From: Thunnus maccoyii
Lineage: Eukaryota > Chordata > Actinopteri > Scombriformes > Scombridae
Direction: 5' to 3'
Assembly: GCF_910596095.1 (NCBI RefSeq)
Contig: NC_056555.1
Location: forward strand, 13,446,001 to 13,510,000
DNA length: 64,000 nucleotides
Part shown: positions 1 through 64,000 of the stretch, one piece after another
Numbering within the stretch: the stretch's first letter is position 1
Layout: each line of letters begins with the position of its first letter
Made by a program: the position numbers and the translations under genes
The notes under the pieces: model-generated
The model's input: only the letters and a program-made list of their open reading frames with translations
What the model was told of the DNA's origin: nothing
Databases searched by the model: none

Positions 1-2660
1 TATGCAGCAGCTCATGTGTTGTCGAGGTCACTCACAGCACAATTTCTCACTTGTTTATGATTCATTTAGGTTTACTAGGAACTATTTTGTGCTGCTGTGG
101 AATGCATAACTCGTCAAATGCCGCCATTGGGTTAAAGTAATATATCATTAGTGGTTTGGCATAGTTTCACACAAGATATTGTCTCCATGTCAGGGCATGA
201 TATTGATGACAAATCATAATAGCAGCTGTCAACTGCTTTATGCATTTTTAACTGAATTGCAAGACATGTAGAGACAGGACCTATTCCTGGAAATTATGTG
301 ATAAAAAAAAATCATTTGCAATCCTTAAAAAAGTTTTTCTCACTTGTAAAACTTGATTTGTGGTTCAGACAGTTTGGCCTTTCTCAGACCACGTGCAACA
401 TCTTTCCTTGAAGTAGAAAAATGAACTAATCCTGCACACAGGATATTGGAATTGCCCAAACTGCACTGGAGTTTTTTCAATTAACTGAGCAAACCAATTA
501 CACTTGGGAGGAAAAAATATATATATTAGCAGTCTGTGACACTGAATAATGTGTTAGGCAGAAGATGTCTGAGCCAGATACGGATTTTGCCTCACCAGCG
601 TGACTGTGCTACTTGTAACTTCACTGTGTGCCACTGGTCCAATCAGCGATAAGACATATAACATGGCTGAGACACTGGAAAGCACAACACTGATAAGAGG
701 CCGATAGCATCAGCTCCAGTCTATTGTGTACCTCAGGAAATTAATCGGAGGTGCAGGATGGGCAAACAAAACGCACATACAATCAGGAGTTAACACACAC
801 CCATACGGACTAAAAGACGCACACACACCATCCACGTTGATGCACAAAAAGTACACCAATGCGATCCACATGCACACACACATTTATCTAATCCTGTGTG
901 CCGCCTACATAACAAATATGAAAAATGTACCGTTGAGACTTGACAATTAACACTAAGGCAGGGAAGCACAAAACTAATTCAGGAGTGTGTAGTAGTTAAT
1001 GGAAGTGAGAGTGTGACTCCCCCAGGCTGGTCATGTAAAGAGGAATGTGCTCATACAGTCGGCTTGCCGGGTTAAATAAGGATGAAGTGAGTTGAGAAGG
1101 TGACCTCAGCATCCCCTGAAAAAATCTATCCATCTATCTTTAAACAATGAGGTGATAGAAATAACTCCTACCCCTGGCAAAGTGATAAAACTACTTGAAT
1201 AAAAGAAATAAATAACAAACCAGGCGCCGAAGATTCGATGGTCTTGAGATAAAAGGGAGTTCTGGGAAGTGATTTAAACGAGCCACTGTCTTTGTCAGGG
1301 TACGTTCCTCGTGTTGTTCCACGGTCTTGAGACCTTAAGGCAAAAGTTTTTACCTTTGATGTTGAGCCTGGAGGCAGAGGAGTCAGAGGGCTCTCAGTGC
1401 AGAAAGGTTCACTGGGGGATCAAAAGTTCAGAAAGATATACAGGGCCAGGCCATGCTAAGTTTAAAAATAAATTAAAATACATTCTAAAACAGTAGAGGT
1501 TCCCAATAGCATGAGAGGACATTTAAAAATGTCCAGTGTTTACAGTAGCCGGTGGAAGGAAGCAGCTCTGACTCGCTGTTCCCAGAGGAGGGGCGGTGCA
1601 AAGACATGGAGCTGTGGGCGGAACACGGAGGAAATCACGGCGTCCCCCCCTCCACCCACCACTCACCACCACCACCACCACCCTTCCACCCCCCCCTTCA
1701 GTACACCCCCTTCCCAGCACACCCTTTCCCTCTCTCTCTCTCTCTCTCTCTCCCTCTCTCTCTCTCTCCCCCCCTTGAGCATTGCAAAACACACGATGTC
1801 ATTCTTTTTTTTTTTCGACCGAGTGGCTATGCTTGCTGTCTGACAGCTGGGAAAGACGTGGCTGTTGACAGTCCAGTGCAAACATGGCAGCATTTAAAAC
1901 ATCATTTATATACAAAAAAAAAAAGGCCTGAAACAGTTCAAAAGAGAGAGAACTTTATAGACCCCTTCACAACACAACTGAAAAGACTCCATTATGGCAA
2001 GAGATGAAAACTAAACTTGAGCAACAAAGGCTCACTTGAAGCCCCTAAAGGCATATTATGACGATACCACAGGACATAAACCTACCATAAAGCAGAATAA
2101 GGTCACTCAATTGGGGCTGTAAAAGAATATTATAGGAATATGATGGCAATTATGTGGCTCTGAGAATACACAAGGCTGTCAGCAGCACTTCATCTGCCGC
2201 CCGCAACACAGTGAACAGATTGATAATCGCATTTAGAGGTACAGAGACGAGACATAGTGTTATTAGCCTGCTATTCCCGGGAAAGCCTCGGGCTGTACAG
2301 CTATAATGGTTTATTGAACACAACGGGAGGAAGCGTTGCTGTATTGTCGCCTGCAAACAAAATAACAAAAAACAAAATGTATCGTAATGACAGTCTGGAC
2401 AAAACACCGAGTACTGCTCTAATGTAACAGCTGACCTGAAACTGCTGTACCTCAAAGTAGGCATCAAATTTTAATTATGTTATTGCTGATGTTCCCGGCT
2501 GCAACAACGAGCCACACAAAACAGTGACATGTGAGGTAGGACGAGAAGTGCCCAACATGAGACGCACACACACACACGCACACGCACATACACACACATA
2601 CGCGCACACACATACGTAGCCTATGTAATGATACATGCATGTGTACACGCACACACTCAT
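1..2660. other. Non-coding stretch with low-complexity tracts
   Basis: I see no gene here. The open frames in this stretch are short or are translations of simple repeats. The only structure is a C-rich (CCA/CAC) tract at about 1645-1710 followed by a (CT)n run at about 1723-1770, and a (CA)-rich run at 2561-2612. The right edge leads into the exon-like sequence and CpG-rich segment at 2.68-3.06 kb, so this could be intron or flank of a minus-strand gene whose body lies left of the window. Confidence 0.5.
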
Positions 2661-2682
2661 ACTGAAGTTCAACAATACTCAC

Positions 2683-2742
2683 TGCGGCTGGGTTCACTTC
2701 AAGCAGCAACGTTACTGCTGCCCCTCGGTTGTGAAATACGCT
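2683..2742 (-). other. Candidate 60-nt internal exon (minus strand)
   Basis: On the minus strand a long TTC-rich polypyrimidine run ends in CACACAG at 2743, followed by 60 nt and then a strong donor, GTGAGTATTG, starting at 2682. The length is a multiple of three and one frame is open for 20 codons, but no protein family is recognisable. A CpG-rich promoter-like segment lies just upstream (2.86-3.06 kb). It may be an early exon, possibly 5'UTR, of a gene continuing off the left edge. The splice signals are seen directly; the gene is inferred. Confidence 0.3.
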
Positions 2743-2859
2743 CTGTGTGAGAAGAAGAAGAAGAAGAAGAAGAAAAAGGGCCAGTCACATATCCTCTTCA
2801 GTTATTCCGCCGCTGTCAAACCTTTAATTGACGCTTCGTAACGTAACAGTCGGTCAGCC

Positions 2860-3060
2860 GAGGTGAAACGCTCCCTTTCGTCTGTGTCTGTCTCTCTCTC
2901 TGCTGTCTATCTCTTCTGTCTATCTTTCCCTCTTTTCCGTCTTTGCCAGCTCTACCACTGGTGGCTTCCCCACGGCTCGGGCGCTCCTGTGACGTCACGA
3001 CGGTGTAGTGCGCGCCCCCGACACGTACCCACCTCCCCCTCTCCTACGCCCCCCCTCCCT
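2860..3060. promoter_or_regulatory. CpG-rich promoter candidate with consensus CRE
   Basis: This segment is GC- and CpG-rich against an AT-rich background and contains the palindromic CREB site TGACGTCA at about 2990-2997, next to GCGCGCCCCC and CACG motifs. Direction is not certain. The exon-like sequence at 2683-2742 on the minus strand suggests leftward transcription. No TATA box was noticed. Confidence 0.4.
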
Positions 3061-3240
3061 CCCCCCATAATAATCCATATTTATTCAAAGTCGCAATGAA
3101 ATTATAGATCATAGGCTTCTTCTCATGATAAATCTAATTCTTCATATTGATATATTAGCAATGTTTTCATACTGAACCATTGAGAAAGAAATAACTAATT
3201 TGTGCTCTCCATTTAGTAATTTCCCTTTAAACATTGGCCC

Positions 3241-3600
3241 CGTAATAAATCTCATGCAACTCATTTATCAGATATGTTTTGGCCCGAGCAGGCCAGATTT
3301 AGCATTTAAAAACAAAACTTGCTCATTAAAGAAATGAATAAATAAAAAATGAATTGTGGACACTGGACTCAATGGCTTTCACATAAAGTGATCAAAACAT
3401 AATATTCAGAGTACCATCTCATAATTTACATCACCTTTTTGGACACGTTATATGCTCACAATCGTTTACTAAAATTCAAAGAAACAACTGATGAACAAGA
3501 TTATTGATACAATAAATGCATTCATCATGTATCCACCTTGCACATTCTGATTATGTAACTACATGTATTAAATACGTATTACTACCTAATGCCATGGAGA
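3241..3600 (+). repeat. Local paralogous unit R, copy 1
   Basis: About 300 bp here is closely related to 22.27-22.65 kb and 26.93-27.18 kb in the same orientation, and to 18.9-19.2 kb in the opposite orientation. Shared landmarks include ATCAGATATGTTTTGGCCC and TTCAGAGTACCATCTCATAA. A further homologous block resumes at 4378-4445 (matching 22715-22790), so about 0.8 kb has been inserted or rearranged in this copy. No coding potential is visible. It may be a dispersed repeat or flank co-amplified with the nearby zinc-finger and TRIM genes. Confidence 0.65.
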
Positions 3601-5350
3601 AAAAAAACTAATTTAATTTAAAAGTATAACTATTTTGTGCTCTCCATTTAGTAATTAATCCCTGGCCAAAAACATTGTAGAATGAAGCAGATCAGATGTA
3701 CAGGATTTTACTGTTTTCTTTTACTTTAAGGTAACACTTATATATGGAGGAATTAGGGCTCCAACGATTCGTCGATCGACAGAAAATTAATCTGCAACTA
3801 TTCTAATAATTGATCAATGGTTTGGAGTCATTTCATAAAGAAAAAATGCTAAACTCTCCTGGTTCCAACTTCTTAAATGAGAATATTTTCTGGATTCATT
3901 AGCCTCTATGATATTTAATTTAATGTCTTTGGGTTGTGGACTGTTGGTCGTGACAAAACAAGACATTTTAAGTTGCATCATGGGCTTTGGGAAAGAGTGA
4001 TCGACATTTTTCACTATTTTCTGACATTTTATAGACCAATTGACTAATCAATTAAACAAGACAATAAAAACATAAAAATCAGAGTAAATATGGCATTCAG
4101 CCAAGGAGACATCTACCATCACAGTCTTTGGCTCCATCTAGTGTGATTTTAAGTGTATTGCAAGACTGTAATGACCTGGTGCAACCGTAGCTCAGTGTTA
4201 TTTATCATTTTCTTCAAAATAAAGCCTTTCATTTCATTCCTGAGAATTGAAATGCTTGAAATGTGATGTTTGTAATGTTATAGTGATCGTTTTAACCAAA
4301 CAGTAAACACATCACCCAGATGTGTAACATTTTTTAATGCACCAATAGTTTTCCAAGTGTATTGTAAATTGTGATTTACTGTTTTTATACTTACAAACCA
4401 TTGACTTGATGTATTCCAGTGATTAAATCTAGTGACTGAAATCACTATTGTTGGGTGTCTTGAATAAAACAAACATTTTGTGGTGGATGCAAAGCAGAAC
4501 AAGTTAATTGAAATACTGTCTTGTTTGCATGCTTCATTGCAGTGTAAAGTTAGACTTTTGTCTTACTATTTTGGCATCACAGTGCTGTTCAAAGGATACC
4601 AAAGAATAAGTAAAGGTGTAAATATATTCACGAATTCCAAAGTTTTGTATTTGTGGTGCCCCCCAAGCAGCGGACTCTTGGAGGTTCTGAAAAAAGTGAG
4701 TCTGGTGTCTGGGTCATTTTGTTTCCCATTGCTGGTGCCTTGACTGTCTTAATATATAGCCATTTGTATAAATTCAGTACTGTAAGTTACAAGCAAGTAA
4801 CTGGTGTAATTTTTTCAGCACATGAGCTATTTCAATATGTATGCTGCAGTGATATCACATGACATAATAACAAGTTATGAGACCAAGAAGTCAAAAAGAA
4901 AAAGTAAAACGGCATTTGAATTTTTTCAACATTTTATCCATTTTCCACAAAAACAAACTATGTGCAAATGATTACTATCTTCACATTCGTAGCTCAAGGC
5001 CTCAGATGAAGAACAAACAAAAATTAAATGAAATCTCTATTCATAAAATCTCTGCTACACAGTAAAACAGAACTATTTACATTTTTTAAAATCAAAACTT
5101 GTTTCTTGGTTTGTTTTTATGGGTTGTTGATTTTTTTTTAATGGAAAACAACAGAATAAAACATAATACAGGATAAATCACGTTTCACTATATGCGTAAT
5201 GTGCGCTTGCTCCAATGGTAAAGTGCTCAGGATGTAGGAACATGTCTTTACGTAACTCAGTAAACTTCAGATAACTATCTTGACATATTATTTACTCTCT
5301 GAAGGTCGCGTCCATGTTTCAGTAGATTTCTAAATGCTCAGGGGGCGCAA
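3601..5350. other. AT-rich non-coding stretch
   Basis: Apart from the short paralogous block at 4378-4445, I see nothing here beyond AT-rich sequence and short frames without family resemblance. Confidence 0.5.
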
Positions 5351-5359
5351 TAGGTCCTT

Positions 5360-5504
5360 CATGACGTTTGTAAATCGGCGATACGCCATTTTGCAACAGT
5401 CATTGGTTCAGCTCTTTGCGCACAGTTCACCACCCAATAACACAACTTGTGATTGGACGAGAGAGAGCCAACATGGCAGCCAGCGATCTCGTTCAACCAA
5501 AACA
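5360..5504 (+). promoter_or_regulatory. CCAAT-rich promoter and first-exon candidate
   Basis: Three CCAAT-type boxes (CATTGG, CCAATA, GATTGG) lie within about 60 bp. They are followed by ATG at 5473 in a good Kozak context (CCAACATGGC), ten codons reading MAASDLVQPK, and a donor-like GTAAGG at 5505. This is the arrangement of a small first coding exon. The only exon-like sequence downstream (6038-6175) does not match in phase, so no complete gene can be assembled. It could be a relic. Confidence 0.3.
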
Positions 5505-5769
5505 GTAAGGAGTTGTTTGTACAGTTGATATTAGATAGATAAGTACATAAAACCTAAAGTAATTGTTGCAAACAAACAAACAAACAAAAAAAAAAACAGA
5601 AAAAAAACAACCAAACAAAAATCAAAAATCAATTCTTACAATAGATATATTGCTATAAAATGGATTCAAGATTGTTTTCTATTTTTTGCTATTTTCCAAA
5701 TGTAATTAAAATGAACGTTTACCAGGGGGAGGAATTCATAATGGTTTCATAATATACCAGCCATTGGGG

Positions 5770-5935
5770 GATATAAAATTAGGCTTATAAAATTGTAAAA
5801 AAAAAATTAAAAAAAAAGCTGATAATACTTAAATAAAACGCACTGTATGAAATTAGGCTTATAAATGTGTAAAAAAAAAAAAACCAACAACAACAACAAC
5901 AACAACAAACATTGCTGATAATACTTATAAATACC
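5770..5935 (+). repeat. Short direct duplication with A-rich and CAA tracts
   Basis: The segment GAAATTAGGCTTATAAA followed by an A-run and GCTGATAATACTTA occurs twice (about 5775-5835 and 5850-5930), the second copy interrupted by a (CAA)n run. This looks like slippage or a local tandem duplication. No gene is visible. Confidence 0.5.
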
Positions 5936-6037
5936 TGTGTCTTCACCACATAGGTAATCACATCAACCTAACAATTGCCACTAGCGATCACAAAGACGCA
6001 AGTGCAATGTTCCTTGAACATTTGTTTTCTATGTCAG

Positions 6038-6345
6038 CTTCTGAATGCACGCAAGGCTGTGGCAGATCAAGTGCTTAATGAGGAGGACTGCAGGTTTTTG
6101 AAAGACATCCCTGCATGCCTTATTAGTGATGAGGAGACTGATGATGATGACAGGCAAACCTGGAGAGTCAGCTAATCTGAGTGGGGGGCACCAGACTAAC
6201 AAAATTTTGCAGAAGTGCCAGCAGAAACTTGCAGGATGGTACACTGGAGGGTGGCCAGTGGCAAGGCCAGCAAGAGGCAGCCTCCCAGGGGGGATCAAGG
6301 CCTTCATTTGAAGGACAATTAAAGTTCTAATTGTTGTTGTTGTGA
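6038..6345 (+). pseudogene. Exon-like fragment of unrecognised protein, probably decayed
   Basis: An acceptor-like CTATGTCAG at 6037 precedes a 45-codon open frame that starts LLNARKAVADQ, contains an acidic patch (ISDEETDDDD), and ends TWRVS followed by a stop at 6175. A second frame stays open to about 6311, as if one frameshift divides a longer tail, and AATTAAA follows at about 6317. The composition resembles the C-terminal end of a transposon- or retrogene-derived protein, but I do not recognise the family. Confidence 0.3.
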
Positions 6346-6639
6346 TTGTTTGATCAACATGTGGGAAAACTAGGGGTATTTCACAAAGCAGGATTTCAAA
6401 GTTAGTAGTTAGTGTTAATGATTCATCAGTAATAACTTTTATATTGTCACAGTTGCTGCTCAGCCATTAAGGAAAGCGACAGGGAGAGAAGCGAGCGAGA
6501 GAACCACAAACACACACCAGGAGAGGGTGAGTCTGTTCTCATCAATTTCTTTTCTAGTCCATGAGTAAAACCTGGGACCATTGCTTTTATTTCAGTCCCT
6601 GTTTTGTCAGGCTTTGTGGAAGTTACCATACTACACTCC

Positions 6640-6744
6640 ATGGATGACCCTGATGAAGACCACAAGCTGAAACGCGTCAGTCAACTAATAAAGTTGTTCC
6701 TCATACTACAAGTGTTGCGGGAGTTCTCATCTTTCCACTCTTTA
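6640..6744 (+). mobile_element. 3' tail of a Penelope-like element (fragment)
   Basis: The stretch CCTGATGAAGACCACAAGCT, then GAAACGCGTCAGTC and CTAATAAAG, has the form of the terminal hairpin-like tail seen at the ends of many fish Penelope/DIRS-type elements (CTGATGAAG...CGAAACGCGT...AATAAA). It abuts the left end of the large inverted repeat exactly, suggesting that the element inserted at, or helped define, that boundary. Family recognition is from memory of the tail motif. Confidence 0.45.
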
Positions 6745-7799
6745 TTGCTTCCCTGAGCTTCTCTCACAGACAGACCTGAACATTGGTTAAACAATGGTGC
6801 CTCCCCCTGGTCAAATGAGTTGCATTATGAGCCAATTTTAACCAGCAAGTAGGATAAAACCTCTGATTTGCACACCTCATATATGTGACTGATCTACTTT
6901 GTACCTTTTCTTACTGTCAGGTAGGTGATCTTGACCAAAACCAACATGTCACACCACTGCACACCCGCATGTTGCCTCCATGCTTTGACCTGCATATTGT
7001 GTTAGATGCTATTATAAGTAAATGAAGCAGGTGTCTACTTGATTTATACAGTTTTCGGTTATAAAACTGAAGGAAGGCCGTCCATATGAGTCAAATCAAG
7101 TAGATATCTTTCAATGTTACAGTCTTTTCAGTGCCAAAGTCCCTTTTTTCACTATACTTCCACTGCAGCTCAACAGAGAAACACAAAGTGGGAATTTGAT
7201 GCTAAGAAGACTTTAAATGTGGCAGATATCAACTTGATATAACCTCAGACTGCTGAAGCCTCATATAAGCTTTGGATTTTGCCCCCCATCACTTACATTG
7301 AAAGCACATTTGAAGAGGATCTTTTAATAGCCAGTATGAAGAGGAGGAATGATTACAGCGAGGAAAACCTCCTGACTATTGTTTTAGGACAGACTTGAAA
7401 AATTGTGAACCTATTGTATATCTTTAAGTTTACTGGTTTTAACTTGCTATATTATTATTATGTAAGTAGCTTCTCATTTGAATACAACAAAATAATTTAA
7501 TTAAAGATAGCCTATGGAAACTGCTAATCAATCCATAATGATGAATAAATTGAATTATAAGGATGCCGGCACACTATAGGCTCCATACAGTCTGCTATAT
7601 AAAAGAATATACTCCAGTACTTCTCTGTGGAATTGATCAAAGCTCCTTTACACAGAGCAGAACGTGCAGTTTTTAGTAGAAATGTACTTTATGCACACTT
7701 ATGCACATTAGTACCTACCTCAAGTAAATTTTCTTGCACGATAACTTGCAAATTACATTGATTTGGCACACATTGTAAGAAATAATATATATACTGTAC

Positions 7800-8216
7800 A
7801 GAGGGAAGATACAAAGTGTCTGCTGATGTCTTTGTGTCCAAGACTTCAGGAAGTCACTGACTGCAAAGAATTTCCCACAAAATATTAGATATGATGATTT
7901 TGTTTGACTTTATCTGTCCAATTATGTTTGAACCCTTAAAGTTCAAATACTGTCTGGACTGCATGTAACTATGTGTATGTATGTAAATATAATATAGTTT
8001 ATCCTTTTTTTAATTTCTTTGTGCAACTTTAATATACTTTGCCATATTTATTGCATTTTTTATTGTTTTTTTCTATTCTACTTTCAAATATTTTAATATT
8101 TGTTCATACATTTTCTGTGCATGTAGTGAGGAGTTGGCTACAGCTTCATTTAATTGTGCAATACTGTTTTGTATAATGACAATAAAACTGAACCTTGAAC
8201 CTTGAAATGATCTTTA
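7800..8216 (+). mobile_element. LINE-type 3' tail in left arm
   Basis: The segment ends in TAATGACAATAAAACTGAACC followed by a repeated TTGAACC unit. An AATAAA-bearing tail with a short terminal microsatellite is typical of CR1/L2/Rex-type non-LTR retrotransposons. The mirrored copy is in the right arm at about 17340-17770. No reverse-transcriptase coding is left in either copy. Confidence 0.4.
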
Positions 8217-8460
8217 GTTTGGGAATCGAACCCCCAACCCTGCCAGTGATGATACCTTGTTTTCCAGTGAGCTTTGTACTTGTGTGTATCTGTTGTGTAT
8301 TTGCTGATGTAGCTTTGACAGCAGGAGTAAAGCAACAATAAAAATTTCACAACTCAAGTTGCATGCATATGAATATTATTGAAATATTTTCATGACAAGT
8401 TTTACAAATCACGTGTCATTTTTTAACAGCTAAGAGACCCAGACAGTTCAGGTGCACTCT

Positions 8461-8811
8461 CTACACAGTGTAAGTGTGTTGATGGTCCTTTAAATGTACA
8501 AATACAGTGAAACTCTTACCACACTGGTCACAGGTGTGAGGATTTTCTCCAGTGTGAGTACGCAGATGTTTCTGTAATTGTCCAGATAGAATGAAACTCT
8601 TACCACACTGGTCACAGAGGTACGGTTTTTCTCCAGTGTGGATACGCTGATGACACTTCAAATATGATGAGGAAGAGAAGCTCTTCTGACACTTGTCACA
8701 GTGGTGTGTTTTCTCTACAGTGTCGGCACGCTGATGTGGATCCATTTGTCCTCCTATGAAACTCTCCTCACTCTCACCATGAGGTCCGGCTAGGTTTTTG
8801 CTCGTCTGTTT
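8461..8811 (-). CDS. C2H2 zinc-finger gene, left copy: second terminal exon (3 fingers)
   Basis: The exon begins at an acceptor (TATAATAG) at 8812 and encodes about 116 residues. [17 protein letters not shown]-type leader runs into [16 protein letters not shown], followed by two good C2H2 fingers with TGEKPY linkers and a degenerate third ([17 protein letters not shown], then HTY). It ends ...HTYTV and stop, the same C-terminus as the right-arm gene. C2H2 arrays of this type bind DNA in the nucleus; no KRAB or SCAN domain is visible. The acceptor phase equals that of the upstream terminal exon (8790-9806), so exon 2 (10782-10844) could splice to either. It probably arose by tandem duplication of the terminal exon and its 3' intron end. 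Expression of this short form is unproven. Confidence 0.65.
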
Positions 8812-9806
8812 CTATTATACAAAACGAAAGAAAGAGAAAGACATAAGGAATGTAAGAATGTATTAAATAGTGGAACTGATACAAGAAGAAGTGTCCTGAT
8901 GTATGAATACATGGACAAGGTAGAGGTGAAGAAGGCATTTCCGTTGTTAAACCAATAGTTACTAAACACCTGTGAGTGCTGTATGGCTCTTACACCAGTG
9001 TGGATATGCTGATGATGCTTCAAATATGCTGAGGAAGAGAAGCTCTTCTGACACTGGTCACAGGTGTAAGGCTTTTCTCCAGTGTGAGTGCGCAGATGCT
9101 CCATTAAATGTCCAGATTGAGTGAAACTCCTACCACACTGGTCACAGAGGTACGGTTTTTCTCCAGTGTGAGTGTGCAGATGCTTCTTTAAATGTCCAGA
9201 TTGAGTGAAACTCTTACCACACTGGTCACAGGTGTAAGGCTTTTCTCCAGTGTGAGTGCGCAGATGCTTCTTTAAATATCCAGATTGAGTGAAACTCTTA
9301 CCACACTGGTCACAGGTGTAAGGATTTTCAAGAGTGTGGATACCCTGATGATGCTTTAAATTTCTTGAGGAAGAGAAGCTCTTCTGACACTGGTCACAGG
9401 TGTAAGGCTTTTCTCCAGTGTGAGTGCGTAAATGGTCTTTTAAATTTCTAGTTTGAGTGAAACTTTTACCACACTGGTCACAGGTGTAAGGCTTTTCTCC
9501 AGTGTGAGTGCGCAGATGGTCCTTTAAATTTCCAAGTTGAGTGAAACTCCTACCACACTGGTCACAGAGGTACGGTTTTTCTCCAGTGTGGATACGCTGA
9601 TGATGCTTCAAATATGTTGAGGAAGAGAAGCTCTTCTGACACTGGTCACAGGTGTAAGGTTTTTCTCCAGTGTGGATACGCTGATGACACTTCAAATATG
9701 ATGAGGAAGAGAAGCTCTTCTGACACTGGTCACAGTGGTGTGTTTTCTCCACAGTGTCAGCACAATGATGTGGATCCATTCCGGCTAGGTTTTTGCTCGT
9801 CTGTTT
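8790..9806 (-). CDS. C2H2 zinc-finger gene, left copy: first terminal exon (9 fingers, read-through end)
   Basis: The acceptor TATAATAG at 9807 leads into KQTSKNLAG, then [16 protein letters not shown] and nine tandem C2H2 fingers (CDQC-x12-H-x3-H with HTGEKPY linkers; one linker is degenerate, HTLENPY). After finger 9 the frame does not end like its paralogues. It runs into about 70 residues ([11 protein letters not shown]...) that are the translation of duplicated intron sequence, and stops at 8790 inside the next exon copy. The exon 2-plus-3a product would be about 359 aa. Fingers of this kind contact DNA; target and partners are unknown. The junction between finger linker and intron lies at about 9001 and marks an unequal exchange. 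Confidence 0.75.
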
Positions 9807-10260
9807 CTATTATACAAAACGAAAGAAAGAGAAAGACAGAAGGAGTGTAAGAATGTATTAAATAGTAGAATTGATACAAGAAGAAGTGTCCTGATGTATG
9901 AATACATGGACGAGGTAGAGGTGAAGAAGGCATTTCCTTTGTGAAACCAATAGTTTGCTATTACTAAACACCTGTGAGTGCTGTATGGCTCTTACACCAT
10001 GGCCACTTACCAAAATAAGAAAGAGACACTGTGTTTAAATCGTTCTCTATGTGTTTACATATGCTTGTTGTCAGTTTAACACATGGTTAGGTTAGTTTCA
10101 CCTGTCAATAACTGCTAACAGAGCCTGAAGCATCAAAACTGTGGCTATGGTTACAGGCAATTTAATACACCTTGAGCCTTGATTTAAAAGAGTGACCAAA
10201 ACTATACACATATACATTTTTAGAGATCCCTTCCAACTGAAATAAGTGTTGTATAATGTT

Positions 10261-10770
10261 AGTGGTGGAAAGTAGAAATTATACTTAAGTACATTTACTC
10301 AAGTACTGTACTTAAGTACATTTTGGGAGGTACTTGTACTGTACTTGAATATTTCCATTTGATGCTACTTTCTACTTTCTACTCCGCTACATTTATTTGA
10401 CAGCTTTAGTTACTTTTCAGATGAAGATTTGACACAATTGATAATATAAAAAGCTTTTAAAATGCAAGCATTGTTAAAGATGAAACCAGTGGTTTCCAAC
10501 CTTTTTGGCTTTTGACGTCTTACAAAAAGCAGTGTGTAGTCGGGGTCTCATTTCAGATGTCTATGAGTTGTTAACAGCTCCACCAAATAGTGATTTTTCC
10601 CTCTAAACTTCTTACATGGTTGCATTTCAATAAATGTTCAAATGATCCAATATTTCACCAAAAATCAAAGATTAGAGAAAAAGTCAAAAACTGAAAACAG
10701 ATTTGTGTATCAGAACTTTGTTTTTTCTTCTTTCCTCTCCCATTAATCATCTCACGACGAGGTTTGTTGT
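10261..10770 (-). mobile_element. MITE-like element in zinc-finger intron, left arm (truncated)
   Basis: It starts AGTGGTGGAAAGTAG and is rich in ACTTAAGTAC and TTTACTCAAGTACTGTAC motifs. This is a very common teleost non-autonomous DNA element with hAT-like ends (TGGTGGAA). The left-arm copy keeps the outer about 500 bp and lacks the other end, unlike the right arm (15256-15991). It sits in intron 2 and its inner end lies within about 20 bp of the exon 2 donor. Family assignment is from memory. Confidence 0.55.
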
Positions 10771-10781
10771 CTGGCTCTTAC

Positions 10782-10844
10782 CTCTGCTGATGAGCTCATT
10801 TTGTTGCTGCTGTTTGTATTCTCCTCTGCTAGATATTCCTCCAT
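10782..10844 (-). CDS. C2H2 zinc-finger gene, left copy: exon 2 (first coding exon)
   Basis: The acceptor TTATGATGATAG at 10845 is followed by ATGGAGGAATATCTAGCAG and 21 codons (MEEYLAEENTNSS...SSSAE), ending GCAGAG before the donor GTAAGAGCC. Phase 0 at the 3' end joins in frame to both candidate terminal exons. The right-arm counterpart differs at one residue in ten near the middle (EN for ED). The upstream exon (11395 and above) has a stop in this frame, so translation should start here. Confidence 0.65.
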
Positions 10845-11394
10845 CTATCATCATAAAATAAAAACACAGAAAACAGCAAAGTTAACACAAATTAAAAACA
10901 ATACACTGCTAGAAGTGAATGTCAATCATAGACAGTTATATAAAACTTATTACTCAGACACATGTATAAACAAACTGATCAGAGATAATCCAGTCAGACT
11001 GTGCAACTCTGAAAAACCATACTTCTTTGTGCTTTTATGTTCTGCATTTTCTGAATAACTGCAATTAACTTTTCGTTAACTATATATTAACATAGTTAGC
11101 TGAATTTATTAATAAGCACGTACTTAGTTATTTGAGAAATATTAGTGTAAATGATAACGCTAAACAATTTGGCATCAGCTTTAAGTTTGGCTTTTCTGAT
11201 ATTATTTTGAATTTTGAAGCTACAAGTGAGAGTTATGAACACCTGACAGGACCAGCAAATGTTTATTTCTAAATAAAAATCGCAAATCAAACGCACTCGC
11301 ACTAAACTAAACTTAAATTTTCTTGTTGATGCTCTAACCTGCAGACCATCAAGTCCAAGTAGAAAACAGATGAACAACGCTGGTATGTACTCAC

Positions 11395-11530
11395 CGTTTC
11401 TGTGTTTGAAGTTTAATATACTCCTGTAGGTGATGGGCGTCTTCAGGGAGCTCTGAGTTACAGATTTTGACAGATGCATTGATCGTTTCCATGGCAACCG
11501 CTGCTGAATCGATCTACAATAACATCGTGA
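11395..11530 (-). other. Zinc-finger gene, left copy: exon 1 (probably 5'UTR)
   Basis: The sequence ends CACAGAAACG before a consensus donor, GTGAGTAC, at 11394, and is mirrored in the right arm (donor at 14750). It contains an ATG (CCATGGAAACG), but that frame meets a stop soon after the splice. The frame that continues into exon 2 has a TAA within exon 1, so it is most likely untranslated. The transcription start is not determined; 11530 is a rough limit. Confidence 0.45.
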
Positions 11531-11789
11531 CATCCTAATGTTTTTTGAAAATAAGCACGCCGCTTTTACGATTTTACAGTGACGCTTTAGGTCTCATAGT
11601 TCCCAAAGGAATTGATTTGTAACAGTAACGTTTTAGCAACACTCCTGGAAATGGCTCTATAACTTATTATTAATAGGAAAAAATGCCAATGTAACCTGTA
11701 GAGACTATTGTTGACATAACGTTACAGGGTCAGCTGAAAATGCATATTTGTCTATAGGAAAGCATACAATTCAACAAATGCAGACTGAT

Positions 11790-13740
11790 TTTTTTTTATA
11801 TAACCTGATTGGCACCTGATTGGCAGCACCTGGGAGTACCAGAAGCTCCATACAAGAGTCAATAGCAACAGCAAAATAAGCTGTTTGGCATTGGCAGAGA
11901 AGATTTGGCAAATTTTTCATGGGCACAACCCACATACTCAGCTCTGCTGCTCATCCCACAAATGCATGTCCCTTACAAATGTGGCACCATTTAAAAGGGT
12001 AATAAACATGCTTTCCAACAGTATAAGATTCATTGCCAAGAAGCATTGTTACAACAAAGAAATAATCTACCAAACACAAATTTCCTTACTTTTTGTGCTA
12101 AGTTTAGATAGTTCATCTCCATGAAAGAAAGAAGAAGACACCAGATAACATGAGTCAGATACAGCTTCTCTCTCTCTGTCTCTTTGGTCGCTAATTTCAT
12201 CTCTGATGGTTAAGTATCTCTCTGTGTGGCTATTGTGTGAATGTATCTCCTAACAAGAATGAAGCAGAGATCATATAATGTAGGTAGTTTGCTTGTTGAA
12301 GTTACAGTGAGCTGTCTGGACTCACTCATGATCCCGTTTTTTAAATTGAGTGATTGTTCAGTCACCTGTTGATGTTGTGTGATTTGTGAATGAGTGCAGG
12401 AGGTCTGGCTGCTTGCTTGTGACATTTTCTTCAGTTCGTTTTTAAGCTGAGCCTTGTATTGAGTAATAAGCTTAAAGTAACTAGAATAACGAATGTTAAG
12501 ATGTCAGCTTTGTAGACTATATTTTGTATGTCGTGCACATAGGGTTAGAGTTTAAGCTCTGGCTCTCGCCTTAGAGAATGATGTGAACCAAATACTATGT
12601 TTTTTGTTTTGGATATGTTAAGTATCAGTTTGTTTTCAAAAATCCACTTTCCAATAATATCTAGCTCCCTGTTCAAGATGTCAGTCAAATCAGCAGATGT
12701 TGTTGCTGATGCATGTACAGTAGTGTCATCTGCATACATAGTTAATTTAGCATTTTTTAGTACAAGAGGTAAGTCAATGGTAAAAATGGTATACATAAGT
12801 GGGCCTAGGCAGCTCCCTTGCGGAACTCCACATTTCAAAGACACGCTATCTGAGTAACCTCCATTAAAGAAGACTCTCTGCGATCTATTTACCAGATAGC
12901 TTTCCATCCAGGCAACTGCAAATGGTCTGAATCCATAACACTCAAGCTTTTCAAGAAGAAGATTGTGGTCAATAACATCAAATGCTGCCGTAAAATCTAG
13001 TAGGACTGCTCCACATATCATTTTGTTGTCCAGATCTCTGTACAAGTCATCTGTCATTTGCACTAAAGCTGTGCATGTAGAGTGTCCCTTTCTGTAAGCA
13101 TACTGGAAGTTTGTTATCAGACAAACTTCCAGCACTGGGAAAAGCTCAGTGACGTACAGTCCTATTGATTTCCTGATTTATTTTGAATTGACATTTGCCA
13201 CAATGGGGAACCCGCATCTTTCCAGTCATTTGACACCATGGCTGAAGGCTTGGACTGTGAGTGTTTGGATGTCAGGTTGATACGTAGACTCTTTTTATCG
13301 AACTATCTTTTTCTCCCTTTGTAATTACCTGCTGAGTGTTGGCGAGAGTCTGAATCTGTCCTTGTTTGTTTTTCACTAATAAAGGATGTTCACAAAAAAG
13401 ATATGTGTACTATGATGCACTTTCTTAACAAAATATATGGTAAAGTGATTCCAGTATGTCTCAGTGCCATTTTAAGAGAATTTTAATTTTTTTATGATTA
13501 TTGGGATCATATCATTAATCGCAATTATTTTGGCCAAGATAATCATGACATGAAATTTTCCTATCGTCCCATGCCTTACCTGATGTTGAAACAACTGATC
13601 TGATGTTGAAATGTACTTTATGAACTGTGGTAACTAAAATATGTCATTTCCTCTCAGTTAGTTAAATATTTCTTCACAAGAAAAGGCCATTTTAAAACAA
13701 AGTAAATTTTAATTCATGAATCATTGGTTATTTAAAAAAA
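11790..13740. other. Spacer between inverted-repeat arms
   Basis: This 1.95-kb spacer separates the two divergent zinc-finger genes. It contains the LINE reverse-transcriptase fragment (12545-13135) and otherwise AT-rich sequence without mirrored counterparts. Promoters of both zinc-finger genes should lie in the inner arm ends or here, but I see no clear core elements. Confidence 0.6.
12545..13135 (-). pseudogene. Non-LTR retrotransposon reverse transcriptase fragment
   Basis: A 196-codon open frame carries the RT palm core: motif A in LLDFTAAFDVIDH (catalytic Asp), motif B in GVPQGSCLGPL, and motif C as YADD (catalytic Asp pair) followed by TTVHA. The upstream AYRKGHST motif is typical of jockey-superfamily (CR1/L2/Rex-like) RTs. 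Endonuclease, N-terminal RT and C-terminal parts are missing, so it is a truncated, immobile remnant. The exact clade was not determined. Confidence 0.85.
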
Positions 13741-14639
13741 TTCAGTCTGCATTCATTGAATTGTATGCTTTCCTGTTGACAAATATGCATTTTCAGCTGA
13801 CCCTGTATCTCAAAAATAGGCTCTACAGGTTACATTGGCATTTATTTATATAAATAATAAGTTACAGAGCCATTTCCAGGAGTGTTGCTGAAACGTTACT
13901 GTTACACATCGATTAATTTGGTAACTACAGGACCTGTAAGATAAAGCGTTACTGTATAATCTTTGAGAAAACCACAGTGTCGTTATTGTTTCACTGCATC
14001 ATCATTTTATAACCTCCTTCCTTTTGTAATGCAACAACAATCATATTTTAATGATTCCAATGTTGATGCTCTGATAACTTGATGGGACAGTTTTCAGTTT
14101 GTATGAACGGCTTGAGATTTTGAGCCCGAAATTAGGAGCCCAGTGTTGAGCACTAACTATTGTACACTGCAAAAATAGAAGTGTTAAAAAACACAAAGTT
14201 GTGTTGATAGTATTTTGACACATTTTGTAGATTTTAGCAGATGTCAGCATTGGTCCTGCCTATTCAGGGCTGATTTAAAAAAGCAGATGACGTGTTGAGC
14301 CATTTTCAAAGCATGAAATGCCGATTTAAAAAAAAATTGTGGTCAATGTCAATTTTAAAACCATCATTGATTTGTTCCATCACAGTATAGTCAATCAAAT
14401 TTAGTTTACAGCTCAAAAAAACATGCTCAAGTGTGCAGTAACTCTTTAATGACCATGTCTTCAGCTATCAATAATGTTTTACTACAATTAATGAAATAAA
14501 TTATGATGATTATGGTCATCTAGTGGGTTTCTAAACTGACAAATTCACAAAATGATCCAGACTAAAATGCTTCATGGTTTGGCATGTTTATTTTCAAAAG
14601 ACATTTGGATGTCAACGTGTTATTATTGTGGATCATTCA

Positions 14640-14749
14640 GCTGCGGTTGCCATGGAAAGGATCAATGCATCTGTCAAAATCTGCGACTCAGAGCTCTCTG
14701 AAGACGCCCATCACCTACAGGAGTCTATTAAACTTCAAACACAGAAACG
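14640..14749 (+). other. Zinc-finger gene, right copy: exon 1 (probably 5'UTR)
   Basis: This mirrors the left-arm exon 1 and ends CACAGAAACG at a consensus donor, GTGAGTAC. The CCATGGAAAGG start frame stays open through this exon, but with the 15175 acceptor it would hit a TAG after four codons. It is therefore better read as untranslated leader or a short upstream ORF. Confidence 0.45.
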
Positions 14750-15174
14750 GTGAGTACATACCAGCGTTGTTCATCTGTTTTCTACTTGTACTTGATGGTC
14801 TGCAGGTTAGAGCATCAACAAGAAAACTTTTTATTTAGAAATAAATATTTGCTGGTCCTGTCTGGTGTTCATGATCCTCACTTGTAGCTAAAATTCAAAA
14901 TAATATCAGAAAAGCCAAACTTAAGGCTAATGCCAAATTGTAACGAATAGTTAATTGCAGTTATTTAGAAAATGCACAACATAAAAGCACAAAGAAGTAT
15001 GATTTTTCAGAGTTACACAGTCTGACTGGATTATCTCTGATCAGTTTGTTTATACATGTGTCTGAGTAATAAGTTTTATATAACTGTCTATGATTGACAT
15101 TCACTTCTAGCAGTGTATTGTTTTTAATTTGTGTTAACTTTGCTGTTTTCTGTGTTTTTATTTTATGATGATAG

Positions 15175-15237
15175 ATGGAGGAATATCTAGCAGAGGAGGA
15201 TACAAACAGCAGCAACAAAATGAGCTCATCAGCAGAG
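15175..15237 (+). CDS. C2H2 zinc-finger gene, right copy: exon 2 (first coding exon)
   Basis: The acceptor TTATGATGATAG precedes ATG and 21 codons (MEEYLAEEDTNSS...SSSAE), then the donor GTAAGAGCC. Phase 0 joins it in frame to exon 3 at 16399. A MITE begins within about 20 bp downstream of the donor. No domain is recognisable in this acidic, serine-rich N-terminal peptide. Confidence 0.65.
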
Positions 15238-15255
15238 GTAAGAGCCAGACAACAA

Positions 15256-15991
15256 ACCTTTACTTTACTTAAGTAAAAGTACCAATACAGCAGAGTAAAA
15301 ATACTCCATTACAAGTAAAAGTGCTGCATGAAAAATCCTACTTAAGTAAAAGTACATAAATATTATCAGCTTGATGTAGTTAAAGTGTTGCAGTAAAAGT
15401 AGTGGTTTGGTCCCTCTGACTGATATATTATTATATATAAAATCATTAGATTATTAATACTAAAGCATCAGTGTGTAAGCAGCATGTTAATGTTGTAGCT
15501 GCTGAAGGTGGAGCTAGTTTGAACTGTTTTTATATACAGTTAGCTAGTTTAGTCCAGTGGAAAGAAGAAAAAAAGTTACATACACAAATACACAAATCAG
15601 AACTTTGTTCAAATTTCGGTTTTTGGACTTTTCTGATCTAAATATTGGATCATCTAAACATTTATTAAAATGCAACCATGTGAGAAGTTTAGAGGGAAAA
15701 ATCACTATTTGGTGGCGCTGTTAACATCTCATAGACATCTGAAATGTGACCCCGATGACACACTGCTTTTTGGCTTTATAAGACGTCAAAAGCCAAAAAG
15801 GTTGGAAACCACTGGTTTCATCTTTAACAATGCTTGTATTTTAAAAGCTTGTTATATTATCCATTGTGTCAAATCTTCATCTGAAAAGTAACTAAAGCTG
15901 TCAAATAAATGTAGAGGAGTAGAAAGTATAAAGTAGCAAATGGAAATACTCAAGTACATGTACTTAAGTATAATTTCTACTTTCCACCACT
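15256..15991 (-). mobile_element. MITE-like element in zinc-finger intron, right arm
   Basis: This is the same teleost element as at 10261-10770. This copy retains both AAGTAC-rich ends (ACTTAAGTAAAAGTAC near 15270 and TTTCCACCACT at 15991) but lacks about 70 bp of middle sequence that the left copy keeps. Each arm has therefore suffered a different deletion in one ancestral insertion. Confidence 0.55.
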
Positions 15992-16398
15992 AACATTATA
16001 CAACACTGATTTCAGTTGGAAGGGATCTTTAAAAATATATATGTATATAGTTTTGGTCACTGTTTTAAATCAAGGCTCAAGGTGTATTAAATTGCCTGTA
16101 ACCATAGCAACAGTTTTGATGCTTCAGGCTCTGTTAGCAGTTAACTGACAGGTGAAACTAACCTAACCATGTGTTAAACTGAGTGGCCTACCTCTTGTAC
16201 TAATTGGCCATGGTGTAAGAGCCATACAGCACTCACAGGTGTTTAGTAACTATTGGTTTAACAACGGAAATGCCTTCTTCACCTCTACCTTGTCCATGTA
16301 TTCATACATCAGGACACTTCTTGTATCAGTTCCACTATTTAATACATTCTTACACTCCTTATGTCTTTCTCTTTCTTTCGTTTTGTATATATATATAG

Positions 16399-17085
16399 AA
16401 ACAGACGAGCAAAAACCTAGCCGGACCTCATGGTGAGAGTGAGGAGAATTTCATAGGAGGACAAATGGATCCACATCAGCGTGCCGACACTGTGGAGAGA
16501 ACACACCACTGTGACCAGTGTCAGAAGAGCTTCTCTTCCTCATCATATTTGAAGTGTCATCAGCGTATCCACACTGGAGAAAAACTGTACCTCTGTGACC
16601 AGTGTGGTAAGAGATTCATTCAATCTGGACATTTACAGAACCATCTACGCACTCACACTGGCAAAAAACCGTACCTCTGTGACCAGTGTGGTAAGAGATT
16701 CATTCAATCTGGACATTTACAGAACCATCTACGCACTCACACTGGCGAAAAACCGTACCTCTGTGACCAGTGTGGTAGGAGTTTCACTCAATCTGGACAT
16801 TTAATGGAGCATCTGCGCACTCACACTGGAGAAAAGCCTTACACCTGTGACCAGTGTCAGAAGAGCTTCTCTTCCTCAGCATATTTGAAGCATCATCAGC
16901 ATATCCACACTGGAGAAAAACCGTACTTCTGTGACCAGTGTGGTAGGAGTTTCACTATGTCTGGATATTTAAAGAAGCATCTGCGCACTCACACTGGAGA
17001 AAATCCTCACACCTGTGACCAGTGTGGTAAGAGTTTCACTGTATTTGTACATTTAAAGGACCATCAGCACACTTACACTGTGTAG
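16399..17085 (+). CDS. C2H2 zinc-finger gene, right copy: terminal exon (6-7 fingers)
   Basis: The acceptor TATATATATAG opens 228 codons: a leader ([16 protein letters not shown]...) to [16 protein letters not shown], six canonical C2H2 fingers with HTG(E/K)KPY linkers, and a degenerate seventh in which the final His is lost (HQHTYTV, stop). With exon 2 the protein is about 249 aa. Fingers 2 and 3 are near-identical 84-bp repeats (CDQCGKRFIQSGHLQNHL). A nuclear DNA-binding role is expected from the family; targets are unknown. It is the diverged twin of the left-arm gene, transcribed away from it, with no KRAB, SCAN or BTB domain visible. Confidence 0.8.
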   Translation, partial: KQTSKNLAGPHGESEENFIGGQMDPHQRADTVERTHHCDQCQKSFSSSSYLKCHQRIHTGEKLYLCDQCGKRFIQSGHLQNHLRTHTGKKPYLCDQCGKRFIQSGHLQNHLRTHTGEKPYLCDQCGRSFTQSGHLMEHLRTHTGEKPYTCDQCQKSFSSSAYLKHHQHIHTGEKPYFCDQCGRSFTMSGYLKKHLRTHTGENPHTCDQCGKSFTVFVHLKDHQHTYTV

Positions 17086-17339
17086 AGAGTGCACCTGAAC
17101 TGTCTGGATCTCTTAACTGTTAAAAGATGACACGTGATTTGTAAAACTTGTCATGAAAATATTTCAATAATATTCATATGCATGCAACTTGAGTTGTGAA
17201 ATTTTTATTGTTGCTTTACTCCTGCTGTCAAAGCTACATCAGCAAATACACAACAGATACACACAAGTACAAAGCTCACTGGAAAACAAGGTATCATCAC
17301 TGGCAGGGTTGGGGGTTCGATTCCCAAACTAAAGATCAT

Positions 17340-17770
17340 TTCAAGGTTCAAGGTTCAGTTTTATTGTCATTATACAAAACAGTATTGCACAATTAAATGA
17401 AGCTGTAGCCAACTCCTCACTACATGCACAGAAAATGTATGAACAAATATTAAAATATTTGAAAGTAGAATAGAATAAAACAATAAAAAATGCAATAAAT
17501 ATGGCAAAGTATATAAAAGTTGCACTAAGAAATTAAAAAAAGGATAAACTATATTATATTTACATACATACACATAGTTACATGCAGTCCAGACAGTATT
17601 TGAACTTTAAGGGTTCAAACATAATTGGACGGATAAAGTCAAACAAAATCATCATATCTAATATTTTGTGGGAAATTCTTTGCAGTCAGTGACTTCCTGA
17701 AGTCTTGGACACAAAGACATCAGCAGACACTTTGTATCTTCCCTCTGTACAGTATATACATCTTTTAACA
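17340..17770 (-). mobile_element. LINE-type 3' tail in right arm
   Basis: Mirror copy of 7800-8216, beginning (minus-strand end) with AAGGTTCAAGGTTCAGTTTTATTGTCAT. It lies downstream of the zinc-finger stop and may supply polyadenylation signals; several AATAAA occur on the plus strand at about 17465-17500. Confidence 0.4.
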
Positions 17771-18883
17771 ATATGTGAAAAATCGATGTAATTTGCAAGT
17801 TATACCGCAAGAAAATTCACTGGAGGTAGTAGTAGGAGTGAGCGTAGTGCAAAGGTAATGGTATGGTAATGTGCATAAGTGTGCATAAAGTACATTTCTA
17901 CTAAAAACTGCAAGTTCTGCTCTGTGTAAAGGAGCTTTGATCAATTCCACAGAGAAGTACTGGAGTATATTCTTTTATATAGCAGACTGTATGGAGCCTA
18001 TAGTGTGCCGGCATCCTTATAATTCAATTTATTCATCATTATGGATTGATTAGCAGTTTCCATAGGCTATCTTTATTTAAATTATTTACAGTTGTATTCA
18101 AATGATAAGCTACTTACATAATAATAATATAGCAAGTTAAAACAAGTGAACTTAAAGATATACAATAGGTTCACAATTTTTCATGTCTGTCCTAAAACAA
18201 TAGTCAGGAGGTTTTCCTTGCTGTAATCATTCCTCCTCTTCATACTGGCTATTAAAAGATCCTCTTCAAATGTGCTTTCAATGTAAGTGATGGACGGCAA
18301 AATCCAAAGCTTATATGCGGCTTCAGCAGTCTGAGTTGGTCATATCAAGTTGATATCTGCCACATTTACAGTCTTCTTAGCATCAAAATTCCCACTTTGT
18401 GTTTCCCTGTTGAGCTGCGGTGGAAGTATAGTAACAAAAAAAGGGACATTGGCACTAAAAAGGCTGTAACATTGAAAGATATCTACTTGATTTGACTCAT
18501 TTGGACGGCCCTTCTTCAGCTTTAAACCCCAAAACTGTGTAAATCAAGTAGACACCTGCCTCATTTACTTATAATAGCATCCAACACAATATGCAGGTCA
18601 AAGCATGGAGGCAACATGTGGGTATGCAGTGGTGTGACATGTTGGTTTTGGTCAAGATCACCTACCTGACAGTAAGAAAAGGTACAAAATAGATCAGTCA
18701 CATATATGAGGTGTGCAAATCAGAGGTTTCATTCTACTTGCTGGTTAAAATATAGAATAGGAAAGACTTTGAAATATTTTATACATTTTGGCACATAAAG
18801 CAACTCAAGTATTTGTCCAGGAGGAGGCACCATTGTTTAACCAATGTTCAGGTCTGTATGTGAAAGAAGCTCAGGGAAGCAAC

Positions 18884-19216
18884 AAAGATTGCATAATGAC
18901 ATCATCATGGGAACACAATTTAATCTGATACTGTATATACATAGATTCAACATTAGGCTCACATCTAGCATAAAGAATCTTGTTCATCAGTTATTTCTTT
19001 GAATTTTAGTCAGCCATTGTCGACATGTAACATGTGTCCAAAAATGATGTAAATTATGAGATGGTACTCTGAATATTATGTTTTGATCACTTCATGTGAA
19101 AGCCACTGACTCCAGTGTCCACATTTTTTTTTTTTAAATGAGCAAGTTTTGTTTTTAAATTCTAGATCTGGCCTGCTCGTGCCAAAACATATCTGATAAA
19201 TGAGTTGTATGAGTTG
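18884..19216 (-). repeat. Local paralogous unit R, copy 2 (inverted)
   Basis: On the minus strand this continues the right arm outward and matches the R unit at 3241, 22178 and 26822. It shows that the inverted repeat was originally longer on this side, or that R is its natural neighbour. The left arm lacks it, ending instead at a Penelope-like tail. Confidence 0.65.
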
Positions 19217-20640
19217 AAACATTAGTTACTCTTTTTATGCCCGTTCAAATAAGTGATACATAATACTGAGTAGTTACTGGGTAGTCCCTCATTCCTTATA
19301 GCCATTATTTACTCCCCAATGTAAAGCATCAAAACTAACAAGTAGCTACTGGGTTTTTACTGGGGGGTTCACCATTAGTTTAATAACAGACCAGAGACAG
19401 CAGGATTCTCATAAAAATATTTTAATCATCATATTTAGGGCGCATAGCCTACATTAATATCCACATCCACATGTAGGCCTATACTGTCAGTTACACTAGA
19501 TGCTAATGTAGCCCAGAGTAGTTACATTAGCAATAAAAAATAAATCTCTGTATTAATGTTCAGGAAATCATACACATGAAATAAATAAACTCTCATTAAA
19601 TATTGCACGTGTATATGTTTGAGATAGTTTAATGGGTAGAAAGAAGATGTTTTTGTTGATAAACTTGGCAAACAGCCAATAAATTTAAGTTTAAGGCACG
19701 AAACTTAGCTAAACAATGGAGGAACTCATTTAAGTAAATGTTGTGTTTTCATGCGTTAATTCATACTTAATATTAACAACATAAAATTAGAATGTGGATA
19801 AAAAAGAGAGAATGCCGTCCGTTCCCACCTGTGCACTGAGGCCTGATGCTATTTTTCATGCTAATGTGCCAATTCATTGCACCGGTGAGTTGAAACTTCT
19901 AGCATGTAGCTAACTAGAGAAAATGTCCACTAGCTGTGATGCTAAATGCTATGTTCAACTCCATGGATTTATGCTAAAAACGTTAGCGATCTAAAGTCCA
20001 CTAGCTGCATTGATAATCAGTGGCAGGTAAAATCCCATTTGATAATGCTAAAAGTGTTAGCAACGTAGACCACATGGACCACTTGCACAACTATTAGGAC
20101 CAGATCTGCTCTGTGTCTCACGGGAATTACAAACTATATACAAATCCATAGAGACATTAGAGAGCTCCAGCAGAAGCTGCATTCACTTAGTCACCAAGTA
20201 AACATGTTCCTGCCTCAGTCACACAAAATCCCAAACTTTGCCTTGGAGTTGCAAGGCAAGTAATCTTCACCATCTTCATCTGTGACAGTGTGATTCATGC
20301 ATGTGTTTTATTGTGGAACTTGTTTAGAGAGTCTCTTGCTTTGAATTTGTGTCCTTGATCTGTGTGCAGGCAGGTGCCAGAGTTTTAGATGATAGATCTT
20401 CAAACCTATATTGGCCACAGGAAAGTATTGGAATAGTATGGAACAAGATATTCCACTGCTGGTATTCATATAAAACACAGAGACGAGTGATCCAGGTATG
20501 AATTACACATCTGCGTCTATAAAAGGCTACAATGACAGTTCTCATTGTTATGTATCTGATGTGAAATCACATGTTTAAACAATTTAATGTACTTTATGAA
20601 TTGTGGAAACTAAAATATGAGTGCTTGTCATTCTCAGGCA
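19217..20640. other. Non-coding stretch
   Basis: I see no gene. Short repeated AGTAGCTACTGGG-type motifs near 19270-19370 suggest another degraded interspersed repeat. Confidence 0.45.
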
Positions 20641-20697
20641 AATAGGGACATTTATTCGTCTCCCTCTCCCTTCAACTCAGCCACATTAGGAAGAGCC

Positions 20698-20764
20698 AGT
20701 CCCCCAACGGCTACATCGTGAGCGCACCAAGAAGTTCTCTATCTATGTAAGTCATACATTTGTC
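20698..20764 (+). other. Exon-like fragment, unrecognised
   Basis: An acceptor-like CCTTCAACTCAG and a strong donor, GTAAGTCAT, bracket about 67 nt. One frame is open and reads HIRKSQSPNGYIVSAPRSS. Joined to the next acceptor-like site (TTTCTCTTTCAG near 20854), it would reach a stop after two codons, as a short C-terminal tail would. Family unknown. Confidence 0.25.
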
Positions 20765-21049
20765 GTTTTCCTGGAGATGTCACGCATACTTGTCACCATT
20801 ACACAGTGCACAACAAACAGTTCAACTGATCTCTCCGTCTGTTTCTCTTTCAGGGAATGACGACAGCAGATTAGAAAGGACCTTATTTGGGGACACTGGT
20901 TTACGATGAGGATGGTGCATCATTCCAGACTTTCAAACTGTTGGTGAATATGATAAGAGTGATACAGTATAGCTCTTGTAGATGTGCATTATTTCATTCA
21001 CATGTATTATTATGATTACGTTAGTAAATTTAGTTAGATAGTAAAAAAC

Positions 21050-21345
21050 ATTGTAAGGGTTGCACAATATATGGCTATGAGGCTCCACGCTTCTTTCTTG
21101 CTGGGGGGTAACCACACTATAAAACCACATATTAGTATTTTCTAACTTTTTATTTCATCTCTTAGGATCTTTTGGAGGAGGAAAAGTAACAACGAGGTTC
21201 CACATGAACCTGTGGGCACAACCAGGACTTTACACCAAACTACCAAAATATGGCTAACTATGTAGATGTATTAGACAATGAGGAAAACATTACTCAGACC
21301 GCAGGAGAGTTTGAGGTTTGAAGTCACGCTCCTTTCTTGCTGGGG
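21050..21345 (+). pseudogene. Exon-like fragment paralogous to 24.6-24.9 kb
   Basis: This segment (GGGTTGCACAATATATGGCTA, TTCTTTCTTGCTGGGGGGTA, acceptor TCATCTCTTAG at about 21166) matches the minus strand around 24.6-24.9 kb. Its open frame contains NMANYVDVLDNEEN where the partner has NMTNYADVYKNEGN, but the frame is broken upstream by a stop. The NYxDV tyrosine motif resembles cytoplasmic-tail motifs, but the protein family is not identified. Confidence 0.35.
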
Positions 21346-21818
21346 TGAGATTATTGTCCCTATGTCAGCATGGGATTACTCTGTATTCCTCCAACATTTT
21401 TATATTGGCATATAAATTTTAAATGGGACCATAAATAAAGATAATAAATTGGAATTCTTTTGCTAGGTGTTTTATTTAACAATAAATGCAATGAGTTAAA
21501 ACCCTTATCTTTTTTAGTTTGAAGGAAATGATGAAAACAATGACGACAACACATAAAAAACTATACCAACTTAAAAGTTCAAGGATCTTTTACAGATTTC
21601 AGCACATGATGGGTGTCAAGGTGATCAAGGTCTTTCTGCATCCAGCTGTCACTGTCTGTGTTAGAAAGGTGAATGACCTTCATCTGGACAGTATATGACT
21701 ACAGTATGTGGCATGTTTCACAGCCAATCACTGCGATCCCCCAGGTCTCTTTTTCTGTATCTGATAGATAATTACACATCATCCTAAAAAAATCATTCCA
21801 GCGAGACACTGACCAAAG

Positions 21819-21857
<39 letters not shown>

Positions 21858-22174
21858 GTCCCAGTTCCCAGGGCGCCAGTCAGTCAGACAGCTGAAGTAT
21901 AAATAGTCTGCTGGCTAAAGTTCCCCTTGAGAAAAACACACTAGAAGTGTTGGACCAGTGCTCCCTTCTGAAATATCTTTGCTCAGTAAAAACATTCACT
22001 GTTTATTTTAGTGGCTTTTATGCAATTTATTGCTTTAAAGAAATTTGTAACACTGTTTTGAAAAATGCTTCTCCTATAATCAGTTACATGCTTTCTGTGT
22101 TCCATCATGCAAAAAGGGCTTCCCTTTTGCACTTTTCCAGTGCAGTTTATGGGTGAACAGAGTAAGCAGGATAT
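21346..22174. other. Non-coding stretch with (CA)n
   Basis: A (CA)n microsatellite lies at about 21824-21856. I see no gene. Confidence 0.5.
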
Positions 22175-22790
22175 GGGGTCTTATTGGACAAGAGTTACAG
22201 TTAATGTAATCTGAAAAACAGAAAAAAAAACAAAGATCTGAGAGGCTAATGTTTAGAAAAGCACTTTTATAAGTATTTCAGCTGCATAATAAATCTCATA
22301 CAACTCATTTATCAGATATGTTTGGCCCGAGCAGGCAAGATGTAGCATTTAAAAACAAAACTTGCTCATTGAATGAATGTACACTGGAGTCAGTGGCTTT
22401 CATATGAAGTGGTCAAAACATAATATTCAGAGTACCATCTCATAATTTACATCAGTTTTTTGGACACATGTTATATGCTCACAATGGTTTACTAAAATTC
22501 AAAGAAATAACTGACAAACAAGATTATTGATACTTGAGCATAAGATGAGAAAAAGTAGTTGTGAGCTTAACATTGAACCTACGTATATATACAGTATCAA
22601 AAGCATAACATTAAATGCATTCATCATTTATCCACCCTGCACATTCCGAAATTCCATGTATTAAATAAGTATTACTACCTAATGTGTATCAATGAATAAC
22701 ACACGATTATACCCCCCCTTTTTATACTTACCAATATTAAACTACTGACTTGATGTATTTCAATGATTAAATCTAGTGACAATAGTGTCC
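22175..22790 (+). repeat. Local paralogous unit R, copy 3
   Basis: This is the longest uninterrupted R unit. It starts TCTTATTGGACAAGAGTTA, includes the shared ATCAGATATGTTTGGCCC and CAGAGTACCATCTCATAA landmarks, and ends in the TGATTAAATCTAGTGAC block also found at 4378-4445. It is non-coding. Confidence 0.65.
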
Positions 22791-22914
22791 ACTAGCTGGA
22801 ATTGCACACTGTACAGCAAGAAACTGGGCACCTGTGCTGCCATATATGAGATTTAAAACTTCGATCCCTTTTAGAAACAAACCACTACTGTGATTGGACG
22901 TGTGTGGACCCTTT

Positions 22915-23260
22915 CCACAGTTAGCCACAACTCAGAACATGTTGCATATAAGCCAAGCCACCAGGAACAATGCTGGACTGTGAAGCCATTTTGACATAGT
23001 GGCCAAACCGTGTAATTACAATGTCACGTGTTGCTATTGGGCCCAAAAAGACTTCTTCCCATAGACTTACATTGTGAAAGAGACGTCTGTAAATCAGTGG
23101 ATAATTTTTTTTGAGCATTACAACCCTAGCAAAATGACTCGTCACACTATTAGAATTGGATCCGTTCAGTCCGATCACATTTCTAAAGTCTATAAGAGCG
23201 GCACGATTGAATTGTTTTATCCCCATTCAAGTTAGCTGGAGGGCTAAACAATCCAAAAGA
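22915..23260. repeat. Teleost interspersed repeat
   Basis: The sequence around GGGCCCAAAAAGACTTCTTC and CCCATAGACTTACATTGTG is one I recognise as recurring in fish genomes. Its open frame on the minus strand is therefore not a gene. Confidence 0.45.
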
Positions 23261-23285
23261 ACAAGAAAATCTCCTCGCTCACTTC

Positions 23286-23357
23286 CACTGTGTTTGTCAT
23301 GTTGTAACGTTAGCTTTAGCTGCACAGTGTTTGTCATGTTGTAACGTTAGCTTTAGC
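23286..23357 (+). repeat. Tandem direct repeat (about 35-40 bp, two copies)
   Basis: GTTTGTCATGTTGTAACGTT followed by AGCTTTAGC occurs twice in succession, separated by a few bases. It is a recent-looking local duplication in non-coding DNA. Confidence 0.8.
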
Positions 23358-23704
23358 CTCACTGTATTTTTTTTCAGAACTTGTGAAGTCTCATGGAGGA
23401 AAAAAAACTTATCGCTATTTAATATTACGTGCTTCCATGTTAACAATTTGTTCTCTCCATTTAACAATTCATGCTCTCCGTATTTTTCATGCTCTCTGTT
23501 AAATACTACATCTACTCAGTTCAACAATTTTCTGCTCAAAAGTAGCTTATTCCTGTCTGCTTTGATTTGAAAATTCAGTTCAGCCAAATTCTCTAATTGT
23601 GAGGTAATAGACAAGACTCTGAGGTATATTTCATATCAGCTGCCGCCAGCTATGAATATCTTAACGCTGATAACTATGGGCTTGGTTTGTGCTTGTCACA
23701 CAGA

Positions 23705-24090
23705 GCTGCTGGTGGCGTTAAAGGTATAATGTGTAAGAATTGGCCAAAATTTTAGTTTAAAACATTCAGAAAATTACCTAAAATTATTAACAGAATGTGA
23801 AGAAATTACAGTTTAGACATTATGTCAAAGACCTGTATGTATTGTGTTGCTGAGATATCTATTGAAGTTAGCATGCTAACCAGCTAGCTCTAGCCTCGTC
23901 CAGCCTGTACTGTCTCATAATACTGCTTTGTACCTGAGGGGCCATAGTGAGTCACTGTAGCGTCCAGTCTGCCCTCAGTCCAGCATGAGAGGAAGAAGAA
24001 TTATCGCTGTCCAGAGCCACCAGCAGTAATAGTGGGGCCAGGTGGAATGCTATTGAAATTTTCACTGTAGGACTGTTAAAGTTGCAATGA
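23705..24090. repeat. Teleost interspersed repeat (MITE/SINE-like)
   Basis: The sequence starting GTATAATGTGTAAGAATTGG, through CTAGCCTCGTCCAGCC to GGACTGTTAAAGTTGCAATG, has the look of a dispersed fish element. No coding potential. The family was not identified. Confidence 0.35.
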
Positions 24091-24498
24091 ATGACATTCA
24101 GCCTCACTAGATGTCAGCAAACAACTATTTGCCAAGTAAAGTGAAGTAATGGTGACCGGAGCAGGGAATTAAGTCACACTCTCTCTGTGTGTGTTGTTAT
24201 TTGAGCTTCTCTGTTCTGTGTTTTGGTAGCCAGTTGGGCCGCATGTGCACGTGAGTCCATCCGTCCTTCCATCCGTATTTTCTCAAATTACAGCTTAACA
24301 GTACACTAAAATATGTTTCTGAAAACATTTGAGGCGAGAAATAGGCATTGCAGTCACAGAATCTTGATCCATATTTGATCAGCACTGCCTAGTTTGACAG
24401 TTTGATCTGAGTTTCATGAGCTGTCGGTTCAAGGACTACAGGGAGATAAATAAAGATCTAGAACTGGCCTTTCTCATATAAAATGCTGTGATTACATG

Positions 24499-24900
24499 TG
24501 AGTGGGAGTCCTTACCATTGTTCCTCCTGGTCCTAATAGTCTCCCTTGTATAAGTTGTAGCGGTCTCAGTCACCCAGGTCACTGGAGTCCCACTGTCTTG
24601 AGTAGCAGTAGTCTGAACACTAGGGAGGTTTCCCTCATTTTTGTATACATCTGCATAGTTCGTCATATTCTGGTCATCTGGTGTTAAGTCCTGGTTGCCC
24701 ACAGGGTAATGTTGAAGCAGGTTGTGACGTGTCCCCCTCCGAAACGTCATAAGAGATGCAACAGAAAATTAGAAAATACTGACATGTGTGAAGGTTTATA
24801 GTGCATTTACCCCCCAGCAAGAAAGAAGCAGGGGACTTATAGCCATATATTGTGCAACCCACCATGCAAACCACCATGTCACCCTTGAGTGAAGGTAAAT
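24499..24900 (-). pseudogene. Exon-like fragment with NYADV motif, unrecognised
   Basis: The minus-strand frame contains DDQNMTNYADVYKNEGN and a Ser/Thr-rich stretch, and ends in TRRNN at a donor-like GTAAGGACTCC. Upstream, the position of the acceptor in the paralogue (CTCTTAG at 21166) reads CTTATGACG here, so the AG is lost. It pairs with 21.05-21.35 kb as an inverted duplicate. A Tyr-based cytoplasmic tail is possible, but no family is recognised. Confidence 0.35.
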
Positions 24901-24949
24901 CAATCTCAGAACATCTTGGAACATATATATATGCGCCACCGCCGTTTTC

Positions 24950-26030
24950 CAAATCTCTAATCTATTCACATAAATAGAGGTAGGTAAGTTATGAAAAAGG
25001 TTACAATGTTGTGATCCTGTTTTTAAAAATGAACTACTGTATTGTATGTTTGCTAATATTCGAGTGAATCGTTCTCTGAATTTTGATGCATTAAGATAAA
25101 AATTTGATTCTTAACCATCCTGAAGGATATTTGCAATGATAGAAGAGCCTTGCTTAGCATTCATGGCAATTCTCTAACCCCCACATGTTCAAAACTGATC
25201 TTTTAAATATTTTATTCATTTAGATTAGATGACATTTCTAAACTGTTTCTGAAAGTTGAAAGGTTGTAACATCTATTTAAAAACCTCCAGCTTCTTGGAT
25301 TATTGATTGCAAGTACTTGGAACAGCCTGACAAGTTAATCTAGTACAGACACTTGCATATTAAATATTAATGAAGAGGGTAACTAGATATTGCATATGAT
25401 ATTTTCTATTTGTATGATTCATATTATGTTTCTGTTTTCGTGAAACTTCAACCAACACATGTATGTATGTATGTATTTATACTCTTTAAAAAATTGACTT
25501 TTTCATTCAAACAAATTACATGTTGTAGTTTTATTCTTTGTAGCACCATTGACTGGCACTTTGGTGCAGGGCAGTTGTGGCCTGGCCATGCATTTAAAGG
25601 CAAAGCCATATACTGTAATTTATAATTTTTCAAAAACGGTTATTACACCTCATATATTATTTATTTATTTTTCACAATTGAGCACACACTTAGACTCAGA
25701 CTTGGGGGTGCAGTTACACTTTAACTATAGCCTGGATTTGAAAATGTACTGTAGTGATGGGGAGATCAAGCAGGAAAAAGACTCACCCTTCGAATGTGTA
25801 TTGATTGTAAATTATTAGCAAGTTTAAATTAGGAAGTCAAAACCTTAAATAACTTAAATTATGTTAACAAGCATTAAACTGCATTAAACACTGTTTGACC
25901 GCAACATTGTTTGCCTTGCCATTATAAAGTCTTTCCAAGAGCTGGATGAAATGCCGCCATCTGCTCGTTCTGCTGCTTCTCCCTGATCCATCTGATCCGT
26001 CTGAACTGGTTTGAACAAAAAAAAAATAGA
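24950..26030. other. AT-rich non-coding stretch
   Basis: Short frames only, no family resemblance. I see nothing else. Confidence 0.5.
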
Positions 26031-26229
26031 AACAATTCGCATGCTTGTAACTACTTTTTTTTTTTTTTTACTTTATTGACTAACTTAGACAGTTTTTCCT
26101 TGTCAAAGTTGCTGTAAATATACTTCACAGTGTAAAAATAATAAACATAAATTGTACAACAAATAATAAAATGTAGGGAAAGGAAAGAAGAGTAACAAAA
26201 ACAAAACAAAAACCTTCAGGGTTTGCTAA

Positions 26230-26560
26230 ATAACTGGAGTAAATTTGAAATGTCTAAATAATCCAATAGAGGCATGTGCTTTGTGCCAAAGACACCATAC
26301 CATTCAGTATTGTCTTGATGACCATATTCAACTCCCAACAATAGATGTCAACATAATTTTCCAAGAAAAACTCATAATTATATAATTCACCATTTACATT
26401 CAAAATCTGGTTTACAGTTTTTATGTTGTTCATAAACCAATTATGCAAGTACAATGTTTTGTTTCTGTATGAGATGTAAGTGTTGTTCCACAGGATACAA
26501 TTGTGAGGAGAGTGATTATGTTTAAAAAGAAGAGCCCAACACAATAAGATTAGATGATGA
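26230..26560 (-). pseudogene. L1-like ORF2 C-terminal fragment
   Basis: A 96-codon minus-strand frame reads ILWNNTYISYRNKTLYL, then a Trp-containing segment, INQIL-like spacing and NGELYNYEFF. This pattern (WNN...W...V..L.N..G.L..Y.EF) is typical of the region after the RT in fish L1/Tx1-clade ORF2. A poly-T tract at about 26056-26068 on the plus strand could be the element's poly-A tail. RT and endonuclease are absent. Confidence 0.5.
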
Positions 26561-26693
26561 AAGTTAGCTAGTTTTACAGGGAGTTTTATAAAGGATTAAG
26601 GACATGGCAATAGAAAATTAAGACCACCAATTTTTAAAAGTATTTGGGGAAAACATTCCATATATTATTTGGATTCTTCAGTTATCTTTTAAT

Positions 26694-26822
26694 CCAGGTT
26701 ATTTTTGTGTAACCTTTTGAGAACCTTTAGGGAACATTCTCTAAAGGTTCTCTAAAGGTTACACAAAAATAACCTTATGAAAACCTTTAGGAAATGTTCC
26801 CTGAAGGTTACCTGTTTGCTGG
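26694..26822. repeat. Fold-back repeat
   Basis: CAGGTTATTTTTGTGTAACC and its complement (GGTTACACAAAAATAACCT) surround AACCTTTAGGGAAC-type repeats, forming a dyad of about 120 bp. It resembles dispersed palindromic fish repeats built from GGTTAnnnnAACC units. Confidence 0.7.
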
Positions 26823-27526
26823 GGTATTATTGGACAAGAGTTAAAGTTAATATAATCTGAGGAAACAGAAAAAAAACAAAGATCTGAGAAGCTAATTTTT
26901 AGAAATGCACTTTATTGAGTATTTCAGCTGCATAGTAAATCACAATACAACTCATTTATCAGATATGTTTTGGCCCAAGCAGGCCAGATTTAGCATTTAA
27001 AAACTTGCTCATTTTAAAAAAGAATGAATTGTGGACACTGGAGTCAGTGGCGTTCACGTAATGTAATCCAAGCATAATATTCAGAGTACTATCTCATAAT
27101 TTACATCATTTTTTGGGCACCTGTTATATGCTGACAATGGTATACCAAAATTCAATGAAATAACTGTTGAACAAGATTATTGATACTGAGAAAAAGTACA
27201 TGTGAGCCTCTAATGTTGAACCTATGTATATACAGTAAAAGCATTGTTGAAAGTGACAACAGGATTAAATTGCGTACCCATGATGATGCCATTGTCCACT
27301 CTGTTGCTTCCCTGGCGTCTCACAGAGACAGGCCTGAACATTGGTTAAATGGTATCACCTTGTGGTCAAATACTTGAATTGCTTTGTGTGCCCAGATGCA
27401 TACAATACTGCCAACTCTCTTCTGTTCTGTATTTTAACCAGCAAGCAGGATAAAGCCTGATTTACACACCTCATGGATGTGAATTATCTACTTTCTACCT
27501 TTTCTTATTGTCAGGTAGATGATCTT
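26823..27526 (+). repeat. Local paralogous unit R, copy 4, with arm-flank sequence
   Basis: R is followed by sequence matching the outer left arm of the inverted repeat (CCTGAACATTGGTTAAA, ACCAGCAAGCAGGATAAA, TTGTCAGGTAGATGATCTT). The match stops abruptly at 27526 after GATCTT, just downstream of the TRIM gene. Confidence 0.65.
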
Positions 27527-27680
27527 ATCTGCACTGTTTAATGCAAATTTTTATGAAAGCTGAGGGTTAAAACAAAGAACATATGTACAAAAAACAGCGC
27601 TGATATATGAATGAGAACTCCAAAATGACTGAACTTTTTCATTGAAGTTACACACATTTTCCCTTGGTGTATTTGGCACC

Positions 27681-29522
27681 TCAATCTGTGTGGCCTACTG
27701 GAGTGATTATGAGCGAATCGTCATGATCTCCAAACAAACCAAAAATAGGGTAGAGCTTCGGTCTGTTACTTAAGGAAGTGCCAGCCAAAGTGTAAAGAAG
27801 AGTCTTCAGTGCTGGTGCGGTCTCAAAGAAGGTACAGCCTGTGAAGGAGTAGATCAGAGTCCTGGTGTCCACGTCATAGAAGGAGACCTCTCCCTTCTCA
27901 TAATCGACAAACACACCAACTGTCTGGGGCCTCTGGCTCAGGTACACGGGATCTGCTAGGGGGTTACCAGTGTTGGGAAAATAATGCTGTTCGAATAGGC
28001 TTCTGATTCCAGAAAATGTCCAGCCTCCTTCCTCAGGGTTGGGAAACAAAAAGGTCTGCTTGTTAATGGACTCTTTGACAACTCCCAAGACCCAGTGGGT
28101 ACTTTGACTGACCTGGACCTCATAGTAGAACCTGCCTGAGGAAAAACCATCTTTCCCAAGGACGAAGGATTGATGTTCAAATCTTCTTGCAAATAAAGAT
28201 GGCGACAATTGATTGCCTTCATTAAGTCTCAGTTGTTTCCCATCCTCAGACACCGTAAGTCTGGCATTGGCTGTGTAGGCATCCATAGTCACGTCCACTT
28301 CATCGTACAGCTGGATCATCATCAGCTTGTCCTGAGGTGGATTCCACACTTCTTTAATAAACTTGTCTGTTGTCTGTTTTCCAGCAACATCAGTCTGTTC
28401 AGCAGCCTCACAGCCATCACTAAACTTGACCTCTTGAATGAGTGTCTCCATCTCATTATTGAGTGTCTTTTCTATCTTAGCCACTGCTTTTTTCACCATC
28501 CCCACACAGCTCTGACGACTCATGTCGGAGCCATCTTGTGTAAATGGATTGGTGGAGTGTGACAGAGGGTTGTGTAGGTACTCAGTGTGTGCAGGGAAGC
28601 AGAGGGAGGGCCAGCTCTGCAGGAGGTGGAGGTGGTCCTCTGTTTGTAAAAGCTGCTCAATCTCAGACCTTCTCCTCTTTAGCTCAGTGACTTCTAGTTC
28701 CAGCTGTGCCATGTGGTCTTCAGCTGTCTTCACTGCTGCTTTCTGCTTCTCCTTGATCACCTCAATCAGCTCAGCCTGCCCTCTTTGTAGGGAGGCCACC
28801 AGAGCAGTGAAAACCTCAACAACGTCTGCTATCTCTTTGTCTGACTCTTTCTTTCTCTGTTCAAGTGAGTATTGGATTCTCTTAACACTCACGGATTTAG
28901 TGATTTCCATCGTTTTTATTTCTGACATCAATGTCTCAATCCAGGTTTTCCTCTCTCTGACAACGTGCTCTAATGGGACGGTTTCATGCATTGCATGGTC
29001 GTCTTTCAAACACAAGAAACAAACACACATCTGGTCTGTGCGACAGAAGAACTCAAACATCTTGTCATGCTTCTTACAAACCCTGTCCTCCAGGTTTGAC
29101 ACAGGATCGATCAGCTTGTGCTTCTTAAGGGCTGGTACTCTCTGATGAGGCTCCAGGTGAGACTGGCAGTACGAGGCCAAACACACCAGACACGTCTTCT
29201 GGGCCTTGAGCTTTAGCCCAAGGCAGACGTCACAGGGCACCTCCCCTTGTTGGGCAAGGCTCTCATCTGCACCCCTCACCCTCATATTGTTGAAATGCTC
29301 CACCATATCTCTGAACTCTGTGTTGACCTGAAGCTGTGGTCTTCTGCGGAACTTCTTCTTACAGAGTGGACACTGTGCCACGTTACTGGTGGCCCAGTAC
29401 CCTGTGATACAAGACTTGCAGTAGTTGTGTCCGCATGGAGTAGAGACAGGCTCAGTGAACGCACATAGACAGATTGAACACAGAAGTTGTTCTTCACACA
29501 GGAGACTGCTGGCTGAGGCCAT
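27681..29522 (-). CDS. TRIM E3 ubiquitin ligase, bloodthirsty-type (RING/B-box/coiled-coil/B30.2)
   Basis: A 613-codon uninterrupted frame. The RING (residues 15-54) has all eight ligands in C3HC4 spacing (C15, C18, C30, H32, C35, C38, C51, C54). A B-box 1-like zinc site follows at 97-126 and a B-box 2 at 149-179 (C149, H152, C160, D163, C168, C171, H176, H179). A Glu/Lys-rich coiled coil spans about 190-300, and a PRY-SPRY (B30.2) domain covers about 400-613, with the FVLGKDGFSSGRFYYEV signature. The full domain set predicts a cytosolic ubiquitin ligase whose B30.2 recognises targets. In teleosts the expanded bloodthirsty/finTRIM families are linked to antiviral and immune responses. The start is just downstream of a splice acceptor (TCTCACCTAG, two bases before ATG), so a 5'UTR intron is likely. 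The single coding exon is usual for this family. Target and inducibility are inferred, not seen. Confidence 0.9.
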   Translation of the reverse strand: MASASSLLCEEQLLCSICLCAFTEPVSTPCGHNYCKSCITGYWATSNVAQCPLCKKKFRRRPQLQVNTEFRDMVEHFNNMRVRGADESLAQQGEVPCDVCLGLKLKAQKTCLVCLASYCQSHLEPHQRVPALKKHKLIDPVSNLEDRVCKKHDKMFEFFCRTDQMCVCFLCLKDDHAMHETVPLEHVVRERKTWIETLMSEIKTMEITKSVSVKRIQYSLEQRKKESDKEIADVVEVFTALVASLQRGQAELIEVIKEKQKAAVKTAEDHMAQLELEVTELKRRRSEIEQLLQTEDHLHLLQSWPSLCFPAHTEYLHNPLSHSTNPFTQDGSDMSRQSCVGMVKKAVAKIEKTLNNEMETLIQEVKFSDGCEAAEQTDVAGKQTTDKFIKEVWNPPQDKLMMIQLYDEVDVTMDAYTANARLTVSEDGKQLRLNEGNQLSPSLFARRFEHQSFVLGKDGFSSGRFYYEVQVSQSTHWVLGVVKESINKQTFLFPNPEEGGWTFSGIRSLFEQHYFPNTGNPLADPVYLSQRPQTVGVFVDYEKGEVSFYDVDTRTLIYSFTGCTFFETAPALKTLLYTLAGTSLSNRPKLYPIFGLFGDHDDSLIITPVGHTD

Positions 29523-29559
29523 GTCTAGGTGAGAGAAGAGAAGAGAATTTGATGATTAT

Positions 29560-29705
29560 GATTTTCAACTTTAAACCCCAAAACTGTGTATATCAAGTAG
29601 ACACCTGCCTCATTTAGTTATAATAGCATCTAAAACAATATACAGGTCAAAGCATGAGGCAACATGTGGGTGTGTAGTGGTGTGACATGTTGGTTTTGGT
29701 CAAGA
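29560..29705 (-). repeat. Arm-flank paralogue upstream of TRIM (inverted)
   Basis: This segment matches 18515-18660 (TTTAAACCCCAAAACTGTG through GGTTTTGGTCAAGA) and stops exactly at CAAGA, the complement of the point where the match at 27526 ends on the other side of the TRIM gene. It lies in the TRIM 5'UTR intron. Confidence 0.65.
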
Positions 29706-29895
29706 CATGCACTAAATGCTGCTGTATTTCTCCTTGCAAAAGTGAAAATGACAAACTGATACTTGCTGTCACAGCAGAGCATTTTAAATATACACAAAAC
29801 AGCACAAAACAAAGCTTTCCAGGCTCACTGATAAACAGTCATACAGGGAGAATTTCTTATGTTAAATCACCAACTGAAATTGCTGTAGACAATTA

Positions 29896-30631
29896 GGGCC
29901 CTATTCTCCTGAAATGGGGTGCAGGTGCACATTCAAGTCTTGACTCACGAAGCTTGACCCCATGTGGGTGTGACCAACAACTATTTGCAATTTGCAATCA
30001 GTTGGCACAACCCAGGCGCAGCGTGGAGGAGACACTGAATACATTAGTGGGAGAAATACAGAAACAGCAGGTGGAGTCGGGGAGAGCATCAGTAATGACC
30101 AATCACATGAGCTCCTCTCATCCCTTTAAACGCAGCAACAGGTGAAACAGGGGAGAGAGGCTGAGTGAAATAGTATCGTGATCAGATTGCGCGCATGTGG
30201 ACATCATTGATAAAAATCTTCTTTAAATTTTTTATTTTGATGCTCATGTTAATCTCCAGTAAATGAAAAGACGTGCAGCAAACTGAAAGGGGCGAAACTT
30301 AATATAAATTAACGGGGTTTTGTGATTTTGGAGAAGTCTGTGTGCCTGCGCCTCCGCCAACTGAAGTCACCAAAATTGCCCTGTGTCTGCGTGTACGATA
30401 AGAGCTGGTCTGAGCTGGTTTTATTGCCTAATCTGCATGAACACAGCCACGAACTGCGCCTCAACTCCCACGTCAGCGCAAGTGTGCTCCACCTGGCGCC
30501 TTGGCTGCTTTTGGTGACAAGAAATCACCAGGAACAGACGAAAACTACTTAAAGACTTGCACCTGAGGAAAACTGCATAAAGACTGCGTTTACCCTAGCG
30601 CTGGTCTTGCGCCAGCAGGAAAATAGAGCCC
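29896..30631. mobile_element. PIF/Harbinger-type MITE (TTA target duplication)
   Basis: About 736 bp bounded by GGGCCCTATTCTCCTG and its imperfect complement CAGGAAAATAGAGCCC, flanked by TTA on both sides (29893-29895, 30632-30634). The 3-bp TWA-type target duplication and GGGCC start are Harbinger hallmarks. No transposase is present, so it is non-autonomous. It sits in the presumed TRIM 5' intron. Confidence 0.65.
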
Positions 30632-31017
30632 TTAGACTAAAAGTTGTAACTTCATGACGATGCAGAACATCAGTGGTGATACAGTATATTATATGGCCAG
30701 TAGCCCATTAGCGAGGATGGATTTTTTTCTGCAGCAGCAATGCACGAGAAAAAGTCATATAGAGTCATTGATATAGTCATAACATGCCCAGTGGCAAAAC
30801 GTAACAGAGCCCAAAGATATTTTACAGTATGGATTTACAGCTATAATGATCACATTGTTGATATTACAGGCTGTCATCTCCTCACAGGCTTCCGGATTCT
30901 TTGAACTCACATTTAAACTCAAACTATTTTCAAAGAGCTTACTCTTAGAATATTACAGGCGATGTCTGAGTATAATTCAGCAAGAGCATAAGAGGAATCA
31001 GAGTAGTTGAAGTTTAC

Positions 31018-31060
31018 CTGCAGAGCTGTCTGTGGAAACTAGGTGTAGAGAGCAGTAGAA
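31018..31060 (-). other. Candidate 5'UTR exon of the TRIM gene
   Basis: The minus-strand sequence CCACAGACAGCTCTGCAG is followed by a donor, GTAAACTTC, at 31017. It would splice to the acceptor at about 29525, two bases before the TRIM start codon, giving a 1.5-kb leader intron. The upstream limit is not defined. Confidence 0.35.
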
Positions 31061-31077
31061 AGTTTCCTATTAAGCGT

Positions 31078-31092
31078 GAAGTTTCGTTTCTT
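31078..31092 (-). promoter_or_regulatory. IRF/ISRE-like element upstream of TRIM
   Basis: The minus strand reads AAGAAACGAAACTTC, which fits the IRF core AANNGAAA and approximates an ISRE, though the spacing to a perfect GAAANNGAAACT is off by one. It lies roughly 20-60 bp upstream of the candidate 5'UTR exon, a sensible place for interferon control of a TRIM gene. Confidence 0.4.
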
Positions 31093-31099
31093 GGGAATG

Positions 31100-32330
31100 A
31101 CACATTATCCCTCCCTTCATCTGCCCCTCCTCTTCCTGGAAAAAGTATTTTGCATTGTGCACTCCCATCAGACTTTTTGCTTTTCTATCAAAGAAGCAGT
31201 CATTGAAAGCACTGGGATTTTTCTTGTGGATTATATGTTTTTTGGACGTTTTTTTTTTAATTGTTGTGGCATTTTTGGTTTTATTTTACAGTTTGTCATT
31301 TTACAATATGTCATTTATCTCTGTAATGCTATACACATTCTGTAATAATACTATATTCCATATCAATCAGTATTATAAACGTCACTTTGCAGGAACATTT
31401 AGCATTCTGCTCTTTATCAAACAGGTCTTTTTCTTGTCCTCCACGGGATCTGTCAGTGATTGCCTAATTGTGGCAAATTAAACAAACAAAAACAAACATC
31501 AAAGTGCAGAGATAAGAGATTGCAGATGAAGGGCATAGTACAAAACTGATGTAAAAATGACACAGTGTTGTTTTATCTGGTAGATGCCTCTCTCCACTTT
31601 CTCTTTATTTGCTGTAAAGTGAGTCAACGTGAACGTCATTAAATACATTATTAAAAGAAGTCAACAACAATACAGTAGAAGAGCAGGATGGTCGAGAACC
31701 CTGATGATTGAACATGCTGCAAAAAATAAACTTTTTCCATATGAATCAACAAATCAATCAATCAAGTCAGATATTTTGAATCATAACAATAAGTCACACT
31801 CTTCCTTTACTTAATTTACATGTTGGTTTTGTTTGTTGAAGTGAGCAGCTGTTAGATGAGGCTGTTTTGCAATCCTGATTTCTTTCACTAGATGGTACCA
31901 TTAACTATAAAGTGTGGGGTAAAAGGATGGAATTAGGAGAAAGGAAGGTCTATCGCATTCATCTTACAGTATTATTGCTTTAATTAGCTTTCAGAGCAAA
32001 TTTGTTACTCTTTGTATAAAATATTGAGCAAAAAGTGGGTTTAAACTATTTATATTTATTTTAGTGCTTAGACAAAAATTTGAGGAGCTCTACCAGAGTC
32101 CAACACAGTGGAGAAAATATTTTTTTTAACAGGCAATGAAGTAATTAATTATAAAATAAGTCACAAAATGAGGCCTGTAGCTACTTTACAATATCTTTGT
32201 TAAACATTGATGGATGCATAGTTAAGATACATATCAAGTTTTATGGCCAGAAGACACACATGTACGTATATATGTATGTATTTCATGAGCTATTGTGAAT
32301 GTGTGTCTCTATGTTAGTGCAGATACCAGT
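31100..32330. other. Intergenic stretch between TRIM 5' end and ninjurin 3' end
   Basis: No gene is seen. AATAAA on the minus strand at 32055-32060 lies about 300 bp past the last ninjurin exon and could be its poly(A) signal. The plus-strand frames at 31.1-31.5 kb are hydrophobic, AT-rich translations with no family match. Confidence 0.45.
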
Positions 32331-32354
32331 CAGAAGTGTGTGTGTGTGTGTGTG

Positions 32355-32518
32355 TCAGTGAATGCGCATCATAAGCCATGGGAAGTATCCAGTGCGCTGC
32401 ATGCCGAAGGTACTGATGAAGAGGTTGAGGACTGTGGTGATGAAGACTATGATGCTTGTCACATTGTTCAGGTAGTCCAGACGCTTATGCAGGGCGGAGT
32501 TATTCAGGTTCCGACGAC
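32355..32518 (-). CDS. Ninjurin-2-like gene: alternative terminal exon D
   Basis: Acceptor GTACCACAG at 32519, then 164 nt in phase 1 (completing a Gly codon with the G left by the shared exon at 36017), encoding GRRNLNNSALHKRLDYLNN, a hydrophobic helix, and a tail with FGMQRTGYFPW, stop. It is homologous to exons A-C over its full length (R2, R13, LNN, Asn in the helix, FG, RT). In ninjurins this region is the last transmembrane helix plus the extracellular C-terminus. A (TG)n tract precedes the acceptor and a (CA)n tract abuts the stop codon on the sense strand. This is the most distal of four copies. Confidence 0.75.
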
Positions 32519-33330
32519 CTGTGGTACATGCACGCACACATATACACACACACACACACAGTAGAGAAAGAGAGGGTTCAAACTACTCTTGGTTGTGACA
32601 CACTGAGAGACTTCTAGTTGCACTACACTTTACAATAAATGGACAAAATTTCAATGGACAACTCCCCTCCTTCAAACTCACATGCATGGACCCACATGTA
32701 GTCACACACTATAGTTTGTGATATAAGCTTCATTTCATGTTCATTAATACAAATCAACCAGTCTCCAGCAAAAAAAGACAGTGAACATGAATCAAGCATC
32801 TGTTAAATCACTGCATTTATTCAACTTTCTGGAGGAGAATGTGTACGTACATATTAGAGGCAAATTGAACCTCAAAAACATTTCCTTTGTCAAACAAGTT
32901 TTGAAAATAAATGATATAAAATAATCAGTTTTCATAATTTTACCTATTAACAAACAAGGGGGAAACATGTAAAGTGTAAAACCGTTTGAAATACACATAA
33001 TGGAACTCATGCACAATTTTAGAAATGGAAATTCAAGCATATTACTGCAGCCAATATAGTAATGCATATTTACATAGATGTTCAGTTGGTTAAAGTGGAG
33101 ATATTTTAGTTGGATTACAGACTGAAAACAGCATTTAAATAAAACTTTTCAAAGCTGGAGTAATAAATAAGATATAATATTTGAATTGTTTGTCTCAACT
33201 TTGCACAGAAAAGTGTAGCCAACAGGTGCACATACATTTTCAACAACCTTACTTTGAATAAATGTGTTTAAGTGTGTGAATTTGCTGTGTGAGTGTGTGC
33301 ATGTATGTATAAATGTATTTGTTGTTTGTT

Positions 33331-33332
33331 TG

Positions 33333-33408
<76 letters not shown>

Positions 33409-33410
33409 TG
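33331..33410. repeat. (GT)n microsatellite abutting exon C stop codon
   Basis: About 80 bp of nearly pure GT on the plus strand, hence (CA)n at the very start of the 3'UTR of ninjurin exon C. Together with the opposite-sense tract upstream of the exon (33583-33614) it could form a long RNA duplex. Confidence 0.9.
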
Positions 33411-33577
33411 TCAGAAGTGGAGTCGAGCCAGTAGCCAGCGGAAGAAGCCAGTCCTCTTGGATCCGAAGAAGCTGACGAAGAAGTTAACCACCGTGGTGAC
33501 GAAGATAACGCCTGTAGCCAAGTTGTTCAGGTAGTCGAGTCGTTTCTGATTGGACACCACGTTCAGGTCCCTGCGGG
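33411..33577 (-). CDS. Ninjurin-2-like gene: alternative terminal exon C
   Basis: Acceptor TGTGTTGTAG, then 167 nt in phase 1 encoding ARRDLNVVSNQKRLDYLNN, the helix NLATGVIFVTTVVNFFVSFFG, and a basic aromatic tail (KRTGFFRW...RLHF), stop. The LNNLATG segment is closest to that of ninjurins generally, so C may preserve the ancestral form best. Same frame, phase and architecture as A, B and D. It is intact, with no stop or frameshift. Confidence 0.75.
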
Positions 33578-33619
33578 CTACAACACACATACACACACAC
33601 ACACACATACACACGGACA

Positions 33620-35018
33620 GACACACAAACACACATATTTCAAACATTTCAAACACACCCAATCACACAGACACATTTGATGCATACATACTCGCATGCA
33701 CATATGTATTTGAAACACTCAAAACACAATGCACCCATACAAGCAGCAAATTCACACACAGTTCAGTCACACTCCCTCAAGCCTCTGTCTTGTTCAGGTG
33801 ACATTTTGACTGTACTTATGCTAACAAAGTTGCTCATGCATTTGTATTAAAAAAATCCACATGAATCCCTTACCTCAAATCAAGTATTTGTTGAAGGAAT
33901 TCAGTATTAATTTGTCATAATTTAATGCTGCCCTCAAGCAGGGAACCCCCCGCTGGTCCAATTAAATGAAGCTGCTCAGTAGCAGAGTTAGGATAAACTG
34001 AGAGGATCCTGTTTAGACTCTAAAATGTGGACATGCTGTCTGTTTTGTGCTTTTCTGAAGTCACATTTTGAACCTTTATCAGAAAAAAACAAGCAGCAAC
34101 TATCACTGCTTATGGCTGAAGCCAATGCAGAAGCACCTTAAAGTTCAGTGCCACCAATGGCTGCTAGATGCTGACTCCAAAAAAAACGTCAACTTCTCTT
34201 TTGAAATACTAAATCAATCATTTTTTTCTGTGAGTCATTATGGTCTCAATCAATGAATTCAGGCCCTCTAATAAGTGCACTGGTGGGCATTTTGGGAGCC
34301 TGGCCCCAAACAGAAAGTGGAAAAACACACCTCTCTTAGGCGCTTTTAGACTAAACAAGTTTTAGATGTGGCACATATTAAGTCAATGCAAAGGATGTGA
34401 ACAGATGCAAATTCACTGTAGGCACCACAAACTGCATGTTAAGAAACATCCCTGGGAGTTGCTCAACTGAAGCAAAAAAATTGTTTGAAGGAGTCCATTT
34501 GTTGGAAAAAGTCCATTTAGGGACTTGGATTGTTGCAGATAAAAGTAACCAACTTCATATTTCAAATGAGAGGTTGGAGGTTCTCTCATTCACTTTAATA
34601 CGGATGAAGTTTTTTAATGAAGCTGATCTAGTGGCCAATAGAAGATCAGCATCTTAAGTGGCTTCTGTATTAAATACAAACATATTCACACTGGGATTTT
34701 GCTTCTATGTTTAGCTCTGAGGCTGAATGTTGAAGCAAAGTGTGAATGTTTACAAGTGTTTGAGGCTACAGGTAAATTAATAGCATTTTGTTCCTTGCAT
34801 GGATGGGTAAAGATTAAAGCTGCTATGAGTAGGATTTCAAATGTCTGTGCTTTAGTGCCATCTGATGGTGGTATCAAGAATGACATTGTGGCAAACATGC
34901 ACTCATTTTCGATAGCAACGTATTACAAAGTAACTTTAAACATGCATGTTTATGCTCAGTTTATGTGTATGAATGTACGTACTGTACACTGTGTGTGAGT
35001 GTATCAGTTACATGTGTT
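33620..35018. other. Interval between ninjurin exons B and C
   Basis: No coding exon seen. ATTAAA on the minus strand (plus 34594-34599) lies about 420 bp past exon B and is a weak poly(A) candidate. Degraded repeat sequence elsewhere. Confidence 0.4.
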
Positions 35019-35188
35019 TCATAGAATGAAACGCTGAAACATCCATCGCAGGAAGCAGCTGCGTTGTGTGCCAAAGGCGGCTTTGATGATGTTGACGATG
35101 AGGGTGAGGAAGATGATGCCGGTGATCAGATTGTTCAGAAAGTTTAACAACCGCTGATAAGAGGGGAGGAGGGTCAGCTCAAAACGAG
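35019..35188 (-). CDS. Ninjurin-2-like gene: alternative terminal exon B (divergent)
   Basis: Acceptor TGTGTGTGCAG, then 170 nt in phase 1 encoding ARFELTLLPSYQRLLNFLNN, a helix, and the tail FGTQRSCFLRW...RFIL, stop. It is the most divergent copy, with one extra residue before LNN, a Lys inside the predicted helix (NIIKAAFG where others have N-[IFL]-F-[IV]-S-x-F-G), and an added Cys in the tail. The open frame and intact acceptor argue it is functional. Topology or partner choice may differ. Confidence 0.7.
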
Positions 35189-35513
35189 CTGCACACACAC
35201 ATATGACGATAGTGCATACATACATTACACCATTACACACACAGACAACAATAACACACAAAGACATTCAGACAAACACACACACACACACAAACACACA
35301 AACACACACACACGTAGTTGGTCTCTTGGCCCAGTCCATTCATACTGAATCAAATCAAACAAAGATACCAGGGTGCAGTAATACTGTAACTGATTAGTAC
35401 TGTAAGTAGATCAATAAGTCACACTCCTCTGTTTGTGTGTGTGTGTGTGTGTGTGTGCGTGGTCCCAAGTTTTCTCTAGTTTCTTTATTAGAATCATTCC
35501 CTACGTCAGAAAG

Positions 35514-35668
35514 TCAGAAATGCATCCTGGCAAAGAGGCCGGTGCGCTCCATCCCGAAGACAGAGATAAAGATGTTGGTGACGAAGATGAGGAAGATGAT
35601 GACGGTTATGATGTTGTTCAGGCTGTCCATGCGCTTCTGGTTGGCCTCTTCGTTGATGTCTCGCCGAG
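35514..35668 (-). CDS. Ninjurin-2-like gene: alternative terminal exon A (proximal)
   Basis: Acceptor TGCTTGTTGCAG, then 155 nt in phase 1 encoding ARRDINEEANQKRMDSLNN, the helix and FGMERTGLFARMHF, stop. This is the shortest tail. AATAAA on the sense strand (plus 35484-35489) lies 25 nt after the stop, so this exon could be cleaved and polyadenylated on its own, as expected of an alternative last exon. It is the first copy met by the spliceosome after the shared exons. Confidence 0.8.
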
Positions 35669-36016
35669 CTGCAACAAGCACAGACATGTACACACACACA
35701 CACACACACACCAAAAATAACAAACTACACAAAAGATGCAGACAGATTTGTCCAAGATTTCATTTAATATGCATATTTGTTTTTTCATGTTGAGCAGAGA
35801 ATATGTTTGGTGGCTTGGATGTTTTATATCTGCAAACCATTTTCCGCCAAAACAGACAAGAAAGTGATTGGAATTTAAACAGCATTGCCTGTATTTTCAG
35901 AATAAATCAATGTGTCAGTGTATTAGTGTGTTAATATGATTGGTTAAAACATGGAGGATGGATTTCTGTAGGGGGCGGGCTTTAAGCAGACCAATGTTGT
36001 GATGTGATTGGCTCAC

Positions 36017-36096
36017 CGATGATGATGATCAGGACTCCAGCCACTATCTGAAGAGCCAGGGAGAAGGAGATGAGGGTCAGGACGGCAATGTAGTAC
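36017..36096 (-). CDS. Ninjurin-2-like gene: shared membrane-helix exon
   Basis: Acceptor CACTTCCTCAG, 80 nt, donor GTGAGC. It encodes YYIAVLTLISFSLALQIVAG and VLIIII (26 full codons), the first long transmembrane helix of ninjurins. The 5' end completes an Arg codon from the preceding exon; the 3' end leaves a single G that becomes Ala (with CT or CC) or Gly (with GT) depending on which terminal exon is used. It is the only copy, shared by all four predicted isoforms. Confidence 0.85.
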
Positions 36097-36223
36097 CTGA
36101 GGAAGTGAGATTAAAAGGTTATGCAACGTTTTCAGAATTCAACTGGACCTTGAAAACTAATAAAATTGTGTTCCTGTGATCCCTGTTTGCCTCTCAGGTG
36201 CACATACTGTACTGATACAGTAC

Positions 36224-36360
36224 CTGTATCCAGCTCCCTGTTCGATGACAGTCTTCATGTGAGTGACGTTAGCCAGGAACAGAGCGATGTCCAGCATGCC
36301 CTCAGCCGCGGTCTTCTTAGTGGCATACAGGTTCATGTTCAGGTTAGAGGTCGAACCACC
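36224..36360 (-). CDS. Ninjurin-2-like gene: shared N-terminal helix exon
   Basis: Acceptor TTTCTCTCAG, 137 nt, donor GTACTG. It encodes GGSTSNLNMNLYATKKTAAE, then GMLDIALFLANVTHMK and VIEQGAGYR. The N-x-YATKK-x-AAE-x-MLD-x-AL-x-x-AN block and VIEQG are the ninjurin signature, covering the amphipathic helices that in NINJ1 drive membrane-surface assembly. Ninjurins are small plasma-membrane adhesion/assembly proteins (NINJ1 drives plasma-membrane rupture; NINJ2 does not clearly do so). The terminal exon pattern (A-R-x-N-L-N ... LNN ... FG-x-x-[KR]-[TS]-G-F) favours NINJ2. The initiator exon is upstream and not found. Confidence 0.85.
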
Positions 36361-36363
36361 CTG

Positions 36364-37360
36364 AGAGAAAGATACCGATTTCAGACTTGAGATCATAGTT
36401 ATCCTTTTTTTTTTTACCCTCAATTAGGCATTATAGATACTTTAAGTAAGAGCCATGACATAAATTATACACATTTTTGGTGCATCAAAAAGTCAAGAAA
36501 AGTAACCTTGTGTTTATCACAGTTTCTCATAAATTTAAGATGGTCAGAACACAAATTAAGGAGCAGGGATAAAGCTTCTCCAAGAAATGCAGTTGAAATC
36601 AAATTGATTTTGTTATTGAAAACTTGAAAATAGCCACATTTTTGCCGTAAAAAATAAACATAAACTAGTTGTGAGTAAGAACCAGTTCAGCCAAAGAGAG
36701 AATACAAGAATTTGATGGAGTAGAGTTGGGGGGAGGGGCGGGGCAGGTCTTGATAACATTTTCATGCTCTTCCGTGGTATAGAGGGACAGTTAAGGGCTT
36801 TCTTCCTGTTCCCAAATTCGTGTTCTGGTCATGTTAAATTTACAATAACTATAATAAGCACAGGGTCAGTTTTCTTGACCTCTCCAGTAGTTGAGATGTT
36901 GATAATCTGCTATATACAGATCTTTATAGGAAGCCAACAGAGCGAAACACTTTGTTAAAAGCTTCCTCTTCCAATGAAAACTAGCTTACCCAGTAATCAA
37001 CTGTGTAGAATCAAGAAAGTTTCAAAAAAACTGCTGACTTTGACCAAAATGTTACAGCGACAGCTTCCAAATTCAGAGAAAGCAGTTAAACAAAAGCACA
37101 AATCACCAGTGCTGCGGAAAAAATCCAAACTGAGCCAAGATCTGAACTGTTTTACAGACAAAGGCAAAATGTTAATCATTCTGTTATTTTGTCCACAAAA
37201 TATTCCAGATGTGCAAAACAGTTTTAAAAAGACTTAAATAAACACTTCTGTTTGATAGGTCTCTTTTTTCTCTTTAGTTGTGTTGCCCTAATCTCAAAGA
37301 CAAATGAGTTAGCTCTGATCTGGTTCCACATATTGACTCCTCGCAACGTCTCTTAGCTTC
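36364..37360. other. Presumed intron of the ninjurin-like gene
   Basis: No exon recognised. An in-frame ATG at about 36397 could in principle start translation without splicing, but TTTCTCTCAG at 36361 looks like a true acceptor. The first coding exon is expected further right. Confidence 0.4.
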
Positions 37361-37369
37361 AATACCAGA

Positions 37370-38100
37370 TGGCAGTTACAGATGCAATCCATGTGCTAAA
37401 TGCAGTAGCACACAAATGCAAGTATTTTAGTCCTCCTATCTCTGGACAAACAAAAAAAAATCTATTTGTTGAATCATCACTTGCTCTTAAAAATCAGTGA
37501 TTTACTTCATCAGTTGTCCTTGTGGAAAAACCTACGTCAGCAAGACAAAAAGAGAGTTACGGGTTAGAAACATTGCAGCACTATGAGGTACAAAATTGTA
37601 ATCTATCCAGTAGCTGCACATTTCATTGAAGCTAATCATCCTATTTCCTCTCTTCAGTATTTCAGTATGGAGAAGGTGAACTTGCCTAAACATGGTGGAG
37701 GTTTAGATTCTTTACTGTTGAGGTGAGAGGCAGCCTGGATCTAGAGATTAAGGACCTGAATGTATATTTTGACCTCAAATCATTTTTGATATTTTTTCTT
37801 TTTTGTAGGTCTTTTTTTGCATAGATATAGATTCATATTGTGTATTTCCTGATTTAAATGTAAGATTGCTTTTTGACTTTTTTTCAATGTGTTTTTCCTG
37901 GTTTGTACTGGTTGATTTATGTGGACTTGTGCTTGGCCTCGGGCCTCCCTAGGGTCGGTTGATTAGATTGATTGCCCTGATTGGTAACACATGTCCCGGC
38001 TGATATAACTGCCATTTGGGTGCCTGTTGTATTTTATCCTGAAAGAAAACTGTTTGCTGAAACATTGAGCTTTATCTGTTAAATAAATTAATCGTAGTTA
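37370..38100 (+). pseudogene. Decayed GIY-YIG domain, Penelope-like element 3' end
   Basis: A Cys-pair segment (CNPCAKC) precedes VIYFISCPCGKTYVSKTKRE, then after a frameshift HCSTMR, AAHFIEANHPISSLQYFSME, KVNLPKHGGGLDSLLLR, a stop, EAAWI, and DLNVYFDLKSFL. The order matches the GIY-YIG endonuclease region common in fish retroelements (here YVSKT replaces YVGKT). The following non-coding tail has GAAACATTGAGC and TAAATAAA, like a Penelope-type terminus. At least one frameshift and two stops make it dead. It lies inside the presumed ninjurin intron. Confidence 0.6.
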
Positions 38101-39722
38101 TGAGTGTTTGGCTCCATCATCTTGTTTGATGTCTGCCTGCAAGCAAGCAAGCCAGCACCTTGGACATCTGACCATCACTGCAGCTGCATAATGAACATCT
38201 TTAACAGATTGACGACAGATGGAAAGAGAGAGAAACTGAGAAATGTGAGAAGGAGGGTAAGAAAAGATAGAGGAAAGGCAAAATTTGGAAGAAAGTGAAA
38301 GTGTGAGAGAAGAGAAGCAGAGAGATGGAGATGAATGAGACAAACAGAAAACAAGAAATATAGGGAGACAAATGAATAAAATAAAACGAGTGAACACAAA
38401 CAAGATACTTTCCAGATCCAGATACTTTCCTTCTAAACCAATGTGCAATATGGTCATGTCATTTTTCTATTTTGAAAAAAGGTACACTGTCAATCTCTAA
38501 ATTACTCTGCTCAAGTCATATGAAACTAACCAGGAGAGGGCAGCATACTCCTGCGGGACACTGCCAGCAAAAGCATGATCTGGGTGACAAGATGATGTCT
38601 GGTAATTGGTTTATCTTTTTTTATTTACAGGTTTTGTTCTTGCCACCAAATCCAAGCCAGAAATGTGATTTAACAAGAGAGTCACTGTCAAAGTCAACAA
38701 GATGCAGATTTCAACTGACATCATTTTTCATGATCTATCAAAAAGATCAATCCAACTCCTATCATCGCCTGAAAAATGAACACTCCATACATCATCATCT
38801 CAGGAGCCTCACTGCTGTATTCCAGTTGACCTGGGATGAGATAAGTGTTTCTCTAATTTTATTGGTTTGGAAACAGAAAATTCCTTTTATTTTTACATGC
38901 TTCATTTATCATGAGAACTCTAACTGCAGCTCATTTTCCAGTGGTTGGAAAGTAGTTGTGTTTAGATCAAGAATTGCACTTTGTTGCACATTAGGGAATA
39001 CAGAAATTGATGGTGTGCGCGTGTGTGTGTAAACATGTGCGTATGTGTGTTTCAGTTAATACACATGACAATCATTTAAATTAGAGAAGCAGGAAAAAAG
39101 AGGTGAGGAGGAGAAGAGTGTGCGAGAAGAAAAGAAGTGATGTGTGTTTGTGTGCACACTGAGAAGACAGAGAGAAGGAAACATTAAACATCATTTAGGC
39201 CTCAACAATGACTCATAGCACATGTCAGGGACTAAAATTTTCTAGATCTAATTATTGTCCTGCTATAGTGCATGCACTGCGGATGCACATGTTGGATTAC
39301 TTAACACAAAGCTATAGATTAAACTATTCTGTCCACAAATGGATCATTTTACTCGAGGCTGTGTCAGTGTAGCTGGAATCAGCACAGTCTGTTTTCTTTA
39401 GGCTGCACAGAAACAGAGATGTGTTTAAGGAAGACATATATATAAAGTCAATCATGTGCACACAAGAGACATTGTGCTTTATGACCTCACTGTGCTGTAA
39501 TGTGTTCTGCTGCTCCAAAATAAACACAGCGCTGACACTGTACATGTGCAGTAATTGTTCAGCGCTGTTGTTTCTTTCCATGCGCTGCCTCTGTTTTTAT
39601 GTGGCGCTGTGTAATGTTTTCTTGCTGCAGTGCAGCTACACAGTTGCTCCACATACAATAAAAGGAAATTAATGACGTGAAACTATAAGAAATAGTTGCA
39701 ACAATAAGTCACTTTTTGGATT
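38101..39722. other. Non-coding stretch
   Basis: Purine-rich (GA)-type sequence at 38215-38340 and otherwise unremarkable. The 186-codon plus-strand frame at 38472-39032 has no family resemblance and low-complexity edges, so I do not call it a gene. Confidence 0.45.
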
Positions 39723-40346
39723 TTAAAGTGAAACTTCTGTATTTTTCAACCTGGACTCTATTTTCCCATCTTTTTGTGTCAAAGTGACTAATGGTGACCA
39801 AACAATTAATGAAACTGGTCCAGTATTGAGCTAGAGCGCTTCAGCTGGCAGCTGCTAAACAGGCTCCAATGTGATCTGACAGGGCAATACGAGGAAAAGT
39901 GCTTGTTTTTGCCACTAACAGGCTCAGATTGTTATTATAAGTGTCTGACAACATTATGGAAAGAACCACACAGGGAAATAAAACTTTTTTCTTTACCTTT
40001 TGCTTGATCCAGTCCATTTGTTATTTTGTCAAACCAAGTCTCGCTCAAGGAGAGGTCTTGTGAAAGTTGAGTTGTTTTTGAAATCTGCTAAATATTCAGC
40101 CATGACAGGGTTGGAGAGAAGAGTTTGTTATGTTGGAGTACAGAAAGCGTAACTTAGTCTTATCTAAAAGGTTTTCAACGTCATGGCTGAATATTTAGCT
40201 AATTTTGACAACAACTCAACTCTTGACTGAAGTGCTCTCGCTCAATACTGGACCAATGTCAAAAATTGTTGTCCCCATTAGTCACTTAGATACAAAACAA
40301 TGGGAGAATAGGGTTCAGGTTGAAAAATACAGAAGTTTCCCTTTAA
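39723..40346. mobile_element. MITE with about 70-bp TIRs and TTAA target sites
   Basis: The left end AGTGAAACTTCTGTATTTTT and the right end, whose complement is AGGGAAACTTCTGTATTTTT, stay matched for about 70 bp. Both ends are flanked by TTAA, as for piggyBac-type insertion. There is no transposase. Internal inverted segments (TAAATATTCAGCCATGAC and its complement) suggest nested dyads. Confidence 0.75.
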
Positions 40347-42464
40347 TTTGGTTTTTTGTATGTTCTGCTGAAAACCACAAGAACAGTGCGCAGGAATTGT
40401 AAAGACAAGAGTCTGTGGATGAGTAACTGTCTGAAGTAACAAACAAATTTAGTTGTCTTGGAGGATACTGTTGGAGGAAATTACTCAAATATAGCTTGTG
40501 ATGAATTTTATTGGTATATTGCACAGCAAAATATCCTCAACCACGTTTTGTGTCAGATCAGCTGAAAAACATAGATGCAGCATGCTTCTTATCATGGTGA
40601 TAGATGATATTTTCTGTTTTAACAAGGCACATGCCATGATGCAAATACCATTGTACTGGCCCTGCTACAAATAATGGTACAAACACTGCGCCATGATACT
40701 GACATATTACATATCATTTTGTAAAACAGTAAAATTATATATTTAAGGAGCAACATTTTTGGAGACTTTCATCACTTCTTTAAAGTCACTGCATAGAATT
40801 TAAAACATCATGACTTTAGTGTCCTCTAGTCGTATAGATACACACTGCACTGGGATGATCGAATTTAGAAAAAAAAAAAAAACAAACAAAAATTATGCTA
40901 TTAGAAAAGTTTTTGAAATGTTGTTACATAAAAATCCTGCACATAGTGGCTTTAATAAATTCTGTGCTTTTTCCTTTGGCACTTGTCTTCCAGGTGTACT
41001 TTGTACATAAATACTGTAAAGGTGTCAGTATGCTTCAAGTGAGGTGTATGTTGGACCACTGAACAGGGTCTGAAACTAATGGGCGTTAGTGATGAGAGTG
41101 AGACTAATGAGAATTAATGGGCAGCATCCAACAATTTCTGTAACTTTCCAAAAATCATCTGACAATCAGGCCTACTTTACACATCCATAGGACAGGTGTG
41201 TGGAGGTAAAAAAAGTGTGTAGAATTTGATATTCTCTCTCTCTCAAGCTCTCTTTGTCTTGAACAATGTAACACCATGACAGAATGAGGAGAAACTGTCA
41301 GAAAGTGTGCACCGTTATCCCAGACTTTTAACCTTGCCTTCAAATGTAGCTTTTCACAGCTGGTATAATTGCTGTTTGGACGACACTTCATACAAACTGG
41401 TTCGTTTGAAGCATACTGGACCCTTAACAGTCACCACTGCACTATGTTTTCAAAGCACACAAAGCACCACTCCAGTGCTTGTGACACTGTGGTGGATGTA
41501 AACACAGCGTTCTTGTGGGCTGAGATCATGTGCCTCGGTGTCTTCCTTACGGTCTGACAATGCTAGCTAGCTCTTGCAAATTTAGTATGAGGCTAACCAA
41601 CAGCGATTACCCATAGCACCACTGAGCTACAGCCCAGCCAAGTGTACATCCACTTCCTTTGCAGTCATGAGCACAGCTGGCACACTTCCTTCTGCATGCA
41701 GGGCAAGCAGCAAGTTGGCCGGTGCGTTTTGGTAACAAATAGTTTTCAGTGAAAGTGTTCATGTGATGTCTGTGGCTTCTCATAACTGTACCATGATATC
41801 TGGAACAAGATGTTGACATTTTCAAATGTAGGTTTTGGACTCTTCGAGTGCCACAAACCAAAACCAAAGCAAACTAGCTCTCTGTGTAAGATGAAAAGTA
41901 TGTGATTTGGGGTATTTTGAATAATTTGCACCTTGCAGTTTATCCAAATGTTTACATATCACAAAATGTAATTTAGCATCTTTCTGCGACTGACAATTTA
42001 TGTGTCATGATGCAGTGAACCTTATTAATCTGGTACATATTGTGCTGGAAACCTTGATTTCCTCCCCCATACAGTCTGTGTTACAGTACAGTTTGATCCA
42101 GACTGGGTTAATCTCCAAGAAAGTATGAAGCAATTCCTAGAACTGTAAGACTGTCAGAACACTCTGAACACATGTACCGTGTACCATGGCCTTTTGTATG
42201 TTTTTGTGAGAGACATAGAGAGAGCGAGAACTGGCAAGAGAGAAAAAATATGAAAAGAGGGTGAAAGACAGAGAAGGAAGTGAGGAAGGGATACAAAAAA
42301 AAGACAGCAGTAGATATAGAGAGACAGGGAGAGAGTGGGAGAAGAAGTATGTACAGTATATATACTGGCCTGTTTCCATCCTCTCTCCTTTGGGGACTCG
42401 TGGTCACACTTTATCAACATCAGCCTTGGGCAGGCTGCCAAAGCACACACACATACACACATAT

Positions 42465-42513
<49 letters not shown>

Positions 42514-43975
42514 TACACACACACCACAACCAAAACATTTGAATGGCCTACATACAGTTTTATGGGCCATGTGTGTTCACTTAGTGTAATGTCTTACTAA
42601 ATGCATTGACTGCGTGTTTATCGTGCTTAATCTGCACTTATCTTGATTTATTCAATATATGTTCATAAATTACTATTTCACCCTATTTTTCGCCTGACAG
42701 GTAGGGGAGAGATAGATCCTTATTTACAGCAGCGGTCTGGAGAGGTGGTTACTGGGGGTCAGCAGGGTCACACACATTTAACCCTCAGAAGCTGTGAATT
42801 ACAACCAGGTCACTACCGGGCTCAGCAGCACCTCCACATTTGATTTTGAGGAATGAGGAAACGTTTTAGCTACTCTGTGAAGACATATCAGTCAAAACTT
42901 CTTTTTTTTTGTAAATCATTCAACAACTGCCTTCATTAGTGAGGGTTAAACTGCATATTCGACTCTCAGTATTCTGGGGTTACTGGATATTGTCCAGTCA
43001 TATGGTTTCAAGCAGATATGGAGGTTTCTCTGTGAGGACTGATTCTTCACAGCAGTATATAAAACTACTATAAAAACTCATTTTCACTTCTTATTTCTAA
43101 AAAAAGAAATCAACTGTTTCTTCACACAAATGCAGAGTATGGTGTTTCTCAAAGATGAAAAAAATAACTGCACAAGGTCGATCATGTCCTTACAGTAGGA
43201 TAAAAGAACAATTGGGAACAAGGAAGCAGTGTTAAAGTGTTTTTTTCTGTCCAGAACCTGCAAAGAATGTATGGATTATGATTGCTCCTTCCAGGTCCGC
43301 CCCCATGCACATTACACCCACTGTATTTGACTTGACCTCAGCCTCACAGTTGGAATCTGACCTACGATTGTGACAAAGATATTCATCATGAAAACATCAA
43401 GCAACATCTTGAAAAACATTTATCATGTCATGGACTCCCGGCTGGAAAACATATGAAGAAGGAATTCACATCAAGAATCGACAGGGATATTGGTTCACAT
43501 TGTGATATTTCTAGCTGAGCACAGACAGCTATTGTATGACTTGAAAAGATAAGGCCGTCTAAGACTACAAAGTTTCAAATATGGAGCAATAATCTGATAG
43601 AGTAGTCATCCAAGAAAAACAGTTTTTCTGTTAGATTCAAGCAATAAACACAGTATATAGGCTTCTTCAATAGTCAGAACAGAATTTAAATGAAGGTTTC
43701 CCTCAGGAATATAAACAAGTCATCACTTTTCACTCTACAGGTTTGACACAAACTATGCTTAATATAATATTGGCATTAATGTTACATATAATATCACACA
43801 GTTGGCAACAGTTAATTAATTTGATTATGTTCAGTGTAGCAAGTTTAATTCCTGCCTCAACATGCACAGAACACACTGGTTATGCAATTTAGTACTAAAC
43901 ATAAAGTACATTTGAGGTCATAAATCTGGGTCATACATTTAGTATTGGATAAACACAATTTTTGACTTAATAATG
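40347..43975. other. Non-coding stretch with microsatellite
   Basis: No gene is seen. (CA)n at 42467-42508. A 66-codon frame at 42643-42843 is preceded by CCTGACAG but has no recognisable domain. Purine-rich GA tracts at 42210-42340. Confidence 0.45.
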
Positions 43976-43979
43976 GCAC

Positions 43980-44160
43980 AAGATGAAATGTGATGGGATC
44001 CCCAAAGTCAGTAGGATACACCCTCTGGGCACTATGGATATCAGTACAGACTTTTATGGCAATCCATCCAATAGTTGTTGAGATATTTTATTTTTGGCGA
44101 AAGTGGTGAATTGACTGATGTTGCCATCCCCTGGAGCCTCGTCACTAGTACGACTAAAAA
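43980..44160 (+). repeat. Teleost interspersed repeat fragment
   Basis: GGCAATCCATCCAATAGTTG TTGAGATATTTT and the preceding CACCCTCTGGGCACTATGGA belong to a dispersed fish repeat that I recognise from its wording. The family name is uncertain. Confidence 0.5.
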
Positions 44161-44639
44161 CACAGTAACAATGTCCTTCATCCAAGTCAGCCTAACAGTA
44201 GAAGCTGTTTTTTAAACTCCCTGCAGTTTTGTGCCTAGTAAGTAAAATGCACTTGTGCAAAGTTTTTCCTCTTTTTTTTTTTGGTATTTATATAGTAAAC
44301 TTTTCCTAGAAATCCAGAGTCCTTGTAAAAATCCCCTCCCTGAAATTCACTGATCCACAAACATAGGCACAGGTCCATATCACATAATGTACACACACCC
44401 ACACCCAAACAGACCAGCCCTATACACACACACATACAAAAAAAAACAACACATACTTGACATATACCTGCACAGTATGAGGCACGTATAAGTATGTGTC
44501 GTTCCACATGTATGGGTATGCACATTTATACATGGACAATATACACAAAACATGCCCGTCTTTACCCTTCAAACTGCAAAACTGCACATAAACACATACA
44601 TACACACACACACAAATATACACTAGACCACATGGGAGG

Positions 44640-44760
44640 CCCCCCTCGACCTCACAGGAAGTGCTCCTCCCCTGGACTCTTATTGGTTGCTAGAATGGCC
44701 AATAGGAATGAAAACCCAACTAGGAGTGGAGCTCTGGTTTTCTTTTAGCAACTTATTTTT
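44640..44760 (-). promoter_or_regulatory. CCAAT/ETS-rich promoter-like segment (weak)
   Basis: Two CCAAT boxes in opposite orientation (ATTGG at about 44681, CCAAT at about 44699) sit next to an ETS-like CAGGAAGTG in a locally GC-rich patch. Read leftward it could drive the ninjurin-like gene, whose first exon is missing, but no exon 1 was recognised nearby. Confidence 0.2.
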
Positions 44761-44839
44761 ACTGTCCGCCTGTCTTTCCATCAGTCTGTCTGTCTATCTG
44801 TCTGTCTTTCTATCTGTCTGTCTGTCTGTGTGCTGGCCT

Positions 44840-47194
44840 ATTTGACTGTTTTTTTTTTTCTTTCTTCTTCTTCATTTTTCCGAGGCTTTTTCTGCCTGAA
44901 GGCATCATCTTTCTGTTTGGTTTTTATGCAACTGCCATTTAGGGTGAGCAAGTAAGAAGAAAAGCAGAAAAGCAGATGAGGAGAAACAGATAGCGACACA
45001 AAGAAGAAGAGTCAGCGTGAAGGGAAGCGGAGAGACGGTGACAAAGAGACGAATTGTGTGTTGGTTTGCTGACTCTGGCAGCAGTACAGTGGCTGTAGTT
45101 ACTACTCACTTGAATGATTTTGGCTGTAGATATGCAATACTCTGAGTCTTTGCATTTTTTTCATCCCACATGTAAGACTAGGAGAGATAACATTTCAAAA
45201 TTTGGTTCATGATTTGCTGTTAACTCATGGTATCTATTTTCAAAGGATTTTAAAAGGACAAATGAAAGGTCAGTTTGATAGTCTCCCTGAGAAGACTTCA
45301 TACCACCTGTTTAAAGTTGTAATACTTAATATTAATTAATATCAAACCCTATGTTTTATACTATTTATGACCTGCATTTTTCTCTATATACTTTGGTAGT
45401 ATTCATTGTCAGGGGCGTCATGCAGTCAATTTTTTTTCAGTTTCAAAATGCATATTTTAACATTTATTACTTCTATGTTACAGCCGCCCACTCAGTAACT
45501 TAATTATGACACTGTATTGCATTTAATAATAATATTGCACAAGAAAATGTTAACAAAAAGGCTTCAAACTCCAGGGAAACATTAGCTCGTTAGCTAACCA
45601 GCACTGTTGATTATTTAACATTGAGTAAAGAAAGCTCACAAACATGTAGCTACTATTTTTACTGACACTATTGTTGACTCTTTGTAAAAAAAAAAACCCA
45701 AAAAACACATTTCAGACACATTTCAGTGCTGCAAATTTGTTTTGACAAAATCATTTAGCTAACAACAGAAAAGAACAGCATGCTAATGCTAATATTAATT
45801 ATTGTTAAAACTAGTTATGCTAAAGTCACTTCAAATAGGGAAATTCTGAGGCTCAAAGTAATTTACAGATGAATTCAAGTCTGTTTTATGGCATGAGCTG
45901 AGATTTGTTATTCGTACCTCATTCTTCTACTACTTAGCGTTTTCTTGTTGGAAGCAACCAAGTAGCCTAAACAGAGAGGGGGGGACTCTGTGTAGCAGGC
46001 AGAATTAAATATGAATAAAAACATGCAGAAAAGCGAGTTTGTTTATGTACTATATTATTAAGGCAAACTAAAAACACTTATTGTAAAAATAGAATTTCTA
46101 AAGCATCCAGTCTCAGTCTCAATATTTGAGAAAGCACGTGTCCCCTCAAGTTGAATGGACACAACACCTCTGTTCATTGTCAACGGCAGAGTCCAGAGTG
46201 CACAACTGAATCACAGAAATGGATGCATGTGCTGGATATAATGCGGGGAAAAACAACAGCTGGTGTCAGGTTATGGCATTATTATTGAATTAGCGCAACA
46301 CAATGCATTTGTGGTTTGTTTGGTTGCAGTGTAAACAGAGGCACCTCAGCTGAGTGCAACGGTGTGGCTATTAATGTGGTTTATATAGTTTTTGGACAAC
46401 AAAAGAGACCTGTGGCACAAAGGAAAAAGCTATATTGGAGTTTGGATACATTGGCAGTACTTGTTAGTTGCATAAATTCATTGTTGGTTTTGATCGTTTC
46501 ATGGGATTCATTGGCAACAAGATAAAAATAGAATATTTTCAGAACTGTCCTTTAAAAATCACCTGCCATTACCACCAGTGACCACAGGTGTCGCCAAATC
46601 AACCAGGACTGAAATTTGAAGGATTATCACTTTAAATCAAATTATTAACCAAGCAATTTTTTCACATAGCACTAAAAAATGTCAGATGTCCACAGAATGC
46701 TAATTTCCATGCTTGTCACTTCTAGGAAAAACACTTTCTTTCAAATATATTTTAGTGGCCGTCATAGCAATACTGGAGGATTTGCCAGATGTGAAACCAT
46801 CAAACAGTCATATTTCAAAACTTCTTTGAATCACTTCTTCACCAAATCTGTAAAACTAGAATTACCTTCTAGAGGCTAAAACCGTCTGCTTGGATTCAGT
46901 TGACCACTGAGTGCCTCCCAAAATCACCTCTTGACATTTTCTATGTTTGTTTGTTTTGGGGGAACACAGGTCAGCGGGTGAAATGCTGCATTGCGGGTTA
47001 TTTGTTTGCGTGCATATGTGTGTTGATGACGTATGGGGGCAGCAGGCATTTTAGTGAATAGACTTCTTATGTTTAGAGACAAACACACTGTGGATAAAAC
47101 TCAGCACACACACACACACACACAGACACAAACAGAGTCAAAGCACTTATTAGGTAAACTTTGACATGGAAAAAAACAGGGAGGAGGCTGTTAC

Positions 47195-47273
<79 letters not shown>

Positions 47274-47419
47274 ATTTTTGACCCCTTACTTGCTCAGACA
47301 CATGCAGCAGGTTCACATCTCAAGAGCAACTGACCCTTGGTCTTTGCTCCATGGCCAACTATCATCCTGTTGACTGGCCTATAATTAGCAAAGCTGGCAT
47401 GAGAAAACAATCTTAAATT

Positions 47420-47470
<51 letters not shown>

Positions 47471-48232
47471 ATGAATTAAGGCCCATGATTCATTCATATT
47501 CTGAGAATGAAACTGGTCTTTACATCATGGTTGGAAATGTGTTTCCATGGTAACGTTGCTAATAATGTGTGAATAAGCTAAATCCAAACACTGCGGCGTG
47601 ATTGTGAGCCTCCCCAACAAACCTGTTCCCTGTGGTGTCCTTTATGTCACAACTGAGTGAACCCACATGTCGGTTTAACACACCGGATACAACCTCCTCG
47701 TAGCTTTTTGATCCTTCCCTCCTTGCTGTTTTCGCCCCTCTTCCTCTCCTGTTTACTATCACAAAAATCATCCCTTTCCTCTTGAATCCACTTACTGCAT
47801 TTTGCTTAAACACTGTAAATTCATAGGATAGATACAATGATTATAGTACTTTCAATACTGGATCTATTTTTAATCAAATAATATAGAATCAATCAAGATC
47901 ATATTTCCTCCTCTATTGCCAAAATAGACATTTTAATAAATTCCAGATGTCTTTAAAAGACGATTGTTTATGTCATATTCATACTGGGATTTAGGTGTGC
48001 ATGATAAAAATAATTTAATATCATCTAGCATCCAATTGATTCTGATTCTTATGTTTAATCACTTCTCATTTCTGTTTACTTCTTTCATCTGTTTGTTTGC
48101 TGCTTCTCTTGCCTTTTCCTGCCTCTCTCTGTGATGATCAAAGTGTCGTCCTATTATCCTATTGAGGGCAAGCTGTTACACAGCAGGATGGACACCTCTG
48201 TAATTACCGGGCAGGATGTACACAGAAATACA

Positions 48233-48275
<43 letters not shown>

Positions 48276-51200
48276 TTAGTGACCAATTTTAGTTTTAGAC
48301 CTTTAGAGTGAGAAACATTTTTAGCAGTGAGGAGATTTTGTCCCCTCATTTCTTTAAAAGGTGTGGTTAAGAGACATGGTTTTAGGGTTAATTGAAGGTC
48401 ATGGATAGGCATGTAGCTATGAAGGTTACAGTTAGGGCCTTGGGAATACATTATGTCAATCATGGTCACAAGTATATAAGTATAAACATGTGTGTCTCAG
48501 TCAACCCATCACATCAATATACTAGTAATTTAAGTTTTTGAAGGAAAACGTAATTGTTGCTTATGTTCTGTGGAAACGTTTTTCATGTGAAGGTGATCAG
48601 GTTGGATTATGGACTTACAAAATGCAGAAGACCATGATTCACATGTGGTTAGATTTAGGCAATAAAAGCACATGACTTAGCAAAAGATTGTGGTTTTTTA
48701 TTAAATATTAATATATCAACATGTCATGTCTTGTACTTCAAGTCTGAACGTTTTCATTGTTTAACCAAAACCATGATTTTTCCCTAAACTGAACCAAATG
48801 CCTCAACACAACCATATATTTTTTTAAATTTTTTTTATCATGCATTAGTTGCTATGAGTGTATACTGGAGGGAGAACAACTGGAATACATTGTCAGGTAT
48901 GTTTAGTGTCAACATTTTGTGACTTGCCGAAGTAGTTACCTGACAACATTTCCTTATTATATTGATTTAAAAAAGTTATCTTCCTTTTAGTGGTATATAA
49001 ATATAATTTCTAGCAGAAAGGGTTGGTCTCAGCACTTTAAGCGCCTTAAGGCCCATTTCAGCCTAAAATTTAATTCATTTTCATATTCAAATTCAGATTC
49101 ATGTTTCATAACATGTTTGTTTCAGATTTTGACTGTAACAAGGAATAGAAGCAAAGTTTACATTAAATATTTGGCTGTTGTTTCATGCAAAAAACTCTCA
49201 TTTACACATGTATACACATGCACACAGCAGGCTTCAGGGCAGTAGTATGTCTAGAGAACCGGCACAATGTTTAAATCTTCTACTTTTTGGATAATGTTTA
49301 CCTATTAACTAACAAAAACATGAAATAAAAATTCAATAAAAATATTTTAACAGCAGTAAAGTCATGTGTGTGAGAGATAGCACACACACATAACCTTAAT
49401 GACCTTTGACCTTTGATCTCTGAACCTTAGTGGTGAGAGAAGCCATTGATATGGACACTAGCCCACACACGAACCCTTCAATGACACCCACCAGCGCCTA
49501 GAATGTGAAAGGTTTAAAGCACGATTGAACATGACGTGTGTGCATGTAGTGGGATACAAACACAAGTCAGCACACGGAGGGCTCCTTGGCAACCACAGCA
49601 CCGTAATCTAACTGCTGAGCTACGCTAGACGACCTGACTGTGCATTCGTGTGCGTGTGTGTCCACATTTGGACCTCGATCTGCCATCTGGGAGTAGGAGT
49701 GAAAGAGTGGCAGTGATCTAATATCAGTTGACTCTCTGCATTCCTGACGATAACCACATGGTGTAACAGCGTTTCCCATATCAATGACTCAGCCAGCTGC
49801 TCCCTCCAGCCCTGCAGAGGCATCCTATGGAAACGTTACAAAGGATCTCATTTCCAAACTGATAGATTTTTTTTTTATAAAGAATATTATTATTATATTA
49901 TGAATGTTTTGCTACACTGATGGTCAAATAAAAGAAAAAGTTTGACTTTTGCTTTATTGCAGACAGGAATTTTAGATCATGTTCTCTCTTTTTCAGTTAT
50001 TTTGAAAATAATTCATGGTTCATTACAATCTGGGTCATGTTTTTGTGATTTTTTTCCATCATTTCAATCGGTAACAATAAGATTGTAGTCACTGAATTCA
50101 TTACTGAGAACTATAGGATCACAGCCATATATATTAAAAAAAAGTCTGATGAAGCAAGAAACACAAGCTGTGAGACAGTCAAACAGGTTTTTAAAGGGTT
50201 AGCTAATTAATTTGTAAGAGAAAATGAAGGCAAACAGTAAAATTACTAACCAAACTGTTCACTGTAAACATCAACAGTTTTAAAACTCTCTGGTTCAACT
50301 TTGACCCTTTCTTCTTGCCGTAGTAATGTGGCTAAACTGATGGCTTGATCTTGTCCTATCAGACATGTTCCCTAATCTCAGCAATTACAATAACTTGGTG
50401 AGTACATTACAGTGAGAAATTATGGTCAAAACCATGAAAATAAAAGGAGTTGTAAAAAAAATCAGAAACAGAAATGATCCTTTTAAAAGAATTTCTTTTA
50501 GTTGATTGAAGCACATTAGGGCTACAGTAAAATAAACTAATATAATAAACTGGCTATACTGGTCTATATCTTCATCATGTCATTATATACAGTATTAATG
50601 CAAGATGGATTTGGCATAGAGTCAACAGGCAGACTTTTACAGTGGCTACAGGTGCAGTTATGTGTGTGTTTCCAGAGGTAGAGCCCATAAACACTTGGTT
50701 CTCCTCTGACGTCAGCCATGCTGCGAGAGTCTATTGCGTAACAAGTTGACGTGTGTTGTTTATTATTACACCATTATCTACACTGCTAAATACCCTTGAA
50801 ATGTGTGCCAGATGGATACAGAAGGATCCAAAAGTCTGAGACCACTTTCCCATGTATGTGTGTTTGTGTCTGTTAAAAATGTGTGTGTGTGTGTGTGTGT
50901 GTGTGTGCCAGGTGAGCATGAGTGTGTATCACATGCCAGTCGTGCGTTCACCATTAAACACACTACATGCTGTTATGGCAACACTGCAAAAACATACTCA
51001 TGAACAGAAATGTTCTGACTGTTCCTGAATTGTTCTCTCTGAGGTGGTGACTTTAGTTAACTTCAGTGTTGACAAGCAGGAATGATAAGTATGTACAGCC
51101 ACTGCTACATAACAAATGTAAATCTCTTGAATCTACAGCTCAGTCCGACTAGAGTCAAGGAAACCTCCTTTGGGGCTCATTTTAATAACAGAAGATTTAC

Positions 51201-53288
51201 ACTGATTGCTTAAATGTATGCTGTGGTATGCTGTACTGCAGCTTTTCTTCATACTTGAATTCCTTGAAAGTCATGTGCAGATTCTGTAATGCTGCAAGTT
51301 CCAGCACTTTATAAGAATTTACACTGTCGCTTGGTTTAGTAAACATCCAGCAACTGCTTTCCGCATGCATTCAGGGTCTCTTTTGATAAAGTATCATATT
51401 CGATCATATTCTGCAGTTTCTTAACTTCATAGAATAACATAAACCAGTTTTGCGAATTAAATTATGCATGAAAGAAGTCCATGAAAGAAACACACATTGA
51501 CATATTTACAGCAGAATGTGTTTTTCCTAAAACTTTCCCGAACACGTCTGGAGCTGATCTGATTTTCACACACATAAACACGCAGTTCACACACAGAGAT
51601 ATGATCTTGGGTTCAAAAGGTCAAACACCATCGCTGACTTATCCACAGAGAAAGAACAAAAAGCCCAGAACAAATCATATGTGCTGCAATTACTAGAGGA
51701 AACGCACATGTACTTTACACAATGGCATGTAAAACGACCTCGGTCCCCTCCAGCATTATTTGTGGAGTTGTAAAAATATACTACTCATTGTTGAATGTTT
51801 GCTTGAAGTTTTTATTACAGGTAAGGCATGTTTAGAAAGTAGAGGGACTGATGTCATAGAGTCTTTGTGAGGACATAGAAGACAGCAATAGCTGGAATTC
51901 CTCGTATTTCTTTGTGGTGTTTAACCTGTCATAAAAGTGCAATCCTCTCATACTGAAATCTGTGAAAGAGGGCATCACAATTACTGGGAATAGGTAGTTT
52001 TTAAACAGATGCAGTGAATACGTGAATCCAAAGGAATCTTGTAATTTCTTTAACCTTACAAATATACCTAAAGATAATAACTATATCTTGTGTTGTGTTG
52101 CTGTCATCAAGCTGGCAAAGTTCTGTTTTTGCTTCCCACCATCTTTCAGGAGGTCGGAGGTCGACAGTTAGTTGCTGAAAGACCCTTCAGGGGGGCAGAT
52201 GTTTGCTCCTGTGGTAGCTGCTTTCAAACCTTCCATCCGTAGGAATGTCGTCTCTAAACATGGTGACACCTCGCTGCTGCAGCAGCATGGGTAATTTCAG
52301 AGTGAAATGCTCCATGAATCAATGTTTAAATCTTGAGACAGTTAATTTCACTGAAACAAATACTAAGAATATTCTTAAAACAGACCTCAGACCTTGTGAA
52401 ACTAAAAATTACCAGCAGTCTTTGCAGTAATGCTGCAGCGCTGCATTCTACCGTGATGACAAGGAAATTACGCTAACATGCAAATTTATGTTCAAGTGTT
52501 AAATGATAAGTTAAGTTAAGTGTTTTGTTCTGTTGTGCAACTTCAAGGTTAAGGTTAATGTCACAATCAAGGCATTTTAGAGAAGGAATGTGTTGGGTTT
52601 TTTTTGTCTCTTTCTGATCTGATTTGATTGCTGAATCAACAGGGTTGCAGCCAGTGTTGGTCATATTTTCAGACTTTGTGGGACCTTACCATCTTTCCAT
52701 TCTCTAACTTTACCCTCTTTCCCACAATTTCCATTTCAAGCTAAAAAAATAAATGTGGCACTTGTCTGAAAACACCAACAAACAGCTTGAAATTTAAATA
52801 CCCATGGTCCACATGGATGGAGAAGAAAACATAGTTTTATCCCACAAAAACACAGACAATAACATAATACACCTGAAATTCAAATACCTTCTGAGGAATG
52901 CGACGATTTTCCTCCAAAGCCCAGAGTGTGTTTGTGTGTGTTTGTGTGCACGTGTGTGTGTTTGTGTTCGTTTGGCGTACTGTCAGTATGAGAACAAAAA
53001 TCATTAAAGCATCAAAAACAACAATAAACTTGTTCAATGGCTCAATTCTATGAGTCATCTAAGCCTTTGGGTAAACTAACAACCACTGTGATTACACAAC
53101 AAGTCTTAACAGTATTTGCGGTTTGGTGTTAATCCATTGACCAAAAAAGTTAGCGTGCCATGATCTGATCTTGACTTACTGTAAAGTCTCTTCGAAGTAG
53201 TGCCTGTATCCAAAACAAACAAGACAAGAGTCAAGGTGGGGGGACACTACTGCAGGATGTGTGTATGCGTGTGTTGTGAGTGTATATA
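44840..53288. other. Long non-coding stretch
   Basis: I found no gene, only AT-rich sequence and microsatellites at about 47197-47272 (AC), 47421-47468 (GT), 48236-48273 (GT) and 50879-50907 (GT). This may be ninjurin first intron or intergenic DNA. Confidence 0.45.
47197..47272. repeat. (AC)38 microsatellite
   Basis: About 76 bp of pure AC, the longest uninterrupted dinucleotide tract in this part of the window. Confidence 0.95.
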
Positions 53289-54870
53289 CAGTGCTGCTTG
53301 AAACCCTTCAGAATTTTCTGCATTTCTGCATAAATATGACCTAAAACGTGAGGTCCTAAAACTAGATAAAGTGAACCCAATTAAACATATAAGACATAAA
53401 AAATCTTTTATTTATTGAGGAAAATTATCCACTCTTACATATTTGTGTGAGGCAAAAGTATGTGAATCCTTGCTTTCAGTAACTGGTGTGACTCCCTTTT
53501 GCAGCAATAACTTCAACCAAATGTTTCCGGTAACTGTTTATCAGCCCTGCACATCAGCTTGGAGGAATTTTAGCCCAATCCTCCTTACAGAACAGCCTCA
53601 ACTCAGGGATGTTGGTGGGCTTCTTTGCATGAACTGCGTGCTTCAGGTCCTTCCATAGCATTTCTATAGGATTAAGGTCAGGACATTGACTCAGCTATCC
53701 CAAAAACATTATCTTTCTTCTGCTTTAACCATTCTTTGGTAGAACGACTTGTGTGTTTCGGCTCGTTGTCTTACTGCATGACCCACTTTCTGTTGAGCTT
53801 CAGTTCACAGATGGATGCCTTGACATTTTCCTGTAGAATTTGCTGGTACAACTCAGAACTTGTAGCTCCTTCAGTGATTGCAAGATGTCCTGGTCCAGAA
53901 GCAGCAAAGCAGCCCAAACCATGATACTACCACCACCATGTTTCACAGATGGGTTAAGGTTCTAATGCTGGAATGCAGTGTTTGCTCATTTCCAAACATA
54001 ACGCTTCCCATTCAAGCCAAAAAGTTTGATTTTGGTCTCATCCATCCACAGAGCATTTTTCCAATCACCTTCTGGCTTATCCATGTGGTATTGAGCGAAC
54101 CGTAGACGGCAGCAATGTTCTTTTTGGAGAGAAGTGGCTCCTCTCCTTGCAACTCTGCCATGCACACCATTGATGTTCAATGTTCTCCTGATGGTGGACT
54201 CATCAGGAGAACTGGCTGTAGTCACTGCATGAGAGGCCTTAGTTTCCTAGACGTTACCCTGGGGCCCCTTATGGCCTCCCAGTGTATTACACGCCTGCTC
54301 TTGGTGTGACTTTTGTTGTTCAACCACTCCTGGGGAGGATAACAATGGTGTTGAATGTACATAATCTGCCTGACAGTCAACTGGTGGAGTCCAAACTCTT
54401 TAGAAATGGTTTTGTAACCCTTTCCAGCTTTGTGGGCATCAACAACTCTTCTGCTCAGGTCCTCAGAAATCTCCTTTGTTTGAGCCATGACACACTTCCA
54501 CAAACCTGTGTTTTGAAGTTCAGACTTTGATAGTGAAGACCCAGATTTCTCTTCTTTAAATAAGGCAGGGCCTCCCAGACTCACACTTGATTGTCATCCC
54601 ATTTATTGAAACACCCAACTCTAATTTCCCCTTCAAATGAATTGATAATCCTAGGGGTTCACAATGCTTTTGCCACGCACAAATATGTAACATTGGATCA
54701 TTTTCCTCAATAAATATACAAATAAGTGTAAATTTGTTTGTCTCATTTGTTTAACTGATGTCTCCTTATCTAGTTTTAGGACTTGAATGGAAATCTGATC
54801 ACGTTTTAGATCATATTAATGCAGAAATAGAGCAAATTCTAAAGAGTTCACAAACTTTCAAGCAGCACTG
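53289..54870 (-). mobile_element. Tc1-like transposon, full length, decayed
   Basis: The element is bounded by CAGTGCTGCTTGAAAC-type termini (left from 53289, complement ending 54870) and flanked by TA on each side. The inverted ends extend roughly 180-230 bp and include repeated sub-motifs (CCTAAAACTAGATAA, TATTTATTGAGGAAAAT), as in IR/DR-type Tc1 elements. The left end has a deletion of about 35 bp relative to the right. Total 1582 bp is the normal Tc1 size. Confidence 0.92.
53480..54488 (-). pseudogene. Tc1 transposase remnant
   Basis: The start MAQTKEISEDLSRRVVDAHK lies at 54488, followed by a helix-turn-helix region, then frameshifts. A second open block (DESTIRRTLNINGVHGRV ... WMDETKIKLFG) holds the first catalytic Asp region, and further pieces retain the SYRKH and EDWAKI segments near the C-terminus. 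The NPIEN Glu region survives only in broken frames. Several frameshifts and stops prevent a functional DDE transposase. Confidence 0.88.
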
Positions 54871-55965
54871 TATACTGCAAATATCTGTACAGTACATGTG
54901 GCTGTGTTTTGGACTTGTCCCTCTGGGGCTGAGGTGTGGTGTGAACAGGTATAATAGAAAAAAAAAAGAAAGAATGGAAAGTTCCTGAGATGCAAGAGTG
55001 ACACTTTAACAAATGTTCTTTGTGGTGTCACTCTCTCTTTCTGATGTGATGTTTTATTTTCCACAGATGAGCCAAAGCTGTTTGGAGTTTAAACCTCCCT
55101 CAGGCCTACAAGGTTTCAGGCCTCAGCCACGTGTGACATCACAGGACATTCCTCCCAGTGCCTTCCTGGCTTTTATGGCTCAGCCTTCATCGCCATCCAC
55201 AACACACACTTCCTTCCTCTGTGTTTGTGTGTATGTGGGCATTCCCACTTCCCGAATTCCACGAATGTTGCTGTTTGTGCAGAGGCTGCATCCCAAACGT
55301 GAGACATTTAAAGAGACATACAGGTATAGGCACTGAAAAACAAAGAAATACAAGGGGGCCGCCTGGGGATCCACTGCACAGACTATAATGCAAGGGGCAC
55401 AAAGCATGCAGCAGTACTCTGCAGAACACACAGTGTGTGGAAAAACTTCAACTCTGCGTAAAATTCCAGTAACTGATTAATTCAACTGGAACACTGTAGG
55501 ATCTTTCATTCATTTTTCAAAACATCAAAAGTGACCTTGTGTAAAGGCCATTCATTCTGTGTATTAATGATGCAGGTACAGCACAGCAGAAACACTGGGG
55601 AAACACCGAAATTTCTTTGCTGTAACTAATAATTTCTCAGTTTCGACATGTTCTGTTGATTTTCTTTTTCTTGTAAAAGTCAATTTGGCAGTGTGAAAAT
55701 CATCTTTGTCAAGTGTAAGAAAATGACTCAGACTGAGAATAATCTTAGTTTGGGCTTGGAGACAACACATTACTAACATAAAAACTGCATTACCAACTAG
55801 GGGAATGGTGTTTGAAAAACATGGACATTTAGCATGCTAGGAGCATTTTATGACAACAAATTGACACAAATTGATTTGTATTATTGGAAGTGTAAACTCT
55901 ATTTTCAGTAGTGGAGAGTAGTCAGTATCTCTTCCTCTGCTAAATGAATGTTTTATTGGTTTTAT
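54871..55965. other. Non-coding stretch
   Basis: No supported gene. The 107-codon frame at 55013-55336 includes (TG)-rich sequence and no domain. Confidence 0.45.
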
Positions 55966-56106
55966 TACATTTTTATCTTTTTTGTGTGCATTAGTCGCAA
56001 ATTGTTTTTACAGTGTTTACATTTTTTCTGTCTTACTATCAGAATTTGCTCTAACCTGTATGAAAGGTGCCACACAAATAAAGTTTGATTCATTGATTGA
56101 TTGATG
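55966..56106 (+). mobile_element. L2/CR1-like 3' tail
   Basis: CTGTATGAAAGGTGCCACAC, then AAATAAAGTTTGATT and a terminal (ATTG)n run, is the typical 3' end of fish L2-type LINEs or their SINEs. No coding part is present. Confidence 0.6.
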
Positions 56107-58397
56107 TTAACATTTTTTGAAAAAATATTTCTCTTGCAAGTCCCTTAACTTTATGGAAGTGCAATACTAAGTCTCTGATGTATTATTTTAACTAGATCTT
56201 TATACATATAAATGGAAAAAATGTCTGAATCTTAAAATAAGTCTGAACATATTTCAGATTTTGGCAGTGACTGGTATTAACATTACTGACTGTAATACTG
56301 ATGAGGTATTGCAATGTGGCATCTATTACTGCATGGAATAGATCTTTAAAGTTACCACCGCAGTCTCTCTAGAGACACCATTAAAGCTCTGGTGGTACAA
56401 AGCAGAAAGTGTCCTTGAGCAGAAGACTAGACTCCTAACAGGTCCAGAGGAAGGTGCACGAACAGTTTTTCCTTTTATTTTCAGCATGAATGACAGTAAA
56501 TGACACTAAACTAAGCTGAGATCTATTAAAGCATGCACTAAATACAAACCCATCGCTCCAGGTTTAAGTCAGAATTACAAAATTACAGCAATATGGTGCT
56601 TTAAAGTTGGAAATTTCATCTTCCATCCCTGCCAACATTTTATTGACTTAAGTTGTGACAGGCTAAATTCTACTGAAGCCAAACGTTTTCCAGGTGTAGT
56701 GTAAGCTGTACACACCAGTCACCTGCAAATGGATGCCTGCTCAACCAGTCAGACGTGACCAACCATGAAGCAAGGTCACTGTCACTTTCACCCTGTGTAT
56801 ACATACATACACCTGAACCTGTACCTGACTTTACTCTCTTTCTGTGTCTCACCAGCCTAAAAAAAATGAGTTACCAGGTGTGTTTGTGGATTTATTTGAT
56901 CGTGTGGAACACTATGGAAATGTAGGAAATTATTTGATTTGTCAGTGAGTCTTGGCACAAGTAAGTCATGTATGTCTAGTTAAAGATATTTATGTCAGAG
57001 GTACACATGGAAAAATACCTGGATGAAGTGAAGTGTGACTGTGTGTATGTTACTATTGTGAAACTCCTTGCAGGTTATGTCATTTACAAAGATGTATTAT
57101 GAATGAGCAAACATTTGCACATACGCACACATACTTCCACATTTCAAAACACACCTGTGCAAAATATGTCCTGATGACGCAGCTGTCCACATTGCTCTCT
57201 GACACACTGCTTTGTCAAACATACTCAAAACACTTACACACATATACACAGTCATGGTTATCTTCCACATGTTAGTTCCTATGACTTTATGACAGAAAAA
57301 GGCTCTTATTTCATTTTACACACACAAAATACATCACTTCTGTGTGACTACTGCAGTTCAGTAGCCTATGTACACACACAAATGACTGGCTGGTAGTACA
57401 GCTGGTGTGATGATCAAAGTAAAAACTGCCTCTACAGCTTTTATACAACTGCTATCAACACATGTATGCTAAAGGAAACAGGAAGACTCATAATCTAGTT
57501 CCCTGGTTACCACGAGAGTTTGTATTACTGCGTGCAATGTGGGAATGATCAACATGGATCTAAGACCTCTCTGATCAAAGCTTCTATAACCACTCGTATA
57601 ATTTCAGATAACCACAAGGCTGTGATGTACCACTGCTGTTGGAAAGTATTTAATCGTCATGATGGAAGTTTTCCACTGAGACAAACTTCTGGATGTTCAG
57701 TGCCACGTCTGCTTGCTTCTTTCATATACTGTAAAAGCAGCAGATGCATGTCCTCATTATCATTTTTAATCAACTGACTCCTTACTTTTCTTTAATAGCC
57801 TTCATGAAGCAAACAAGGTAGATGGGTTAAAAAAATACATGTTGTTTGACTGTTGCCAAATTTGACTTGAATTCAGGGAGAGCAGTGATTGGCTGGTTGC
57901 ATTGCCACAATGCATTGGGGGAGGAAAAAAAGAGCATGCAGTTTTATTTTCGAGTTGCAAAGCAGCAGTGCAAGCAGTCAAAGCAGCTGAGCCTTGGTAG
58001 TCAATAGTCATCAGTAATTGAAAACAGATTGTCATGAAAGTTCATATGTATATTGTTGGTACCCAGAGGATGACTATGAATTGTTTTAGAAACCTCTGAT
58101 CTTTCATTTAGTGCCACCATTAGATCCCTGAAATCTGCTGTAGATGTTATACACATACTGAAATTTACTCTAATTGTAAAAACGGTTCTTTATTGTCTGC
58201 AATACTTTAAATTATACTAAATATATTGGATCACCATGTTTTTTGCTGTGATGTTTGTGCCTGTGTGTGTGTGTGTGGGCTGTGTGTGTGTGGCACCAGG
58301 AATGAATGACTGTTTGTCTAAGAGGAGTTATGGCTGTTTATTTTCATTGAAGAGGTCAAAGGGTAGACGGATATTCCTGAATAAGTGACACACTCTT

Positions 58398-58438
<41 letters not shown>

Positions 58439-59001
58439 TGCAATAGCTCAATAAAGGTGACTGAACCTCAGTCAGGGCATCCATGTAGGTCATCAGAGGC
58501 TCCTACATATGATGTATATGTTTAAACAGAGAAGGTTTATGTAGACATAAGACTGCGGGAAAAAAATGCTGTGAAACCTTTTATGTGTCCGGTCATGGGG
58601 AAGTTTTAAATTGGAACGAATGAGATTTGAGCTATATGCTTGTTACTAAAGTAGTGTACAGACACAGCAACTGTGTGTTATATACTGTAGTTTTGATAAG
58701 TATATGCTGGAGGCGCTAATAACTGCTAATTACAGCCTTGAGACCTTTTTAGCAATATCATATCCAACATTTTCTTTAAATGCTGTCAACTTTGCTCTTC
58801 AAATCAATCAATTTTTCTAAGTCATGGTAGAATATCAGCAAAATTTGTATGTAAATATCCAAAGTTGTTCACATTACTGTAACTGAACACTAATGAAATT
58901 GTGTCTGTACCCCCTTGAGTCACACAGAGGACAATTCTTGACAGAGTGCCTTTGTTTCACTTTGAGTGTGAGCTCATTGTGTTTAAATCAACAATAGTCC
59001 C
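56107..59001. other. Non-coding stretch with microsatellites
   Basis: No gene seen. A (CA)n run lies at 58406-58436 and GT-rich sequence at 58262-58292. Confidence 0.45.
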
Positions 59002-59049
59002 ATGAGCACCACAGGCACCGAGGCACATCAGCGATGGAGACTGGATGAG
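59002..59049 (+). other. First-exon-like sequence, unrecognised
   Basis: ATG at 59002 (in-frame stop 18 nt upstream), 16 codons MSTTGTEAHQRWRLDE, then a consensus donor, GAGGTAAGG. The composition is more GC- and CpG-like than its surroundings. No downstream exon within the window could be matched, so it may be the first coding exon of a gene continuing right, or chance. Confidence 0.25.
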
Positions 59050-59667
59050 GTAAGGCAGAACCTCACCCACCTCCCACACGCTTTCTCTCCTACCATCGAA
59101 CCATCCCCGCTCTCATTTTTTCCCTTTAAACAAACTCAAAATCACATATGACCTCACACAACCAGCTACATCATTTACTGCATTACTACTGTATAATGTA
59201 ATGGTTATACACTTGAACACAAAGCTTGTTGTTTAGAATATTTATGTACAGACATGAATAAAACTCCCTGTCTTACTTACTGTTGTTTTGTTTCATATTT
59301 ATGTAGTACTTAGTAAGTGATTTCATTTTAGTTCTTCCTAAGTTTTTGCCAGTGTGATGTTCTATGGATTTTTAAAGGAAAAGATGCTTTTTTGACCCAC
59401 CTTGATATGTATTTGTTTCAAGGTGTTTTATCTACCAATTGCTCTTAAGATTGTATTATCAGTCTAGCATTTATGTGTATCTACATACTGACAGAAATGT
59501 GGTCTACAAAATATTGGGACCTAATTTTTAATTGAATCGCTTTAAGGATAAGGCTGATGTCCCATGAAAAGAACAAAACCAACATTGTTAATCTCCCTCA
59601 ATACTGTCTGACTTGCCTATCCTGTCTGTGGCTCTCAATCCAAAGCCAACTGGTTCCGACTCTAGAC
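59050..59667. other. Non-coding stretch
   Basis: I see nothing beyond AT-rich sequence. Confidence 0.5.
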
Positions 59668-60048
59668 TTAAAGGACCAGTCTGTAGGATTTAGTGGCATC
59701 TAGTGGTGAGGTTGCAAATTGCAACCAACTGAATATAACTCCCCTCACCCTCCTCTTTCAAGTGTGTAGGAGAACCTACGGTGACTGCGAAACTTGCAAA
59801 AAAGGTGGAAGGCCCTCTGTAGAGCCAGTGTTTAGTTTGCCCATTCTGGGCTACTGTAGAAACATGGCAGTGCAACATGGCAGCCTCCATGGAAGAGGAC
59901 CCGCTCCCTATGTAGAGATATAGGGCTCATTGTAAGGTGATTATACACTAATTAAAACACATTTATTAATATCATATTAATATTATATTCCATTTCTGCC
60001 GAGTCCGTTCCGCCAGATGAAACTAAATTCTACACACTGCACCTTTAA
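59668..60048. mobile_element. Teleost MITE with TTAA ends
   Basis: TTAAAGGACCAGTCTGTAGG at the left is matched by the complement of CTACACACTGCACCTTTAA at the right, both ending in TTAA. The interior (AGGAGAACCTACGGTGACTG, GGGCTACTGTAGAAACATGG) is a very common fish non-autonomous element. The open frames inside are therefore not genes. Confidence 0.8.
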
Positions 60049-60641
60049 ATGTTTAAAAACGGGTCACCAATATATAGTCTTATCTTTAAAAAAAGTTCAG
60101 TAATTTCCTTATGCAGGTGGGCACTGTAGTTTTTTGGCAAACTTTACTAAAACAGGAATAAACTGAATTATCTAGGGACTATTTTCGACCATGGATTAAT
60201 ACATTCCAGTAAATACTTACGGCAGCAGGACGGTGTACAGAACAGTATGTGGGATTGACTCAAAATACCACAGTGCCAACATTCATGGTCATGAAGGAAC
60301 ATGCCACTTAGTGTGACTCATCGATGTGTTTTTAATAGTTATTGGACAACAGCAACACAGAGGAATCAGGATTTTCTATCTATCAGGATTTGGCTATACA
60401 GACAATATTTAATTAGCCAGATCAATGAATTATTGATTTTGGTCTTGTCATGCAGTTAGGGTTAGACTACATACAAGCCTTATTCATTATAGCTGCATTT
60501 TATGTTGTGTATATTAATACTGAAGCGAATGAACTGACCACCTTAGCTAATACACTAATACACACACAATACACAACATACAAAGGTTTTCATCTCAGTG
60601 GGACTGCTGTGTTTACCTCTGGGCACACACCATGCATGAAG

Positions 60642-60679
<38 letters not shown>

Positions 60680-61150
60680 GCAGACATACAAACCACATAT
60701 TTACATGTTCACAAACACATGTCAACTGGACATTTAATACACACACAGACACAAACACACGTACAGGAATGACCAGCAACATTTACACCTGGGTTCTTTC
60801 CCACATACACACACACACTTAAGTCTTATCTGATGACCTAACACTCGTGTTAGAGGGAAGAGAAACAGAGATAGAGAGAGGTCTGTATTTACCTTTAGAT
60901 CACCCCTCAACTAACATAAACACACACATATACACAGGCTCCATACTGGCCAGCAGCCTGGCGCATAGCAACACGTTTTATCAACAAACACAAGAGGTCA
61001 GATTCTGTGTGTGTGCATGTGTGTGTATGTGTGTCCATTTGTAGCCCAATCACCTTTTGTTTCTCTTAATTTCTACATGCCAAGGTACCTCTCACTCCCC
61101 CCCTTTTCTCTCTTTCTGTGTTTTCTATCATTTCACACTCTTTTGATGCC
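60049..61150. other. Non-coding stretch with (CA)n
   Basis: A (CA)n run at 60644-60678 and scattered CA-rich sequence. No gene. Confidence 0.5.
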
Positions 61151-61154
61151 TCTC

Positions 61155-61240
61155 TTAAAGGAATAGTTCAACATTTTAGGAAATATGTGTATTTGCTTTC
61201 TTTGACGAGAGGATATCAATCTCACATTTATGGGTTAAGC
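61155..61240 (+). repeat. Fragment of teleost MITE
   Basis: AAAGGAATAGTTCAACATTT followed by AGGAAATATGTGTATTTGCT is the start of another dispersed fish element. The remainder is not recognisable, so it appears truncated. Confidence 0.45.
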
Positions 61241-63091
61241 TCTGCACTTAATGCACAGACTTATTGCACCACACACAGCCTATACAGCATTTTATATGTA
61301 TATATTTATGTCATTGTACATGTTTATGTTTATTTTTATATGCTTTTCAACAGATGTGGGGCTACATGTCTGCTATGTCTCTGTATGTGTTTGGCTGTGA
61401 TCCAAGCGCAGCAGCACACGCTATACTAGACCTCTATGAGTTACAGTTTAAATGGAGTATATGGCACCTTTAACCGCTGCAGTTATATGTGCAGTTGATA
61501 AGCAACACACAATCCTCTGAGAATAAATACATGTTTGTGAATTCTCAGAAAAACCATTTAACCGCTACATGTTTTTTATGAGCTGGGTGTGTATACAGAT
61601 GAACATGGAAAGTCTGTGAAAAGCTTTAAAAGACTGACATACAGTGAACTTGGATTTATAAGTCGGGTTTGTGATTTATCTGTGTGTGTGTGTGTGTGTC
61701 TGAATTATAGTGTTGTGAGTTATAGTGTCCCAGCAGGGGAGCCTCTGCACCAGAAAGGGGGTTTCCTGTTCTTTCTTGGCAAATATGACTGGAACAAGTG
61801 GAGGAGGAACAGAAGTGTGACACAACACTCTTGGCTTCAAGCTGCAGCTAGTGATTTATTTTCTATGTGATAATCAGTTCAAGGTTTTAGGGATGATCAG
61901 TTCGCTAATATGACAAACACTGTCTTTCGCTGGTTGAAAATAAAATCTAAGTAGACGTGTGAGTCAAGATTTTAAATCCTGCTCAAGTGGAAGTAAAGGA
62001 GCAGGCATGTGCGTGTGCGTGTGTCTGTGTGATGAGAATACTTGTGAGTTATATCTGTTGTGTTTCACTCTGTGACAGTCTAATTGTGGGTTTATGAAAA
62101 AGAGAAAGCAGGAGACAGAGAGACTGGTCTGGGTGTGTGTGATAATCTAATTGTTTATATCTGGTAGGATCTAAACTTTCGTCTGGTATCACTCATCTTG
62201 GCTTTTTCTGCACACACTACTCTCTAAACTTTCAAAAAAAAAAAAATCTTTTCACGTTTCTGCACACACACACGCACACACAGGGCAGCGAATTGGGTCC
62301 ATTTCCCATAAAGCTGTTTCAGATTCATAATGGGTCTGCTGTCATTTCCACCCCCAAAATGAAAAGAAAACACACACTACCCCTTGGACAGAGGAGAAAG
62401 GAAGAAGAGGGATAGAGAGAAAGGAAGAGAATGGGGGATGGGGTGATGAAGAGAAAAAAGAGAAGAAGATGAAGGGCAATGTATGAGGGAGAAAGAGAGA
62501 CTGAAATGGAGAAAGACCTTAAAGTTAAGAAAAAGTGGGAGTATGGTCAGAAAGAAAGAAAAATGTATTTAAGTAGAGGAATGTTTTGAATTTAAACCAG
62601 TGGTCAGTAAAGTAGCAGAGCATATTTAAAAGAGTTAAAACAATAAAAAGGTAAAAAAAAAACAAAAAAAAACCCAAAAAACAACAGATGTGTAAAGGAG
62701 GCAAAGTCCATAAATTAGATATCCAATTAAATAAAACAAGTTAAATAGTATCACACTCACTACACTCTGTTCTTTACTGTGCTTTCAACCGTCTTCATCA
62801 GGTTCAAAGCTCCAGAACAAACTAGTAAGTGAACCTTGAGTTGGGATTTTATATGGTCAAGAACAAACTTTTATGTGTAACTCAACATGGACAAGAAGTC
62901 CTAAAAGTTCTAAGAAATGTCAACAGATCCATCTCCATGAAAATTAAACCCCATCTGCTGATGAAGACAGACTTGAGACATAATCTGATGCCAAGTGTGA
63001 ATTCCAGTCAAAAAACTACAGTAGAACTGAAGAGTGTCAGTCCACATGTACTAATAATTTTATGTTTCTATCAAAATGTAAAAAGACTGAT

Positions 63092-63130
<39 letters not shown>

Positions 63131-63247
63131 TACATGCACACACAGAGCCTGAAACAGGTGTACCATACGTTGGATATACATTACATTACACAACAACAGT
63201 CATTTAAAGATGAGGATCATGTTGGTCTCGGATGAAAGTTCCTGGAA

Positions 63248-63306
<59 letters not shown>

Positions 63307-64000
63307 TACATGCACGCACACGCGCATGCACACACGCATGCATGCACACACACATTCTCGTTCTTCACACCCACACTCAGAATGTGGCATTTGCCATGTA
63401 GGGGCCAAGAATGGGTTTTACACACACACACACACACACATACCACACACACACACACACACACAGACACACACACTTGTGAATGTGAAAGAGAGGCAGC
63501 AACGTATTCTGGGAGGTGAGAGAAGTGGGAAAGAGATGAGAGGGATGGTGGTCATGGAGGGACACACAGCACCAAGGCACTGTTATCCAGAGAAAAATAC
63601 ACCTGACAATACAGGTAAACACAGTTGTTGCCATTGTTATGACACATGTATACTCATTATTCTATCCACAGGTATTAATATTATATATAATTATTATTAT
63701 TGTTGTTACTATTTGTTACCAGCCTGACAGTGTCCTTCTGGGATTTGCTAAAGTTGCTCGATGGCCAGTTCAGGCTTGTTCACATGCAAGCAACTTTGCA
63801 CGTCTCTGAAATATATTTACCATTCTTGTAGGACTGCTGTGAGTTAATTTTGTGCTTCATGCCCTTTGACCAAGATATGAATGCTATGTCTCAAGCAGCC
63901 CTCAAAGAGGAAATCCTTTTTTTTTTTTTCAAAATTTTGCACTGTGCACATAATCACACAGATTCATGTGGTGTGTCATGTTCAGTGTTGGGCAAGTTAC
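61241..64000. other. Non-coding stretch with purine tract and microsatellites
   Basis: No gene. A purine-rich (GA) tract at 62385-62575 and (CA)n at 63093-63127, 63249-63303 and 63421-63473. Confidence 0.5.
63249..63303. repeat. (CA)n microsatellite
   Basis: About 55 bp of pure CA followed by degenerate GCA/CACG-rich variants to about 63355. Confidence 0.95.

Follow-up and report, generated by a model that had tools for sequence, protein, structure and literature searches.

The 64,000 nucleotides of DNA that we analysed (the window) hold two single-copy ninjurin exons, followed on the minus strand by four homologous terminal exons, and this raises the question of whether one gene can end in four different ways. 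A sequence-only reading of the locus had described this order of exons. Recomputation reproduced its exon coordinates and lengths (Table 1), and found an AG acceptor, a common phase, an intact frame and a separate stop in each of the four terminal exons, as had been claimed. The acceptors listed there (35669, 35189, 33578 and 32519) are the right sites, but each number denotes the last intron base and is thus one off the exon start. When exons 2 and 3 were joined to a terminal exon, the frame remained open up to one final stop whichever of the four was chosen. We consider it probable (roughly 0.7), judging from the sequence, that this gene, in a fish-like genome, is NINJ2-like and had its last coding exon duplicated in tandem in the distant past, all four copies having been retained as functional alternative last exons. 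Splicing would join the one donor at 36017 to any one of four acceptors. All four terminal exons would be put to use, presumably one per mRNA since each carries a stop of its own, and the products would therefore have identical N-terminal helices and first membrane helix with a variable second helix and tail.

Table 1. Coordinates of exons, repeat tracts and a signal at the ninjurin locus (positions in the window)
Feature	Position	Strand	Description
Ninjurin exon 2	36224..36360	-	137 nt; end of N-terminal region and amphipathic helices (GGSTSNLNMNLYATKK...GAGYR); single copy
Ninjurin exon 3	36017..36096	-	80 nt; first membrane helix (YYIAVLTLISFSLALQIVAGVLIIII); donor TCG/GTGAGC common to all isoforms
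Alternative terminal exon A	35514..35668	-	155 nt; last membrane helix and tail; own stop
Alternative terminal exon B	35019..35188	-	170 nt; copy of greatest divergence; own stop
Alternative terminal exon C	33411..33577	-	167 nt; own stop
Alternative terminal exon D	32355..32518	-	164 nt; own stop
(TG)10 tract	35691..35710	-	22 nt before exon A
(TG)8 tract	35277..35292	-	88 nt upstream of exon B; shorter TG runs reach to within 3 nt of it
(TG)8 tract	33592..33607	-	14 nt before exon C
(TG)8 tract	32545..32560	-	26 nt before exon D
(CA)12 tract	35434..35457	-	56 nt past stop of A; predicted pairing with upstream UG tract
(CA)32 tract	33341..33404	-	6 nt past stop of C; predicted pairing with upstream UG tract
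(CA)9 tract	32337..32354	-	immediately past stop of D; predicted pairing with upstream UG tract
AATAAA, possible polyadenylation signal	35484..35489	-	25 nt past stop of A

Family membership and copy number

All four joined isoforms matched the Pfam Ninjurin family (PF04923) over all 102 positions, with E values of 5e-31 to 5e-36 and scores of 107-123 bits against a cut-off of 26 bits. Taken alone, the terminal peptides of A, C and D also exceeded this cut-off (29.9, 26.5 and 28.2 bits), and that of B fell under it (18.2 bits). Human NINJ2 recovered all four terminal exons by tblastn (E 2e-6 to 2e-12) independently of the profile built from the four exons; the latter, by construction, matched the same four in the six-frame translation of the window (E 7e-28 to 1e-33), and its next best match had E 0.32. 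Residues K44/K45, D53, Q91 and G95 are all present by alignment in the part common to the isoforms. The two membrane helices were assigned solely by alignment to solved ninjurin chains (8szb, 8cqr and 8uip).

Assignment of the gene as NINJ2-like, already made in the sequence-only reading, has support that falls short of proof. In a tree of 68 columns and 6 rows the exon 2-3 part clusters with human NINJ2 (support 72/88, not starred). It carries the NINJ2 residues F57 and V93 by alignment, and the tail motif RTG, the counterpart of KTG in NINJ2, occurs in A, C and D, not in B. T82 is likewise common with NINJ2 but is found in two NINJ1-like paralogues too. Identity is 54% to NINJ2, 51% to NINJ1 and 59% to a NINJ1-like paralogue on another contig (C3). 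In the human gene order NINJ2 is linked to WNK1. A match to OSR1_C, a domain of the WNK/OSR1 type, lies 104 kb from the gene on the same contig and may reflect this linkage. CHGN had no match on this contig, and RAD52 was found on contig C5, where a further OSR1_C match lies about 15 kb away. Compared with NINJ2 and NINJ1, the ninjurin region and its order are alike, whereas four terminal exons stand here in place of one; tail lengths are not comparable with those of the human proteins since the human sequences used stop at the ends of the alignments. For exon 1, no ATG-to-donor candidate reached the threshold set for a donor matrix; the exon 2 and exon 3 donors also fail this threshold, so that the scan carries little weight. 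The open frame spanning exon 2 (36423-36160) includes an ATG upstream of that exon.

Among the best candidates scored, exon 2 had one copy in the window and matched four sites in the genome, three of which belong to other loci, and the terminal exon had seven genome matches, four of them at this locus. The three other ninjurin loci showed one terminal exon apiece within the 20 kb read. These counts bear on a very improbable explanation, in which the four exons are remnants of four complete tandem ninjurin genes without their upstream exons, or genes collapsed in the assembly. Single-sequence searches of the window gave it two very weak minus-strand matches downstream of D. One is exon-2-like (31017-30922; tblastn E 0.4 to 4.7) and the other terminal-like (31704-31654; tblastn E 8.2, phmmer with human NINJ2 0.73). 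Family profiles supported neither, the former being absent from the 14 profile matches listed and the latter reaching E 4.4, and we attribute both to chance. Moreover, the best candidates scored in the window and elsewhere on the contig included no further copy of exon 2 or 3. The same scoring, extended to the genome, revealed no other group of upstream ninjurin exons, the sign of assembly collapse named in the earlier reading, which answers that objection as far as sequence allows. The four copies are not collapsed near-copies: DNA identity among them is 54-63%, and exon C gave no DNA match in the genome beyond itself. One scan of viral contigs found no relative of exon C.

The four terminal exons are old and under long-term purifying selection

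The terminal exons share 30-59% of residues in pairwise comparisons and are separated by high synonymous divergence. Nei-Gojobori estimates gave pS of 0.47-0.76 versus pN of 0.28-0.43, and omega of 0.14-0.65 in the five pairs with computable dS. Identical residues were in excess over neutral simulation at p<0.05 for five of the six pairs, B-D failing this simple test (p 0.27). The dN/dS check suggested in the sequence-only reading was run pairwise among the copies with a codon model: omega = 1 was rejected in every pair (p 0.035 to 3e-12), most weakly in B-D (p 0.035), with the fits of A-B and B-C, two of the six, hitting the preset divergence bound. Such pairwise tests average over time and are blind to recent loss. 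A crude star simulation omitting indels gave a probability of 0.003 that none of the four copies loses its open frame and that their stops still coincide. Together these comparisons show that the copies are old and have been under long-term purifying selection, weakest for B. Since the B-D pair fails one test of constraint and barely passes the other, and the terminal peptide of B taken alone falls under the Pfam cut-off, B may be relaxed.

An unlikely but simpler account is that only A, or A with one or two others, is used and that the remaining copies are relics of an old tandem duplication without visible decay so far. It would fit A, which is closest to the donor, scores best among the four acceptors and has an AATAAA nearby, as well as the divergence of B and its weak constraint in some comparisons. 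On the other side, at the observed divergence a premature stop arose in 64-84% of neutral simulations per pair; the rejection of omega = 1 in all pairs and length differences of whole codons among the exons likewise speak against unused copies.

Repeat tracts and processing signals at the alternative exons

TG-rich tracts accompany all four alternative acceptors and neither of the two constitutive ones, the longest run of B being the distant one. Counted in 60-nt windows, TG before A-D ranks in the top 0.3-1.6% of positions, compared with 95 and 85% for exons 2 and 3. Within 100 nt before the terminal exon, TG counts are 23, 28, 32 and 16 for A-D versus 11, 9 and 15 for the paralogues, the values 15 and 16 being close. 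CA density over the first 100 nt past the stop does not stand out in A and B (reached by 6% and 4% of positions). Predicted folds closed by UG:CA stems had z values of -3.25 for A, -4.95 for C and -2.04 for D, and the fold of B, with a short CA run only, was no better than shuffles (z -0.37). By analogy with the action of TDP-43 at CFTR exon 9, UG-rich tracts before the acceptors may regulate the choice of last exon, and the modelled UG:CA stems could enclose or loop out single exons; we are less certain of both steps than of the exon array itself. In the available text of PMC12171016, CFTR exon 9 has a (TG)m(T)n tract with TG11-13, TDP-43 control and a weak 3' splice site. The likeness to this case lies in a UG repeat near a weak 3' splice site, with 8-10 units here and TG11-13 in CFTR; the difference is that a single internal exon is skipped there, whereas here four alternative last exons bear tracts and the role of TDP-43 is putative.

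We give even odds to the possibility that the four are real alternative last exons and that the tracts are plain microsatellites, which either travelled with the duplicated exons or caused the duplication through unequal crossing-over, the choice depending instead on how strong the splice sites are, on the speed of transcription or on something else. This possibility concerns the control step only and is compatible with the retention of four last exons. It draws on the abundance of such repeats, as minus-strand runs of at least six units number 16 for TG and 9 for CA in the window, 4 of the 16 and 3 of the 9 adjoining these exons, and on the unremarkable fold and short CA run of B. It also draws on the pairing data: 13 of the 16 UG-CA tract pairs went beyond the 1% background level and 3 were no stronger than it, so most UG tracts can pair with most CA tracts and pairing would confer little specificity. 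The tracts may also have been duplicated together with the exon, in which case their placement does not represent four independent events. Against mere microsatellites, the tracts persist at all four acceptors, and an ungapped search, which diverged or gapped repeats could escape, listed no other repeat common to the copies outside the exons; the lower TG counts of the paralogues point the same way, with the reservation made above for the closest pair.

Scored with a matrix, the acceptors of B-D were weak and that of A was the best, a weakness consistent with regulation and equally with disuse. The first AATAAA after the stop is close only in A, following C by 590 nt and D by 295 nt; B has none before C, only an ATTAAA at 401 nt. 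Polyadenylation-type signals occur about once per kb in the window. A strict GTRAG donor motif, which the exon 2 donor GTACTG would fail, was present within 300 nt past the stop in one of the four exons (C, at 158 nt).

The swapped segment and comparable exon arrays

Exon choice would be expected to alter protein assembly because positions with a reported influence on filament formation and curvature lie in the swapped segment. By alignment, NINJ1 positions 117, 121, 123, 134 and 138 all fall within it, and their residues vary among the isoforms; according to the portions available of PMC10307626 and PMC12547243, these positions influence assembly of human ninjurin. B alone matches human NINJ1 at all five. 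At the cholesterol position (NINJ1 F117, NINJ2 Q103), A has Ser, B has Phe, and C and D have Tyr. The accessible part of a review (PMC12547243) traces partly to the second membrane helix why NINJ1 is rupturing and NINJ2 is not, and single changes in that helix disable NINJ1, as stated in the available text of PMC10307626. One might speculate, with a chance that we rate as low, in part because of the unremarkable fold of B and of a conflicting review, that a single ninjurin gene acts here as an RNA-selected switch between filament types: UG:CA looping or TDP-43 would pick the last exon, which would set the residue at the cholesterol position and the 134/138 intersubunit contacts, B favouring flat, membrane-rupturing filaments and the others curving, capping or poisoning mixed filaments. 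Whatever the filament type, a gene that exchanged precisely this helix through its last exon would yield four natural variants of the second helix on an identical background, the difference between rupturing and non-rupturing ninjurins would become directly testable, and the locus would be a compact example, in an apparent vertebrate, of last-exon choice using simple UG/CA repeats.

The sequence-only reading knew of no such array in any ninjurin, and within the open-licence literature, in the text available from it, we likewise found no description of alternative terminal exons in a ninjurin. Exon arrays place human NINJ2 among the genes differentially spliced in blood following stroke (PMC7642687), and mouse Ninj2 undergoes a switch of 3'-UTR length in oocytes (PMC8558312); the portions available of either paper describe no duplication or exchange of the last coding exon. 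NINJ2 appears in a list for zebrafish myelin (PMC8060510), and expression of ninj2 is reported from the brain of tongue sole (PMC5037682). As a kind of arrangement, alternative last exons are already known.

Protocadherins have alternative first exons and Dscam has alternative internal exons. The comparison with them drawn earlier therefore needs correction: both resemble this locus in having an array of homologous exons that varies one part of a surface protein, but the four-member array here is one of last exons. With that analogy removed, the sequence supports the reading of a single gene that has four alternative terminal exons in tandem, and with it a constraint at the protein level that is weakest for B. 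A nearer analogue, given the position of the exons, is provided by the terminal exons or 3' regions of Drosophila pip and PGRP-LC. From what is available of PMC9013439, these are mutually exclusive terminal exons or 3' variable regions, with the choice in PGRP-LC made by competing RNA structures and the pip exons discussed as UTR exons. The likeness, as far as that text goes, is in tandem terminal exons or 3' regions with one used per transcript, as would be the case here; the present array belongs to another gene and lineage, and its candidate pairing elements would be simple UG/CA repeats.

Four probable alternative last exons in a ninjurin gene

One ninjurin gene with four functional alternative last exons is, as judged from sequence, the best explanation of the locus (probability about 0.7). 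Recomputed exon positions agreed almost to the base with those of the sequence-only reading, and its observation of a shared phase and a separate stop was borne out in all four terminal exons (A, B, C and D). When exons 2 and 3 were joined to each terminal exon in turn, all four isoforms matched the Pfam Ninjurin profile over its full extent (107-123 bits), and a structure search with isoform C returned NINJ2 and NINJ1 as the nearest solved proteins. The swapped exon codes for the last membrane helix and the tail. A profile built from A-D recovered these exons in the window, the next match being no better than E 0.32. Weak matches downstream of D in a window search were rejected as without support from family profiles.

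Exons of the locus (window coordinates) and ninjurin paralogues elsewhere in the genome
Feature	Position	Strand	Character	Source
Exon 2	36360-36224	minus		recomputed from sequence
Exon 3	36096-36017	minus		recomputed from sequence
Terminal exon A	35668-35514	minus	common joining phase, own stop	
Terminal exon B	35188-35019	minus	common joining phase, own stop	
Terminal exon C	33577-33411	minus	common joining phase, own stop	
Terminal exon D	32518-32355	minus	common joining phase, own stop	
Paralogue locus, C4:3.09 Mb	C4:3092824		NINJ1-like	Pfam family search
Paralogue locus, C3:18.10 Mb	C3:18102765		NINJ1-like	Pfam family search
Paralogue locus, C4:22.10 Mb	C4:22102295		NINJ1-like	Pfam family search

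A row of complete genes is an improbable alternative, and the sequence-only reading had allowed that each terminal exon might have upstream ninjurin exons of its own. The window occupies C23:13446001-13510000 of a genome of 782 Mb in 54 contigs. Searches of this genome score the best candidates only, and their counts are lower bounds. The Pfam family search gave at least four ninjurin loci including this one; each paralogue showed a single terminal exon within the surrounding 20 kb that was read. A query with exon C gave at least seven terminal exons, namely the four of this locus and three weak matches elsewhere (E 0.002-0.09), and exon 2 gave at least four matches, a single one at this locus among the best candidates scored. 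These searches thus place the array at this locus alone and argue strongly against complete genes in a row. A DNA search found no second match to exon C in the genome.

Tandem terminal exons are an already known kind of arrangement. Excerpts of two papers record NINJ2 splicing variation in human (PMC7642687) and 3'-UTR variation in mouse (PMC8558312); among open-licence PMC papers, a duplicated and swapped last exon was not found for any ninjurin.

The 127-nt intron between exons 2 and 3 (36223-36097) is absent from the three paralogue loci, where the Pfam family search found the same material as one exon. CAGGTACT is present at both of its ends, a trace that intron gain via a small duplication might leave. 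At C4:3.09 Mb, the TAG that closes the terminal frame is part of a donor-like CAG/GTAGGC, and an acceptor-like CACAG follows downstream; one more exon is possible there.

Age, constraint and affinity

The terminal exons share 54-63% of their DNA and 30-59% of their residues, with pS of 0.47-0.76 and Nei-Gojobori dS of 0.73-2.41 in five pairs, B-C being beyond saturation. Nei-Gojobori omega was 0.55 (A-B), 0.14 (A-C), 0.61 (A-D), 0.65 (B-D) and 0.30 (C-D). Residue identity exceeded that of a neutral simulation at p<0.05 in five of six pairs, the sixth being B-D (p 0.27). A pairwise codon model rejected omega = 1 in all six pairs, at p 0.035 for B-D and 4e-4 to 3e-12 for the others; its omega values (0.004-0.30) are unreliable, since the divergence estimate reached its bound in A-B and B-C. 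A star simulation without selection gave a probability of 0.003 that four copies all stay open with stops at one place, a crude guide, as the actual exons differ somewhat in where they stop. Cumulatively, these results indicate that the array is old and has been kept as protein. B, which has the longest branch in the tree (0.87), is the weakest case for a maintained protein. A-D fall on one side of a branch from five other ninjurins, with support (77/86) that is not strong.

The shared part coded by exons 2 and 3 clusters with NINJ2 (support 72/88) and carries the NINJ2-type residues F57, V93 and T82, the last of which two NINJ1-like paralogues have as well; its best identity (59%) is to a NINJ1-like paralogue. 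OSR1_C is a domain type found in WNK kinases, and human NINJ2 adjoins WNK1 and human NINJ1 WNK2. One OSR1_C match lies 104 kb from the gene on its contig, and others lie near two of the three paralogues (about 15 kb on C3; about 31 kb at C4:22.1 Mb), which fits this linkage. No CHGN or RAD52 match was found on this contig. NINJ2-like is a fair name for the gene.

Possible consequences and control of the swap

Excerpts of PMC10307626 report that filaments and lysis are diminished or lost when the last helix of NINJ1 carries T123L, I134F or A138L, and that L121 changes alter activity when wild type is present; a review, seen in part, ascribes cholesterol binding and filament curvature to the NINJ1 F117/NINJ2 Q103 position (PMC12547243). 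At residues 117/121/123/134/138 (human NINJ1 numbering), A reads SITIV, B FLTIA, C YLTFF and D YVSLT, against FLTIA in human NINJ1 and QATVA in human NINJ2. B thus equals NINJ1 at five of five positions, yet at only 17/41 overall (hypergeometric 0.008, a figure for a single isoform where four were compared, at positions taken from the excerpts of these two papers and not fixed beforehand). We propose that last-exon choice might switch between filament types. Several points call for caution on the B-NINJ1 match. The genome's own NINJ1-like genes agree with human NINJ1 at 2, 2 and 3 of the five positions. In the excerpt of PMC10307626 its authors expect F57 and V93 to disturb filaments, and all isoforms bear both residues. 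The N-terminal region, able to give NINJ2 rupture activity according to part of PMC12547243, was not located in the window for this gene. Finally, another partly seen review ascribes the same NINJ1/NINJ2 comparison to amphipathic-helix residues (PMC13093763), and these helices are common to all isoforms here.

A TG-rich tract precedes each alternative acceptor. The TG count in the 60 nt before the exon is reached by 0.7 (A), 1.0 (B), 0.3 (C) and 1.6% (D) of window positions, as against 95 and 85% for exons 2 and 3. The window holds 16 minus-strand (TG)≥6 runs; each of A, B, C and D has one no more than about 105 nt upstream, and these four are the only ones between 21.9 and 42.4 kb. Three of the nine minus-strand (CA)≥6 runs begin 56 (A), 6 (C) and 0 nt (D) after stops. 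It may be that the tracts were merely carried along when the exon was duplicated. In predicted folds with flanks, UG:CA stems enclose A (z -3.25), C (z -4.95) and D (z -2.04); B had no such effect (z -0.37, equalled by 32/100 shuffles). Pairing across different exons is also predicted (-45 to -97 kcal/mol); for 13 of 16 tract pairs the energy passes -47.9, the 1% threshold set by 300 random pairs. With such pairing across exons, a stem joining the UG tract that precedes A with a later CA tract would place the intervening exons in a loop, and the next acceptor would become nearest to the donor. We offer UG/CA control of last-exon choice as a proposal, by analogy with CFTR exon 9, where TDP-43 acts via UG repeats by the 3' splice site (excerpt of PMC12171016) that resemble the tracts before A-D, and with PGRP-LC, whose 3' regions are selected by competing RNA structures (excerpt of PMC9013439), the UG:CA stems here being predicted folds.

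Neighbours in the window

A TRIM-type long ORF (27684-29555, minus) has RING, B-box, coiled-coil and PRY-SPRY regions; this gene, the Sleeping Beauty/Tc1 fragments named below and the size of the genome together suggest a fish. Two C2H2 zinc-finger ORFs, related to each other but oppositely oriented (8793-9806, minus; 16399-17082, plus), share the first residues KQTSKNLAG and are possibly an inverted duplication. Sleeping Beauty/Tc1-type transposase fragments occupy two overlapping ORFs (53989-54593, minus), and a retroelement reverse-transcriptase fragment lies at 12548-13177 (minus).
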